In this document: piece by piece, positions 1-64,000 of the stretch
Numbering within the stretch: the stretch's first letter is position 1
How the letters are laid out: every line of letters begins with the position of its first letter
Assembly: GCF_001273775.1 (NCBI RefSeq)
Contig: NZ_CP011801.1
Coordinates: forward strand, 3,078,001 to 3,142,000
Length of the DNA stretch: 64,000 nt
Direction: 5' to 3'
From: Nitrospira moscoviensis
GTDB lineage: Bacteria > Nitrospirota > Nitrospiria > Nitrospirales > Nitrospiraceae
Made by a program: the position numbers and the translations under genes
Notes under the pieces: model-generated
Database searches by the model: none
What the model was told of the DNA's origin: nothing
Seen by the model: the letters and a program-made list of their open reading frames with translations, nothing else

Positions 1-3000
1 AAAGCACTTCGTCGGTCTCCTTCATCACCTTCGACGCGGCCGGCGTGGTGTCGGCGAAGCGCTTGTGCACACCGAGCTTCAACCGGCCCAGCACCAGCAT
101 CTGCTGCAGATGGTCGTGCAACTCCGCGGCGAGTCGCTTGCGCTCCCGCTGCTCGGCCAAATTGAGCTCGGTGGCGAGCATGCGCAACCGGGCCTCCGAT
201 TGCACCAACTCGGATGTCTTCTCGTTGACCGCCTGCTCCAACTCGAGGTTCCAGCTTTGCAATCTCTCTTGCGCCTCGCGCAGCGCCAGCTCAGCCTGCG
301 CCCTGGCCGTGACGTCGGTCAGTGTCACTAACACGCGCCGCCACTCCAGATCATGCTTCGGGGCTACGAGTGAAAATTGGACGTTCAACGGCTCACCGTC
401 CAGCCTGCGCAACAGAACCTGCCAATTAAGCAGATCGCGCCCTTCGGCGAGCGCCACCATCTCTTCAAGGAACACAGCGGCGGTTTCCGGAACGAAAATA
501 GCCTCGAGCGAGTGGAGGAGATTTCCTTTGGAGCCCGCTTTGAACATGCGCACCGTTTCTTCGTTGACATCGCACACCCGCACAAGTTGAACCGCCCGTT
601 GCACGACTTCCGGATGGCGCTGCAAATGCGTGCGGAGATCGGTGATTCCCTGTCGATCGATGTCGTCGAGCAGCGCTTTGACGCCCGACCAATCCTCTTC
701 CCAAATCGAAACGCCCGCGCTCTCGAAGGTGTAGCGATACTTCGCCTCGCTCGCGCGCAACCATTCTTCCGCCCGCTTGCGCTCGGTGATGTCGAGCGAC
801 ACGCCGCTGAACCGTACGGCCTCGCCCTGCTCGCCGTAGTAGAATCGTCCGTACAAGGAGAGCCACCGCTGTTCGCCGTTGTCGGCCCGGAAGAGGCGAT
901 GTTCTTCGGCGAAGAAGCCTCGATCGCGTTTGGCCCGTTCCACCGCCGCCATGACGCGGGGAAGGTCCTCAGGATGCACCCGTTCTTGCCATCGCTGCAT
1001 CGAGACCGGTCCGGCCTCAGATTCATAGCCCTGCATCTGCGCATGCCGCTGATTCCATGTGGCGGCCCCCGTTCGAACATCGACGTCCCACGATCCGAGA
1101 TCGGCGCCTTCGAGCGCGAGCCGCAAGCGCGCTTCGCTTTCGCGCAGCTTCTCCTCAGCCCCCTTCCGCTCGGTAATGTCTTGCACGATCCCCACCATGC
1201 ACGCTGGTTGCCTTCGCGCCGCCGCTTGGCCGGTGCTGTGGAACCAGCGAGTCGAGCCGTCGATGCGGACTACCCGGAACTCCGCGTCGAACAGTGTGCC
1301 TTCCCGGCAGGCCGTGGCAAGCAGGTCCAGCACGCGCGGGCGATCCTCGGGATGGATGAACTCGACCCACCGGCGGGCGGCGTCGGCGGCCTGCTCCGCA
1401 GGCACGCCGAGCAGCTCGGGCAGTCCCTCACCCCAGCGATTGGCACCGGTCGCGATGTCGGTTTCCCAGGCGCCCAAATTCGCGGCGGCCATGGCTTGCC
1501 GGAGGCGCTCCTCGCTTTCGCGGAGTCTCTCCTCCGCCTGCTTGCGCTCGATGATATCGGCGGCCAGTCGCGCGAGCACATCGAGCCGCCGGCAATCCGA
1601 CTCCGGCGGCCGGTGCGGCGCCCGCCAGTGCGTCGAAATCATCCCGAGCAAACGACCGTCACGTGAGCACAGAGGCGTCGTCTGTACGCCGCGGATGCCG
1701 GTTTGCAAATACGTGGCAAGGTCGTCGGTGCCGACCATCCAGTCGCAGTCTGTCACGTCCGGGACGACGACACGTTCGCAGGCTCGCATGGCCATTCCGC
1801 ACGTACTCCTCGACACGGGTCGGACCCATTCCCAAAAGCGCGCGGCCTCGGGAGTGAAACCGCGGGAGCCCAGAAGCCGCAGCTCGCCGCGTATCGGGTC
1901 GGACATCTGCAGACTCGCGAACTCCGAACCCATCACTGCGACGGCCGCATCCAAGATGCGCTCATACAGCATGGCTACGTCGTCGGTGGCGACCAACGCG
2001 GTGCTCACCGCCTGAAGAGCCCGTGTGGCTTCCAGTTCCCGGCTGAGATGCGCCTCCCTCTCGCGCAGCGCCGCCTCGGCGCGCTTGCGCTCGATGCCGG
2101 TGGCCAGCGTGTCGGCGATACTTTTCGCCAGATCGACTTCTTCCGCGCTCAGGCTATGAGGCCGCCCGAAGTAGGCCATGAACTTACCGATGACCCGGCC
2201 GCCGGAGGTGAGCGGGATGAAGGCCAGGGCCGCGATGCCTTCCTCACGAATCACCGCCTTTAGGACGGGGTCGAGGTCGGCGGCCGACACGTCATCGATC
2301 ATGATCGGCGCAGCGCCGGTTTCGTCCGGCCGCCAGGGCGAATGTCCGTCGGCCGCCCGGCGATAACCGTCGGACAGCCCTCGCCACGCCTGAAACCGCA
2401 TGACGCCGCCGGCATCGAACAGCAAAATGGACGCCCGCTCCGCCTGGAGCACCGTGAGAATGGCATCCAGAGCCATGTCGTACAATTCAGCGATGTCGGC
2501 CGCGCGATTCACGGCGCCGGCGAGTTCGTACAGGCACTGAGTGTGGCCGGTGCGGCGCGCGAGTGCCTGCTGAGCCCGCTCGCGCTCGACCTCCGCCTCC
2601 GCGCGCGCCAACTGCACGGCGAGTTGGTCGCACACGGTCTGGATCAGCTCGACATCGCCCTGCTGGAACCTGTCCGTCCTGCGCGTGGCCACGGCCAGCG
2701 TGCCGAGAAGCCGCCCTTGCGCGATGAGCGGAAAGCCGGCATAGCAGCGCACGCCCGCCGCGCGGAGATCGGAAGACTCAGGGTAGCCGGCGTCGGGCAG
2801 ATTCTCGGCGATGAGCCGTTTACGCCGTTGAGCGACCAGGCCGCAGAGATACTGCCCGAACCGGATCGCGGCATACTGCCCGCGCTGCTCGGCCGTCAGC
2901 CCACCCGCGGCGATCAAGCGGAGCCGGTCGCCGCCGGCGACCTGGAAGTGGAAAAAGAGTTCGAACCCGAGCGATGCGGCAAGATCCGCGAGCAGGGCGT

Positions 3001-3898
3001 CCAACGCCGGGCCCTTATTCCCTTCCTGGAGCCCCAGTCCCTTGCTGATGCGGGCGAGGAGCGCGAGACGGGCGTTGCGGACGAGAAGTTGCTCTTCGGC
3101 CCGCTTCTGCGCCGTCACGTCCCGGACGAGACCGGTCATCCGCGCAGGCCGCCCCGCGTCGTCGTAGTAAAAGCGGCCGGTGGCCTCCATGTGGCGGACG
3201 CTGCCGTCCGGATGGATGAAGCGGTATTCGTCCGCGTAGAGCGTTTCGCGCCGCGCCATCAGTTTTTCGAGTCGCTCCCAGACCCGCGGCCGATCGTCGG
3301 GATGGAGAATGTTGGTGAAGGCTTCGATCTTTCCGCTGAACGACCCCGGCCGCATCCCTGCCAACCGTTCGTGGGCGCCGAACCACTCGAGCGCTCCGGT
3401 GCCGATGTTCCAATCCCAGATGCCGCATTCCGCCGCATCGGCCGCTTCCCGCAGTTGGCGCTCCGTGCTGGAGAGCCGGGCGATGAGCCGGCGGTTTTCC
3501 CGTTCTTGTTCGGCCAGTTTCAAGAGCGCGCCGACCGTTCCGATGAGTTCTTCTTCCTCCGCCGGTTCGATCAGATACGCGTCGGCGCCGGCCTCCAAGC
3601 CTTTGACCCGGTCGCGGGCGTCGATCCTGGCCGCCGACGTCTGCAGCACCTTGATGGCGCCGGTCTCAGCGCGGCTCTTGAGCCGCCGGCAAACCTCGAA
3701 TCCGTCGAGATCCGGCAAGTTGATATCGAGCACGACGAGCGCCGGCTGCGCCGCAGCGGCGATCGTGAGCGCGTCCTGCCCGTTGACCGCCTCCAGCACC
3801 CGATACCCGTGCCGGCTGAGAACGCGGCTCTTGACATAGAGGCCGCTGGGATTGTCGTCGACGATCAGGATCGTGGACATCTGAGCATTGTCGGCCAT
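1..3898 (-). CDS. Multi-domain REC-PAS-GAF sensor histidine kinase (3' end outside window)
   Basis: Partial: the frame is open from ATG 3898 to the left edge (about 1299 codons, same frame at every point checked). Order from the N-terminus: receiver domain (residues about 8-125, phospho-acceptor Asp58 in VVLDINLPD), PAS (about 143-263), three GAF-like domains (about 280-780), three PAS/PAC domains (about 786-1196, each ending in a DIT/DVTERK-type linker), then a HisKA_3 dimerisation helix with AELHDHLQQML, the phospho-His motif of NarL/DegS-type kinases. The ATPase domain should lie beyond the edge. No membrane segment was seen, so it is probably cytosolic. In-frame ATGs also occur at 3919 and 3880; 3898 was chosen for a GAGAG about 8 nt upstream. 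The ligand is unknown. Confidence 0.88.
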   Translation of the reverse strand, partial: MADNAQMSTILIVDDNPSGLYVKSRVLSRHGYRVLEAVNGQDALTIAAAAQPALVVLDINLPDLDGFEVCRRLKSRAETGAIKVLQTSAARIDARDRVKGLEAGADAYLIEPAEEEELIGTVGALLKLAEQERENRRLIARLSSTERQLREAADAAECGIWDWNIGTGALEWFGAHERLAGMRPGSFSGKIEAFTNILHPDDRPRVWERLEKLMARRETLYADEYRFIHPDGSVRHMEATGRFYYDDAGRPARMTGLVRDVTAQKRAEEQLLVRNARLALLARISKGLGLQEGNKGPALDALLADLAASLGFELFFHFQVAGGDRLRLIAAGGLTAEQRGQYAAIRFGQYLCGLVAQRRKRLIAENLPDAGYPESSDLRAAGVRCYAGFPLIAQGRLLGTLAVATRRTDRFQQGDVELIQTVCDQLAVQLARAEAEVERERAQQALARRTGHTQCLYELAGAVNRAADIAELYDMALDAILTVLQAERASILLFDAGGVMRFQAWRGLSDGYRRAADGHSPWRPDETGAAPIMIDDVSAADLDPVLKAVIREEGIAALAFIPLTSGGRVIGKFMAYFGRPHSLSAEEVDLAKSIADTLATGIERKRAEAALREREAHLSRELEATRALQAVSTALVATDDVAMLYERILDAAVAVMGSEFASLQMSDPIRGELRLLGSRGFTPEAARFWEWVRPVSRSTCGMAMRACERVVVPDVTDCDWMVGTDDLATYLQTGIRGVQTTPLCSRDGRLLGMISTHWRAPHRPPESDCRRLDVLARLAADIIERKQAEERLRESEERLRQAMAAANLGAWETDIATGANRWGEGLPELLGVPAEQAADAARRWVEFIHPEDRPRVLDLLATACREGTLFDAEFRVVRIDGSTRWFHSTGQAAARRQPACMVGIVQDITERKGAEEKLRESEARLRLALEGADLGSWDVDVRTGAATWNQRHAQMQGYESEAGPVSMQRWQERVHPEDLPRVMAAVERAKRDRGFFAEEHRLFRADNGEQRWLSLYGRFYYGEQGEAVRFSGVSLDITERKRAEEWLRASEAKYRYTFESAGVSIWEEDWSGVKALLDDIDRQGITDLRTHLQRHPEVVQRAVQLVRVCDVNEETVRMFKAGSKGNLLHSLEAIFVPETAAVFLEEMVALAEGRDLLNWQVLLRRLDGEPLNVQFSLVAPKHDLEWRRVLVTLTDVTARAQAELALREAQERLQSWNLELEQAVNEKTSELVQSEARLRMLATELNLAEQRERKRLAAELHDHLQQMLVLGRLKLGVHKRFADTTPAASKVMKETDEVL

Positions 3899-4020
3899 CG
3901 CGTGCTCTCGTCTGGACATAACCGTATGAAGGATCAGCCCCATGAAGGAGGGCGAACGGCTGGGAATTCTACGTGCCCTCTTTCCAACAGTAAAGCGGAT
4001 ACCTGACAGTTTCTTAAAAA

Positions 4021-4036
4021 CTAGGGGTTGTCCTAG
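4021..4036. promoter_or_regulatory. Palindrome CTAGG-N6-CCTAG upstream of Crp-family remnant
   Basis: CTAGGGGTTGTCCTAG has perfect 5-bp arms around a 6-bp spacer, the usual shape of a dimeric HTH operator. The same CTAGGGG heptamer recurs at 6245-6251 and 7209-7215, upstream of the two intact Crp/FNR genes. An operator role is inference from shape and placement. Confidence 0.4.
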
Positions 4037-4061
4037 GTCCCGTCATTCCTCGGAAGATTCC

Positions 4062-4445
4062 AGGCGATGGGACTTGGACGGGCTGCTGAGCCGGGCGCCG
4101 GCCTTGAAACGCCTGGCGCGGCGGTACACCGGCGTGCTCTTGCGGCAGGTGATTCCAACTGGCCGGTTGCGTTGCATCCGGTGGAGCAAACGTTTCGCCC
4201 GCGTCATGCTGGAAATGAGCGACCGGGCCGGGAAGGCATCGATCGAACTGTCGCAGTAATTGATCGGCGAGATCCTGGGCGTCCGCCGGGAAACGGTCGG
4301 ACTCATCGCCGGCTATTTCCAACGCTCGGGCCACATCGCCTACGTGCGAGGCTGCATCGACATCCTGAACCGGGACGGGCTCGAAGACATTTCCTGCGAG
4401 TGCTACCGCGTGATCCGAAAAGAACTGGACGATGTCTTTCGCTGA
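4062..4445 (+). pseudogene. Crp/FNR-family regulator remnant with in-frame stop
   Basis: The frame reads as the C-terminal half of a Crp/FNR regulator: LLSRAPALKRLARRYTG, then the region preceding the HTH, then ILGVRRETVGLIAGYF (HTH recognition region) and DISCECYRVI, a terminal motif typical of this family. A TAA at 4257-4259 interrupts the frame just before the HTH (IELSQ-stop-LIGEILGV), where related proteins have a sense codon, and the frame continues unchanged to 4445. No cyclic-nucleotide-binding domain can be read upstream. It is therefore both truncated at the N-terminus and broken by a nonsense codon. It sits between two REC/PAS genes on the opposite strand. Confidence 0.72.
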
Positions 4446-4554
4446 CCTTGATGCCGATTTCACGCGGCGGGAATGGTACGGCGGCGGTTGGATCGGGAAG
4501 CGGCCCGGCGGCTGTCGCATGGAGTTACATGAACTCCTCGCCGTTACTCCGGCT

Positions 4555-5709
4555 TCAAGATTGCTGCGTGGGGACTCCGCGGCGGATGGGGATCTCCTGG
4601 ACGGCGCCGATCATGCGCGTGGCCTGCCCCGCCGCGTCGCGCTGGATCACGCCGCGGTCCAGGACGGTGGCGACGCCGCCGTCGCCGCGCAGGAGCCGGT
4701 ATTCGTCCTGCCAGTGATGCCGTGCACGATCCTCGATGGCGGCGCAGAGCTCCTTCACGACGCGCGGCCGATCGTCGGGGTGAACGCGCTGGATCCACCA
4801 GGCCACGGGCCGCGGCGCCTCCATGGCGTCAGCCCATCCGAATACCTCGGTCCCCGCGCCGCTCCACCGGAGCGCATCCTGTCGCACGTCCCAGTCCCAA
4901 ATCACGTCGCGCGTCGCCTGCCAGGCGAGGCGGAGTCGGTCCCAGCTCTGGCGCAAAAGCTCTTCGGACTGCTTGCGCTCGGTGATGTCCAGACTGACCC
5001 CGTACCAGGCGTCGATGCGCCCGCTCGCGTCCCGGCGCGGCAGCGCCCGGAACTCGTGCCACCGGTAATCGCCGCCGCGGCCCCGATAGCGGCACTGGCC
5101 TTCGTACGGCTCTCCGGCGATCCGACACCGTTCCCAGTAGCCCAAGATCCGCGCGCGATCGTCCGGGTGCAGGACCATGGCCCATCCGTCCCGCAACGCC
5201 TGCTCGAGCGTCTGACCAGTATAGTCGTACCACCGTTGATTGAAATAGACGGCCCGGCCCGCCGCATCGCAGCCCCACACCAGTGCAGGAATAGCGTCGT
5301 TGATGGTCCGAAACTGGCGTTCGCGCTCCGCCAATCGCAACAGCGCCCGCACGGCGCCGACGATCTCGTCCTTTTCCGCCGACTCGACGACGTAGGCGTC
5401 GGCGCCGGATGCCAACCCGTTGACCCGGTCGTGCAAGCCGATCCGCGCCACGGAAGTTTGGAGGACCAGGATACGACACGTCGCCGGCTCGGCCTTCAGA
5501 CGGCGACACACCTCGAACCCGTGCAGGTCGGGTAAGATGACGTCGAGCACCACGACGTCCGGCTGCGCCGCCGCGGCGACGCTGAGCGCTTGCTGTCCGC
5601 TTGCGGCCTGCAGCACGCGATAGCCCTCTCCCTCCAGTAGGCGGCTCTTGAGGTAGAGGGAGGCCGGGTGGTCGTCCACCACGAGCACGCTGAACGATGT
5701 GTCCTTCAT
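4555..5709 (-). CDS. Response-regulator receiver protein with two PAS domains and no output domain
   Basis: 384 aa. Residues 1-125 form a CheY-like receiver (acidic DD at 12-13, phospho-acceptor Asp56 in VVLDVILPD). Two PAS/PAC domains follow (about 135-255, ending in GVSLDITERK, and about 265-375). The protein stops a few residues after GAVQEI, just where DITERK and a further domain would be expected, so there is no kinase, GGDEF or DNA-binding output. The receiver and first PAS strongly resemble the giant kinase at 1-3898, suggesting duplication followed by C-terminal loss. It may act as a phosphate sink or sensing partner. Domain calls are confident; the role is unknown. Confidence 0.85.
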   Translation of the reverse strand: MKDTSFSVLVVDDHPASLYLKSRLLEGEGYRVLQAASGQQALSVAAAAQPDVVVLDVILPDLHGFEVCRRLKAEPATCRILVLQTSVARIGLHDRVNGLASGADAYVVESAEKDEIVGAVRALLRLAERERQFRTINDAIPALVWGCDAAGRAVYFNQRWYDYTGQTLEQALRDGWAMVLHPDDRARILGYWERCRIAGEPYEGQCRYRGRGGDYRWHEFRALPRRDASGRIDAWYGVSLDITERKQSEELLRQSWDRLRLAWQATRDVIWDWDVRQDALRWSGAGTEVFGWADAMEAPRPVAWWIQRVHPDDRPRVVKELCAAIEDRARHHWQDEYRLLRGDGGVATVLDRGVIQRDAAGQATRMIGAVQEIPIRRGVPTQQS

Positions 5710-5968
5710 GGCCTATCCCGAAACGCGGCTTTCGGCAGAGCGCGGCCGGCCGTGCGGGATCCCATGTATGCGGCGGGAAAGATCTGATCCGGTCTCGCAC
5801 GAGCCGAACGGCTCACGAATGGTTTCCCTCGAAGCGGTGGAACGGAACGTAAGCGGGTAGTATCGGGAAAAACTTGGGTGAGGACTACTGAGCACATCCC
5901 TAGAAGAACCGCTCGACCGTCTGTCGTGCACTATTTCGACCGACGCCGGCGAGCGCGCCCGTCTCCAG

Positions 5969-6151
5969 TCAGGGAAGGCTCTTGGCCGGCCCGATCAGCT
6001 TGGCCAGTTCCGCGACGTAATAGGCGATCATTTGCCGTTCTTCTTCGGAAAAGGGGGGATTGTCCGCCGATAAGCCGGCCGACAACAACGACTCCGACGA
6101 GCTGGCAAAGTTCCGTACTTGTTTTCGCAACCCATTCACCGCCCCTGTCAT
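5969..6151 (-). CDS. Small soluble protein of unknown function (60 aa)
   Basis: No family recognised. The sequence is ordinary and soluble, with basic and acidic patches, an N-terminal VNGLRKQVRNF stretch and a C-terminal amphipathic SEEERQMIAYYVAELAKLIG helix. Reality is supported by a strong ribosome-binding site (AAGGAGGAGCA directly before ATG 6151) and by lack of a competing gene. It is transcribed away from the Crp/FNR gene at 6412, so the two share a divergent regulatory region holding CTAGGGG and two GTCG-CCAGACGAC motifs. Confidence 0.6.
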   Translation of the reverse strand: MTGAVNGLRKQVRNFASSSESLLSAGLSADNPPFSEEERQMIAYYVAELAKLIGPAKSLP

Positions 6152-6411
6152 TGCTCCTCCTTCAGGTCTGAATGTGATGCTTCAACCCGCGACCCGAGAT
6201 CCTACGCGTCTTCTCGTCGTAATCTCTGTCGTCCAGACGACAAACTAGGGGTCTCGTCAGTCTCCTGCGTAGACGGGGACAACCGACCACGGCACATGGA
6301 AATGCCCGTAAAAGCGTCTAACGACGTGTTTTTTCAAGAAGAATGTCGCCCAGACGACAGAATCCCCTCCCCGTCTCAGGCATACTCCCGCCGGCTTCGC
6401 CAGGAGTCGCT

Positions 6412-7128
6412 GTGGCCGAATTAGAGCAAGAGGTTCATAACAACTTGGTCTTGAACGAGGTTCCTACTCATGACCTCTCCAGATTGCTGCCGCATATGCA
6501 AATCAAGGAGGTGGATGCCAAAGAAATTCTTCACCAGGCAGGGGAACCGCTTCACTACATTTATTTCCCCACCACGGCGTTGATGTCGATGCTCATGCCG
6601 ACGTCCGAAGGCGCCACGGTCGAGCTGGCGACGGTCGGACGCGAAGGCTTCACCGACATCAGCTCGGTACTGAACCGCGCCGGCGCCCACGAGAACGGGG
6701 CGCTGGCCAAAGTGGTGACGGTTCTGCCGGGCACCGTCATCCGCATGAAAAGCGACGCGTTCGAAGCGGCCGTGGCGTCGAATCTTTCGGTGGCCCGCTG
6801 CATCCGTCGCTACGTGAGTCTGTTGTTCACGGAGCTGGCGCTCTCCGTCACCTGCAACCGGCTGCATTCACTGGAGCAGCGATGCGCGCGCTGGCTGCTC
6901 ACGGCGATGGACAAGAGCGGGACGCGGACCATGCCCGTGACCCAGGAGATGCTGGCCGACATTCTCGGCGTGTATCGGCAGAGCGTCGTCCAAGTGGTCA
7001 GCGACTTCGAGGCGAAGGGATTGATCCAAGGCGGCCGGGGGTCGATCAAAGTCGAAAGCCCGCCCCGGCTGGCCGCGATGGTGTGCGAATGCTATTTCGT
7101 CAGTAAAAAGCGAGCCGGCCGATCGTGA
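6412..7128 (+). CDS. Crp/FNR-family transcriptional regulator
   Basis: 238 aa from GTG 6412. The N-terminal half is a cyclic-nucleotide-binding-like beta roll (HQAGEPLHYIYFPTTALMS). The middle holds the dimer helix and the CNRLHSLEQRCARWLLT region, and the C-terminus a winged HTH (MLADILGVYRQSVVQVVSDF) ending in AAMVCECYF. It lacks the clustered cysteines of FNR, so no Fe-S sensing is predicted, and the ligand is unknown. GTG 6412 was chosen because AGGAG lies 5 nt upstream. An upstream in-frame ATG at 6343 would add 23 residues but has no good ribosome-binding site. It is the first of two tandem paralogues. Confidence 0.85.
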   Translation: MAELEQEVHNNLVLNEVPTHDLSRLLPHMQIKEVDAKEILHQAGEPLHYIYFPTTALMSMLMPTSEGATVELATVGREGFTDISSVLNRAGAHENGALAKVVTVLPGTVIRMKSDAFEAAVASNLSVARCIRRYVSLLFTELALSVTCNRLHSLEQRCARWLLTAMDKSGTRTMPVTQEMLADILGVYRQSVVQVVSDFEAKGLIQGGRGSIKVESPPRLAAMVCECYFVSKKRAGRS

Positions 7129-7279
7129 CGCGTCGGACGCCGAATGCACGCGCAGTTCGCGATGGAGGGACCGCGGCCCCGTTCTCAAGTCTTACCTGTA
7201 TCCCCTTCCTAGGGGATTGCTGGGGGCCGTAGATGCCCCTATCCCTGTAGGCTGTCGGGAGGTCGTTCGAGACGCAGTC

Positions 7280-7999
7280 ATGGCGCCGAGCTTGGAACAG
7301 AACAAGATTCTTGCGCAGCTGCCGGAATCGGAGAAAGAGGCGTTGCGCGGATCGCTCACGCCCGTATCCTTGCAGACGAAGGAAGAAATTTCTTACGTCG
7401 GCAGCCCCCTCCGCCACATCTACTTTCCACTCGATGCCGCCATCAGCCTCATGGACATGCAGCCGGCCGGCCGAACGGTCGAAGTGGCGGTCATCGGCAG
7501 CGAGGGATGCAGCTGCTCGTACGTGATCGACGGCCTGACCGAGTCGCCCTCCCGTATCGTGGTGCAGATGGGCGGCGCGGCCCTGCGCCTCGACGCGGCG
7601 GCCTTGCGGGCGTCGCTGGCTCGGACACCGCTCCTCGTCCGGATGATCCGGCGTTACAACACGGTGCTCTTCCGCCATGCGGTCATCTCGGTCGGCTGCA
7701 GCCAGTTCCACTCAGTCGAACAGCGATTGGCCCGCTGGCTGCTCGCCCAATATCACCGGACCGGCTCGACGACATTCCCCTTCACGCACGAGTTCATCGC
7801 CGAGCAACTCGGCTCGCAACGGGCGACGGTGACGGAAACCTTGGTGCATTGTCAGGCGACAGGACTCGTGCAGTACGGATACGGCACGGTGGAGCTCCGC
7901 AACATCTCCGGATTGCAAGCCGTCGCCTGCGAATGCTTCCGTCTCGCGACACAAGCCATCGACGACTACCTTCGAGACATCCGCACCTACCGGGCGTGA
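7280..7999 (+). CDS. Crp/FNR-family transcriptional regulator (second paralogue)
   Basis: 239 aa from ATG 7280. The layout matches its neighbour: a sensor beta roll (VGSPLRHIYFPLDAAISL), SQFHSVEQRLARWLLAQ at the domain junction, an HTH (FIAEQLGSQRATVTETLVHC) and the C-terminal ACECFRL motif. It diverges enough from the gene at 6412 to be an old paralogue. The 150-nt gap between them contains CCTAGGGGAT and an imperfect inverted copy about 25 nt further on, suggesting separate control. An in-frame start at 7217 is possible, but its extra residues are not conserved-looking. Effector and targets cannot be read from sequence. Confidence 0.84.
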   Translation: MAPSLEQNKILAQLPESEKEALRGSLTPVSLQTKEEISYVGSPLRHIYFPLDAAISLMDMQPAGRTVEVAVIGSEGCSCSYVIDGLTESPSRIVVQMGGAALRLDAAALRASLARTPLLVRMIRRYNTVLFRHAVISVGCSQFHSVEQRLARWLLAQYHRTGSTTFPFTHEFIAEQLGSQRATVTETLVHCQATGLVQYGYGTVELRNISGLQAVACECFRLATQAIDDYLRDIRTYRA

Positions 8000-8057
8000 T
8001 CGGCCGACGAGCGCGTCGAAGCCGCGCTCGAAGGGATCGGCCGCTCGGTCTCGTCTC

Positions 8058-8240
8058 TTATAGCTGCAACGAGAACGGCAAGACGGTGTGAATCGCGGTT
8101 CTCAAGCCGCTGTCCGGAAAGAGGCTGGCCAAGACCACGAAGACGATCAGCAACACGCCCGCCCAGAGCAGGCCGTCCATCGTGCGCCGGCACATCCCCA
8201 GAAATGCCCCGCCCATGATGAGGAGAAGAAACAGTTGCAT
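8058..8240 (-). CDS. Small two-helix membrane protein (60 aa)
   Basis: Starts MQLFLLLIMGGAFLGM and has two hydrophobic stretches (about residues 2-16 and 23-40) separated by CRRTMDG, so a helical hairpin in the inner membrane is likely. The tail is FPDSGLRTAIHTVLPFSLQL. The ribosome-binding site is weak (AAGGG). The longer open frame upstream to 8459 is low-quality sequence and is not included. Function is unknown. It converges on the Crp gene ending at 7999. Confidence 0.5.
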   Translation of the reverse strand: MQLFLLLIMGGAFLGMCRRTMDGLLWAGVLLIVFVVLASLFPDSGLRTAIHTVLPFSLQL

Positions 8241-8655
8241 GGGCCCTTGTACCACATCGCGGCGACCTGCTCTGTAAAAATCCGGTAAAAGTTCGCCGGG
8301 CGCGGGCGCGGCTTCCGATCCATCCCCTCGTCTACATGCGGCGTTCTCACTGCTCTTCCAATTAAAGATTGACCGTTGACGATGGACGGTCTTGGCGTGC
8401 GCCTCTGCACCGGCATTCGTGCGGGGCGTGTGCCGACGAACGCCGTTCTGCGGGCCCACCGCATCGACGACATCGATTGTGCCCGCCAGTCGCGGAAATC
8501 CATCCGGAATCGCCTTTGCAGGAGCGCCATGTCAGCGAGGAGCGGCGCCGGGGGAAGGGCCCAGGAGTCCGTGAAGCGAAGGGACGCGTGGCACGGGCGG
8601 CGGGAACCACCAGGCGCCTGCTCCTCGCATAAAAATGGTATCAGGGAGGATGCAC
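8241..8655. other. Gene-free stretch
   Basis: About 415 nt without a supportable gene; overlapping open frames on both strands have composition-driven, arginine/proline-rich translations. The only structure seen is a small inverted repeat near 8369-8391 (GACCGT / ACGGTC arms, 9-nt loop). Confidence 0.5.
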
Positions 8656-11016
8656 ATGCGGCGGCAACAAACAATCGCGGCGGCCATGCTGATGGCGGCG
8701 GCACTCAGCTCCTCACCGGCCGAGGCGAGAGGACCGAGGGCGAACCAGAACGGGGATGCCGGACACTTCGCGCTGAACTATGCCGAAGCCCTCGCCCATG
8801 CCCGGATTGAAGCATGGGCGGCGGCGGACTTGTCCTGCCTCACGCGGCTGAAGACCGCCGGCAAGCGACAGGGCCCGGAGTGGGCGCGTGACTGTTGGGA
8901 CGCCACGCTCAACGCCCATACCGCCATGGTGGCGCAGGATGTGGAGACCGGCGTGTTCGATGCGGTGGGACGCGGCGCCGGTTTCGGCCTCCTGCACGAT
9001 CGCCATCGCGCCACCGAAAACTGGAAGGAGTATCCGCCCGCCGTGTTCCTCTCGCCTCCAATCGTCCGGCGGGACAACGGTCCGGCTCCGGAGGTGCGGC
9101 TGGTGCGCGTGCATCCCGCGCAGCCGACCGCGCTGCTCAATGTGAAGGGCTCGGATCCGGTGACCGTGCAGGGGCACGCCGTCGACGTGACCATCGTCTA
9201 TCCCGATCCCATCACCGCTCCGCTGGCCTTGCGGCCGGAAGAAATCTGGTGGGTCAGCGGCGCGCAGCGGCGCTTCGGACCGGTCCGCGAGGTGCAGGTG
9301 CGATTCATCGTCGTGTCCGGCCTGAAGAAGTTCGGCTATGCGGAAGACCGGGCGGTCATGAACGAAATCCTGCCGGGCGCTCCGCTGATTCCGACCACGC
9401 AGTACGGCCTCCGCCCGGAAGCGGGACGGCGTTTCGATCCCGCCTCCATCAACGCCCCGAACCGGCTCTTAAAAGGCGAACTGCTGCCCGGCACAGCCCG
9501 GTGGTGGGAACGATCCGAGGCCGAGCTCTTGTTCCGCCAGGCCGTCGGCCGTGCGGCCCATCTTCCGGCCGGCGAACGCGCGGCGCTGCTCACCCGACTG
9601 CTGCTGCTCGATCCCACGGACGCCGAGACGCACCGGATGCGGGGCGAGGACGCCTACCTCGCGTTTCTGCGCCAGGGCGTCACGAAGGGCGGACTGGCGG
9701 CGCGCGACGAGCCGGCGCTCTGGCGCGCGGCTGAACTGTACTGGACGCTCCAGGCCCAAACCTGGCGGCAGGAGCTCACGGCGGTGGCCGAGGGGTACGA
9801 ACCCGCCGCCGACACCCTCTATCGTGCCATCGCCTCTTACGACCAGCTGGCGCAGACGCAGCAAGCGACGCCCGAAGAGCGGCGGAGGCTGGGGGCCCTG
9901 AACCGGTGGAACAACGACCCCGGCGCCGCGCTGGCGATACATGAGCCGCTGCTCGCCGAATCGTCGCCCGACACGCCGTTTTATGGACTTGTCCTCGCCG
10001 ACATCGCCTGGGACCGCATTCAATGGGTGTCTTGGGAGCGGCGCTACGACCATCCCTGGCTCGAACAGGCTGTAGGCGAGGCGCAAAAGGCCGCGGCGCT
10101 GTTGAGCCGGCCCGAGGAGAAAGTGATCGCCGACTACGTCCTCGTCGCAGCGGAATCCCTCCGGGTGCCGCGCGATGCCGAGGCGTTCACCCGGCAACTC
10201 GCCCTGGTGAAGCAGGACGTGGACCGGATTCCCGGCACGAAGGGCCTGCTCGGCCACCTCGTGGCGAACGATCTCGTGAAGGCCTTGACGCCGGAGGCCA
10301 GGACCGTGGTGCTGCCCAGCCCGCCCCGTTCCATGGAAGTGCTGGACGTGGCGGTGCACGCCAACCCGCCCAAGCAGGACATCGTGTGGCAATGGAACTT
10401 CGATCAGGATGTGCCGGGCGCCGTGCCGACCGGCTTCCTTGCACTGCGGAGCGGCGGGTCGGAGGCGGCCGACTGGCAAGTGGCGGCTGATCGCGACGGC
10501 GGGGGGCAGAATCAGCTCCTGACGCAGGCGAACCGCTGCGCGACGCCCGGCTGCGTGCGGCTGCTCGTGGCGGAACGGGCCCGCGCGACCTATCCGGATC
10601 TCACGGTGCAGATCCGGGCTGTGGAAACGTCCGGCGAGGGCGAAGCCGGCCTCGCGCTCGCCGTGCGGGACGACCGGAATTACTACGCCGTGACGCTGCA
10701 ACCCTCGACCGGCCTGGTCACCACCAGGCGAGTGAGCGACGGCACGGCGACGATCCTGGGTCAGGTGGCGGTGAAACTCGCCGCACGGCCCTGGCACACG
10801 CTCCGCGTACAACGGATCAACTTTTTGCACCTCGACAAGGGCCGGCTGGGCGTCTACGTCGACGGCGCGCAGGTCGCGGCCGTCGACGACGCAGTGCTGC
10901 CGGCCGAAGGCCGGGTGGGCGTGATCACGCTCGGCCCGGCCGCCGCCCAGTTCGACAGCCTGCATCTGTTGGATCTGGTGTCGAACCGGCCGCTGTCGAA
11001 GCCGGCGGCGTACTGA
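8656..11016 (+). CDS. Large exported protein with repeat-like middle and lectin-fold C-terminal domain
   Basis: 786 aa. The N-terminus MRRQQTIAAAMLMAAALSSS followed by PAEARG is a Sec signal peptide with cleavage near residue 24. ATG 8656 was chosen because GGGAGG lies 6 nt upstream; in-frame ATGs at 8635 and 8650 are less well placed. The middle (about 290-560) is alpha-helical and TPR-like (RLLLLDPTDAETHRMRGEDAY, PLLAESSPDTPFYGLVLADIAW). The C-terminal about 200 residues resemble a concanavalin A-like/DUF1080-type beta sandwich (GLALAVRDDRNYYAVTLQP, GRLGVYVDGAQVA). It is probably periplasmic or cell-surface. No enzymatic signature was found, and no close characterised relative is recognised. 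Confidence 0.75.
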   Translation: MRRQQTIAAAMLMAAALSSSPAEARGPRANQNGDAGHFALNYAEALAHARIEAWAAADLSCLTRLKTAGKRQGPEWARDCWDATLNAHTAMVAQDVETGVFDAVGRGAGFGLLHDRHRATENWKEYPPAVFLSPPIVRRDNGPAPEVRLVRVHPAQPTALLNVKGSDPVTVQGHAVDVTIVYPDPITAPLALRPEEIWWVSGAQRRFGPVREVQVRFIVVSGLKKFGYAEDRAVMNEILPGAPLIPTTQYGLRPEAGRRFDPASINAPNRLLKGELLPGTARWWERSEAELLFRQAVGRAAHLPAGERAALLTRLLLLDPTDAETHRMRGEDAYLAFLRQGVTKGGLAARDEPALWRAAELYWTLQAQTWRQELTAVAEGYEPAADTLYRAIASYDQLAQTQQATPEERRRLGALNRWNNDPGAALAIHEPLLAESSPDTPFYGLVLADIAWDRIQWVSWERRYDHPWLEQAVGEAQKAAALLSRPEEKVIADYVLVAAESLRVPRDAEAFTRQLALVKQDVDRIPGTKGLLGHLVANDLVKALTPEARTVVLPSPPRSMEVLDVAVHANPPKQDIVWQWNFDQDVPGAVPTGFLALRSGGSEAADWQVAADRDGGGQNQLLTQANRCATPGCVRLLVAERARATYPDLTVQIRAVETSGEGEAGLALAVRDDRNYYAVTLQPSTGLVTTRRVSDGTATILGQVAVKLAARPWHTLRVQRINFLHLDKGRLGVYVDGAQVAAVDDAVLPAEGRVGVITLGPAAAQFDSLHLLDLVSNRPLSKPAAY

Positions 11017-11021
11017 GACGA

Positions 11022-11050
11022 GTGACCGGTGATGAGTGACGAGTGACGAG
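11022..11050. repeat. Intergenic 7-nt-period repeat (GTGATGA/GTGACGA type)
   Basis: Imperfect tandem copies of GTGACGA/GTGATGA lie directly after the stop of the exported-protein gene. Similar heptamer-periodic tracts occur at 27000-27088, 30151-30240, 33920-33950 and, weakly, near 42774-42800, always between genes. Confidence 0.6.
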
Positions 11051-11088
11051 ACGGCCAGGGTGAGCATCATTCACTCGGCACTATTTGT

Positions 11089-11886
11089 ATGAAGCACCTC
11101 CGCGCGCTGGAAGATCAGAGCGTCTACATCTTACGCGAGGCCTACAAGCACTTCGACGACCTCGCCATGCTCTGGTCGATGGGGAAGGATTCGACGGTCC
11201 TCTTGTGGCTCGCACGCAAAGCCTTCTTCGGTCATGTGCCCTTCCCGCTCGTCCACATCGACACGGGCTATGAGATGCCGGCGCTGATCGAGTATCGCGA
11301 TCGGCTCTGCCGTGAGTGGCGGCTCAACCTGGTGGTGGGTCAGAACAAAGCGGCGCTGGCGGCCGGGATGGGCCCCGAGCGCGGGCGCGTCACCTGCTGC
11401 ACGGCGATGAAAATCGACGCGCTCAAGCAGACCATTGCGTCGCACGGCTGGACGGCCGTCATCCTCGGCATCCGCGCCGACGAAGAAGGCACCCGCGCCA
11501 AGGAGCGGTACTTCTCGCTCCGCGACAAGCACGGCGAATGGGATTTCCGCGATCAACCGCCCGAGCTCTGGGACCAATTCAATACGACGTTCCCCGCGGG
11601 CGCTCACGTCCGGGTCCATCCGCTGCTCGATTGGACCGAGCTCAACATCTGGGAATATCTGGAGCTGGAGCAGATTCCCCTCCCGCCCCTGTACTTCGAT
11701 CAGGGCACCGGCACGCGGTATCGCAGTCTGGGCTGCGTGCCCTGCACCGGCACGGTTCAGTCCTGCGCTTCCACCATTCCACAGATCATTTCCGAACTGC
11801 GCACGACCACGATCGCCGAGCGCTCCGGCCGCGCGCAAGACGAAGGCCGCGGAATGGAGACGCTGCGCAAGCTGGGGCACATGTGA
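11089..11886 (+). CDS. cysD: CysD-like sulfate adenylyltransferase small subunit / PAPS-reductase family protein
   Basis: 265 aa. An N-type ATP pyrophosphatase (PP-loop) with SMGKDST as the nucleotide-binding loop (residues about 30-36), HIDTGYEMP, and the [18 protein letters not shown] and GCVPCTG segments typical of CysD. CysD activates sulfate to adenosine 5'-phosphosulfate together with the GTPase CysN. It is shorter than E. coli CysD (about 300 aa), and no cysN, cysC or cysH is adjacent. It could instead be a CysD-like PAPS-reductase-family enzyme with another partner. Its last codons ([14 protein letters not shown]) are partly duplicated at 12686-12727, beyond a toxin-antitoxin pair. 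Confidence 0.8.
11818..11859 (+). repeat. Direct repeat, copy 1 (cysD 3' end)
   Basis: 42 nt encoding [14 protein letters not shown] inside cysD. Matches 12686-12727 at about 37 of 42 positions in the same orientation; the Phd/PIN pair lies between the copies. Confidence 0.65.
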
Positions 11887-11955
11887 GGGCGAAGGGCAGC
11901 ACCTGTGGTACGGCGCTTGCGCTATTCTTCCGCGGTAGCTACAATAGCCACCACT

Positions 11956-12240
11956 ATGAGCCGGATCGGCGTCAAAGAACTCAAGAACCGCTTGACCCAC
12001 TATCTACGTCGGACGCAGAAGGGCGAAGAGATCATCGTGACCGACCGGGGACGACCCATTGCGTTGCTTCAGCAAATTGAAGCGGGAAAGCCGGGAACTC
12101 GAGAAGCTCGGTTGGCGCAACTTGCGGCGCTCGGGAAAATCATCCTGCCGACAGCTGCGCCGAGCAGGCGGCTCAAACCGCTGCCCTACCACGGTCCCTC
12201 GGTCGGGCGCGCGGTTCTCGATGACCGAGACGAACCGTGA
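11956..12240 (+). CDS. Phd/YefM-family antitoxin
   Basis: 94 aa. MSRIGVKELKNRLTHYLRR, then GEEIIVTDRGRPIALL, is the Phd/YefM fold that binds DNA and neutralises a cognate toxin. The less conserved C-terminal tail (PLPYHGPSVGRAVLDDRDEP) would wrap the toxin. ATG 11956 was chosen because the upstream frame translates to nothing family-like. The PIN-domain toxin starts 1 nt after its stop, giving the usual antitoxin-first operon, normally autorepressed. The pair sits 69 nt after cysD. Confidence 0.88.
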   Translation: MSRIGVKELKNRLTHYLRRTQKGEEIIVTDRGRPIALLQQIEAGKPGTREARLAQLAALGKIILPTAAPSRRLKPLPYHGPSVGRAVLDDRDEP

Positions 12241-12241
12241 C

Positions 12242-12673
12242 ATGTATTACTGGGATACCAGCGCACTGGTGAAGCAATTCATCGAGGAAGCAGGGACGCG
12301 CGACGTCACGGCATGGCGATTACAAGCTCCTCCACACGCGACGGCCACCATCGCGTTCACCGAAGCCTTTTCAGCTTTTCGGCGGCGTGTGCGTGAATCC
12401 GCCCTCAAAGAGCCGCAGTACCAGGAAGTCGTGCGTCGTTTTCTGCGTGAATGGCCTTCCTATGTCAGAATCACGTTGGACGAAGGTGTGCTGGACCGTT
12501 CACGCTCTCTTCTGGAGCGGCATGCGCTCCGCACCCTCGACGCGATCCATCTTGCTTCGGCTCTCCAACTCCAGGACCACCTCGACGAGCCGTCGGTCCT
12601 GATCTCCGCGGACGCCCGGCTCCTCAACGCAGCTGCACTGGAGCGCCTCGACATCAGACGCCTTCCCGCTTGA
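12242..12673 (+). CDS. PIN-domain (VapC-like) ribonuclease toxin
   Basis: 143 aa. MYYWDTSALVKQFIEEAG carries the first catalytic Asp of a PIN domain. TFTEAFSAFRRR-like helices supply the conserved Glu, and RTLDAIHLASAL plus VLISADARLLNAA supply the remaining acidic metal ligands. VapC toxins cut tRNA or rRNA using Mg2+. An alternative start at 12221 would overlap the antitoxin by 20 nt. It forms a bicistron with the Phd-type antitoxin, a combination known for type II systems. The complete acidic set suggests an active enzyme. Confidence 0.88.
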   Translation: MYYWDTSALVKQFIEEAGTRDVTAWRLQAPPHATATIAFTEAFSAFRRRVRESALKEPQYQEVVRRFLREWPSYVRITLDEGVLDRSRSLLERHALRTLDAIHLASALQLQDHLDEPSVLISADARLLNAAALERLDIRRLPA

Positions 12674-12685
12674 GCATCCAGCACG

Positions 12686-12727
12686 GAGCGTTTCGGCCGC
12701 GCGCAGGACGAAGGCCGCGGCATGGAG
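12686..12727 (+). repeat. Direct repeat, copy 2 (cysD tail fragment)
   Basis: Encodes [14 protein letters not shown] in a residual frame just after the PIN toxin. It is a second copy of cysD codons 244-257 lacking the rest of the gene. See the copy at 11818-11859. Confidence 0.65.
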
Positions 12728-12748
12728 CCGCTCGCTCAGCACGGGCAG

Positions 12749-12862
12749 AAGCTTCGCCCGAACCGCTGCTGAAATGAACGAGCTGGGCTTTTTCGGCGGC
12801 ACTTGCTTCTTCAGTCTGGCATAGACGTCATCATCCATGGTGATGTTGAGCCGAACGGCCAT
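12749..12862 (-). pseudogene. Truncated CopG/MazE-like antitoxin remnant
   Basis: The first 38 residues (MAVRLNITMDDDVYARLKKQ, then VPPKKPSSFISAAVRAKL) match the intact antitoxin at 23669-23896 almost residue for residue, and upstream promoter-like sequence is shared too. After AAVRAKL the similarity ends. The frame stays open antisense to the cysD fragment and PIN gene down to 12500, so a 120-residue fusion product is conceivable, but it lacks the real antitoxin C-terminus, and no MazF-type toxin follows. Confidence 0.65.
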
Positions 12863-13313
12863 GTCGCCCTCTTTGACAGTATGATGCTGCAGTCTATAGA
12901 GGATCGCCTGCTCCGGCAGGGATCGGCTACACCGTCCGCGACGGCTTGTCCTTGACCGACGCCGGCTGGAAGCCGGCCTTCGCGGATCAATCCCACTCTT
13001 ACCGCATGTTCAAGCGCTCCGCCGCCGACTGCTGCAGAACATCCGTTTCGCCCAATTCTTGGAGCCGCCGGTCTACACCGACTACATTCGGGGCATCGGT
13101 CCGCCGTGCGGCCTTACACCGCCCCTGTGCGCCGCGTGTGCGCGTACACGGGCGTGAGGCACGGCCGACCGGCTCCGTGCAGTGCCGCGCCGATCGATCG
13201 ATTGAACAGGAGCGGCCTTGGGCTTCTTCTGCCGCAACGCTCCCGGCCTGTCCACCCCGGGAATCTCCCTTGCACGTCGGCACATCGCACATTCATCCAC
13301 CGACGGAGGCCTC
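12863..13313. other. Gene-free stretch between toxin-antitoxin debris and the phosphodiesterase-like gene
   Basis: About 450 nt. Short frames such as GLSLTDAGWKPAFADQSHSY (from about 12940) and RFAQFLEPPVYTDYIRGIG (from about 13044) look protein-like but are in different frames and have no start or partner. They may be remnants of one decayed gene; I could not identify it. Confidence 0.4.
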
Positions 13314-14279
13314 ATGCAAGCCATCACACTGTGCGCCATCCTTATTGCGACGATCTTCTCCGACGTGCCGCTCCACGCCGCCGGTTTCACGCCCGCTGCG
13401 GGACCGGCTGCCGGACAGGCCGAGCACGTCGTGCTGTTCGTATTGGAAGGCCTTGATCAGCCAGCGCTCAAGGCCGGCCCCATGCCGGTCCTCAGCCGGC
13501 TGGTGAAAGATGGCTCCGTCACGTGGTCCGCCGAGGCGGCCTCACCGTTCGTCCGGCTGCCGGCGATGGCCTCGCTGCTGACGGGACTGCCCGTCTCCAA
13601 ACACGGCATCACCTGGGACAGTTTTGAATTCAGTCGCGGCTATCCCCGGCCGCCCACGTTGTTCGACTATCTGGACTTGAGCGGCGGACGCGACAGCGCG
13701 ATCTTCCTCATGGATGAATCGCTGTACCAGCTCGCTAAGCCCGAACCCTACACCGATTACCAGCTCTGCGGACCACTGAAGCCGGAATGCACTCCACGGC
13801 GTCTGGTCGCTTACATCAAACAGTATTTTGCCAAAGCCGCGAGCGGCCATGGGTACGGTCACGCGATTCTCGCCTTCCCGCATCTCCTGGTCGTGCACCT
13901 CCCCGCGCCCGAGCGCGCCGGACAGGCCCAGGGTTGGTCGTCCAATGAATATCGGCAGGCCTTGCGGTCTGTCGACCAAGCGATGGGCGACGTGTTGGAC
14001 CTCTACCGATCCCACGGCTTGCTGGAACGGACGGCGATCGCGGTCACGTCGCTGAGCGGCCCGGCCACGTCGCGGGCGGCCGGCGTGCCATGGATCGTCT
14101 CCGGCTACGGCATCAAGTCGGGCTACGCGATTCGTGGACCGGTCTCGCTCATCGATACCGGCGCGACCGTCATGCGCATCATGGGACTGGAGACCCACGC
14201 TGAGTGGGACAGCCGTCCGGTCGAAGAAATCTTCGTGGGCGCCTCGATCGGGCGCGTCGCGATGAGAAAGGAGCGGTAA
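13314..14279 (+). CDS. Exported alkaline-phosphatase-superfamily (phosphodiesterase-like) protein, probably catalytically dead
   Basis: 321 aa with a Sec signal peptide (MQAITLCAILIATIFSDVPL, HAAG). ATG 13314 has GGAGG 4 nt upstream. The fold is read from HVVLFVLEGLDQPAL, MASLLTGLPVSKHGIT, YRQALRSVDQAMGDVLDLY and PWIVSGYGIKSGY, as in type I phosphodiesterase/nucleotide pyrophosphatases. Metal and nucleophile positions look lost: the first Asp is Glu, the nucleophile Thr position before LPAM is Arg, the usual D-x-x-G-H is PERAGQ, and the usual SDHG is SLSG. It may be a binding or structural pseudoenzyme. It forms a likely operon with the next two genes. Confidence 0.75.
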   Translation: MQAITLCAILIATIFSDVPLHAAGFTPAAGPAAGQAEHVVLFVLEGLDQPALKAGPMPVLSRLVKDGSVTWSAEAASPFVRLPAMASLLTGLPVSKHGITWDSFEFSRGYPRPPTLFDYLDLSGGRDSAIFLMDESLYQLAKPEPYTDYQLCGPLKPECTPRRLVAYIKQYFAKAASGHGYGHAILAFPHLLVVHLPAPERAGQAQGWSSNEYRQALRSVDQAMGDVLDLYRSHGLLERTAIAVTSLSGPATSRAAGVPWIVSGYGIKSGYAIRGPVSLIDTGATVMRIMGLETHAEWDSRPVEEIFVGASIGRVAMRKER

Positions 14280-14285
14280 CCGGCC

Positions 14286-14732
14286 ATGTCACTCTCCATC
14301 TCGCGATCGCAGCTCCTCTACCGCCTGCGCAGTCTCGCCGCCTGCATGCTCCTCACCGCGGCGCTGACGGGAACCTTCCCCGCCACCGGCCGGGCCTCGC
14401 AAACACCGGCACCGCTCTACCCCATTACCATCGATGCGACCGCCCTCGTTTCCCAAAGTTGGTGGCAGATACCGGGCGTCACGCCCTCTATCTGGACGTC
14501 GGACCCGGAAACGTCCGACGCCTATCGCACGACTGAAGCGCGGCAGCTCACGTTGCAGCCGGGGCGCTACAAGTTCGTGAGCTTCACCTTCGATTTCCCT
14601 TTCACGATCACACAGGACGGCACGATCGATTTCTCTCCCTCGCTCGATGAGTGCGTGGAGGGCCGCGGCAAGCACATCTTGGTCATCAAGTGCAAACGCA
14701 CGTACCCGCACGGCGGCCGTCCGGAGTATTGA
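14286..14732 (+). CDS. Exported protein of unknown function (148 aa)
   Basis: A signal peptide spans about residues 1-38 (YRLRSLAACMLLTAALTGTF, cleavage near GRASQ). The mature part (TIDATALVSQSWWQIPGV, LTLQPGRYKFVSFTFDFPFT) looks like a small beta-rich domain that may pack on a carbohydrate or protein ligand, but no family is recognised. It starts 6 nt after the phosphodiesterase-like gene and ends 22 nt before tsaC, so co-transcription is likely. It has two cysteines in the mature C-terminal half (DECVEG, VIKCKR) that could form a disulfide in the periplasm. Confidence 0.7.
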   Translation: MSLSISRSQLLYRLRSLAACMLLTAALTGTFPATGRASQTPAPLYPITIDATALVSQSWWQIPGVTPSIWTSDPETSDAYRTTEARQLTLQPGRYKFVSFTFDFPFTITQDGTIDFSPSLDECVEGRGKHILVIKCKRTYPHGGRPEY

Positions 14733-14754
14733 CGCCGGTGGCGGAGGCGTCCTC

Positions 14755-15786
14755 ATGATCCTGCCCGGTAACGATCCGGCCGCGCTGCGCGTCGCAGCCG
14801 ATACCGTCCGCGCGGGCGGGCTCGTCGCCTTCCCGACGGAAACGGTGTACGGCCTGGGATGCGACGCGCTGAATCCCGACGCCGTGCAGCAGGTGTTCCG
14901 CGCCAAGCGGCGTCCCGCGTTCGATCCCCTCATCGTCCATGTCGCCGATCGGACGAGGCTCGATCTCATCGTCCGCGACGTGCCACCGCGCGCGCAGCGG
15001 CTCATGGAGCGATTCTGGCCGGGCCCGCTCACCCTCGTGCTTCCCAAGCAGGCGCGCGTGCCCGACGCCGTGACGGCGGGGAGGCCGACCGTCGCCGTGA
15101 GGCAGCCGGCCCATCCGGTCGCGCGGGCGTTGCTGAAAGCAGCCGGCATTCCCATCGCCGCCCCCAGCGCCAACCCATTCGGCTATGTGAGTCCGACCAC
15201 CGCATCCCATGTCCTCGACGGCCTCGGAGAAGAGGTCTCGGTGATCCTCGACGGCGGCCCCTGCCCGATCGGCGTCGAATCGACGATCCTCTCCCTCGCC
15301 GATTCCACCCCGCGGCTGCTGCGTCCCGGCGGAATCGCGCGGCAGGACATCGAGGCCGTCATCGGATTGGTCGAAGGACCGGCCTCGCAGGGCTCCGTCT
15401 CGCTGGCCCCGGGACAATCGCCCCGACATTATGCGACGCGCACTCCCGTCACGATTTTGTCGGGAGACAGGCACCCCGAAGCGCAGGAACGCGCCGGTCT
15501 CTTGGCCATGTCCCCGGCGACTCACCACCGTCTCGGCGGCCGCTTCTGCGCCGTCGAAGTCCTGTCGTCCTCGGGGGATCTCGCGGAAGCCGCCGCGAAC
15601 CTCTTCGCCGCGCTCCGGCGTTTGGACCGGCTGGAACTCGATCGGCTGTACGTCGAGCCCTGTCCCGAGCTGGGCCTCGGCGCGGCCATTATGGATCGGC
15701 TGAGACGCTGCGCCGTTCCACATGAGCTTCTTTCTCTTCAACGCAAGCACAGGACACAAGGGTATCGAACCGAGGAGGCATTATGA
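14755..15786 (+). CDS. tsaC: L-threonylcarbamoyladenylate synthase, Sua5 type
   Basis: 343 aa. Makes threonylcarbamoyl-AMP from Thr, bicarbonate and ATP, the first step of tRNA t6A37 modification, in the cytosol. The YrdC domain (residues about 5-190) shows FPTETVYGLGCDA, KRRPAFDPLIVHV, RFWPGPLTLVL and PIAAPSANPFGYVSPTTA. A C-terminal Sua5 domain (about 215-343) makes it the long form, after the APGQSPRHYATRTPV linker. ATG 14755 follows GGAGG by about 7 nt. Its stop overlaps the next start (ATGA at 15783). Confidence 0.93.
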   Translation: MILPGNDPAALRVAADTVRAGGLVAFPTETVYGLGCDALNPDAVQQVFRAKRRPAFDPLIVHVADRTRLDLIVRDVPPRAQRLMERFWPGPLTLVLPKQARVPDAVTAGRPTVAVRQPAHPVARALLKAAGIPIAAPSANPFGYVSPTTASHVLDGLGEEVSVILDGGPCPIGVESTILSLADSTPRLLRPGGIARQDIEAVIGLVEGPASQGSVSLAPGQSPRHYATRTPVTILSGDRHPEAQERAGLLAMSPATHHRLGGRFCAVEVLSSSGDLAEAAANLFAALRRLDRLELDRLYVEPCPELGLGAAIMDRLRRCAVPHELLSLQRKHRTQGYRTEEAL

Positions 15787-16046
15787 TCGTACGCCATGAG
15801 AGCAGCTGGACAGGAGGCCTGTCCGGACTCGCCCTGGTTCTTCTCGCGGGCTTCACCCTCCCGCGCGCCGCCTGGGCCGCCGCGCCACCGATCGTGCTCG
15901 AGCCCGCGCAAGCGGCGCCCGGCGCCACCGTGACGCTGAGCGGCACGGGGTTCGGCCAGGCCGGGCCCTTCACCATCGAACCAAAAGGCCTGCCCGACGC
16001 CGCCTATTGGACGAACAATCGCCCCGACGCCTCGACCAACCAGTAG
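15783..16046 (+). CDS. Small exported protein with a partial IPT/TIG-like domain
   Basis: 87 aa with a signal peptide (LSGLALVLLAGFTLPRAAWA, cleavage near AWAA). The mature part LEPAQAAPGATVTLSGTGFG is the opening strand pair of an IPT/TIG immunoglobulin-like domain, but the protein ends about 30 residues later, shorter than a full domain (about 85 aa). Either it is a truncated relic of a larger surface protein or a genuinely small one. Downstream sequence in other frames does not continue the domain. It overlaps tsaC by 4 nt. Confidence 0.55.
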   Translation: MIVRHESSWTGGLSGLALVLLAGFTLPRAAWAAAPPIVLEPAQAAPGATVTLSGTGFGQAGPFTIEPKGLPDAAYWTNNRPDASTNQ

Positions 16047-16309
16047 CAACTGTTTCAACAGCGGCGGGAAGCGCCCGCGGCTCCCGCTGCCGCCTTTCCT
16101 CCCACGTCACATCAGTGCCCGGCCGTCTCGTGCATCTCCGCACGGCTCGTGTGTCGCCGCACCGGTTCACCGCGCTTCGAGCGGAGAGCATCGTTCTCTC
16201 ATATTCTTTTTGCTCGCGATGTACGGGTTTTTCGACGCCCGGCTCTTCTTGTTCTTCCGGCCTTCTTCTTGCTCATTATCGGCGACACGGGCCTGGATGG
16301 AGGACGAGC

Positions 16310-19300
16310 ATGATCGGACACTACACCGACGCCCAGCGCATGGAGCTGCGGTCTTACGTCAATCTCGCCGGGGAGACCGTCGCCCGCCTGTGGCCGATGC
16401 GGACCTTCATCTCGCGCAATCCGCTTCAAGGGCTGGAGTCCCTCCCTTTCCACGAGGCCGTGCAGCGGGGTGAGCAGTTGTTCGGCGGCCGCGGCTACTT
16501 GCCGACTGAGTGGTACCGCGAGCAATTCCGAGAAGGCCGCATTTCCCCCGCCGCGGTTGAGCAGGTGCTTCAACCTCTTGCCGAGGACAAACACGTGCAG
16601 TTCGGCGATCACCGGCTCTCTCATGTGGAGGTGCTGCGACTGGCGTTGCTTCACGGCATCACATTACAACGCGCGGCTGATTGCACGACGCCGGGGGCGA
16701 CGGACGCTCCCGACCTCTTCACCTCTCTCAGGCCGTGGGCGGAGGCGGCGCTGCCGCAGAATCGATGGGAGGACCATGAAGACCTCGACCGCGAGGGGAG
16801 CGACGACTGGCTCCGTCACGACACCCTTGCGTCTTGGTGCGATCGCACGCTGGGGGCGACGCTCGTCGATGACATCAACCGCCAGATGATCAAGTGGTGC
16901 GCGGCCTTCTGTGACGAAGGCGAGGCGGCCTGGCCGATGCCCTGCCGGGAGGAGACGTTTTTCCGGTCATGGAAAGCGGCGGCGCGCCATGATGTGAGCC
17001 TCCGGCTGCTCGGCATCCGCGGCGCCGCGAAGAAGATCTCCGCCTTGTCCGACCGCCCGGAAGATGCGCTGCTGGAGTCGCTCGATGCCTTGAAGGTCCC
17101 GCCGCTCGCTTGGCAAGACTATCTTTCGCTCCACTTAGCCGCCCTGCCGGGCTGGGCCGGCTTCATCAAGTGGCGAGCCGAGCAGACCGGGCATCCGTGG
17201 CAGGACGCCTATCGCATCGATCTCGTCAAATATCTCGCCGTCCGGTTGTTTTACGAGCGTGAATTGGTCGCCGTCGCCTGCCGGCGGGCGCTCGACTGCG
17301 CCGGCGACACGGCGGCCTTGCAAGCGTACGCGCGGCGGTTTCCTCACGCCCTATGGCTCCGGCGGACGCTGGTCGCGGGCCGGCTGCCGGACCGAGCCGC
17401 GGCGGAAGCGGCGCGGTTGACCGGCCGGCGCCGGACGGCCGATGCGCGGGCGTGGGACGAGCTCGGCCGGCGGTGGTATGCCGCGGCGCGGCAAGGACGG
17501 CGCCCGCAGGAGATCCACGATCAGTTGCGGGCGCTCATCGCGCTGGCCGAGGCGGTCGGCATGAAACCGGAGCTGATGGCCGAGACGCCGCCCAGCGATC
17601 TCGCGACATTGCTGGATTGGATCCGGACGTTTTCCGATCGGTCGCACAGCCGGACATGGCTGGAGGCCTCGGAGTTGACGGCCGAGCGCGCGATGCTCGA
17701 CCGGCTCAACACCATGCCCGCCGCTGCCGGCGACATGGGGACGGCTGTCTCCGCACGCCCGCTGGCGCAGTTCGTGTTCTGCATCGACGTGCGGTCGGAA
17801 GTTTTTCGCCGCCACCTCGAAGACCGGGGCGGCTACGAGACCTTCGGCTTCGCCGGCTTTTTCGGCCTGCCCGTCTCCTTCCGCTCTCTGGACGAGCCGC
17901 ATGAATCGGACCTCTGCCCGGTGCTCCTCAAGCCGAAGCATGCGCTGCGCGAAGTGCCTCGGACCTATGACGGCCAGGCGGCGCAGCGGCGCAAGGCGAC
18001 GGCCCAGGCCGCCAAAGTGGGGCACGAATTGCTGCACGATCTGAAACACAACGTCGTGACGCCCTATGTGATGGTCGAGGCGGTCGGGTGGTGGTTCGGC
18101 TGGCCGCTCCTGGCCAAAACGTTGCTGCCCCGCTGGTACCACGGCCTGGCCGGTTGGCTGCGGCGGCGCCTGGCGCCCCGCGTCGCGACGACCATGACGG
18201 TCGACAAGCTCACCTCGGCGGAAGCGGACGAGATGGTGGCCGCCGATCAGCGCATGCGGCTCCAGCGCTGGCTGCGCGAACGATTCACAATCGACGGGGC
18301 GCTGCTCACGCCGCAGGTCCTCGAGCGCATCCGCCGACAGGCGCTGGAAGCGGTGCCGGCCTCCCCCGTCACGCCGGGCGAGCTCGGGCATCTGCTGGTG
18401 CTCGGCACGGCGCACGAAGCGCAGCTGCTCGAAGAACTGCGGCGCGAGTGTCGGATCAGTCCGCGCGACACCTCGGCGCGTATCGAGCGCATCACCCGCA
18501 CGGGCTTTACGCCGACAGAGCAGGCGTACTACGTGGAGACGGCGCTCAAGCTGATGGGGTTCACGTCTTCGTTCGCGCGGCTCGTCTTCCTCTGCGGCCA
18601 TGGGAGCACGTCGCAGAACAATCCCTACGAGTCGGCGCTCGACTGCGGCGCCTGCGGGGGCAGCCAAGGATTACCCAACGCCCGCACCTTCGCCACGATC
18701 GCCAACCGGCCGCAGGTGCGCCAGCTGCTGGCGGCGCGCGGGCTCATCATCCCGGCCGACACCCATTTCGTCGCCGCGGTCCACGACACCACCACCGATC
18801 GGCTGGCGGTCGAAGATCTGGAAGACGTGCCGGCGACGCACCGTAAGGAATTGGCGCAGGTGCTCGAAGACGTGGCGGGCGCCGGCGCCGCGTCGGCCGT
18901 GGAACGGGTCCGCGCGCTCGTCGCCCTGCCCGGCGCGGCGGCCGGCGAGGCCCGCGCGGCCGTGGAGCGCCGGAGCTTGGATTGGGCGGAAGTTCGGCCG
19001 GAATGGGGGCTCGCACGGAACGGCTGGTTTATCATCGGCGGCCGGCGTCTGACACGCGGGCGCAGCTTGGAGGGCCGTTCGTTCCTCCATTCGTACGACT
19101 CTACGATCGACCAGGACGGCAAGCTGCTCGAAGTGATCATGACCGCGCCGTTGATCGTGGCACAGTGGATCAACAGCGAGTATTACTTCTCGACCGTCGC
19201 GCCGGAGGTCTACGGCAGCGGCAGCAAGGTGTACCACAACGTCACCGGGCGCATCGGCGTGATGACCGGCAACCACAGCGATCTTCGCATGGGTCTGCCC

Positions 19301-19564
19301 GTGCAATCCCTCTTCGACGGCGCGAGCCCCTATCACGAGCCGCTGCGGCTCACGGCCGTGATCGAAGCGCCGCGCCGCCTGGTCTCCGCCGTCATCGCGC
19401 GCCAGCCGTTGCTCCAACAACTGTTCAACAACCGCTGGCTCCGGCTGGTCGTCCTGGACCCGAACGAGCGGGTCTTCTATCGGCACGGAGGCGGCGAAGG
19501 ATGGGCCAAGATCGACGATATGATGGGCGCGGAAACCGCCGACGACATGGCAGAAAAGGTCTAG
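16310..19564 (+). CDS. dabA: DabA-type inorganic carbon transporter subunit (DUF2309)
   Basis: 1084 aa, membrane-associated zinc protein of the DAB bicarbonate/CO2 accumulation system, which resembles a beta-carbonic anhydrase site coupled to a proton-conducting partner, DabB. Predicted zinc/catalytic residues: Cys491 and Asp493 in FVFCIDVRSE, His764 in LCGHGSTS and Cys779 in ALDCGACGG. The 15-residue His-Cys spacing equals that of characterised DabA. ATG 16310 has GGAGG 6 nt upstream; an open frame extends to 16007 but is not protein-like. No NuoL-like dabB is next to it in this window. Fits CO2 supply to an autotroph. Confidence 0.9.
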   Translation: MIGHYTDAQRMELRSYVNLAGETVARLWPMRTFISRNPLQGLESLPFHEAVQRGEQLFGGRGYLPTEWYREQFREGRISPAAVEQVLQPLAEDKHVQFGDHRLSHVEVLRLALLHGITLQRAADCTTPGATDAPDLFTSLRPWAEAALPQNRWEDHEDLDREGSDDWLRHDTLASWCDRTLGATLVDDINRQMIKWCAAFCDEGEAAWPMPCREETFFRSWKAAARHDVSLRLLGIRGAAKKISALSDRPEDALLESLDALKVPPLAWQDYLSLHLAALPGWAGFIKWRAEQTGHPWQDAYRIDLVKYLAVRLFYERELVAVACRRALDCAGDTAALQAYARRFPHALWLRRTLVAGRLPDRAAAEAARLTGRRRTADARAWDELGRRWYAAARQGRRPQEIHDQLRALIALAEAVGMKPELMAETPPSDLATLLDWIRTFSDRSHSRTWLEASELTAERAMLDRLNTMPAAAGDMGTAVSARPLAQFVFCIDVRSEVFRRHLEDRGGYETFGFAGFFGLPVSFRSLDEPHESDLCPVLLKPKHALREVPRTYDGQAAQRRKATAQAAKVGHELLHDLKHNVVTPYVMVEAVGWWFGWPLLAKTLLPRWYHGLAGWLRRRLAPRVATTMTVDKLTSAEADEMVAADQRMRLQRWLRERFTIDGALLTPQVLERIRRQALEAVPASPVTPGELGHLLVLGTAHEAQLLEELRRECRISPRDTSARIERITRTGFTPTEQAYYVETALKLMGFTSSFARLVFLCGHGSTSQNNPYESALDCGACGGSQGLPNARTFATIANRPQVRQLLAARGLIIPADTHFVAAVHDTTTDRLAVEDLEDVPATHRKELAQVLEDVAGAGAASAVERVRALVALPGAAAGEARAAVERRSLDWAEVRPEWGLARNGWFIIGGRRLTRGRSLEGRSFLHSYDSTIDQDGKLLEVIMTAPLIVAQWINSEYYFSTVAPEVYGSGSKVYHNVTGRIGVMTGNHSDLRMGLPVQSLFDGASPYHEPLRLTAVIEAPRRLVSAVIARQPLLQQLFNNRWLRLVVLDPNERVFYRHGGGEGWAKIDDMMGAETADDMAEKV

Positions 19565-19577
19565 CGTCAGACGGAGC

Positions 19578-20969
19578 ATGGCGATGCCCGAATGGAATTC
19601 CGATCACTTTCCTCCCTACTGGGCCGTCCCCTTTTCCTCGTTCGCGCAGGTCACCGAGTTCTTGCGTGAAGTGGAAACGGCCTGCCTGTCGCACGGCCGG
19701 CCTTCCGACGGCACCGTGAACTTCGAAGCGGTCGCTCGATGCCTCCACGCGCTCGGCCGTCCGGACCGGCACTATCGCTCGATCCACGTGACCGGGACGA
19801 ACGGCAAGACCACCGTCAGCCGCATGATCGCCGCGCTGCTTCGTGCGGGCGGCATGACCGTGGGGCTCTACACGAGTCCGCACCTGACCCATTTCCGCGA
19901 ACGCATCTCCGTGAACGGCCGGCCGATCAGCGAAGAGGCGCTGGTCGATGCCTGCAACCGCGTCAAGGCCTTCATGGACGTGGAGGGGTTGGAGAAAGAG
20001 CAGCTCAGTCCGTTCGAGTTTTTGACCGTCGGGGCCTTCTTCGCGTTCAACGCCGCGAAGGTGGACTATGCGGTGATCGAGGTCGGCATCGGCGGCACAC
20101 ACGACGCCACGAACGTCATCGCTCCGGACGTGTCGGTGATCACGAACGTCGACTACGACCATATGGATCTGCTGGGCGCGACGCTGGAACGGATCGCCGA
20201 AGCGAAATCCGGCATCATCAAACCCGTGACTCCGGTCGTCTGTGGACCCATGGCGGAGGGGCCGCGCGCCGTAGTCACGGCGCGCGCCGCGGACGTACAG
20301 GCCCCGCTCCTTCTGATCGACCGGGACTATGAGGTCTCCGAGGTGCTGCAGAGCGGGTTCCAGACGGTCTGTTCGATCCGCGTCGGCGCTCGGCGATGGG
20401 ACCAGGTCATGCTCGACTCCCCTGCAACCTTCATGGCGACCAACGCGGCCCTGTCCCTGGCCGCCTACGATGTATTGCGACGGCGCGGGCTGGTGCCGGA
20501 TCTCACCGACCTCGACGTGCAGACCCTCTACGAACGGATCGATCTGGGCGCCTGCTGCGAGGTCTATCACGGAACCCCGACCCTGCTGGTCAACGGGGCC
20601 CACAATGCCCCCGCCATGGCCCAGTTGGCGACGACCCTCCGGCATACCTTCGAAGGTCGGCGGCAGGCACTCGTCGTCTCCATCGCCAAGGACAAGGACT
20701 ACAGCGCGATGATCCGGCATCTGGCCCATACGTCCGCCGACCGCATCATCTTCACCCGCTGTCCGCAGGAGACGGCGATCGACCCGGCTTTGTTGGCGGA
20801 GCAGTGGCGCGGCCAAACCCATGTGGCCGCCGAAATTGTGGACGAGCCGGACCTCGCGGTCGCCCGGGCGATACAGGCGGCCGGTCCGCACGGCGTCGTC
20901 GTCGTCACCGGCTCCGTTCAACTGGCCGGCCTGTCCCGGCCTGCGCCGGCCCTCGCGCCGAACCATTGA
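19578..20969 (+). CDS. folC: Bifunctional folylpolyglutamate/dihydrofolate synthase
   Basis: 463 aa, Mur-ligase family. Adds Glu to dihydropteroate and tetrahydrofolates with ATP. Key motifs: P-loop VTGTNGKTTVSRMIAALLRA (residues about 70-90), YTSPHLTHFRERISVNG, the FEFLTVGAFFAF segment, GIGGTHDATNVI and TNVDYDHMDLLG, then the C-terminal domain with LLVNGAHNAPAM. The N-terminus is about 20-30 residues longer than in E. coli. It starts 13 nt after dabA, so it may be co-transcribed, although functionally unrelated. The APALAPNH tail is unremarkable. Confidence 0.92.
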   Translation: MAMPEWNSDHFPPYWAVPFSSFAQVTEFLREVETACLSHGRPSDGTVNFEAVARCLHALGRPDRHYRSIHVTGTNGKTTVSRMIAALLRAGGMTVGLYTSPHLTHFRERISVNGRPISEEALVDACNRVKAFMDVEGLEKEQLSPFEFLTVGAFFAFNAAKVDYAVIEVGIGGTHDATNVIAPDVSVITNVDYDHMDLLGATLERIAEAKSGIIKPVTPVVCGPMAEGPRAVVTARAADVQAPLLLIDRDYEVSEVLQSGFQTVCSIRVGARRWDQVMLDSPATFMATNAALSLAAYDVLRRRGLVPDLTDLDVQTLYERIDLGACCEVYHGTPTLLVNGAHNAPAMAQLATTLRHTFEGRRQALVVSIAKDKDYSAMIRHLAHTSADRIIFTRCPQETAIDPALLAEQWRGQTHVAAEIVDEPDLAVARAIQAAGPHGVVVVTGSVQLAGLSRPAPALAPNH

Positions 20970-21211
20970 CTCCCTGTCCTTTCCCCCGGCGAGCATACAC
21001 GCACTGCCGCTCGTGCAGACCGTGTGTCGATGCACCGATCGATCCGGCGTGGCGCACACAGATCGCCGACGTCCATCACAATGCCTTGCATTTTCTTGGG
21101 CCCTGTCTCCAATCAGCGCTTGGCACTTCTGGAATCTCGTTTGCACTGGTACGCATCCGAAGGGGTACGGATGGTCCGATCGCCCTTGCTGCTTAAGGGA
21201 GGAGGTTCAGG

Positions 21212-22228
21212 ATGGCGAAGCATGTGGTCACGATGATCCCGGGAGAGGGCACCGGCCCGGAGATCTGCGAGGCGGTGCGCATGGTGATCGACGCGAGCGG
21301 CGTCGACATCAAATGGGAGTACGAGGACATCGGGCTCGACTGTCTCGAAAAGCACGGCACGTTGTTGCCGGACAAGACGATCCAAAGCATCGCCAAGAAC
21401 AAAGTCGCGCTGAAGGGCCCGACGACGACCCCGATCGGGACCGGCCACAAGAGCGCGAACGTCACGCTGCGCAAAGTGTTCGACCTTTACGCCAACGTGC
21501 GGCCCGTGCGGTTGATCCCGGCGCTGAAGCGGCCGTGGGACAAGCTGGACATCATCAACTTCCGCGAGAACACCGAAGACTCCTACGCGGCCATCGAACA
21601 CATGGTGTCGGACGAAGTGGCGCAATGCCTGAAGGTCATCACCTGGCCCGGATCGTACCGGATCGCCGACTTCGCGCTGAAATGGGCGCGCGACAACGGA
21701 CGCAAGAAAGTCTACTGCGTCCACAAGGCCAACATCATGAAGATGACGGACGGCCTGTTCCTGGAGGCCTTCCGGGCGGCCGCCAAGAAGTATCCGGACA
21801 TCGAGACGGGCGACATCATCGTGGACAACTGCTCGATGCAGCTGGTCCGTAACCCCGGCCAATTCGACTGTCTGGTCCTCCCCAACCTGTACGGCGACAT
21901 CCTCACGGACCTCTGCGCCGGCCTCATGGGCGGCCTCGGCTTCGCGCCCGGCGCCAACGTCGGGGACAACTGCGCCATCTTCGAAGCGGTGCACGGCTCG
22001 GCGCCGAAGTATGCCGGCCAGAAGAAAGTGAATCCATCGGCCGTCTTGATCTCGGGCGTCATGATGCTCCGCTGGCTCAACGAAAAGGAGGCGGCGGACC
22101 GGATCGAGAAGGCGATGTACCGGGTGCTGGACGAAGGCAAGCGCGTCACCTACGACGTGGGCGGCACCGCGAAGACCGACGAATATGCGCAGGCGATCAT
22201 CGACAAGATGCACGCCGGGCTGAAGTAA
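21212..22228 (+). CDS. icd: Isocitrate dehydrogenase (isocitrate/isopropylmalate dehydrogenase family)
   Basis: 338 aa, short form. Interconverts isocitrate and 2-oxoglutarate in the (possibly reductive) TCA cycle. MIPGEGTGPEICEAV opens the Rossmann-like fold; DIINFRENTEDSYAAIEH is the substrate loop; LPNLYGDILTDLCAGLMGG holds the metal-binding Asp residues. The cofactor loop reads HGSAPKYAGQKKVNP: Lys266, Tyr267 and Val273 correspond to the NADP+ determinants Lys344, Tyr345 and Val351 of E. coli Icd, yet the length is that of NAD+ types. A homoisocitrate or isopropylmalate role is less likely. AGGGAGG precedes the start. Followed after 10 nt by the gene at 22239. Confidence 0.86.
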   Translation: MAKHVVTMIPGEGTGPEICEAVRMVIDASGVDIKWEYEDIGLDCLEKHGTLLPDKTIQSIAKNKVALKGPTTTPIGTGHKSANVTLRKVFDLYANVRPVRLIPALKRPWDKLDIINFRENTEDSYAAIEHMVSDEVAQCLKVITWPGSYRIADFALKWARDNGRKKVYCVHKANIMKMTDGLFLEAFRAAAKKYPDIETGDIIVDNCSMQLVRNPGQFDCLVLPNLYGDILTDLCAGLMGGLGFAPGANVGDNCAIFEAVHGSAPKYAGQKKVNPSAVLISGVMMLRWLNEKEAADRIEKAMYRVLDEGKRVTYDVGGTAKTDEYAQAIIDKMHAGLK

Positions 22229-22238
22229 GGAGGGATCG

Positions 22239-22592
22239 ATGCCGACGTTTACCGAAGAAGCGATTGCGACCAAGAAAAAGAAGAAGATCGAGCTGGTGGG
22301 GGTGGACCTCTACATCATCACCGATAAAGGCATTCCCAAGTTCGCGGACGGAGAATTCGGGCCCTTCAAGTGCGAGTTCATCTCGAACCGCGGCACGAAA
22401 GTCTGGCCCGGCTTCGTGAGCCCGGACCTGCTGATGGTGAACTGGTACCGCTGCCGCTTCATGGCGACGCGGAACGTGCAGGATCACGAGGTCAGCGACT
22501 TCCTCGTCCAGCTCGGGAAGAAATGGGAATGGTCCGCGGCGCAGAAGCTGTGGAACTACGACGGGGAGGCCGGTTTCAGCAAGGCGTATTGA
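22239..22592 (+). CDS. Conserved-looking 117-aa protein co-transcribed with icd
   Basis: No family recognised. It opens with a lysine run (TKKKKKIELVGVDLYIIT) and then a compact alpha/beta sequence with many aromatic residues (WPGFVSPDLLMVNWYRCRFM, KKWEWSAAQKLWNYDG). Start ATG 22239 has AAGGAGGG 6 nt upstream, and the 10-nt gap to icd implies one transcript. Placement suggests an accessory or regulatory partner of the dehydrogenase; this is inference only. No signal peptide or membrane segment. Confidence 0.7.
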   Translation: MPTFTEEAIATKKKKKIELVGVDLYIITDKGIPKFADGEFGPFKCEFISNRGTKVWPGFVSPDLLMVNWYRCRFMATRNVQDHEVSDFLVQLGKKWEWSAAQKLWNYDGEAGFSKAY

Positions 22593-22708
22593 CCGTCGGC
22601 CGCTCGGCGGGCGCCTCACGCGCCCGCCGAGACCCTCATCTCTGTCGGATGGCCCGTTCGCAGGCGCTCAAGGAGAGGGCCAAGCGCAGCTTGGCCTGGA
22701 GGTATGGA

Positions 22709-22888
22709 ATGAACGCGTCGGATCACGATCCCGGTATGGCAAGCGTTGAGTGCGACTTTACCGGTGATTGGAATCCGTCGAACACGCCGGCCGCGCGGCC
22801 GCTCTCTCCGCAGCTTGAAGCCTTTCTCCTGGATCGCTTCAGTACCACATTGGAAGATCCGTACACAGGCCGCAGATTGAAACCCTAA
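22709..22888 (+). CDS. Small acidic/proline-containing protein (59 aa)
   Basis: MNASDHDPGMASVECDFTGD begins a 59-residue frame with GGAGG exactly 6 nt before the ATG, the main argument that it is real. The C-terminal half (LSPQLEAFLLDRFSTTLEDP) could form an amphipathic helix. It ends 11 nt before the DUF2294 gene, so the two may be co-translated. Function unknown. Confidence 0.55.
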   Translation: MNASDHDPGMASVECDFTGDWNPSNTPAARPLSPQLEAFLLDRFSTTLEDPYTGRRLKP

Positions 22889-22899
22889 CAGGCTCCGCC

Positions 22900-23259
22900 A
22901 TGATCGGGATCAGCCGCAACACCGCCGAGATCGAATATGCCGTGATGCTGGCCGTCTTGAATTTTCAGAGCCAGTTCATGAAGTCGTCCTATCAGCAGGC
23001 CCGCGTCGATGTGTCGGACGATGTGATCCACGTCACCCTCACCAAAACCAACGCCATCCCCGCCGAAGAGCGGCTCGCCCAATCGCCGGAGGGCCGGGCG
23101 CTGCTCGAAGAAGTCCATACCGAATTGTTCCGCTCGGGTGAAGCGCTGCTGCGCGTCGAGTTGGAACGGGCGCTCGGCGCCGCAATCTCCAGCCTCTCCA
23201 GCCGCCTCGATACGGCGGCCGGGACCAGCACGATCACCGTCAAGCTGGCGGAACGGTGA
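22900..23259 (+). CDS. DUF2294-family protein
   Basis: 119 aa. The pattern AVLNFQSQFMKSSYQQARVD, the VIHVTLTKT strand, the IPAEERLAQSPEGRALLEEV helix and a closing TSTITVKLAER strand match my recollection of the DUF2294 family: small cytosolic proteins of unknown role, often about 110-120 aa. Full length, no transmembrane segment. Possible operon with the 59-aa gene just before it. Downstream is a convergent toxin gene on the other strand. Confidence 0.65.
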   Translation: MIGISRNTAEIEYAVMLAVLNFQSQFMKSSYQQARVDVSDDVIHVTLTKTNAIPAEERLAQSPEGRALLEEVHTELFRSGEALLRVELERALGAAISSLSSRLDTAAGTSTITVKLAER

Positions 23260-23333
23260 ACGCGGAGTCCCATCGTCTCCGAAAACAGGTTCTCTTCGGG
23301 CCGTTGCGAACGAAAGCCGAACCTGAAATTGGC

Positions 23334-23681
23334 TCATGGTCTTAAGCCGAGCGTCACGCGGATGGCATCTTCCACGGCCATGAGTTCATCCGGGCTCAAT
23401 GTTTCGATCCTGGACCGCAGCCGGGACTTGTCCACCGAACGGATCTGGTCTCCCAGTGCACGGGCCGCCTTGCCATCGACGGTGATTAGTGCTTCCCCGG
23501 GATAAAGGGAATCGACGTGGCTGGTGAGAGGGAGCACAACGACCCGTGATCCATATGTATTGCAAGAATTGTTGGAAACGACGACCGCCGGCCTCGTCTT
23601 CTTGATTTCAGAACCAATCGTAGGGTCGAGAACTACCCAGTAGACGTCTCCACGACGAGGCGTCTTTCTCACTTCGGCCAC
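23334..23681 (-). CDS. mazF: MazF/PemK-type endoribonuclease toxin
   Basis: 115 aa from GTG 23681. RRGDVYWVVLDPTIGSEIKK, then TRPAVVVSNNSCN, VVVLPLTSHVD and LGDQIRSVDKSRL are the MazF/PemK beta-barrel signatures. The QIRSVDK segment and the Arg in KKTRP line the RNA-cleavage site. Cuts mRNA at short motifs when free of antitoxin. The start overlaps the antitoxin end by 13 nt (translational coupling); a longer frame from 23705 lies inside the antitoxin gene. Complete and probably active. Confidence 0.9.
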   Translation of the reverse strand: MAEVRKTPRRGDVYWVVLDPTIGSEIKKTRPAVVVSNNSCNTYGSRVVVLPLTSHVDSLYPGEALITVDGKAARALGDQIRSVDKSRLRSRIETLSPDELMAVEDAIRVTLGLRP

Positions 23682-23896
23682 CCTTCGCCTTCGGTGGTTT
23701 TCCAATCCTCCTCAAGCCTTTGCCTCCACCGTTCTTTTCCCGCCGCCCGATAGGCTGCGTCCAAGGCCTTCTCGTCCGGATGGAGCTTCGCTCGAACAGC
23801 TGACGAAATGAAAGAACTGAGCTTTTTTGAGGGCACTTGTTTCTTAAGGCGGGCGTAGACATCGTCATCCATCGTGATGTTCAACCGAACGGCCAT
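23669..23896 (-). CDS. CopG/MazE-like antitoxin
   Basis: 75 aa. The N-terminal MAVRLNITMDDDVYARLKKQ is the beta strand and first helix of a ribbon-helix-helix DNA-binding domain. The C-terminal part (DEKALDAAYRAAGKERWRQR, LEEDWKTTEGEGWPK) would occupy the MazF groove. AGGAGG precedes ATG 23896. A promoter with a 15-bp operator-like palindrome lies just upstream, the expected set-up for autorepression. A near-identical truncated copy is at 12749-12862. Confidence 0.87.
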   Translation of the reverse strand: MAVRLNITMDDDVYARLKKQVPSKKLSSFISSAVRAKLHPDEKALDAAYRAAGKERWRQRLEEDWKTTEGEGWPK

Positions 23897-23921
23897 AGTG
23901 CCTCCTCGTCAAATTTTTATG

Positions 23922-23954
23922 CTGTATTGTATACAGGATTAGCTCGAACGACAA
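23922..23954 (-). promoter_or_regulatory. Promoter with operator palindrome for the CopG/MazF pair
   Basis: On the minus strand, TTGTCG (23949-23954), 17 nt, TACAAT (23926-23931) form a sigma70-type promoter. CTGTAT-TGT-ATACAG (23922-23936) is a perfect 6+3+6 palindrome covering the -10, well placed for repression by the RHH antitoxin. Confidence 0.65.
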
Positions 23955-23997
23955 GGCATTATGGGCCAAGACGAGAAAAGACTGCTTGGGAGGTCGG

Positions 23998-25242
23998 CTA
24001 AAAGAACGCCATGCTGGCGTAGGTGACGGTGGAGTTGTACTGGTCGGTGATGCCCCGGTCGTAGCGGAGGACCTGGCCCTTGTCGGCCGGCCGGATCAGT
24101 CGCAGCAGGGAGTAGATCGGCGAGAAGCCGGAGATGCGGCGTTGGTCGTTTTCCTTTTGGATATAGGCGGCGAATTCTTCGGGCTTGAGCTCTTCGACGG
24201 GCTTCAGCATTTCGAGGTCGGATTGCATCGACCGGTGGAACGAAAAATCGGTCGGCGGCGCGCTGTCGCCGTAACGCATGCCGAGATGGGCCAACTCGGC
24301 GCCCGCCACGACGCAGTAATCCCTGCCAGAGCCGAGAAGGATCTCCCGCAGCCCGGTGAGAAACCGCTCGACCGGCCGGCGCACGGTCTCATCCCGCAGG
24401 CTCGGCGCCGAGAAGGAGGTGAGAATCGGCACGATGGTGATCGGCTTCTTGGCTCCGACGAGGTGCTGCAGAAACGGCAACTGGAATTCGATGGCATGCT
24501 CGGCTTGGTGGCAGAGATCTTCCGAGAAGAACTCCGGCATCCGTGCTCGGATCTGTTCCACCATCGGACGGTCGGTGGACATGACTCCGAGTGGAGTCTC
24601 GAAGTCCTTGTCGGTCACGGCAAAGAGGGATTCCAATCCGGCGTAGGCGGTGCCCAGAACAATGTAGAGATCCGGCTGCTCCGCCTCCTGCAGCTCTTTG
24701 TAGGCCCAGGCGTAGACCGGTCCCGCCTGCTTCAAATCGTATGCGGGAGCCACGAGGCCTTTGATCGTCTTCCCGTGATTCTCCGACGGTTTGAAGTCCG
24801 GGCCTTCCTTCGAGGCAAAAAATCCGTCGAGCTGCTTCCTCAGCTTCTGGCCGTCCGCTTCATAGCTGCGCCCGGCGAAGGCGGCTTTCCGCACCGGACT
24901 CTGCCGGTATTCGCTGCGCGCCTGCTGCCTGGCCGTCTCGGCCCGTTCCCCTTCGAGAAACAGCTTCTGATCGAGGTCGGTCACGAGCTGCTCCACCTTG
25001 TTCGGCATGAGGAACTCGCCGAAGCGCTTGAGATATAGCCCGCCGATCTCTTGCAGCGAATGTTCGCCGTCGAAATGTTGGATGATGAAGAAGTAGTTGA
25101 GCGGCAGCACGAGCTTTTCCTTGCTCAAGCCTGTGGGATCCCACAGCACGACGTACTGCTCCTCGCCCTCTTTGATCGGGGAAAACTGAAGATTGCGGAG
25201 CGTCGGGTATTGCTTGGGATCTCTCTGCGTCGTGGTGTTCAT
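23998..25242 (-). CDS. Memo-like (AmmeMemoRadiSam system protein B) with N-terminal PqqD-like domain
   Basis: 414 aa. The C-terminal about 270 residues form a Memo domain related to class III extradiol dioxygenases: VRKAAFAGRSYEADGQKLRK, LVAPAYDLKQAGPVYAWAYK, HAIEFQLPFLQHL, VVAGAELAHLGMRYGD. The N-terminal about 120 residues (FDGEHSLQEIGGLYLKRFGE, then a KLFLEGERAE helix) look like a PqqD-type winged-helix domain, an uncommon addition. The AMMECR1 and radical-SAM partners of the AmmeMemoRadiSam set are not adjacent. ATG 25242 was preferred to 25371, because the extra residues come from a TTTGG-rich repeat. Substrate unknown. Confidence 0.8.
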   Translation of the reverse strand: MNTTTQRDPKQYPTLRNLQFSPIKEGEEQYVVLWDPTGLSKEKLVLPLNYFFIIQHFDGEHSLQEIGGLYLKRFGEFLMPNKVEQLVTDLDQKLFLEGERAETARQQARSEYRQSPVRKAAFAGRSYEADGQKLRKQLDGFFASKEGPDFKPSENHGKTIKGLVAPAYDLKQAGPVYAWAYKELQEAEQPDLYIVLGTAYAGLESLFAVTDKDFETPLGVMSTDRPMVEQIRARMPEFFSEDLCHQAEHAIEFQLPFLQHLVGAKKPITIVPILTSFSAPSLRDETVRRPVERFLTGLREILLGSGRDYCVVAGAELAHLGMRYGDSAPPTDFSFHRSMQSDLEMLKPVEELKPEEFAAYIQKENDQRRISGFSPIYSLLRLIRPADKGQVLRYDRGITDQYNSTVTYASMAFF

Positions 25243-25298
25243 GGGAGGGGATTGTAACGGACGGGTTTTCAGAGGCGCAATGGGGCTCTCTGTATGAT

Positions 25299-25398
25299 GG
25301 TTTGTTTGGTTTCTTTGGTTTGTCTGGTTTATCTGGTTAGACCGAGTGCCGTTGCTGGCTCTTCCAACCAAACAAACCAGACAAACCCAACAAACCTC
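25299..25398. repeat. TTTGTTTGGTT-type simple repeat arranged as an inverted repeat
   Basis: The left arm (about 25300-25340) is degenerate GGTTTGTCTGGTTT units. The right arm (about 25365-25398) holds the complementary AACCAAACAAACC units. They form a long imperfect hairpin in the gap between two minus-strand genes. A related tract is at 36547-36604. Confidence 0.65.
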
Positions 25399-25404
25399 TC
25401 CAAC

Positions 25405-26148
25405 TTATCCTTCCGGCGGCTCCGTCTGTCTGCGCCGGCTCAAAAAGAGGAGTGTTCCGACCGTGAGCAGGAACAGCCAGATGGTGGGGCTGCCGTAGGA
25501 CGCATCCGAGAATTCGATCAAGTCGGTCAGCCGGCCGATCAACAGCGACATGCGGGCCATGACCGTATAGCCGAAGGCGGCGCCGAAGGCGATCATGAGA
25601 AACAGGATGCCGGTACGCGCGACGGCCTTGCCGGGCCCATGGTGCTCGACGGAGAAAAAGAAATAGAACAACACCGACGTGACGCCGATCAGGATGATGA
25701 TGGCGTTGAGGTTGCTGGCGTGGTTCAGGATATTGAAGCTGAACGTGACGCCGTCGCCGGTCATGGAGAGCAACGGGCGGACGGTATCTTCGATTTGTTT
25801 CAAAATGAAGGAGGAGATCGTCCGCGGAATGGCCAAGCCGGCCCCGATCCCGACGATCATGGCGAAGGCGTACCGCGACAGCCAGGACGCTTTCGGGACG
25901 TACCGCGTCAGCATCAGCAGGCCGATGATCACGGGGATCAGCAGCGCGAATTCATGGTTCTCAACGATCGGTTTGACGATCAGGTGGACGATCACCGTGT
26001 CGTAGGCTTTGACGATGGTATAGCCCACCGAGACGCCTACATAGAGGTGCTCGGCCAGCTTGAAGAGCGGGTTGTCCTGATAGAGGAACGAGAAAATGAA
26101 GAGGGTGAGCCCCGTCGCCACCCACGCGCCGATGATCGTCGCATCCAT
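25405..26148 (-). CDS. Polytopic membrane protein, last gene of GlmL-like cluster
   Basis: 247 aa. About six or seven hydrophobic helices are visible (WVATGLTLFIFSFLY, FALLIPVIIGLLML, YAFAMIVGIGAGLAI, AIIILIGVTSVLFYFFF, GILFLMIAFGAAFGY, TIWLFLLTVGTLLFL) and a short basic tail (SRRRQTEPPEG). An integral inner-membrane protein of unknown function with no transporter signature I recognise. ATG 26148 lies 2 nt after the previous gene's stop, so it is translationally linked to the cluster. Confidence 0.78.
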   Translation of the reverse strand: MDATIIGAWVATGLTLFIFSFLYQDNPLFKLAEHLYVGVSVGYTIVKAYDTVIVHLIVKPIVENHEFALLIPVIIGLLMLTRYVPKASWLSRYAFAMIVGIGAGLAIPRTISSFILKQIEDTVRPLLSMTGDGVTFSFNILNHASNLNAIIILIGVTSVLFYFFFSVEHHGPGKAVARTGILFLMIAFGAAFGYTVMARMSLLIGRLTDLIEFSDASYGSPTIWLFLLTVGTLLFLSRRRQTEPPEG

Positions 26149-26150
26149 CT

Positions 26151-26990
26151 TCAGCGCCCCTGTCCGAGCCGCCCGGCCCGCCGTGTCGTGAAATAGAAGA
26201 CGTTGCACAACATGACCAGCACGATGATGGCCAGATGGGTGGCCGATTGGGCGTCCATGCCGGCGACGGCGCGACCCTTTTTGCCGACCAGGCTCTCGTA
26301 TTCCGCCGCGCCCCGCAGGCCGCCGATCAAGCCGTTGATCTGCCCGCTGCGCAACAACGGATAGAGGCCGGGCGCGATCACGCCGGTGCAGCCGCCGCCC
26401 AGCTCGAACTTGTATTTGTCCTTCCCGAACACGTACCAGGCTTCCACACCCGGATTCCCGGCTCCCAAGCTGACGGCATAGGCCACGTCCCTCAAGCTGT
26501 TGACCCCGTCGAGCACCGGCTGGCCTTTGGTCGGATGTCCCCCGTAGTCGCTGGGAAACGTCGTGTAGAGGTCCTGCCCCATGTTGATGATCACGGCCGT
26601 CCCGCCGGGGCTCCATCCCAGAAAGATATAATCGACGCCGCGTTCTTTGCCGGCCTCCTTGGCGATGGTGCTGATCAGTTCATCGGCCATCCCGGTTCCC
26701 GAGACCCAGAGCGTCATGCCGATGACGCGCAAGTTCTTGCGAAACGCATGGCGCAGGATCGCAACGGCCTGCGGATGCAGCTCCGGCTTGGAGGCGGGAT
26801 CGAAATCGATCGAGAGGAGAAAGACCGACCGCTCCGGCAGCGACTCGATGTAGTCGTACACCCCGTGGACCTCCGGCGAGATCCTGATCGGCAATCCGAC
26901 CGGATACAGCAGCGGCAGCAGCGTGCAGAGGCCGATCACCAGAAAAATGATCCGCCGGTCGATCTTGAGCATGCGTTCGGCGAAAGTCAT
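26151..26990 (-). CDS. Membrane-anchored alpha/beta protein of GlmL-like cluster
   Basis: 279 aa. An N-terminal transmembrane helix (IIFLVIGLCTLLPLLYPVG) and a C-terminal one (THLAIIVLVMLCNVFYFTT) bracket a soluble alpha/beta domain: YDYIESLPERSVFLLSIDFD, LRVIGMTLWVSGTGMADELI, VDYIFLGWSPGGTAVIINMG, VEAWYVFGKDKYKFELGGGC. The soluble part resembles a Rossmann-like fold, but no catalytic motif is evident. ATG 26990 was chosen over 27059, whose extension comes from the heptamer repeat. Tightly packed with its neighbours. Confidence 0.76.
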   Translation of the reverse strand: MTFAERMLKIDRRIIFLVIGLCTLLPLLYPVGLPIRISPEVHGVYDYIESLPERSVFLLSIDFDPASKPELHPQAVAILRHAFRKNLRVIGMTLWVSGTGMADELISTIAKEAGKERGVDYIFLGWSPGGTAVIINMGQDLYTTFPSDYGGHPTKGQPVLDGVNSLRDVAYAVSLGAGNPGVEAWYVFGKDKYKFELGGGCTGVIAPGLYPLLRSGQINGLIGGLRGAAEYESLVGKKGRAVAGMDAQSATHLAIIVLVMLCNVFYFTTRRAGRLGQGR

Positions 26991-26999
26991 AGCACCGCC

Positions 27000-27088
27000 G
27001 TGACGCGTGACGCGTGATGCGTGACGCGTTGGGATCTCCAGAAAAGCCAGCTCTGACACTCGTCACTAGTCACTTGTCACCCGTCACT
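27000..27088. repeat. Two opposed 7-nt-period repeat tracts
   Basis: 27000-27029 holds TGACGCG-type tandem units, and 27055-27088 holds GTCACTA/GTCACCC-type units of opposite polarity. They fill the gap between two genes of the GlmL-like cluster and could fold into a hairpin. Confidence 0.6.
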
Positions 27089-27734
27089 CTTTCCCGCCCC
27101 CCAGATACGACCGCTCTACGCCGAAGATGATCTTGAACGAGAGAGCCACCGCGCCGAGGCTCACGCCGATGAGGATGGCGCGGCGGACGGAGGCGTTCAG
27201 CACGTTCAAAATCCATTGCGAGACGTCGCCGCTGAGCGGTATCAGATACTCGCCGAGCGGCACGCGGCCCATCATCACGATCATCGCGGCCACCAGCAGC
27301 ACCGCCGCTTCGCGGCTGCGGGCGCGGAACGATCGGTAGGCGGCCGAGGCGATGAAGAAAGCCAGGATGGCGAACATGGTGCCTTGCAGCGGGACCATCA
27401 TGAAGTTGTAGATCCAGCCGAAGGCCGTCATCGCCCCGTCGATACTCTCTTTCCCGTTCGCCCACAGGCCGACGGCGATGGTCCCCAGCATGCCGGCGTA
27501 GAGCACGGCGCTGTACCCCCAGCCCGCTTCCTTGCGCCGGATCTTGGCCGCGTGCTGATGAAAGAGGCTCGTCACGCCCAACACCAGCGCGAAGCCCCCG
27601 ATGATCTGCAGCCACTTGGTCGCGGTGGTCAACATCCGTTCCGACGCCGGGTGCGGCACGTAGTACTGCCCCGCGAACAGGAGGCCGGCGATCATCGTGA
27701 TGAGCAGCGGAAGCCGGCGGCGGAGAAAGATCAT
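27084..27734 (-). CDS. Polytopic membrane protein of GlmL-like cluster
   Basis: 216 aa. Opens MIFLRRRLPLLITMIAGLLF and has about six hydrophobic segments (WLQIIGGFALVLGVTSLF, YAGMLGTIAVGLWA, GTMFAILAFFIASAAY, EAAVLLVAAMIVMMG, AILIGVSLGAVALSFKIIFG). Function unknown. Its start overlaps the stop of the DUF6754-like gene by 4 nt (27731-27734), so the two are translationally coupled and probably interact. No conserved charged pairs in helices were noticed that would mark it as a transporter. Confidence 0.77.
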   Translation of the reverse strand: MIFLRRRLPLLITMIAGLLFAGQYYVPHPASERMLTTATKWLQIIGGFALVLGVTSLFHQHAAKIRRKEAGWGYSAVLYAGMLGTIAVGLWANGKESIDGAMTAFGWIYNFMMVPLQGTMFAILAFFIASAAYRSFRARSREAAVLLVAAMIVMMGRVPLGEYLIPLSGDVSQWILNVLNASVRRAILIGVSLGAVALSFKIIFGVERSYLGGGKE

Positions 27735-29005
27735 TTCAGGTCCTTGAACAGGTCCAGAAACAACTGCGGCCACTCGGCGTGGGTGACCGCGCCGACCGTG
27801 GCCAGCAGGGTGCCGGCCGCGATCACCGACAGGATAAACGCCTTGCCGATGTCCTGCCCGCGCAGCGTGCCGATCTGCACCGGCTCTCTCGACAGATACG
27901 CGCTGGCCGCGTACAGCTCTTCGCCGATCAGCGTGTAGTCGCAGGTCGTGACGAAGAACGGCAACTGGTGATCCGAATCCGTGCCGGCGATCTGGATGGC
28001 GCCGGTGCTGGCGCCGGTTTCCGTCAGCAGCAAGGATTCGGCGAAATAGGAGCCCATAAAGAAGTTCGCCGCGGGCTTCTTGCGGAGCATGATGCCGTCC
28101 ACCGCCGCCGTATAACTGAATTGGTCCGACGTGATGAAGAAATTCGAATCTTCCTTGAAGAGGTCCGGCTTGCCCGCTTCGAGATAAGCCTGTTTGGTGA
28201 TCTCCTGGCAGACGGCCATGGTGATGGGGTCGCGGTGCGGCACCATCAGCTCCGTCTCGTATGACGCGGTCTTTTTGGCGACGCGCCCCAAAATGACGGC
28301 GGCGGCGATGGTGGAGGGATCGCTCATGTCGTGCGCGCCCGTCAGATAGAGGATCGGCTTGCCCAGCTCCGTCGATCGGCCGATGGCTTCGTCCACCGCA
28401 TCGAGGCCGGGAATGCGCCGCAGAAAGATATCGCGCGTTTTGGCCGTGCCGATCGAGTAAAAGACGATCCCGCCGAACAGGAGCGCCAACACGAGGTTGT
28501 TGAGCTCGTTCCAATTCACCCAGTTGGGAGCCGGTGTTCCCTGCAGGACCGGCCCGAAGGCCCGCTGCTCGCCCTGCGCGGCCGCCACGGTGACGGCATA
28601 GGCGGACCCGTCTTGGAGCCCGACCCCCTTCCCATTTCGGATCACGAATTGATGCCGGTCCTTGGCGGCCGGCCTGGTCCACCAGGCGGTCTTGGCATCC
28701 TTCACATAGCGGGTATTGGCGGGAAATTCGGCCACGACCTTCATCGCCGCCGGGTCAGTCACACCCGGCTCGCCCAGCAACACTTGATACCGCATGTCCG
28801 CGCGATCCATCGGACCAGGCGCCCACACCACCGTGAGACTGCTCCCGCCGTCGTTGGGGGTATCGAAGACGCGCACATCTGCCGGGGCGGTCAACATCTC
28901 TTCAGCTGAAGACGGAACCGCCGTGTTCGAGACAGTCGAGGCAATCAATACCAGGCCGATCGCGCCTGCCATCCTACGCTTCACGCTTGACGCTTGGCGC
29001 TTCAC
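27731..29005 (-). CDS. Exported FN3-like / membrane protein (DUF6754-like) of GlmL-like cluster
   Basis: 424 aa. A signal peptide (MAGAIGLVLIASTVSNTAVP) is followed by a fibronectin type III-like domain (PADVRVFDTPNDGGSSLTVV, MRYQVLLGEPGV), then a membrane helix (NNLVLALLFGGIVFYSI). A conserved alpha/beta region comes next (LYLTGAHDMSDPSTIAAAVI, FFITSDQFSYTAAVDGIMLR, QIAGTDSDHQLPFFVTTCDY), and a last helix (AFILSVIAAGTLLATVGAV). I associate this architecture with DUF6754, whose function is unknown. The gene lies 5 nt upstream of the end of the KOW-like gene. Confidence 0.78.
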   Translation of the reverse strand: MKRQASSVKRRMAGAIGLVLIASTVSNTAVPSSAEEMLTAPADVRVFDTPNDGGSSLTVVWAPGPMDRADMRYQVLLGEPGVTDPAAMKVVAEFPANTRYVKDAKTAWWTRPAAKDRHQFVIRNGKGVGLQDGSAYAVTVAAAQGEQRAFGPVLQGTPAPNWVNWNELNNLVLALLFGGIVFYSIGTAKTRDIFLRRIPGLDAVDEAIGRSTELGKPILYLTGAHDMSDPSTIAAAVILGRVAKKTASYETELMVPHRDPITMAVCQEITKQAYLEAGKPDLFKEDSNFFITSDQFSYTAAVDGIMLRKKPAANFFMGSYFAESLLLTETGASTGAIQIAGTDSDHQLPFFVTTCDYTLIGEELYAASAYLSREPVQIGTLRGQDIGKAFILSVIAAGTLLATVGAVTHAEWPQLFLDLFKDLK

Positions 29006-29010
29006 GATCG

Positions 29011-30138
29011 CTACGCCCCTTCGATCACTTCGACGTTCGTTCTCGGAATCACCGCCTTCGAGCCGTCACCGAACTGCACCTCGAGCACCCGCACCTCGCT
29101 CTCCGTCGGAATTTTGTGCAGGTCCGACGGCAGCGCCGACACCTGGCCGATCTTGCCGAACAAGGGATCCCGAATGATGCGGACGGGATCGCCGATGCGG
29201 ATGCCCTCCCGCTCCGCCGGGACTGCGGCGGCGGCAGGACCGGCGCCCTTGCTGGGAACGATGATCTCCGGCCTGATGACCCCGGCACGGATCTGCGTGG
29301 CGCCGGAAATGGAGGCCTGTTCGCCGGCATGGGCGGACAGGAGTTTGAACGTCTTCTGCGCCATCGGGATCGTGCCGAATCCTTCCGTGAGAATCAACGT
29401 GAAGCCGACTTGCTCGGTTCCGGTAATCGCGACGCCGAGATCATACCCCAACAGCGCGCGCAAGTCTTTGTCATGGATGCCGCCGACGACAAGACCCGCA
29501 ATTCCGAGCGCCTTCGCCCGGGTCATGGTCTCCGCCGGCAGAAAGGCGCCTCCCACGACGATCTTGCCCTTCATGTCCGGCTTCAGCTGCGCGGCCGTGA
29601 GCGCCTCATCCGGCGCCCCGACACCGATGACGACTTCGCCGCGGGTTTCGCCGCCGATGCCGAAGATGCCCTGGACGAGGCTGCAGGAGGTCTCGACGAC
29701 GACGCCTTGCTGCGGGATGGTCTCCACCACGATCCCGTCGATATAGCCGAGCACGTCGAGGATGCGGGGCGGCTCGCGCAGCAGAACCTGTCCCGTCACG
29801 GTGGAAATGGACTCCACCGTGCCGCTGACGGGCGATGGAATCTCGGTCTTGAACCATTTGATGAAGGGCTTGTTCTCGGCCAGGATCTCGTCTTTCCGGA
29901 CGGCATCTCCCGCTTTCTTCACCAGATACTCGGTGATCTCGTTCGGCGCCACGCCGAGCTGATTGGCCAAATTGAGCGGATAGACTTTGCCCGGCAACTC
30001 CGCCCGCGCCACCGGCTGGTCGGCCCGTACCGGTTCCCCCTGCCGGACGAGCACGGTCCCGACGAGCGGCAACAGGCGCCGGCGCCGGACCACGGTCCGC
30101 TCGGTGACGGTGAGGCCGGGGGTGTAGGAGTGCGCCAT
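29011..30138 (-). CDS. Lipoyl/biotinyl-like barrel plus KOW-like protein of GlmL-like cluster
   Basis: 375 aa, soluble. An N-terminal region with a carrier-like beta barrel (TEIPSPVSGTVESISTVTGQ, but with no lipoyl- or biotin-accepting MKM lysine) is followed by a GGETRGEVVIGVGAPDE segment and an alpha/beta domain (IVVGGAFLPAETMTRAKALG, GIAGLVVGGIHDKDLRALLG, QVGFTLILTEGFGTIPM). The C-terminus is KOW-like (IRIGDPVRIIRDPLFGKIGQ). It sits directly after the GlmL-like ATPase gene, so it may be the adaptor between ATPase and membrane parts. That role is inference. Confidence 0.75.
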   Translation of the reverse strand: MAHSYTPGLTVTERTVVRRRRLLPLVGTVLVRQGEPVRADQPVARAELPGKVYPLNLANQLGVAPNEITEYLVKKAGDAVRKDEILAENKPFIKWFKTEIPSPVSGTVESISTVTGQVLLREPPRILDVLGYIDGIVVETIPQQGVVVETSCSLVQGIFGIGGETRGEVVIGVGAPDEALTAAQLKPDMKGKIVVGGAFLPAETMTRAKALGIAGLVVGGIHDKDLRALLGYDLGVAITGTEQVGFTLILTEGFGTIPMAQKTFKLLSAHAGEQASISGATQIRAGVIRPEIIVPSKGAGPAAAAVPAEREGIRIGDPVRIIRDPLFGKIGQVSALPSDLHKIPTESEVRVLEVQFGDGSKAVIPRTNVEVIEGA

Positions 30139-30150
30139 AGTGTCAAGAAA

Positions 30151-30240
30151 GTGATGAGCGATCGGTGATGAGTGATGAACGGGGCGAGTAAAAAGATTGT
30201 TCGGTTCTTTTACTCATCACTCATCACTCATCACTGATCA
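30151..30240. repeat. Hairpin built from GTGATGA/TCATCAC heptamers between two cluster genes
   Basis: The left arm carries GTGATGA units (30151-30178), the right arm TCATCAC units (30215-30240), and the core is GAGTAAAA (30186-30193) pairing with TTTTACTC (30208-30215). In RNA from the minus strand this is a long stem-loop between the GlmL-like and KOW-like genes. It could cause partial termination or mRNA processing, or simply be a mobile repeat. Confidence 0.6.
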
Positions 30241-32078
30241 CAAGTCGGATACAATCCGACAGCGTTGAACCACTTCGTGAGCGCCGCCACCCGCGCCGCA
30301 TCGTCCTTCGGCAATTGGAGCGGGCGCCCCCGGCCGTCCAAGAGCAGGCCCACGACGCCGCCGTGGACTTCGCGCGTGACCGCGGCGCCCGGACCGGCGC
30401 CGGCGTTCACCGTCTTCGCCGGCTTCAGCGTCACGGAAGCCTTCTTGCCGAGCTCAAGGGGGTATCGCTTCAGATCGCCGTACTTCAATGGCTCGCGCAC
30501 GGTCCGGCCGTCCGGAAACGCGATCTCGCACTCGGCGCAGACCTCGCCCTCTTGACCCTGCCCGATCGGCGCGACACAGGTTCCCAAATAGATCATGCAG
30601 TCCCGGACGAACACATCCGTCGCCGCCTTTTCGTCGATGGTGGAGAGCACCCCGAGGTGGGGCATCATGAAAATGCTGTCGACCGAGAGCATGGTGAAGC
30701 CCAGCGGCTCGTAGGCGTCCACCATCATCAGCATGGATTGGATGCGGCGCGGCGCATGGGACAGGATGCCGCCGCTGCCGACGATCAAGTCCAACTTCAG
30801 CATGTCGATCAGCGTCCTCCCCGACTGCTGTTGTTCGAACACGTCGGAAATCGTCCGCTCCTGCTGCACGCCCTTGAGCGCCGTCGCGAGCGACTTGTGA
30901 TGGATCAGCGCCAGGCGCAGGGCTTCGCGGGAGATCGCATGCTCGATTTGCAGCTCGTCGAGCGTCTGCGGGATCGTCGTCGGCCGCACCATCTTGTTTT
31001 TGATGCGATTGCGCAGCGCCTGCTCGTCGATGGTGAACGGCACCCAGCGCATGATGTTCGCAAGCCCGGCCTCGGCCAGCACGTTGGAAATACTGTAGGA
31101 CATGCCGAGGTTCGCGCTGACCGTGCGGTTGAAGACGCCGCCGAAGACCGAAAAGACGTCCGTGGTGGCGCCGCCGATATCGACGCCGATCAGATTCAAG
31201 CGCTCTCGTTTCGCGATCGTCTCCATGATGACGCCCACGGCCGCCGGCGTCGGCATGATCGGAGCGCCGGCCATGTCGATCAGCTTCTTGTAGCCGGGCG
31301 CCTGCTGCATCACGTGTTCGAGAAACACATCGTGAATTTTGTCCCTGGCCGGCGCCAGGTTCTCCCGCTCCAACACCGGCCGGATGTTCTCGGTGATCAC
31401 CAGCGCCGTCTTGTCCCCCAAGACGCTCGCGATCTGCGGGCGCGCGTCTTTGTTCCCGGCGTAGATCAAGGGCAGCTTGTACGTCGCGCCGAAGCGCGGC
31501 CGCGGCTCCGCCGCCGCGACGTATTCCGCCATCTCGACGACGTGCGTGACGGCCCCGCCGTCCGTCCCGCCGGACATGAGAATCATGTCCGGCCGCATGG
31601 ATCGGATGCGCTCGATCTTTTCGTGCGGCAGCCGGCCGTCGTTGGACGCCAGCACGTCGATGACGATCGCGCCCGCCCCCAACGCGGCCCGCTGCGCGCT
31701 TTCGCCCGTCATGTTCTGCACCACGCCGGTCACCATCATCTGCAGCCCGCCGCCGGCGCTGCTCGTGGAGATGTAGATGTCCACCCCGGTCTTGGGATCG
31801 CCCTGCGCGGCCCGGTTCGGCGTGATGATCCGGTCGCCGTCGAGGATCTTCCGGCCGGACAGCTCTTCGATCTCGGCGATGGCGTTCAACACGCCCCGCG
31901 TCACGTCCTCGAACGGAGCTTCGACGGTCGTCGGCGCCTCGCCGCGATAGGTCTGCCGATATTCATCGCCGATTTTTTCGATGAGGATCGCCTTGGTGGT
32001 CGTGCTGCCGCAGTCGGTCGCGACGATCACGGTCAAGGGAGGGGCGGGACTGTCCGGGGCGCCGGGCACAGCCGTCAT
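30231..32078 (-). CDS. GlmL/MutL-family ASKHA ATPase (glutamate mutase L-like)
   Basis: 615 aa. Actin/Hsp70/sugar-kinase fold: phosphate-1 motif VIVATDCGSTTTKAILIEKI (about residues 17-36) and phosphate-2 motif LIGVDIGGATTDVFSVFGG. It matches the GlmL/MutL family, named from clostridial glutamate mutase clusters, where it is thought to act as a reactivase-like chaperone. Here no glutamate mutase or B12-binding subunit is nearby, and its partners are membrane proteins, so another role is likely. Two Cys-rich bits (IYLGTCVA, EVCAECEIAF) lie near the C-terminus. It overlaps the small upstream gene by 4 nt. Confidence 0.87.
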   Translation of the reverse strand: MTAVPGAPDSPAPPLTVIVATDCGSTTTKAILIEKIGDEYRQTYRGEAPTTVEAPFEDVTRGVLNAIAEIEELSGRKILDGDRIITPNRAAQGDPKTGVDIYISTSSAGGGLQMMVTGVVQNMTGESAQRAALGAGAIVIDVLASNDGRLPHEKIERIRSMRPDMILMSGGTDGGAVTHVVEMAEYVAAAEPRPRFGATYKLPLIYAGNKDARPQIASVLGDKTALVITENIRPVLERENLAPARDKIHDVFLEHVMQQAPGYKKLIDMAGAPIMPTPAAVGVIMETIAKRERLNLIGVDIGGATTDVFSVFGGVFNRTVSANLGMSYSISNVLAEAGLANIMRWVPFTIDEQALRNRIKNKMVRPTTIPQTLDELQIEHAISREALRLALIHHKSLATALKGVQQERTISDVFEQQQSGRTLIDMLKLDLIVGSGGILSHAPRRIQSMLMMVDAYEPLGFTMLSVDSIFMMPHLGVLSTIDEKAATDVFVRDCMIYLGTCVAPIGQGQEGEVCAECEIAFPDGRTVREPLKYGDLKRYPLELGKKASVTLKPAKTVNAGAGPGAAVTREVHGGVVGLLLDGRGRPLQLPKDDAARVAALTKWFNAVGLYPTCDQ

Positions 32079-32428
32079 CGTGCCGACTTCGCCTCGATCA
32101 GCGCAATCAAGCGCGTGACGGTATCGCGGCGTTCGAGGAGACGAGCGACCTGTTGCACTTCCCGGGCTTGAAACGCGAGATCGATGATGGGGGTGAAGAA
32201 GTGCAGGGCTTGGCTCCCGAGAAAATTCATGGGGCCGAGGGATTCCAGAAACACGACGGCCGGCGCCGCCATCCTGCGCGCCACGATGGCGCCGGCGACA
32301 CGATCCAGGAGCGCAGCGTCCTCGGAGGACAACGGTGGCGGGTCGGTATGGGCGGCGAAGGCGTGGTGCAGGCCGGCCCGAAGCCGATTCAGCTTCTTCC
32401 CGATCGTTTCTCGCGTGGAAGGGTGCAT
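32075..32428 (-). CDS. Small first-gene protein of GlmL-like cluster (117 aa)
   Basis: Helical, soluble; the best-conserved-looking part is ARRMAAPAVVFLESLGPMNF then LGSQALHFFTPII. ATG 32428 was chosen because a near-consensus promoter (32466-32494) overlaps the longer candidate starts at 32494 and 32467, which would lie at or upstream of the transcription start. Its stop overlaps the GlmL-like start (ATGA). I recall small proteins with a similar APAVxFLES motif beside GlmL-like genes in other bacteria, but this needs a database check. Confidence 0.72.
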   Translation of the reverse strand: MHPSTRETIGKKLNRLRAGLHHAFAAHTDPPPLSSEDAALLDRVAGAIVARRMAAPAVVFLESLGPMNFLGSQALHFFTPIIDLAFQAREVQQVARLLERRDTVTRLIALIEAKSAR

Positions 32429-32465
32429 CAGGACCTGTGAGAACGGACCAACGACGAGCGAAGGC

Positions 32466-32494
32466 ATTATATGAAGCGGTCCGAGGAGAGTCAA
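32466..32494 (-). promoter_or_regulatory. Sigma70 promoter of the GlmL-like cluster
   Basis: Minus strand: TTGACT (32489-32494), 17-nt spacer, TATAAT (32466-32471). This is a near-perfect consensus promoter with a predicted start of transcription near 32459, and it sets the start codon choice for the first gene. Confidence 0.75.
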
Positions 32495-32541
32495 TTCAAC
32501 GCACCCGCCGTTTCTTGACAGCGGCCTCGAAATTCAAGAGG

Positions 32542-32973
32542 ATGCGCCGCGTGAGTACAAGAGAACAGAACGAGCGGAAATTTTCTCATTGGCAGGACTC
32601 GCCAAATGGCGAAAGGCGGTACTGGCTCGACATCCACAGCAGTCTGGGTGGAAGGCACGCTATGTCAAAGAGGTGGACGCCAAGGAAATGACCCTCCGCT
32701 TCTATCAGGAAATTATGACGAAACCGGCAATCTGGTTGAGGTCCATCATAAGTATCCGATAGACTTAGCCCGCATTATTCATGAGCGCTTCTGCTGCAAT
32801 CGCCGATCCGCTGCTGCGACGAGCCTTCGGCCGGCGGGCTCGCCCCTCAGACCCTCCACGTACTGCACGAGTACGCGTCGGGTCCTCAGGGCTCCGCGCG
32901 CCGGTCTCGCGACGCGGCTCCGCGATTTCGCGACGAACCGTCATGAATAATGCGGGTTAGGACATCGGAAGGT
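32542..32973 (+). pseudogene. Small conserved gene broken by two frameshifts and a MITE insertion
   Basis: Reads RKFSHWQDSPNGERRYWLDI in frame 1, then GWKARYVKEVDAKEMTLRFY in a second frame, then DETGNLVEVHHKYPID in a third: two frameshifts, the second consistent with loss of one base near 32713. A 188-bp element interrupts the next codons. Removing the element and one TTAG copy restores YPIDLGHRKV-stop, ending at 32973. I recall a small family with this pattern, usually paired with the type of gene that follows at 32982. Intact function unknown. Confidence 0.72.
32769..32956. mobile_element. 188-bp MITE-like element with 16-bp TIRs and TTAG target duplication
   Basis: Ends are perfect inverted repeats: CCCGCATTATTCATGA at 32769-32784 and its reverse complement at 32941-32956. 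Both sides carry the direct repeat TTAG (32765-32768 and 32957-32960). The interior is non-coding with further palindromes (for example CGTACT-GCACG-AGTACG). Excision in silico restores the reading frame of the host gene end, which is strong evidence for insertion. No transposase is present, so mobilisation must be in trans. Confidence 0.85.
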
Positions 32974-32981
32974 ATGACGGC

Positions 32982-33245
32982 ATGAAACGGATTACTCGCG
33001 AGACTGTGGCTGGGCAACTTTCCGCCTACCTGCGGCACGAACTCCCGTTAGCGAATTTGGTGGACTGGGCAGAATCGGCCTTAATGGAGGGTGAGTTTGA
33101 TCCATCGCATGTGTCCGCTATTCGCGATGCGGTAGCTCGAATCGGCGTGGCCGACGTGCGCGCGTTCGGATTGACGTGGGAAGACTGCGAACAACTCCTC
33201 GACCGACTCGGCTACTCCGCCCACGTCAGCATCACGGCCCGCTAG
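32982..33245 (+). CDS. Small helical protein, partner of the disrupted gene (87 aa)
   Basis: MKRITRETVAGQLSAYLRHE, LANLVDWAESALMEGEFDP, then IGVADVRAFGLTWEDCEQLL. I recognise the overall pattern as a small bacterial family found immediately downstream of genes like the pseudogene before it (9-nt gap), but no function is known to me. The two-gene arrangement resembles a toxin-antitoxin or accessory pair; with its partner broken, it is a candidate orphan. Soluble, complete and without frameshifts. Confidence 0.72.
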   Translation: MKRITRETVAGQLSAYLRHELPLANLVDWAESALMEGEFDPSHVSAIRDAVARIGVADVRAFGLTWEDCEQLLDRLGYSAHVSITAR

Positions 33246-33263
33246 CCTGCCGGCGATACCCCT

Positions 33264-33866
33264 TCAGCCACGTTGTCCGATTCGACTCTCGGTGCCGCGC
33301 CACAGCCGTTCGATATTGCCCTTGTGCATGATCACGATCAGGCCGCTGACCACGACGGCGAAGAGGGTGAAGGGCAGAGTCGGATGGACGACCGCGGCGA
33401 TGAGTGGGAAGAGACCAAAGGCGGCCAGCGCGCCGCCCGACGAATACTTCCAGACTGCGACGGCGGCGAGCCAGATCGCGAGCAAGGTCAATCCGATCGT
33501 CGGCGCCACGCCGAGCACGGATCCCAGCGCCGTCGCCACACCTTTGCCGCCTTTGAATCCGAGAAACGGCGAGAAGAGGTGGCCGAGAAACGGCGCCAGC
33601 GCCACAGTGAGTATCATCCACTCGTCTTGAAACAGCTGTGCCGCGGCGACTCCCATCACCCAGCCTTTGCCCATGTCGCCGATCAGCGTGAGGATACCGG
33701 CTGTCTTTCCGGAGACCCGCAGCACGTTCGTGAAGCCGACGTTCTTGCTCCCCACCGTACGCGGATCCGGCAACCCCATCGCCTTCGAGACGACGATGCC
33801 GAAAGGAATCCCGCCGAGCAGATAACCGGCGAGAACAAGCCCGATCATGAGGCCGCTAGATTCCAT
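33264..33866 (-). CDS. plsY: Acyl-phosphate:glycerol-3-phosphate acyltransferase
   Basis: 200 aa, polytopic inner-membrane enzyme of phospholipid synthesis that acylates glycerol 3-phosphate from acyl-phosphate. PlsY motifs: LLGGIPFGIVVSKAMGLPDP with R-VGSKNVGFTNVLR (motif 1), LFSPFLGFKGGKGVATALG (motif 2), and a C-terminal VIMHKGNIERLWRGTE (motif 3). About five helices. ATG 33866 or GTG 33869. Last gene of the lepA-to-plsY run, 86 nt after pgsA; the gap holds a TCATCAC-type heptamer tract. Confidence 0.94.
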   Translation of the reverse strand: MESSGLMIGLVLAGYLLGGIPFGIVVSKAMGLPDPRTVGSKNVGFTNVLRVSGKTAGILTLIGDMGKGWVMGVAAAQLFQDEWMILTVALAPFLGHLFSPFLGFKGGKGVATALGSVLGVAPTIGLTLLAIWLAAVAVWKYSSGGALAAFGLFPLIAAVVHPTLPFTLFAVVVSGLIVIMHKGNIERLWRGTESRIGQRG

Positions 33867-33919
33867 CACTCGCAGATTGGAAGGAACGGGAGGGTGACAC
33901 GTGGGCGGGGATTGAACTG

Positions 33920-33950
33920 CTCATCACTCATCACACATCACGCATCACTT
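33920..33950. repeat. TCATCAC 7-nt-period repeat
   Basis: Four imperfect CATCACT/CATCACA units between pgsA and plsY, a member of the same dispersed family as at 11022-11050 and 30151-30240. Confidence 0.55.
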
Positions 33951-33952
33951 CC

Positions 33953-34549
33953 CTACAGTCCCTTGGCGGCCAACTGGTTCCAAAAACTCCACACATATTT
34001 GGCGCCGGACACGTAACTGAGCAGCAGCGAGAAATACAATGTCGCGATGCCGGGCAAATGCAGATTGCCGAGCGCCTCGGCCGCGGTGCCTTCCAAGATC
34101 AGGAAGACGATCGCGACGATCTGCAGCACCATCTTATACTTGCCGGTCGTCTCGGCAGAGATGATGATGCCTTCCCCGGCCGCGATCGCGCGCACGCCGG
34201 TCACCGCCACTTCCCGCGCGATGATCAGAATCGCCACCAAGGCGCTGACGCGATCGACGTTCACCAACAGGATCAGCGCCGACAGGACGAGGAGTTTGTC
34301 GGCGATCGGATCGAGCAGTTTGCCGAGCGTCGTCACTTGACCGGATTTTCGCGCGAGATATCCATCCAGGAGATCCGTCACCGCTGCGATGACGAAGACG
34401 ACCGCGGCGATCAACGACCGCTCCGGCGTCGGCGTGGCAAAGAGCATGACGAAGACCGGAATCAGCAGAATCCGGATGAGCGTGACCAGATTGGGCAGAT
34501 TCAACGATTCCTGCCCGATCTCTTTCCACATTTCCAAGACGCGGTTCAT
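33953..34549 (-). CDS. pgsA: CDP-diacylglycerol-glycerol-3-phosphate 3-phosphatidyltransferase
   Basis: 198 aa, integral membrane. Makes phosphatidylglycerophosphate. The CDP-alcohol phosphotransferase signature D-G-x2-A-R-x8-G-x3-D-x3-D is present in DGYLARKSGQVTTLGKLLDP, IAD. NLPNLVTLIRILLIPVFVML near the N-terminus and several later helices match the family. ATG 34549 gives the normal start (MNRVLEMWKEIG); the open frame to 34582 adds residues not typical of PgsA. Upstream lies a 109-bp palindromic repeat. Confidence 0.93.
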   Translation of the reverse strand: MNRVLEMWKEIGQESLNLPNLVTLIRILLIPVFVMLFATPTPERSLIAAVVFVIAAVTDLLDGYLARKSGQVTTLGKLLDPIADKLLVLSALILLVNVDRVSALVAILIIAREVAVTGVRAIAAGEGIIISAETTGKYKMVLQIVAIVFLILEGTAAEALGNLHLPGIATLYFSLLLSYVSGAKYVWSFWNQLAAKGL

Positions 34550-34608
34550 AGTGACGGTTGTACCTGAACGGAGGCGAGACAATCAAACGGAAGGAGCACT
34601 CTTCCTGA

Positions 34609-34717
34609 GGATGCTCAACAAGGCCGCAGCCGATGGACGCACCGGAGGCGTACCCTCAGGGGTACGTTGAGGATGCGTTCGAGGCGAGAACGCCGCAGGC
34701 GGACTTTTTCAGCATCC
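34609..34717. repeat. 109-bp imperfect palindromic intergenic repeat
   Basis: Ends are inverted repeats: GGATGCTCAACAAGGCCGC at 34609 and the complement of GGATGCTGAAAAAGTCCGC ending at 34717. The centre has GTACCCTCAGGGGTAC, a further hairpin. It lies between kdsD and pgsA. No clear target duplication was seen. It looks like a REP/MITE-type dispersed repeat; I recall similar GCTGAAAAAGTCCGCC sequences in related genomes, which needs checking. Confidence 0.65.
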
Positions 34718-34720
34718 GTG

Positions 34721-35749
34721 CTAGACGATGCCGTTCTTGAGCAGATCGTGAAGGTGAATGACGCCGCGGATGTTGCGATCGCCCTCGGTCACCACCAGCG
34801 TCGTGATCGAGTACCGCTCCATGATTTCGACGGCCTTGGCGGCCAGATCGTCCGGCGCGATGGTCTTCGGATGGCGCGACGCCAGCTCGGCCGCGGTGGC
34901 CTTCGCGAAATCGCCGCCCCGCTGAATGAAGCGCCGCAAATCGCCGTCGGTGATGACGCCGGCAAGCCGGCCGTTCCGATCGACGACCGTGGTCATGCCG
35001 AGCTTCTTGGCCGTCATTTCCAGCATGGCGGCCGTGCCGGGGACCGATTCGGCCACTTGCGGCAGGTCGGCGCCGGCGTGCATCAAATCTTTCACCCGAA
35101 TCAGCAACCGGCGTCCCAAGGTTCCCCCGGGATGGAACCGGGCGAAATCCTCTTCCTTGAACCCCCGCTTCTGCAGCAGGGCGACGGCCAGCGCGTCGCC
35201 CAACGCGAGCGTGGCCGTGGTGCTGGCCGTCGGCGCCAATCCCATCGGACAGGCCTCTTCCGCCACCGAGACGTCCAAGGCGACGTCGCTGTTCTTCGCC
35301 AGCGTCGACGTCATGCGCCCGGTCAGCGCCACGATCGGTATGCCCATCCGTTCGACATAGGGGAGCAGCTGCAACACCTCCTGCGTCTCGCCGCTGTTGG
35401 AGATGGCGATGAGCGCATCCCGCCGCGCCAACATGCCAAGGTCGCCGTGCACGCCTTCCGCGGGATGGAGAAAGAACGACGAGGTGCCGGTACTTGCGAG
35501 CGTCGCGGCGATCTTCTGGCCGATCAAGCCGGACTTCCCCATCCCGGAGACGACGACTTTGCCTCCGCACCGGGCGAGAAGATCCACCGCCTTCGCGAAT
35601 TTGTTGTCCAACCGGTCGATCAAGGCCTGCACCGCCCGCGCCTCGATTTCGAGGACGCGCTTGCCGTCGCCCAGGCTGCCGAGGCTCTTCACCGCTTTGG
35701 ATAGGGAAGCCGGCGCTTGCTTTACTTTTTGGGGTTTGCCGCGTCGCAT
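34721..35749 (-). CDS. kdsD: D-arabinose-5-phosphate isomerase
   Basis: 342 aa. Converts ribulose 5-phosphate to arabinose 5-phosphate, the first step to Kdo. An SIS domain (residues about 50-190: [55 protein letters not shown]) and two CBS domains ([29 protein letters not shown]-like [11 protein letters not shown]) match KdsD/GutQ. The start overlaps kdsA by 28 nt, so translation is coupled. The N-terminal about 20 residues are variable. kdsC is not next to it. Confidence 0.93.
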
Positions 35750-36549
35750 ATGCGCAGGACCCGCTCCAGGAGGGATTTCAATTGGTGCAACGGCACCATG
35801 TTGGGGCCGTCGGACAGCGCTTCGTCCGGATTGGGATGCACTTCCATGAAAAAGCCGTCGACGCCCGCCCCCGCCGCGGCGCAGGCCAGCGGCTCGACGA
35901 ACTCGCGCTGGCCGCCGGATTTCGTGCCTCCCCCGCCCGGCAATTGCACGCTGTGCGTGGCATCGAAGACCACCGGATAGCCGAAGCTCCGCATGATGGG
36001 GAACGACCGCATGTCCACGATCAGATTGTTGTACCCGAACGACGACCCCCGCTCCGTGAGGATGATGTTCCGGCTGCCGCACTCCTCAATTTTCTTCACC
36101 GCGTTGCCCATCTCGTGCGGCGAGAGAAACTGGCCCTTTTTGACGTTGACGACTTTCCCGGTCTTCGCCGCGGCGATCAGCAAGTCGGTCTGGCGGCAGA
36201 GAAACGCCGGGATCTGCAACACATCCACCACCTTGCCGGCTTCCGTCGCCTGCTCTTCCGTGTGCACATCGGTCAACACCGGCAGGCCGAACTGGTTTTT
36301 CACCTTCTTGAGCACCGCCAGCCCTTTTTCCAAGCCGGGTCCGCGAAACGAGTTGATCGACGTGCGGTTGGCCTTGTCGAAGGACGACTTGAACACATAG
36401 GGCAAGCCGAGGGATGTGGCGATGCCGGCGATCGCGCCGGCCGTGTCCATCACCAACTGCTCGCTTTCGATCACGCAAGGCCCGGCGATCAGAAACGGCC
36501 GCTGGCCGGCGCCGACTTTGAAACCGCCTATTTCCACTTCGTGGCTCAT
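35722..36549 (-). CDS. kdsA: 3-deoxy-8-phosphooctulonate synthase
   Basis: 275 aa. Condenses arabinose 5-phosphate with phosphoenolpyruvate to Kdo 8-phosphate in the cytosol. Family motifs: [95 protein letters not shown] and [20 protein letters not shown]. Cys near position 12 of the GPC motif together with the histidines suggests the metal-dependent or -independent classes cannot be separated by eye. Overlaps kdsD; a TTTGG-type repeat lies between it and pyrG. Confidence 0.96.
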
Positions 36550-36604
36550 CTTTGTCTGTCTGGTCTATCTCGTTTGTTTGGTTTGTCTGGTTTGTTTGGT
36601 TGAG
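36547..36604. repeat. TTTGTCTGGTT simple repeat
   Basis: Degenerate GTTTGTTTGGTTTGTCTGG units fill the pyrG-kdsA gap. The same motif family as 25299-25398, but only one arm. Confidence 0.55.
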
Positions 36605-36621
36605 CCACCCTCTACTTCGTT

Positions 36622-38223
<1,602 letters not shown>

Positions 38224-38272
38224 GCTTGCCCCCCTGTTCGGCGCCCGCACCACTCGTATGCGCATGATCCGT

Positions 38273-39073
38273 TCACCGGCTCGGCACCGCCCGGCCGAGG
38301 CTCAATTCGCGCTTCAGGGCTTCGAACTGCTGCAGCTTCTCCGCCACCGGCGCCGCGTCCTCGGGCGTGTCCACCCGCAGCGAGGCGTGCTTCGTCTCCC
38401 ACACGCGGATGCGCATGCCGTGCTCCAACCCGCGCAGTTGCTCCAGCTTTTCCGCGTCCTCCATTCGGCTCGTCGGCAGGGCGGTGAACCGCAGCAGCGA
38501 ATCCTTCGTGTACATGTAGACCCCGAGGTGGATGTAGTGCAAGCCGGTCACCACCCGGCGGTCCGGATCGTCCCGCACGAGCGGGATGGGCGCTCGGGAA
38601 AAATACAACGCATAGCCTTTGGCGTCGGTGGTCACCTTGACGACGGCCGGATTGCTGAGATCGTCGGTCGCGTCCATCGCGCGTTTCAGCGTGCCGACTT
38701 CGGCGCCGCTCTGGATGAAGGGCTCGATGAGGTCGGCCAGCAACTCGGGATTCAACGGGATTTCGTCGCCTTGCAGATTGACGAAAAACTCGCCGGCGAA
38801 CATCCGGGCCACGGCGGCCACCCGGTCCGTGCCGGTGCGGTAGTCGCCGGTCACCATCAACACCCGCCCGCCGAATTGCTCGACGGCGCGTTTGATCCGT
38901 TCATCATCCGTCGCCACCAGCACGTCCGACACCACGCGGCAGGCGGCGGCCCGCTCGTACACGTGCTGCACCATCGGCTTGCCGCCGAGATTCACAAGCG
39001 GCTTGCCGGGAAACCGCGAGGACCCATACCGGGCCGGGATGACCACGGTCACTGAGCGTGACGGCTTAGTCAT
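38273..39073 (-). CDS. kdsB: 3-deoxy-manno-octulosonate cytidylyltransferase
   Basis: 266 aa. Activates Kdo with CTP to CMP-Kdo for lipid A core assembly. [20 protein letters not shown] is the nucleotide-binding signature. [46 protein letters not shown] and YIHLGVYMY follow in family order. Full length. Its start overlaps the heptose kinase gene by 8 nt. One of three Kdo genes in the operon, with kdsA and kdsD. Confidence 0.95.
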
Positions 39074-40082
39074 GCTCGAGAGCCTCGGAGAGTTGTTTGG
39101 GACTCACCGTCGCGGTGCCGACCATGCCGACCACGATGCCGGCGGCGTGGTTCGCCAAAATCGCGCCGTCTTTGATGGCGGCGCCGGTGGACAGCGCCAG
39201 AGCCAGCGTGCCGATGACGGTATCGCCGGCGCCGGTCACGTCGTACACTTGCCGCGCCTGCGTCGGCAGATGCCACGACGCCCCGTCGCTTTCGTACAAG
39301 CTCATCCCTTTTTCGCCGCGCGTGATCAACACCGACTGGCAGCCGAGCCGCTGGCGGATCATCGCGCCGGCCTGATCGATCGTCTGGTTGTCGTCCCCGT
39401 GCACGCCGGCGGCTTGCGTCGCTTCCAGATGATTCGGGGTAATGACCGTCACGCCCTTATAAAAGCCGAAATGCTCGACTTTGGGATCGACCACGACGGG
39501 AATCTTCCGGAGCGCGGCCAGCCGGGTGATTTCGGACATGAGCGATGCCGTGACGACGCCTTTCGCATAATCCGACACGACGACGCAGGAAAGCTCGCGC
39601 AGCCGGGACTCGACATAGCGGAGCATGCGCCGCTGCAGCGGGGCTTTCAATTCATGGCGGCCTTCGATGTCGTACCGGACGATCTGCTGATTGTGCGCGA
39701 TGACGCGGCTTTTTCTGGTCGTCGGACGGTCATGATCGATGACGACGCCGCCGCGGCCCGAGCGTTTGCCGCCCAGCTCCTTCATGAGCAGCCGCCCGCT
39801 CTCGTCCGCCCCGATCACCCCGCAGAGATCGGCTTTGCCGCCCAACGCCAGGATGTTGTTGAACACGTTCGCCGCTCCGCCCAACCGCAGCGATTCGGAC
39901 TCCACGTGCACGACCGGCACGGGCGCCTCGGGAGAAATGCGGCTCACCCGCCCCATCACATAATGATCGAGGATCAGATCGCCGACCACGAGCACGGACG
40001 CCTGAGGGAACCGCTGGATGTACTGCTTCAGCGCTTTCGGAGAAGTAGACGCGCCCCGACCGCCCGACTCCTCTTTGGCCAT
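39066..40082 (-). CDS. rfaE1: D-glycero-beta-D-manno-heptose-7-phosphate kinase (HldE N-terminal type)
   Basis: 338 aa, PfkB-family sugar kinase: VLVVGDLILDHYVMGRVSRI, EAPVPVVHVESESLRLGGAA, a VVSDYAKGVV segment, and the catalytic DVTGAGDTVIGTLALALSTG with the general-base Asp. Phosphorylates heptose 7-phosphate at C1 for LPS inner core. It is only the kinase half; the cytidylyl/adenylyltransferase half of bifunctional HldE is absent, so a separate rfaE2 gene is expected elsewhere. 28 nt from lepB. Confidence 0.93.
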   Translation of the reverse strand: MAKEESGGRGASTSPKALKQYIQRFPQASVLVVGDLILDHYVMGRVSRISPEAPVPVVHVESESLRLGGAANVFNNILALGGKADLCGVIGADESGRLLMKELGGKRSGRGGVVIDHDRPTTRKSRVIAHNQQIVRYDIEGRHELKAPLQRRMLRYVESRLRELSCVVVSDYAKGVVTASLMSEITRLAALRKIPVVVDPKVEHFGFYKGVTVITPNHLEATQAAGVHGDDNQTIDQAGAMIRQRLGCQSVLITRGEKGMSLYESDGASWHLPTQARQVYDVTGAGDTVIGTLALALSTGAAIKDGAILANHAAGIVVGMVGTATVSPKQLSEALEHD

Positions 40083-40110
40083 GCCCTGGCTCCCCTCCGG
40101 ATCCGAATGA

Positions 40111-40868
40111 TTACTGAATGGCCTTGCCGAACCGTTCCCATCTGACCCAGTTGGTCCAGTTGCCCTGCCCGCTCCAGGACCAATAGATGCGGAACGCCTT
40201 GCCGCGGATTTTTTCTTCCCGCACGAACCCCCAGAACCGGCTGTCCAGGCTTTGATCCCGATTGTCGCCCATCACGAAGTAGGACCCCTCCGGGACGGTG
40301 ACCGGGCCGAAATTGTCGCGCGGGTTGATCGTGCTGTCGATGATGCCGGGATCGATGCGCTGCGTGAAGGCCTTGTCGTCCAGCGGCTCGCCGTTCACGA
40401 GGACGACTTTGTTTCGTACTTGGATGGTATCGCCCGGCAGGCCGACGATGCGCTTGATGAAGTCCTTTTCCTCGTCTTCGGGAAAGCGGAACACGATGAT
40501 GTCGCCGCGCTGCGGCTTGCCGAACGCCACGACGGTCGTGGAGGCGTAACAGTTGACGGGCGGAAAGTTCCACTGCAGCTTGCAGTCGGTGGGCCATTGG
40601 ACGCCGTACGACAGCTTGCTCACGAGGATGTGATCGCCGATCAGCAGCGTGGGAATCATGGAGCCGGACGGGATTTTGAACGCCTGCACGACGAAGACGC
40701 GGATGGCGAAGGCCAGGAGCATCGCCACGACGATGGCCTCGGCATATTCCCGAACGACCGATTTGCGCGAGACCTGAGCGGACTGGCCGGCCAGCGACAC
40801 GGACGCCTGCTCCCCGCCCGACGGCGCGTCGGATATCTTGTCGAAGTTCGACTGATTCGGCTCCAGGC

Positions 40869-40872
<4 letters not shown>
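40111..40872 (-). CDS. lepB: Signal peptidase I
   Basis: 253 aa. Cleaves Sec/Tat signal peptides at the outer face of the inner membrane. One N-terminal helix ([19 protein letters not shown]), then [20 protein letters not shown] with the nucleophile Ser, [16 protein letters not shown] with the catalytic Lys, and [20 protein letters not shown]. It starts inside the last codons of lepA (4-nt overlap), the classic lepA-lepB pairing. The 40-residue N-terminal tail is hydrophilic. Confidence 0.95.
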
Positions 40873-42668
<1,796 letters not shown>

Positions 42669-42699
42669 ATCCTAGCTCATATCCGGGAAAAATCGGTTC

Positions 42700-42728
42700 A
42701 TTATAGTAACTGCCCCGGAGGTTGTCAA
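42700..42728 (-). promoter_or_regulatory. Consensus sigma70 promoter for lepA operon
   Basis: Minus strand TTGACA (42723-42728), 17-nt spacer, TATAAT (42700-42705): a perfect match to both hexamers. Transcription should start near 42693, giving a leader of about 25 nt before lepA. Confidence 0.85.
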
Positions 42729-42750
42729 AGAAATCGCCCGCCCCTATAAT
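42722..42750 (+). promoter_or_regulatory. Sigma70 promoter for bioA, overlapping the lepA promoter
   Basis: Plus strand TTGTCA (42722-42727), 17 nt, TATAAT (42745-42750). Its -35 lies on the same bases as the lepA -35, so polymerase should occupy only one promoter at a time. Confidence 0.7.
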
Positions 42751-42839
42751 GGCGCCGCTCCTCGCACAACCTGTCATTGGTCATCGGTCACTGGTCAATG
42801 AATCGTCGGCGCCGACCGTGACATCCTTCTCCTGTTCAC

Positions 42840-44207
<1,368 letters not shown>

Positions 44208-44232
44208 GCGGTCGACGGACGGGAGGGATTCC

Positions 44233-45432
44233 ATGACGACCTGTGACGTGCTGGTCATCGGGGGCGGCGTCATCGGACTGAGCATCGCGCGGGAACTGCG
44301 CCGGCGACGGCGCGAGGCCCGCATCGTGCTGATCGAAAAAGAACCGGCCTGCGGCGCGCACGCGAGCGGGCGCAACAGCGGCGTGCTCCACGCCGGCTTC
44401 TACTATTCTCCGGACAGTCTGAAGGCCAAGTTTACCAAGCTGGGCAACGAACGGCTCACCGCCTATTGCGAAGAAAAACGGATTCCGTTGAATCGATGCG
44501 GCAAGCTCGTCGTGGCGAAGGATGCGGGCGACCTGCCGTCGCTCGACGAGTTGATCAAGCGCGGCAACGCGAACGGGATCGCATTACAGGAGTTGACGGA
44601 AGCAGACGCCAGGAAGATCGAGCCCCGCGTCCGGACCTATCAACGCGCGCTGTTCTCTCCCCGCACGTCGACCGTGAATCCGCTCCTTGTCGTCGACGCG
44701 ATGCGGCAAGACGCCGAGCGGGAGGGCATTGAGATTCACTGCGGCACCGCCTACGTCGGAACGGATCGGGGCCGGGTCCGCACCACCCGCGACACGATCG
44801 AGGCGGGCTACCTCGTCAACGCCGCCGGCCTCTACGCCGACAAGATCGCCATGGACTATGGGTTTTCGGAGCGGTATCGCATCCTGCCGTTCAAAGGTCT
44901 GTATCTCTATTCCAACGAACCGCCCGGCTCCATCCGCACGAACATCTATCCGGTTCCCGATCTTCGCAATCCGTTCCTCGGCGTCCACTTCACGATCACG
45001 GCGGACGGCAAGGCCAAGATCGGCCCGACCGCCATTCCGGCCTTCTGGCGCGAGCATTACGACGGCTTCGGCAATTTCAGATTGAGCGAAGCGCTGGAAG
45101 TCGTCGGGCGCGGCTTGGGCCTGCTCACCAACGCCCGGTTCGACTATCGGCGGCTGGCGGTCGAAGAAATCGCCAAGTATTCCCGAAAAAAGATGGTGGC
45201 CCTGGCCTCGGTGCTGGCCGATGGAGTGCGCGAGGAGCACTATCTGAAATGGGGGCGGCCCGGCATCAGGGCCCAACTGCTCGACATCACCAAGCGCAAG
45301 CTGGAGATGGACTTCGTGCTCGAAGGCGATCACCGCTCCATGCACGTGTTGAACGCCGTGTCGCCGGCCTTTACCTGTTCGCTGCCGTTTGCCGAATACG
45401 TCTGCGACCGCATTCAAGCCGCGGTCGGCTGA
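44233..45432 (+). CDS. lhgO: L-2-hydroxyglutarate oxidase (FAD-dependent, DAO family)
   Basis: 399 aa. FAD-binding VLVIGGGVIGLSIARELRRR near the N-terminus, then ASGRNSGVLHAGFYYSPDSL, KAKFTKLGNERL, STVNPLLVVDAM, LVNAAGLYADKIA, RILPFKGLYLY and VHFTITADGKAKIGPTAIPA, which match LhgO: oxidation of L-2-hydroxyglutarate to 2-oxoglutarate, a metabolite-repair step at the membrane. The neighbouring DAO-family glycerol-3-phosphate dehydrogenase is a less likely alternative. GGAGGG lies before ATG 44233. In a plus-strand run with bioA and a flippase gene. Confidence 0.87.
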   Translation: MTTCDVLVIGGGVIGLSIARELRRRRREARIVLIEKEPACGAHASGRNSGVLHAGFYYSPDSLKAKFTKLGNERLTAYCEEKRIPLNRCGKLVVAKDAGDLPSLDELIKRGNANGIALQELTEADARKIEPRVRTYQRALFSPRTSTVNPLLVVDAMRQDAEREGIEIHCGTAYVGTDRGRVRTTRDTIEAGYLVNAAGLYADKIAMDYGFSERYRILPFKGLYLYSNEPPGSIRTNIYPVPDLRNPFLGVHFTITADGKAKIGPTAIPAFWREHYDGFGNFRLSEALEVVGRGLGLLTNARFDYRRLAVEEIAKYSRKKMVALASVLADGVREEHYLKWGRPGIRAQLLDITKRKLEMDFVLEGDHRSMHVLNAVSPAFTCSLPFAEYVCDRIQAAVG

Positions 45433-45440
45433 GGCCCGGC

Positions 45441-46919
45441 GTGGCGGACCCGTCCTCACCATCGACCGATGCGACCCAGGGGCTCGACCGGTCCCTGGTT
45501 CAAGGGATCGCATGGACCGCGGTATGGCGGTGGCTCGCCCAAGCGATCAGCTGGCTCGGCACGTTGTACGTGGCCCGCATCCTGACGCCGGGTGATTACG
45601 GGCTGGTCGCCATGGCGACGATCCCCATCGGGTTCGCCCGCCTGATCGAAGACCTCGGACTCGATGCGATCATCCTTCAGGACCGCTCGCTGACGCAGGA
45701 GGAGCTGCGGCGTCTTGCCGGAGCCGCGCTCGGGCTGGGCGCCGGACTGACCGTGCTGTTCCTGGGCCTCTCGATTCCCATCTCGCTCTACTTCCGCGAA
45801 CCGCAGGTGGCCGGCATCGTGTGCGCCCTGAGCGTCACGTTCATCCTCGACTCCCTGCAGATATTGCCGCGCGCGCTGCTGCAACGGGATCTGCAATTCC
45901 GCACGCTGGCCTGGATCAACGGCTTGCAAGTGTCGTTCGCCGCCGCGGTGATGGTCGTAGCGGCCTGGGCCGGACTCGGTTTTTGGTCTCTCGTCGCCAA
46001 CACCATTCTGAGCTACGCCTTGGTGACGGTGGTGCTGTACCTCCACCGCCCCTTCGCCCCTGCCTGGCCGACCGAGGTGCGCCGTCTGGCGCGCGCCTTG
46101 ATGTCGGGATGGAACATTCTCGTCTCCCGCATGGCCTATTACGGCTACAGCTCCGCCGACTCGACGATCATCGGAAGGCTGTTGGGCAAGGAGGCGCTGG
46201 GAGTCTTCGGCTTCGCGTCCACGTTCGCCGCCCTGCCCGTGCGCGAAGTCACGTCCCTGGTCAGCGGCGTCGTGCCGGGCGTGTTCACCGCGGTCCAACA
46301 CGACCGGCCGGCGTTGCGGCGGTACTTCTTTTTGCTGACGGAGGCGATCTCCCTCCTGACGCTGCCCGCCGCATTCGGCCTGGCCGTGACGGCGGACGAC
46401 TTCGTCCTGCTCGCCTTGGGAGAAAAGTGGCGGGGGGTCATCGAGCCCCTCAGGCTCATGAGCCTGTATATGGCCATCTATTCCTGCCAGTCGCTGCTGG
46501 GCCATGTCCTCCTCTGGACCGGCCACTTTTCCGCCAACATGTGGCTGAGTCTCTTCGCGCTGCTGGTCTTGCCGGGCTGTTTTTATATCGGCGCGCAGTA
46601 CGATTTGACCGGCGTGGCGCTGGCCTGGATCGTCGGCTTTCCGCTCGCCCTGCTGCCCGGCATCGTCATCGTCAAACGCATCCTGGATATTTCCTGGTCG
46701 CAATATTGGGTTCCCTACCGGCCGGCCCTGACCGGCTGTCTGTGCATGGCGGCGGCGGTCGCGGCCCTCCGCTTGGTCTTGCCCGCCGACTGGCACCATG
46801 CATGGCGTCTGAGTATTCAAGCCTGTGCCGGCGCGACCGTGTATATCGCGGTGATGTGGGTGGCGTTCGGAGAGCGGATTCGGGCTTTGTATCAGACGGT
46901 GCGGGACACGAGGGCGTGA
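45441..46919 (+). CDS. Polysaccharide flippase (Wzx-like, MOP superfamily)
   Basis: 492 aa from GTG 45441 (GAGG about 7 nt upstream). Roughly 12 to 14 hydrophobic helices; AWTAVWRWLAQAISWLGTLY, VARILTPGDYGLVAMATIPI and the segment ILPRALLQRDLQFRTLAWIN are typical of the Polysacc_synt_3 / lipopolysaccharide biosynthesis flippase branch. It would move lipid-linked sugars across the inner membrane. No glycosyltransferase cluster lies beside it. An ATG at 45249 is inside lhgO and was rejected. Confidence 0.88.
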   Translation: MADPSSPSTDATQGLDRSLVQGIAWTAVWRWLAQAISWLGTLYVARILTPGDYGLVAMATIPIGFARLIEDLGLDAIILQDRSLTQEELRRLAGAALGLGAGLTVLFLGLSIPISLYFREPQVAGIVCALSVTFILDSLQILPRALLQRDLQFRTLAWINGLQVSFAAAVMVVAAWAGLGFWSLVANTILSYALVTVVLYLHRPFAPAWPTEVRRLARALMSGWNILVSRMAYYGYSSADSTIIGRLLGKEALGVFGFASTFAALPVREVTSLVSGVVPGVFTAVQHDRPALRRYFFLLTEAISLLTLPAAFGLAVTADDFVLLALGEKWRGVIEPLRLMSLYMAIYSCQSLLGHVLLWTGHFSANMWLSLFALLVLPGCFYIGAQYDLTGVALAWIVGFPLALLPGIVIVKRILDISWSQYWVPYRPALTGCLCMAAAVAALRLVLPADWHHAWRLSIQACAGATVYIAVMWVAFGERIRALYQTVRDTRA

Positions 46920-46925
46920 CGCAGC

Positions 46926-47726
46926 TCACGCCGCGGAGCAGTCGACGGCCGCTCCCGGACGCACACCGAACCGCTCGGCCGCGCTGCCTTCCTTCAGGAA
47001 GATTTCCACGTACCCGTTGCTGTTGATGAGCGCGTGCGGCCGTTCGGAGCTGCCTTCACTGTAACTGCCTACCAGCCCGTCGATGACGCGATCGCCCACC
47101 CTGATGGTCAGGCTGCGCCCGGCGGTCAGACATTCGCGGACCTGTTTGGCGGTGATGTTGGAGATGAGATTGCCGAAGCGGTCGACGTAGACGATGCGGC
47201 CGACCACTCGTTGATTCTGCCGGAGCGGGCCTTGAAGATCGAGACGGATGGGATCGCCGATCAGCGGCCCGAACGAGGCGGCCGGCTCGCCCTTGGCGAG
47301 CTGCGCCGCCGCCGGTGCAAAGAGATCCCGGCCGTCGAAGGTGGCCCCTTCCGCCTCCAATCGATAGCGGCGATTTTCGATGTGACGGATTTCGACTCGC
47401 TCTTCCTCCTCCATGACGTAGGTCAGAAGGCCGTTGTCGGGAGCGAGAAAATGATACCGCGAGGTCGACATCAGCAGCGGGCGCCTGGCGCCGCCCACGC
47501 CGGGATCGACGACGGAGACGTGGATGGTCCCGTCAGGAAAATAGCGGTAGCACGACTTCAACAGATAGGCGGCGTCGTGGATCTGATGGGGCGTGACCTG
47601 ATGAGACAGGTCGACGAGGCGGGCTTCGGGGTGAATCGACAGGATCACCCCCTTCATGCTGGCGACGAACCAGTCACGGTCGCCGAAATCGGTCAAGAGG
47701 GTGATCAGGGGGCCGGCCGGCGGCAC
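46926..47726 (-). CDS. SAM hydroxide adenosyltransferase (DUF62 family)
   Basis: 266 aa. LITLLTDFGDRDWFVASMKG, VDLSHQVTPHQIHDAAYLLK, VVDPGVGGARRPLLM and the C-terminal VYVDRFGNLISNI match the DUF62/fluorinase-like fold. Members without halogenase determinants hydrolyse S-adenosylmethionine to adenosine and methionine using an activated water. Cytosolic. Last gene of the long pyr operon, 2 nt after greA. The link to pyrimidine synthesis is not obvious. A halogenase activity is unlikely but not excluded by sequence reading alone. Confidence 0.86.
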   Translation of the reverse strand: MPPAGPLITLLTDFGDRDWFVASMKGVILSIHPEARLVDLSHQVTPHQIHDAAYLLKSCYRYFPDGTIHVSVVDPGVGGARRPLLMSTSRYHFLAPDNGLLTYVMEEEERVEIRHIENRRYRLEAEGATFDGRDLFAPAAAQLAKGEPAASFGPLIGDPIRLDLQGPLRQNQRVVGRIVYVDRFGNLISNITAKQVRECLTAGRSLTIRVGDRVIDGLVGSYSEGSSERPHALINSNGYVEIFLKEGSAAERFGVRPGAAVDCSAA

Positions 47727-47728
47727 GG

Positions 47729-48205
47729 CTACATGTCCTCGAACCGGATCTCCACCACTTCGTACTCGACCACTTTCGCGGGCGTCGTGACCTCCACGAA
47801 ATCCCCGACCCGCTTGCCGATCAGCGCGCGGCCGACCGGGGACTGCACGGAAATCTTGTTGAACTTCATGTCGGCCTCGTCCTGGCCGACGAGCGTGTAC
47901 TGCTTCTTCGACTGCGACTCCTGCTCGATCACGCAGACGGTCGCGCCGAAGACGACCGTGTCGCTCGTGCGGCCGGAGATGTCCACCACGCGGGCGTCGG
48001 CCAATTTGGATTCGATCTCGGCGATGCGGGACTCGATGAAGCCCTGCCGCTCTTTCGCCGCGTCATATTCCGCGTTCTCGCTCAGGTCGCCGTGGGCGCG
48101 GGCCTCCGCGATCGCCTCGATGACTCTCGGGCGCTCGATCTTCCGCAGCCGGTCGAGCTCGGCCTTGAGCGCGTCATAGCCTTTTTTCGTGATGGGGGTG
48201 GGCAT
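47729..48205 (-). CDS. greA: Transcription elongation factor GreA
   Basis: 158 aa. The N-terminal coiled coil (KGYDALKAELDRLRKIERPR, AEARAHGDLSENAEYDAAKE) carries the conserved acidic tip DLSENAEY that enters RNA polymerase to trigger transcript cleavage. The C-terminal FKBP-like domain (TLVGQDEADMKFNKISVQSP, VGRALIGKRVGDFVEV) is complete. 13 nt after carB, so co-transcribed with the pyrimidine genes. Carries the family's normal length. Confidence 0.95.
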   Translation of the reverse strand: MPTPITKKGYDALKAELDRLRKIERPRVIEAIAEARAHGDLSENAEYDAAKERQGFIESRIAEIESKLADARVVDISGRTSDTVVFGATVCVIEQESQSKKQYTLVGQDEADMKFNKISVQSPVGRALIGKRVGDFVEVTTPAKVVEYEVVEIRFEDM

Positions 48206-48218
48206 ACCGAACGGCTCC

Positions 48219-51473
<3,255 letters not shown>

Positions 51474-51491
51474 GGGGTCCTTGGTTCGAGG

Positions 51492-52442
51492 TTAACTCGT
51501 CTGCGGCATGGGGCCGATGGGAGGCCGGTAGGGCGCCGGAGCCGGCTGCGTCCCGCCGCCGGGCCCCCGATAGTGTTGCAGCGCCTCCGGCAGCCAGGCT
51601 TCGATCTGGTTGATGCGGGTGACGTCCGAGGGGTGCGTGGACAAAAATTCCGGAATCGCCTGCTGCGAGCGGAAGCACAGCTTGCCGATCATCTGCCGGG
51701 GACAGCCGCTCATCCGCTCCCAGAAGGGCACGGCTTCGCGCGGATCGTAGCCGGCCTCCGCCATCAAGCGCAGCCCGATGTAGTCGGCCTCGGACTCCTG
51801 CCTGCGATTGAAGGGCAGCGACACGTTCACCCCATACGCGCCCAGCAGGCCCTGAATCGCCGCACCGCCCGCATGCCCTGAGGCGGCCGCGCCCAAGGCG
51901 CCCAATTGCGCGATCTGATCGATGATGCTGCGGCTCATCCGCTCCACGCCATGGCGCTGGAGGGCATGCGCGATTTCATGGCCCATGACGGTCGCCAGCC
52001 CCGCCTCTCCCTTGGTGACGGGCAGAATGCCGGTGAAGACCGCCACCTTCCCGCCGGGCAGACAGAAGGCGTTGACCATCTTGTCTTCCTCGATGACGGC
52101 AAACTCCCACTGATACTCCGGCTTATTGGCGGCCTTGGCGATCCGCTGCCCGACGCGTTGCACCATCTCGGTGATTTCCGGGTTGTCGCTCAGCCGCGCC
52201 TGCCGCAGGACTTCCCGATAGGCCTGAAGCCCGAAGTGCAGCTCTTTTTCCTCCGAGAAAAAGATCAACTGGTCGCGCGCGGTCCCCGGCGCCCGGTAGC
52301 AGCCCGCCAGCAAGGAGAGCATCCCCGCCGCCGCGCCGGTTCCGCAGGCGGCGTACAACCCCGCCAGCCACCGAGTTCCCAGCGCCAACACGGCGCGGCG
52401 GGAGAGGGCGGCCTTGAAGAATTTTTCCGTTACGGCATCCAT
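51492..52442 (-). CDS. M48-family metallopeptidase, probable lipoprotein
   Basis: 316 aa. The N-terminal hydrophobic segment ends AAAGMLSLLAGCYRAPG, a possible lipobox with Cys near residue 48. The peptidase M48 zinc site is VMGHEIAHALQRHGVE, with the third ligand in NRRQESEADYIGL. Periplasmic quality-control proteases such as BepA/LoiP are related; BepA's TPR tail is absent, and it ends with a proline-rich tail. Overlaps sppA by 13 nt, placing two envelope proteases inside a pyrimidine operon. Confidence 0.88.
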   Translation of the reverse strand: MDAVTEKFFKAALSRRAVLALGTRWLAGLYAACGTGAAAGMLSLLAGCYRAPGTARDQLIFFSEEKELHFGLQAYREVLRQARLSDNPEITEMVQRVGQRIAKAANKPEYQWEFAVIEEDKMVNAFCLPGGKVAVFTGILPVTKGEAGLATVMGHEIAHALQRHGVERMSRSIIDQIAQLGALGAAASGHAGGAAIQGLLGAYGVNVSLPFNRRQESEADYIGLRLMAEAGYDPREAVPFWERMSGCPRQMIGKLCFRSQQAIPEFLSTHPSDVTRINQIEAWLPEALQHYRGPGGGTQPAPAPYRPPIGPMPQTS

Positions 52443-53383
52443 AGATACATGAACTGCGGCGCGCCGCTGCGTACGAACGCCATGAGGTCGAAGTTGCCCA
52501 GCGCGGCCAGCGGGCTGGGCGCCATCAATTTGGAATAGACGTTGTTCGAATATTCGCCCGGCCGGCGGTACATCACGACCCGGGCCTCGGTGACGCCGGC
52601 TTTCTTCTTGGCGAGCTCCACCGCATCCTCCAGATACCCGATGTCGTCCACCAGTCCGGCGGCCTTGGCCTGATCGCCGGTATAGATGCGCCCGTCGGCC
52701 AGCTTCTTGATCTGGTCCATCTGGAGATTGGGCCGGCCCTCCTGCACGACGCTCAGGAAACGCTGATAGAAGGAATCGATCAGCCCCTGGAAGATGGACC
52801 GTTCTTCCGGCGTCATGGCTCTGAAGGGGGAGCCCATATCCTTGCGCGGCCCGGACGCCACCGCCGTCGCCTCCACGCCGACTTTTTCCAACAGTCCTTT
52901 CGCGTTCATCGTCAACATGATCACGCCGATGCTGCCCGTGACGGAGGACGGATGGGCCAGCACCGAATCGGCGGCGGCGGCGATGTAGTAGCCGCCCGAG
53001 GCCCCCACGTCCATGATCGAGGCCACGACCGGGACCTTGCGATTCGATTTGAAAGCCTTCACTTCATGGTGAATGATATCCGACGCGGTCACCGTGCCTC
53101 CCGGCGTGTTGATGCGCAGAACCAGGGCTTTCACCGCATCATCTTGGGCGGCCCGGCTCAACTGTTCCTTGATGTTTGCGATCATGCTCGGCGTGGGGAC
53201 GAATCCGTCGCCCTCCTGCGAGCTGATGACGCCGGAGACTTCCATCAGCAGCACTTTGGCTTTGCCCGTTCCACTGACCTGCGTCTCCTGCAGCGGCCCC
53301 GGCCCGGGAAACAACGAAAAATTGAAGGTACAACCAGTGATGGACAGGACGGCCGACAGGACCAGCGCCGAACGACTACGCAT
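52430..53383 (-). CDS. sppA: Signal peptide peptidase SppA (short form), lipoprotein-like
   Basis: 317 aa from ATG 53383; a further in-frame ATG at 53407 lies inside car[21 protein letters not shown] has a lipobox (SITGC). The S49 Ser-Lys dyad is Ser in [11 protein letters not shown] and Lys in [31 protein letters not shown] and [20 protein letters not shown] are other family motifs. Degrades cleaved signal peptides in the membrane. Short bacterial form, about half the E. coli length. Confidence 0.93.
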
Positions 53384-54554
53384 AGTGGGTCTCCATGAGA
53401 TGAACAAACTCGTCGAACAGATAGGCCGAATCGTGCGGACCGGGCGACGCCTCGGGATGGTACTGGACGGAAAACACCGGATGGTCCAGACAGCGCATCC
53501 CCTCGATGGACCGGTCGTTCAAGCTCAGGTGCGTCACCGCCAGCCGGCCGTGCTTCGTCTCGATCACGGGCGCTTGTTCCGGTATTCCGGTCGCGACCGC
53601 CGGAACCTGCACGGCAAAATTATGGTTTTGCGACGTGATCTCCACTTTCCTCGTCCGCAGGTCGATCACCGGATGGTTCGCGCCATGGTGACCGAACTTG
53701 AGCTTATAAGTCTTCAGTCCGAAGGCCAGCCCGAGGATTTGATGCCCGAGACAGATGCCGAAGATCGGGCGCCGGCCGACGAGCGACCGCACCGCTTCCA
53801 TCGCATAGGGCACGCCTTCCGGGTCACCCGGACCGTTGGAGAGAAACACCCCGTCCGGCTTCAAAGCTTCCACTTCCGCCGCCGAGGTGGACGCGGGCAC
53901 GACGGTGACCTCGCATCCCACATCGACGAGGCGCCTCAAGATATTCTCCTTGACACCGAAGTCGTACGCAACCACCCGCCAAGGGCGGCGGCGGGCCGCG
54001 TTCGGCCGGCTCGTCCCGGATTCGGGCGCCCAGGCTCCCGAGCCGCCCTTCCATTCATAGGATCGCCGGCAGGTCACCTCGGCCGCCAGATCGCGCCCGA
54101 CGATCCCGGGCGCGGCTTTGGCTTTTTCCACAGCGCGCGCCGGATCCGCATCGATATGGCTGATGAATCCTTGTTGCGAGCCATGCTCACGCAGATGCCG
54201 AGTCAGGGCTCTGGTGTCCAACCCTTCGATCGCCACGACCTTGGCCTTGGTCAGATAGTCGTGGATCGGCTCCTGCCGGCGCCAGTTGCTCGCAAGGCGA
54301 CTGGCTTCCATCACGACGAACCCTTCCGCCCAGATGCGGCGCGATTCGACATCCTCCGCCGTCACGCCGTAGTTGCCGATGTGCGGGCAGGTCATCGTGA
54401 TGATCTGTCCTTTATAAGACGGATCGGTGAGGACTTCTTGATAGCCGGTCATCGCCGTGTTGAACACGACCTCGCCCGCCGTTTCGCCTTCGTAGCCGAG
54501 GGCGCGCCCCTCGAACACCGCCCCGTCGGCCAGCGCCAGTATCGCCCGTTTCAT
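53376..54554 (-). CDS. carA: Carbamoyl-phosphate synthase small subunit
   Basis: 392 aa. The N-terminal CarA domain ([40 protein letters not shown]) precedes a class I glutaminase: nucleophile Cys in [15 protein letters not shown] and His/Glu in [14 protein letters not shown]. Hydrolyses glutamine and channels ammonia to CarB. An inserted Ser/Pro/Arg-rich stretch ([20 protein letters not shown]) near residue 180 is a linker peculiarity. ATG 54554 overlaps the upstream stop by 4 nt. Confidence 0.96.
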
Positions 54555-55072
54555 ACCACGCCCTCCGATCGTCTGATCCATGTGCGGACTCTGGCTCCTG
54601 CGAGGAACAGGCCGAGGCCGAGATTGATGAGGTACAACGACCGCACCGGCATATGGAGCTTGAAGAAGGCCTCGAACGCTTCTTTCCGGCCCTCGCCGGC
54701 TTTCAAGGCAAAGGCTTCGGCTTGGCGCGCGGCGGCCAGCGGATGGAGATAAAAGATGATGACGCCGGCGATCAGCACCATCGCCGCGAACAGCAGCGCC
54801 TCTCCACGGCCCACGGCATACTGAAGCGGCGCGTTCCATGCGCGCCATCCCATGCCGGCCGCAAGAACGACGATCGCGCCGAGCACCAGGCGGTTGTAGC
54901 CCTCGAAGGCCTTGGTGAGAAACAGGCCGCCGGCATCCTGCCCGCCGAATGTATTGAACACGGCCGGCAAGACGGCCGCGATCAGCACGACCAGACCGCC
55001 GATCCAAATGCCCAACGCGACCCATTCGCTCATCAGACTGATCACCAGCATCCATCCCGCGGTTCGGCCCAC
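54551..55072 (-). CDS. DUF4149-like membrane protein
   Basis: 173 aa with four hydrophobic helices ([73 protein letters not shown]). The arrangement and the FYLHP motif fit DUF4149, small integral membrane proteins of unknown function. A shorter start at MSEWVALG (ATG 55030) is possible. It is coupled to carA by a 4-nt overlap and lies 3 nt after pyrC. Confidence 0.68.
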
Positions 55073-55075
55073 GGC

Positions 55076-56362
55076 TTACCGCTCGGCTCCATTCGCGTCG
55101 AACACCGGACGCCCGCCGACGATCGTAACACGCACCCGGCCTTTCACCTTCCATCCGGCGAAGGGGGTATTGCGGCTCTTCGATCGAAATTTGGCCGGAT
55201 CGACCGTCCATTGCTCGTTCGGATCCACGAGGACCACGTCGGCGTCGGCCCCGACCGCCAGGGTCCCTTTCGACAACCCGAACGCCGCCGCGGGCGCCGA
55301 CGTGAGCTTCGTCACGGCCTGCTCCAACGACAGCACCCCTTCATCCACCAGACCCAGCGTCAGCGAGAGCGCCGTTTCCAATCCAACGATCCCGAAGGGC
55401 GCTTCCGTGAAATCCTGCTGCTTCTCCTGGGTGGCATGCGGCGCATGGTCGGTGGCGATCACGTCGATCGTCCCGTCGCGCAACCCTTCTTTGATGGCCT
55501 GCACGTCGGCCCAGGTCCGCAAGGGCGGATTCATCTTCGCGTGCGTGTTGTACCCCCGGACCACTTCCTCCGTCAGCGTGAAGTGGTGCGGGCAGGCTTC
55601 CGCCGTCACCGCGATGCCCCGCGCCTTCGCCTCCCGGACCATGCGCACCGAACCGGCGGTGCTGATGTGGGCCAGATGCAGCCGCGCGCCGGTCAGCTCC
55701 GACAGAGATACATTGCGCGCCACCATCACGTCTTCCGCGGCCGCCGGGATGCCGGGCAAGCCCAGTTCGGTCGAAATCAGCCCCTCGTTCATGCAGCCGC
55801 CCTCGGCCAAGTGGATGTCTTCACAGTGATCCACCACCGTCAGATCGAAGGCCTTGGCATATTCCATCGCCCGCCGCATGACGAGGCTGTTCATCACCGG
55901 CTTCCCGTCGTCCGAGATCGCCACGCAGCCGGACCGGCGCAAATCCCCGATCTCCGCCAGCTCCTTGCCCTCCGATCCCTTGGTGATCGCGCCGACCGGC
56001 AGCACGTGGGCGAGCCCGGCCTGCTTGGCCCGCTCCAAGATGAACTCCGTCACCGCCTGGTTGTCGTTGACGGGATTGGTGTTCGGCATGCAGCAGACCG
56101 TCGTAAATCCGCCTGCGACCGCCGCGGCCGCGCCGGACTGAATCGTCTCCTTGTATTCGAATCCCGGCTCGCGGAAGTGCACGTGCACATCGACAAACCC
56201 CGGCAGCACCAGCAGCCCCTTGGCGTCGATGACCGTCGCGCCGGCGGGAGCCGCCACAGTCGCCCCCACCGCCGCGATCTTCCCCTGTTCAATCAACACA
56301 TCACCCGTACCGACGAACCGGCCCGGGTCCACTATTCGCCCGCCCTTGATCAAAATCGCCAC
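55076..56362 (-). CDS. pyrC: Dihydroorotase (class I)
   Basis: 428 aa. Cyclises carbamoyl aspartate to dihydroorotate. [20 protein letters not shown] holds the HxH zinc ligands and substrate Arg. [41 protein letters not shown] and [16 protein letters not shown] supply the remaining histidines and the catalytic Asp. Long, amidohydrolase class I form, as in organisms where PyrB and PyrC associate. Third gene of the pyr operon, after a 63-nt AT-rich gap. Confidence 0.95.
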
Positions 56363-56383
56363 AGTGACCTCAAGTTAAAATGC

Positions 56384-56424
56384 AAAAGGAAAAAATTTAT
56401 AATTTATAATTTTTAATTTTCCTT
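56384..56424. repeat. AT-rich palindrome in the pyrB-pyrC gap
   Basis: An almost pure A/T tract (AAGGA at the left, TCCTT at the right, TTATAATTTATAA in the centre) that can fold into a hairpin, in a region otherwise above 60 % GC. Function unknown. Confidence 0.55.
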
Positions 56425-56425
56425 A

Positions 56426-57346
56426 TTACCCCGTTCCCGACATCAGATACAGAATCCCCATCCGCACGGCCACGCCGTTGGCGACTTGATCCAAAATCAC
56501 GGAGGACAGGCTGTCGGCCACGTCCGGCGCGATCTCCACGCCGCGGTTGATCGGACCCGGATGCATCACGATCGCGCCCGGCTCCGCCAGCCGCACCCGC
56601 TCGGCCGTCAATCCGTACAGCCGGGCGTACTCCCGGATGGTCGGGAACAGCGCCCGTCCCTGCCGCTCCAACTGCAAGCGCAGCATCATGATGACGTGCA
56701 CGCCGCGCAGCCCTTCATCCATGTTCGAATAGACCGTGACGCCGAACTTGTCGATCGCGGCGGGCATCATGGTCGGCGGCCCGATCAACCGCACCTCGGC
56801 GCCGAGCTTCGCCAGCGCATGGATGTTCGAGCGCGCCACGCGGCTGTGCGCCACGTCCCCCACGATCGCCACGCGCAGCCCGCCGAACTGCATCCCCCGC
56901 TGGCGGATCGTATAGAGATCGAGCAGCGCCTGCGTCGGATGCTCGTGCCACCCGTCGCCGGCGTTGATGACCGAGGACTTGACGCCGCGCGCCAGCGTTT
57001 CGGCCGCGCCGGCCGACGAATGGCGCAGCACGATGATGTCGGCCTGCATGGCCTCGATGTTGCGCGCGGTATCCAACAGCGTTTCGCCTTTGACGACGCT
57101 GCTCGACGAGGGCGAGAAGTTGATCACGTCCGCGCTCAGCCGCTTGGCGGCCAGCTCGAACGAGGTCCTGGTCCTGGTGCTCGGCTCGAAGAACAGATTC
57201 ACGACCGTCCGGCCGCGCAGCGCCGGCACCTTCTTGATCTCCCGGCCGGTGACTTCCTTGAAGGAGTCGGCGGTCTCGAGGATCAGCGTGATGTCGTCGA
57301 CCGAGAGTGGAGCCAAGCTCAACAAATCCTTGTGCTTGAGACTCAT
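56426..57346 (-). CDS. pyrB: Aspartate carbamoyltransferase catalytic subunit
   Basis: 306 aa. Joins carbamoyl phosphate and aspartate. [20 protein letters not shown] is the carbamoyl-phosphate loop; [14 protein letters not shown]-like [55 protein letters not shown] and [20 protein letters not shown] complete the site. Normal catalytic-chain length; no pyrI regulatory gene nearby, so control is by the leader. 16 nt after pyrR. Confidence 0.96.
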
Positions 57347-57362
57347 GACCTCCTCCTCCGAA

Positions 57363-57923
<561 letters not shown>

Positions 57924-57938
57924 TCAGCTTCTAGACAT

Positions 57939-57975
57939 AAAAAAACCTTCTCGCCATTGGTTGGCAAGAAGGTTT
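57939..57975 (-). terminator. Attenuator terminator of the pyr operon
   Basis: In minus-strand RNA, AAACCTTCTTGCC pairs with GGCGAGAAGGTTT across a short loop and is followed by a U-run. It lies in the leader, 15 nt before pyrR. Its 5' arm CTTCTTGC can instead pair with GCAAGGAG just after the PyrR hairpin, an antiterminator. Confidence 0.85.
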
Positions 57976-58027
57976 GTGCTCGGACATAACCGGCGTAGGC
58001 CGGGAGGGCTGTCATCGTAGGCTCCTT

Positions 58028-58047
58028 GCTCACCTCACAGGATGAGC
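58028..58047 (-). promoter_or_regulatory. PyrR-binding hairpin in pyr leader RNA
   Basis: Minus-strand RNA forms GCTCA-TCCTGTGAGG-TGAGC. The loop segment AUCCUGUGAGGU agrees with the PyrR consensus ARUCCNGNGAGGYU in its core. The 3' arm overlaps the start of the predicted antiterminator strand (GCAAGGAG), so PyrR binding would free the terminator. Confidence 0.78.
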
Positions 58048-58062
58048 GTTAAAGGCAGGCTG

Positions 58063-58091
58063 ATCTTACTGAGCCGATGAGCGGCTGTCAA
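58063..58091 (-). promoter_or_regulatory. Sigma70 promoter of the pyr operon
   Basis: Minus strand TTGACA (58086-58091), 17 nt, TAAGAT (58063-58068). Transcription would start near 58056, just upstream of the PyrR hairpin and attenuator. Confidence 0.82.
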
Positions 58092-58123
58092 GGTCATGGA
58101 TGCAACGCCGATTGTCGGCTACC

Positions 58124-58387
58124 TCACGACCGATGCGCGGCCGATTCGATGGCCGCGAGAATTTTCGCCCGGGTCTCCCCGTCGAACTCGTGCCCGTAAA
58201 AGCGAAGAAACACGCCTTTACGGATCGTCTTCACCGTGGCGTTCGGATCTTGCTCCCGCAGAGAGGCCTCCACCATCGCGCGAGCGGTGTCGCGCATGGT
58301 GCATCCCATGATGAGCCGCTCTTCCCCGGTCCGCTGCAGCAACATGGCGCGATACCGCTCTTCTACTTCCGGCGGAGTATCGTTCAT
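58124..58387 (-). CDS. Small partner protein of nucleotidyltransferase pair (87 aa)
   Basis: MNDTPPEVEERYRAMLLQRT, then EERLIMGCTMRDTARAMVEA and KGVFLRFYGHEFDGETRAKI. No family name recalled. Its ATG (58387) overlaps the stop of the nucleotidyltransferase gene by 4 nt, so the two are made together. The arrangement recalls type IV (AbiE-like) or MNT/HEPN two-gene modules, but the sequence is not HEPN-like that I can tell. An open frame to 58435 gives a less likely longer start. Confidence 0.65.
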   Translation of the reverse strand: MNDTPPEVEERYRAMLLQRTGEERLIMGCTMRDTARAMVEASLREQDPNATVKTIRKGVFLRFYGHEFDGETRAKILAAIESAAHRS

Positions 58388-58929
58388 GGCGAGACCTCTC
58401 GGTAGAGAGCGCCGAGTCCTAATCGCTCGGCCCAATGATTCAGATACGCCGTATCGAGTCCTTGCACGGACCTCAGCAGGTTGCGAACGTCGCCCAATTG
58501 GGTCTGAGAGCGACTCTCTTTTGCCCAGTCCAGTTTCGACAGAATAAGATCTTCGGGGGCCACCAGGAAGACTCGCCGGCCCGAGATGGCGACCGGCCGG
58601 CGGCGCCCGAACTCCTCGCGGCGATATTCGCTGTCTTTTCTGACGACACAGTCTACTTTGACCACCAAGGCACTATGAATCATGTTGAACATGGATCGAT
58701 TCCGCACGGCCTGCTGCACCATGTCCCGGTCGATGTAGTACTCGTCTTGAAAGAGTCGCACGACGCGGTGAATGTCCTCCTCGGATAGCTCGAGGACCAG
58801 ATCGATATCACGCGTCATCCGTGGCGTGGTGTAGAAATTCGCCGCCATGGAACCGGTCACCATATAAGGGATGCCGGCCGCTTCTAAGCGTGCCGCAACC
58901 GACAGCAAGATGTCGAGTTCATCACTCAC
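58384..58929 (-). CDS. Nucleotidyltransferase-fold protein (AbiEii/DUF6036-like)
   Basis: 181 aa. GIPYMVTGSMAANFYTTPRM, then TRDIDLVLEL, gives the G-S/x9-13/D-x-D pattern of the pol-beta nucleotidyltransferase fold, with acidic DID. VVKVDCVVRK and VAPEDLILSKLDWAKESRSQ match DUF6036/AbiEii-like proteins. Such proteins transfer nucleotides to tRNA or a partner in toxin systems; activity here is unproven. Coupled to the 87-aa gene after it. Confidence 0.75.
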   Translation of the reverse strand: MSDELDILLSVAARLEAAGIPYMVTGSMAANFYTTPRMTRDIDLVLELSEEDIHRVVRLFQDEYYIDRDMVQQAVRNRSMFNMIHSALVVKVDCVVRKDSEYRREEFGRRRPVAISGRRVFLVAPEDLILSKLDWAKESRSQTQLGDVRNLLRSVQGLDTAYLNHWAERLGLGALYREVSP

Positions 58930-59176
58930 ACAACGGCTCGCAACATTCCCGGCCCAACATGGCTGCGCGGAGCTTACCTCTTTCGCAGCCGGAAATCACG
59001 GTCTCGGGAAGAGCAGCCTTTCCTTGGTGTCGTGGTATCGCGCGGACACATGCCACCTTACTCCGACGCGGGCGAAGGCCGCCGGTGCTCGGCGGTAGGC
59101 CCCGACTGGTCCGCGGGGATCTCGCACCTGGTAAGATGATGGTCTGGATCGAGCCCTGTCCGGGATCGAGGGCCCC

Positions 59177-59341
59177 ATGTCCGCACTGCCTCTCATTCTT
59201 CTGCTCTGCCTCACGGTCTTCGTCTGGGCTGTCGCGATCGTGGCTTCCATCGGAGACGACGAGGAGACGCCGGACGAGGAGACTCCGCCGGAGACGAAGC
59301 AGGAAGAGAACGAGGCCGCCGGCGGCCGCAAAGCCGCCTGA
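59177..59341 (+). CDS. Small single-pass membrane protein with acidic tail (54 aa)
   Basis: MSALPLILLLCLTVFVWAVA forms a membrane helix to about residue 24; the rest (GDDEETPDEETPPETKQEEN) is strongly acidic, ending GGRKAA. GAGGG lies about 4 nt before the ATG. The biased but not random composition supports a real small protein at moderate confidence. No family recognised. Confidence 0.45.
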   Translation: MSALPLILLLCLTVFVWAVAIVASIGDDEETPDEETPPETKQEENEAAGGRKAA

Positions 59342-59590
59342 CCGGCATCACCGGCCAATCGCAGAAGAACCCCGCTCGAGTCCCCTAGCGTCCGTCCTTT
59401 CGACCTGCCGATCCGCTCCGGTACTACGCCGACAACGGCGCCGCCGCCTGAAGAGCCGCCAGGCCCTCGCGATCGGCCAAGACGAACAAGACCCCCGCCG
59501 CCCGCAGCGCGCGAGCAAGCCGGCACGGCCGATTGCTTCATCCCTGACCCTTTGTTGTGGCGAGGTGGGAATTAGAGGGGTTGTCCGCCA

Positions 59591-59770
59591 TCAAGGCGCA
59601 GGCTGCGGAACGCTCCACACGCGCACCCTTTTCCCGCGTGCACGCAGGATCGGCGCGGCCATCCGCTGCAGCTGGACGACCACGCTCACCTTTTCATGAA
59701 ACGCTAACGCCGCGAGCCTGACCCGGCGGGCATCTCTCGCGCGGAATAACTTCTCGATCTCCGGTTTCAT
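59591..59770 (-). CDS. Small partner protein of the second nucleotidyltransferase-like gene (59 aa)
   Basis: MKPEIEKLFRARDARRVRLA, then ALAFHEKVSVVVQLQRMAAP and a basic end. ATG 59770 overlaps the stop of the upstream gene by 4 nt, the same layout as the pair at 58124-58929. The upstream frame to 59905 lies inside that gene and was rejected. I recall short proteins of the ERLFxARExRRxRLA type next to such genes, but have no function for them. Confidence 0.6.
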   Translation of the reverse strand: MKPEIEKLFRARDARRVRLAALAFHEKVSVVVQLQRMAAPILRARGKRVRVWSVPQPAP

Positions 59771-60264
59771 TGGGTCCATTCCTTCCATGTCCTTTCCAGC
59801 CCATGCCGCCGCATGATCTCCGCAAAGTACGCCTGATCGACGGTCGCCTGGTCCTGTAGCATTCGGACTCGCTCTCGATCTTTCGCACGGCCGGTCTGGA
59901 GGCAAATGGCCATCAAATGCTCCACTCGCAGGACACGGGTCGTCGCGGTCTGGTACTGCGTCTCGATCGCTTCACGCAAACCTTCCTCCAACAGCGCATT
60001 ATAGGCGGGAAGAAACGGTACCGGGACGCCTTCGATGACGACGCACTCGCCTTCTTCCGCATACCCCTTCTCACGCAACGCTTCATAAAGCGGGCCTAGC
60101 GTGAGCAGCCCTCCCTGCGTTTCGGGCAACAGTACGATGACGTCTAAGTCAAACGTGAGGACTGGTTCCGCATAGAAGGTCGCTCCCATCGCGTCCCCTA
60201 TGGCATAGCGGCCGATAGTCCCTTCCCGTTCAAGCTCGTTCAGAATGTGAAGCGTCCGTTCCAT
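59767..60264 (-). CDS. Nucleotidyltransferase-like protein (165 aa)
   Basis: ELEREGTIGRYAIGDAMGAT, then FYAEPVLTFDLDVIVLLP, keep the G-D/x/D-L-D layout of AbiEii-type nucleotidyltransferase folds. IEGVPVPFLPAYNALLEEGL and TTRVLRVEHLMAICLQTGRA, with the later KDRERVRMLQDQ, match small DUF6036-like relatives. Shorter than the protein at 58384. Forms a coupled pair with the 59-aa gene. Whether it is a toxin is unknown. Confidence 0.68.
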   Translation of the reverse strand: MERTLHILNELEREGTIGRYAIGDAMGATFYAEPVLTFDLDVIVLLPETQGGLLTLGPLYEALREKGYAEEGECVVIEGVPVPFLPAYNALLEEGLREAIETQYQTATTRVLRVEHLMAICLQTGRAKDRERVRMLQDQATVDQAYFAEIMRRHGLERTWKEWTQ

Positions 60265-60473
60265 ACAGCGCGAACGCCAGCTTACCCCTTCTCCTTTCAG
60301 AAATCACGCGCTTCGGCTGGGTCGAACCGGGTTGGTGCTCAGCAGACGGCTCAGTGCCATCCAGGTGAAGAGTTCTTCCTCCGCGAGCCACAGTATCTGG
60401 GCTTCCGGAGAGGGATCGTCTATAATGCGTCCCCGTCATCAGTCGGCACTCTTCTGAAGCGAGGTTGAGAGCC

Positions 60474-60698
60474 ATGGCAACGAAAAGCTATACGGCGATT
60501 GTGGAGAGGGAGGGTTCAGGGTATGTCGCGCTTTGTCCGGAATTGGACGTGGCGAGCCAGGGAGACACAGTCGAATCCGCCACAGCGAATCTGAAAGAAG
60601 CCGTCGAACTCTTTCTTGAATGCGCCGATCCCGCCGAAGTCGAACGCCGACTCCACACGGAAGTGTTTGTGACCCGCTTTGAAGCGGCCAATGGGTAG
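60474..60698 (+). CDS. hicB: HicB-family antitoxin
   Basis: 74 aa. YTAIVEREGSGYVALCPELD, then VASQGDTVESATANLKEAVE and LFLECAD, is the partial RNase H-like HicB fold. The usual C-terminal DNA-binding domain is missing, so it belongs to the short HicB class. A TATAAT at 60421-60426 may be its -10; no good -35 was found. It overlaps hicA by 8 nt and precedes it, the less common antitoxin-first order. Confidence 0.85.
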   Translation: MATKSYTAIVEREGSGYVALCPELDVASQGDTVESATANLKEAVELFLECADPAEVERRLHTEVFVTRFEAANG

Positions 60699-60912
60699 CT
60701 TCGCCTCCTCTCCGGACGAGACGTCTGCCGCATTCCTCGAACAGCATGGTTTTCAGATGGTCCGTCAACGCGGCAGCCACATCGTCATGCAACGGCGATC
60801 AGAGTCGGGCACAATCACTGTCCCTGTCCCCGACCACTCGGAACTCAGGCTAGGAACGCTGCAGTCGATCATTCGGCAAAGTGGTGTCGCGCGAACCGCG
60901 TTCGAAAACTAA
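60691..60912 (+). CDS. hicA: HicA-family mRNA interferase toxin
   Basis: 73 aa. TSAAFLEQHGFQMVRQRGSH carries the catalytic His in the GSH motif of the double-stranded-RNA-binding-like HicA fold, and VPVPDHSELRLGTLQSIIRQ is the family's conserved second half. ATG 60691 matches the normal HicA N-terminus; the frame start at 60679 is inside hicB. Complete and probably active. Confidence 0.87.
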   Translation: MGSFASSPDETSAAFLEQHGFQMVRQRGSHIVMQRRSESGTITVPVPDHSELRLGTLQSIIRQSGVARTAFEN

Positions 60913-60964
60913 AGGCATCTGCTTCTTGGTCCACGGTGAGCTTCATGAAAGCCTCGCACTCACA

Positions 60965-61165
60965 TCATGCAGTGGTCCGAGCGGGCGTATCCTGCACCAG
61001 GTAATCCAAAATCTCTCCCTGCATCCGCTCAATTTCGAGGCGATAGCCTGAACTCAAGGCGTGCCACTCCTCTGGCCTCGCCGTCTTGCGCAGAGATTCC
61101 AACAGGCCTTCTAACTTGGCCGCACGCGCCCGCATGACCGCCAACTCGTGATCATTCTGAATCAT
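60965..61165 (-). CDS. Small coiled-coil protein (66 aa)
   Basis: MIQNDHELAVMRARAAKLEG, LLESLRKTARPEEWHALSSG, then a YRLEIERMQGEILDYLVQ helix. Almost entirely helical with heptad-like Leu/Ile spacing. I recall similar small proteins near toxin-antitoxin genes, but not a name. It follows the DUF2283 gene on the same strand after 24 nt and may share its transcript. Confidence 0.6.
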   Translation of the reverse strand: MIQNDHELAVMRARAAKLEGLLESLRKTARPEEWHALSSGYRLEIERMQGEILDYLVQDTPARTTA

Positions 61166-61189
61166 GGCATGAGCGCGCCCAGTTCGTCG

Positions 61190-61432
61190 CTATGCCGTCT
61201 TTTTGAGCCGTTTGCTCGCGTGCAGTACCGTAAAACCTATGATCTCTTCACCCTCATAGCGGACAATCACGTCATCATCGGTCATCTCGCTGTCTGTCGC
61301 ATGACTGGGTTTCTTATAGTTCACGTACAACGTGTCGGCCTCGGCGTCGTACGTCAGCCACACAGCATGCTGAGGTGCCCGGTTCACCGCCGGAATCAAC
61401 TTCAAATATTCCTGAATGTCCGCTATGGCCAT
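61190..61432 (-). CDS. DUF2283-family protein
   Basis: 80 aa. VWLTYDAEADTLYVNYKKPS, then DSEMTDDDVIVRYEGEEIIG and FTVLHASKRL, is the DUF2283 pattern: a short beta-rich protein often placed after a small putative toxin gene. Upstream is only a 29-codon remnant of such a toxin (61448-61537), so it may now be an orphan antitoxin. Complete in itself. Confidence 0.82.
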   Translation of the reverse strand: MAIADIQEYLKLIPAVNRAPQHAVWLTYDAEADTLYVNYKKPSHATDSEMTDDDVIVRYEGEEIIGFTVLHASKRLKKTA

Positions 61433-61447
61433 AGTTGTCTCCTCTTC

Positions 61448-61537
61448 TCAAGAGACCGGATGCGACGGGTTACGCGTCCACCGTTCATCCGTGAGCCGAA
61501 TGGCAATCCCGCCCTTGGAGACAATGCGGTCGATCAC
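61448..61537 (-). pseudogene. Truncated remnant of a small toxin-like gene
   Basis: GTG 61537 to TGA 61448 encodes 29 residues: VIDRIVSKGGIAIRLTDERW, then TRNPSHPVS. The first part matches the N-terminus (IRLTDERWxHI) of roughly 100-aa proteins I recall preceding DUF2283 genes, possibly PBECR-type nucleases. The rest is missing, and the frame goes straight into unrelated codons and a stop 15 nt before the DUF2283 start. Confidence 0.5.
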
Positions 61538-61713
61538 ACCACCCTCAAGAGAACTCCAACCCCTGCTGTCCGGTTGGCGCCGGTGCCTTCGGCAAGTTCT
61601 CAATCTTCAGGACTGTAATCGTCATGCCCCACTCGCAGAGGGTAAGCACCCTTACTGAGGCGGACCTATCTTGGCACAGGCGGCGACATCGCGTCGAGAA
61701 GCAGCCATTGTCG

Positions 61714-62061
61714 CTAGAGGGGCCTCTCTGCCCGTCCCTTTGACTTCTCGACTGGATAGCGGTCTTCGTTGAGGCGAATCTTTTCTCTCATGGCATCAAG
61801 CAGATTTATTCCTAGTCGATCACAGAATAGTAATAAGCTAATCCCGACATCAGCCGCCTCGGCCTGAATGCGCCTACGGTTCTCCAGCTGCTTCGCATAG
61901 GTGTCGGCATCTTCGGTTCTTACCCATCTCAGCTCAGCAAGTAGCTCACCCGCTTCTGAAGCGAGCGCCATTGCAAGATTCTTCGGATCATGAAATTGCA
62001 CCCAGTCGCGATCATGAACGAACTGACGCAGTTCCCTTAGCACTTCCTCAACCTCAGCCAT
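61714..62061 (-). CDS. MazG-like nucleotide pyrophosphohydrolase
   Basis: 115 aa. FHDPKNLAMALASEAGELLA, ELRWV and the later IQAEAADVGISLLLFCDRLG give the ExxE...ExxD metal-binding pattern of all-alpha NTP pyrophosphatases of the MazG/dCTPase type, which hydrolyse (d)NTPs, often non-canonical ones. Single domain. It starts 3 nt after the HNH endonuclease gene in the same operon, so it is part of a probable defence locus. Confidence 0.82.
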   Translation of the reverse strand: MAEVEEVLRELRQFVHDRDWVQFHDPKNLAMALASEAGELLAELRWVRTEDADTYAKQLENRRRIQAEAADVGISLLLFCDRLGINLLDAMREKIRLNEDRYPVEKSKGRAERPL

Positions 62062-62064
62062 GAC

Positions 62065-62994
62065 CTACCTCAGAAAGATTGTGTCGGAATGCCATTCCAA
62101 ATACTCCTTGCCTGGACGGTTGCTATGGTCGGCCGGCAAATGGATCACTTTGCCGTCCATCTTGAAGTAGTTTTCTCCATTATTGAAGTCACGTCTCAGT
62201 CGATGACTGACCCGAAACTGGTAGTCCGGAGTCACAGTGACGTATCCGCGGTCAAAGAGTGTGTGAACATCAGATCGCAGCAGGAGACCGTTGTCCATGC
62301 GGTGCATTCCACCGCTGCTCACCGGTTTGATGTGGGCAGCATCCAAGACCGGCAAGGCCTTTTCCTCGGTCACAGCACAGCGGCGTTGATACGCGTCGGT
62401 GATCAGTACACGGAAGGTCCCTTGGCCGAGCCGTTGCTTCACAAGCACAGGATTCCCGTAGACAGTGCTGGGAGGCGATTCCGCGGCGTAGACATTCTCA
62501 CGCCCTTTGACGAGCAGTATCGCCCTGATCCGCTGCCACAGTTCTTGCCCGACTCCGGTCGCCAGGTCATACGTCTTCCCTTGAACCGTATTAAGGTGAA
62601 AATTTGGTGGCGCAGGAATCCAGTCCTCTCGCTCCAGGTAGAAAGGTGACTGAAGAATGATGCAGCCAATGGAGTAGTCTTCTTGGGATGATGTCGGCAT
62701 GCGGCGATAGTGTTCGATCCGCCGGCGCATCTCGATTAAAGAGCCAACACCGTTTTTCTCGCCGAAGCTATCCCATGCAAGGCTGACTGGAAGGATCGAT
62801 GCGTGGGTGAAGAAGCCGCCACCTACGATAAAGTTATATGGAGAGTGCAGTTTGAAAAGGAACGGCTCACCGACACGTAACGCTCCAAACAGTCGGTTTC
62901 CGCCCGGCTGCCAGAAGTTTATCTCGTCCAAATAGCGGCGCTGGCGTAAGAAGTTGAACCAATCGTTGTCGGTGACTCCGACGTAGGACTTCAC
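62065..62994 (-). CDS. HNH endonuclease with PUA/EVE-like N-terminal domain
   Basis: 309 aa. The C-terminal HNH nuclease (about 205-260) shows RCAVTEEKALPVLDAAHIKP, then MDNGLLLRSDVHTLFDRGYV, the HNH_2 type. The N-terminal half (DNDWFNFLRQRRYLDEINFW, GEPFLFKLHSPYNFIVGGGF, FTHASILPVSLAWDSFG) resembles EVE/PUA-superfamily modified-base readers; this is inference. Such fusions act as modification-dependent restriction enzymes. Next to a GmrSD-like gene and a MazG-like gene. Confidence 0.8.
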   Translation of the reverse strand: MKSYVGVTDNDWFNFLRQRRYLDEINFWQPGGNRLFGALRVGEPFLFKLHSPYNFIVGGGFFTHASILPVSLAWDSFGEKNGVGSLIEMRRRIEHYRRMPTSSQEDYSIGCIILQSPFYLEREDWIPAPPNFHLNTVQGKTYDLATGVGQELWQRIRAILLVKGRENVYAAESPPSTVYGNPVLVKQRLGQGTFRVLITDAYQRRCAVTEEKALPVLDAAHIKPVSSGGMHRMDNGLLLRSDVHTLFDRGYVTVTPDYQFRVSHRLRRDFNNGENYFKMDGKVIHLPADHSNRPGKEYLEWHSDTIFLR

Positions 62995-63025
62995 CCTTTA
63001 TGCCTCAAGCTCTTTCCCCGCTATT

Positions 63026-64000
63026 TCATTCCTCTTCATCATCATCGTCATCTGGCTCATCGTCTTCGGTCTCTACTGCCAGGTTATTTATATAGTCACG
63101 CCTCACCATCCGAAGGGACCGTCGCGACGCCTGGTCAACCAGGAAGAACCACCAACCATTCGTCTGATGGCCTACAATCTTGCTCGCTGCAGGGGATGGA
63201 CTCTCGTAGACCACACCGTCGACTTCTACCTGACCATCGGAAAGGAGCGTGGCGACTTTATCACTATGCTTTTTCTTTCGGGGGAAAAGCGGCATTCCTG
63301 GGGAAAGGACTCCCGCATTGATCAGATCGGCAAGCTTGATCTTCTTTTTCCGACGCTTGACGTGCTCGCGGCTGAAGCCTGACCGATGTCCAGGTGGTAC
63401 AGGCCATATCTCGATGATGACCTGAATAACTTCCTGCGTCCGCTCTCGAATGGCCTCATCGTTCCATTCACTTCGCCTGCCGGCAATGCTCAATACCTTT
63501 CGGTTTAAGAATAGGACGTCGTGTTCCTTTATCCCATGGCCCTTACCATCGGAGCCGGCCCACGGCCCATTCGAAACCTTTGAATTTAACCGGCCGGTGA
63601 GCAGCGTAAGGTTACCTAGCGTATGCACCAATGCATCTCGCTCGCTATCTTCATGAGCGCCGTTTTCAAGCGGCCAATGGGATTGCCACTTTCTGGGCAT
63701 AATATGCTCAATAACGAATTGCCCTCGGGCGACCCGCTCACCGCCTAAACCCTGTTCCCCTTCTTTCCATCCACGAAGATGGTCCTCAATAGCCTCTAAT
63801 ACCATCCGCAGTCGGCCACGCCGCAGTCGCTTGTATGCCAATAGCACACCCAGCTCTTCGCGAAGCTCATTGTCGTCTGGCCAATAGCGGCTTCCACTCG
63901 ACTGCTTTGCCAAATATTGTTCGATCACCTCGCCTGCTTTGAGGCGATTCTCACCCTTCAACTGTAGAATCACCTCTGCAATGACTTGGTTGTAGTTCTT
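63026..64000 (-). CDS. GmrSD-like (DUF262/DUF1524) restriction protein, 5' part outside window
   Basis: Partial: the frame is open to the right edge (325 codons here). RGQFVIEHIMPRKWQSHWPL, then HTLGNLTLLTGRLNSKVSN, is the DUF1524 HNH-type nuclease of GmrSD type IV enzymes, which cut modified DNA using NTP hydrolysis by an upstream DUF262 domain (expected beyond the edge). The C-terminal about 110 residues (KIKLADLINAGVLSPGMPLF, VEVDGVVYESPSPAASKI) look like a RAMA/DUF4357-type domain, and the protein ends in an acidic run (EDDEPDDDDDEEE). Confidence 0.82.
   Translation of the reverse strand, partial: KNYNQVIAEVILQLKGENRLKAGEVIEQYLAKQSSGSRYWPDDNELREELGVLLAYKRLRRGRLRMVLEAIEDHLRGWKEGEQGLGGERVARGQFVIEHIMPRKWQSHWPLENGAHEDSERDALVHTLGNLTLLTGRLNSKVSNGPWAGSDGKGHGIKEHDVLFLNRKVLSIAGRRSEWNDEAIRERTQEVIQVIIEIWPVPPGHRSGFSREHVKRRKKKIKLADLINAGVLSPGMPLFPRKKKHSDKVATLLSDGQVEVDGVVYESPSPAASKIVGHQTNGWWFFLVDQASRRSLRMVRRDYINNLAVETEDDEPDDDDDEEE

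Follow-up and report, generated by a model that had tools for sequence, protein, structure and literature searches.

A 188-bp miniature element of Nitrospira moscoviensis and an IS1380-family transposase as its probable mobiliser

In the window analysed here, a stretch of 64,000 nucleotides of the Nitrospira moscoviensis genome (NZ_CP011801.1, positions 3,078,001 to 3,142,000), a short palindromic segment interrupts a small gene. The locus raises two questions: whether the segment is a mobile element, and which transposase could have moved it.

The insertion and its host gene

The 188-bp segment is bounded by two perfect 16-bp terminal inverted repeats (TIRs) and carries a directly repeated TTAG on its flanks (Table 1), as an earlier note made from the letters alone had described. 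The end CCCGCATTATTCATGA, allowing at most one mismatch, occurs 11 times in the host genome (one contig of 4.59 Mb) versus 0 times for a reversed control pattern, and further copies of the whole element are present in the genome, indicating that the element is not a product of chance. The sequence of relatives is continuous through the insertion site (for example GTAGACTTAGGACATCGAAAGG), indicating that the TTAG at position 32765 is a duplication made on insertion. The element is a MITE: it is short, has no transposase gene, has TIRs, is present in multiple copies with target duplications, and its site is empty in relatives. The earlier note's reading of a non-autonomous, MITE-like insertion is thus borne out. 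Both outcomes that it had set against that reading, namely an absence of other copies and the presence of the same 188 bp in relatives without a TTAG duplication, were looked for, and neither was observed.

Table 1. Features of the insertion locus (positions in the window)
Feature	Coordinates	Strand	Remarks
Non-autonomous element (MITE), 188 bp	32769..32956	+ (orientation arbitrary)	Multi-copy in genome and family; TIR; target site duplication
Left terminal inverted repeat CCCGCATTATTCATGA	32769..32784	+	Matches ends of IS1380-family elements
Right terminal inverted repeat	32941..32956	-	Over 20 bp (TIR and the 4 adjoining subterminal bases), 95% identity with the right end of IS1380 element L166
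Target site duplication, left copy TTAG	32765..32768	.	Orthologous site in relatives without element
Target site duplication, right copy TTAG	32957..32960	.	Orthologous site in relatives without element
Palindromic interior	32785..32940	.	Helices 17-26/162-173, 30-43/146-159, 61-71/128-138, 91-96/102-107 (element coordinates)
Interrupted host gene; 86-aa open frame ending VHDKYPVDLGHRKV in relatives	32551..32976	+	Former 3' end at 32961-32976; gaps of 1 bp at about 32639 and 32713
Downstream partner gene, 87 aa, intact, conserved beside host gene	32982..33245	+	Comparison with relatives

Removal of the element and one TTAG restores the C-terminus PIDLGHRKV followed by a stop, the same as in relatives; in nine loci (L225, L228, L230, L233, L235, L236, L237, L239 and L241) the upstream frame stays open as far as VHDKYPVDLGHRKV or near variants. 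The statement that the element is inserted in a small gene holds to the extent that the gene is interrupted by the element, but the gene also has two further frame-breaking gaps, each a 1-bp alignment gap relative to relatives, in its upstream part. Given these gaps, the alignment points to one of two situations: either the gene is broken independently of the insertion, or the assembly contains small errors there. Together with the 87-aa gene downstream, the host gene (86 aa) makes up a conserved two-gene module (window 32551-33245; L225-L253) that recurs in many genomes of the genus, and neither gene has a family match in Pfam or NCBIfam. A partial second 87-aa gene lies near the module in five genomes (G032, G036, G055, G063 and G077).

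Copies, targets and the palindromic interior

The search for further copies with the same TIRs, proposed in the earlier note, recovered three full copies elsewhere in the host genome, at 1842039 (99.5% identity), 4387913 (96%) and 3349217 (95%), as well as a 255-bp copy with an extra internal palindromic stretch at 3067868 and older remnants at 2280761 and 2565548. The note had called the insertion recent-looking; a twin copy that differs at only 1 base of 188 gives this partial support, but even the nearest of the relatives compared are not close. A separate 4-bp duplication flanks each of the five well-kept copies: TTAG in the window, CTAG at 1842039, CTAA at 4387913, and CTAG at both 3349217 and 3067868. 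At the copy at G000:C1:3349217 (L004), a 472-aa open frame takes its TAG stop from the left CTAG duplication and has thus kept its length despite the insertion; YTAR targets contain TAA or TAG. The 255-bp copy (G000:C1:3067868-3068122, L005) lies directly upstream of a frame that by eye resembles a VapC-type PIN-domain gene.

Identical 4-bp flanks were found in 45 of 95 distinct TIR-bounded elements; 44 of these 45 are YTAR, with CTAG accounting for 31, and identical flanks of the other lengths examined (3, 5 and 6 bp) were absent. CTAG is palindromic and might therefore pass for a continuation of the inverted repeat. The flanks that are not palindromic, however, are direct in nine cases and inverted in one, which identifies the flank as a duplication rather than a prolongation of the TIR. 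The YTAR targets are close to the TTAA of piggyBac, the counterpart of IS1380 in eukaryotes.

The 188-bp element family is present in nearly all sampled Nitrospira relatives. Specifically, relatives of the element occur in 66 of 79 genomes of the genus Nitrospira, and copies in other genera of the Nitrospira family reach 95% identity. In a phylum-wide sample, with kinship taken from the sample's own kinship column, the interior is matched in 72 of 79 genomes of the family versus 2 of 217 outside it. The interior thus hardly occurs beyond a single family, and the end sequence is far more widespread: the exact CCCGCATTATTCATGA end was found in at least 117 stretches, including stretches from Acidobacteriota, Gammaproteobacteria, Planctomycetota, Myxococcota and Eisenbacteria. 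Some of these end matches come in pairs that have YTAR duplications and interiors of another sequence; single matches may have arisen by chance.

The interior is palindromic, as the earlier note, which had called it non-coding, described. It folds much better than shuffled sequences (z of -5.2), and no significant coding signal was detected. A 59-aa frame that starts with an ATG inside one end and takes its stop from the target duplication, and that is open on the plus strand in 32 of the 35 full-length 188-bp copies, could in principle encode a peptide. We regard this as extremely improbable, for the excess of synonymous changes (52 versus 44.6 expected, P ~0.09) is not significant and is equal on the other strand, and the lengths of related elements do not differ by multiples of three; coding potential was accordingly rejected.

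Across 35 copies, pairing is kept in 96% of cells, and both partners have changed in 12 pairs, a number reached in 0 of 500 shuffles (a test inflated by the relatedness of the sequences) and compared with 1-6 for slid structures. These compensatory changes in the internal helices, together with the retention of the interior in most sampled family genomes, would fit a role of the palindrome for the host, as a transcript hairpin or two-way terminator, with mobility being secondary. Such a role is nevertheless unlikely, since the arms of a palindrome can stay matched through template switching, the copies occur in varied sequence contexts, and the element has no match in Rfam. The palindrome may be maintained either by selection for the hairpin or by arm matching through template switching.

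IS1380-family transposases as candidate mobilisers

The earlier note left the transposase unnamed and suggested a search for an IS with matching ends. We located IS1380 transposases in the genus with the PF13701 (DDE_Tnp_1_4) profile, independently of any end sequence, and strong matches were obtained in a minority of the genomes. Those recognised as IS1380 transposases by NCBIfam NF033539 have scores of 263-372 bits versus a cut-off of 180. The corresponding elements are 1.69-1.74 kb long and have ends CCCGGATWATTCAYGA and variants. In five of them (L165-L169), both ends are within 1-4 mismatches per 16 of the MITE end, and CTAG or another YTAR lies beside nearly all of these ends; five others (L171, L172, L174, L188 and L191) have at least one MITE-like end each. 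In particular, CTAG is present on both sides of L167, L168 and L169, and the flanks are CTAG/CTAT for L165, CTAG/TTAG for L166 and TTAG/CTAA for L188. At the right end of L166, the likeness to the MITE continues 4 bp past the TIR (Table 1). Thus, IS1380 elements of the same genus, found by their transposase, carry the matching ends that the note had asked for.

Weaker PF13701 matches (L177-L187) serve as an internal negative control and lack MITE-like ends. They belong to a second type of IS in the genus Nitrospira, ~1.55 kb long, mostly with ATTCCGCAGT ends and CCGG flanks. In other phyla, among genomes picked solely for the exact TIR, IS1380 matches adjoin such ends in three loci (L254, L255 and L259), with YTAR outside. 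In Marinospirillum (L158/L261), a 792-bp element, bounded by CCCGCCTTATTCATGA on one side and CCCGCATTATTCATGA on the other, encloses the C-terminal portion of an IS1380 transposase.

The two kinds of end are not the same throughout. IS ends mostly read CCCGGAT and MITE ends CCCGCAT. We found no element in which two exact MITE ends enclose a complete IS1380 gene and, among the loci with the TIR pattern, no long IS that combines one exact MITE end with identical 4-bp flanks. No MITE-IS similarity extends beyond ~20 bp at the right end, and homology of the 3' segment of the IS to MITE interiors is limited to the last 15-36 bp. We rejected the MITE as an internal deletion product of a known IS, the shared interior being absent and the similarity being confined to ~20 bp at the ends, and also as a member of the IS1380 family itself, as it is 188 bp long and has no transposase. 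Among the IS elements, L166-L169 are ~80% identical through the transposase gene and differ in the last 220 bp, except for L166 versus L169, as if their right ends had been exchanged.

A PF13701 search of the host genome gave no match to an IS1380 transposase. The host genome does contain five PF01609 matches, which brings an IS5-type (DDE_Tnp_1) transposase into consideration. Transposases of this type use YTAR or TA targets, the targets of the element are YTAR-like, and one of the five matches (L042, near 2754382, G000:C1) belongs to an 826-bp element with CTAG flanks. However, the ends of that element read AACCTATCTCAAAAT, unlike CCCGCATTATTCATGA, and no MITE-like end pair was found around the three other PF01609 loci examined. 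We therefore rejected an IS5-type mobiliser for having ends other than those of the MITE, and movement by such a transposase is very improbable.

Judged by its ends, which match those of IS1380 elements, and by its target duplication, which is like theirs, the element would depend on an IS1380 transposase, and the ends are very probably recognised in trans by a DDE transposase of this piggyBac-related family. After binding to both CCCGCATTATTCATGA ends, the transposase would excise the element and place it in a YTAR site, whose 4 bp would thereby be duplicated; the source of the transposase would have been lost from the host genome or would only have passed through it. We infer that IS1380 moves the element by cut and paste, the latter step from the relationship between IS1380 and piggyBac (PMC5718144), and that the host genome no longer contains the source. 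As this genome has no IS1380 transposase match, the element is most likely stranded at present or owes its position to a transposase that was lost or only visited. A broader proposal, which we consider possible but doubtful, is that the ends are a near-universal substrate: the IS1380 transposases of several phyla would share nearly the same ends, and any visiting IS1380 could move such elements. If true, this would account for the survival of MITEs in genomes without a transposase of their own and for the family-wide population of orphan MITEs.

Comparison with known systems

The element is of an ordinary kind and is well supported, and it is an unusually clear case, combining a duplication, empty sites, further copies and a probable mobiliser. 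In the openly licensed papers searched, we found no earlier description of the end sequence or of IS1380-derived MITEs in Nitrospira, and linking a MITE that occurs throughout the Nitrospira family to IS1380 is likely to be new. It would provide a likely mobiliser for a repeat of most sampled Nitrospira family genomes and would explain many small insertions and contig breaks in them.

Like IS1380 insertion sequences, the element has ends that start with CCC, TIRs of ~16 bp and a short target duplication, and its ends are 1-4 mismatches from those of the five elements with both ends read. The IS differ from it in their length of 1.69-1.74 kb, their transposase gene and the CCCGGAT (versus CCCGCAT) of most ends; for IS1247, which belongs to the family, a duplication of 5 bp is listed (PMC3281130), versus the 4 bp found here. 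The Tn3-derived TIMEs are likewise bacterial non-autonomous elements moved in trans, but they make 5- or 6-bp duplications in AT-rich DNA (PMC4133298), in contrast to the 4-bp YTAR duplication of the element. PiggyBac, which has been paired with IS1380 (PMC5718144), has CCC ends and a 4-bp TTAA target, sometimes TTAG or CTAA (PMC10813416). With piggyBac and its miniature derivatives in eukaryotes, the element shares the CCC ends and the 4-bp target, and it differs from them in being bacterial, in a YTAR that is mostly CTAG and not TTAA, and in an unrelated interior. The element would represent a MITE system in bacteria whose ends and targets are piggyBac-like.
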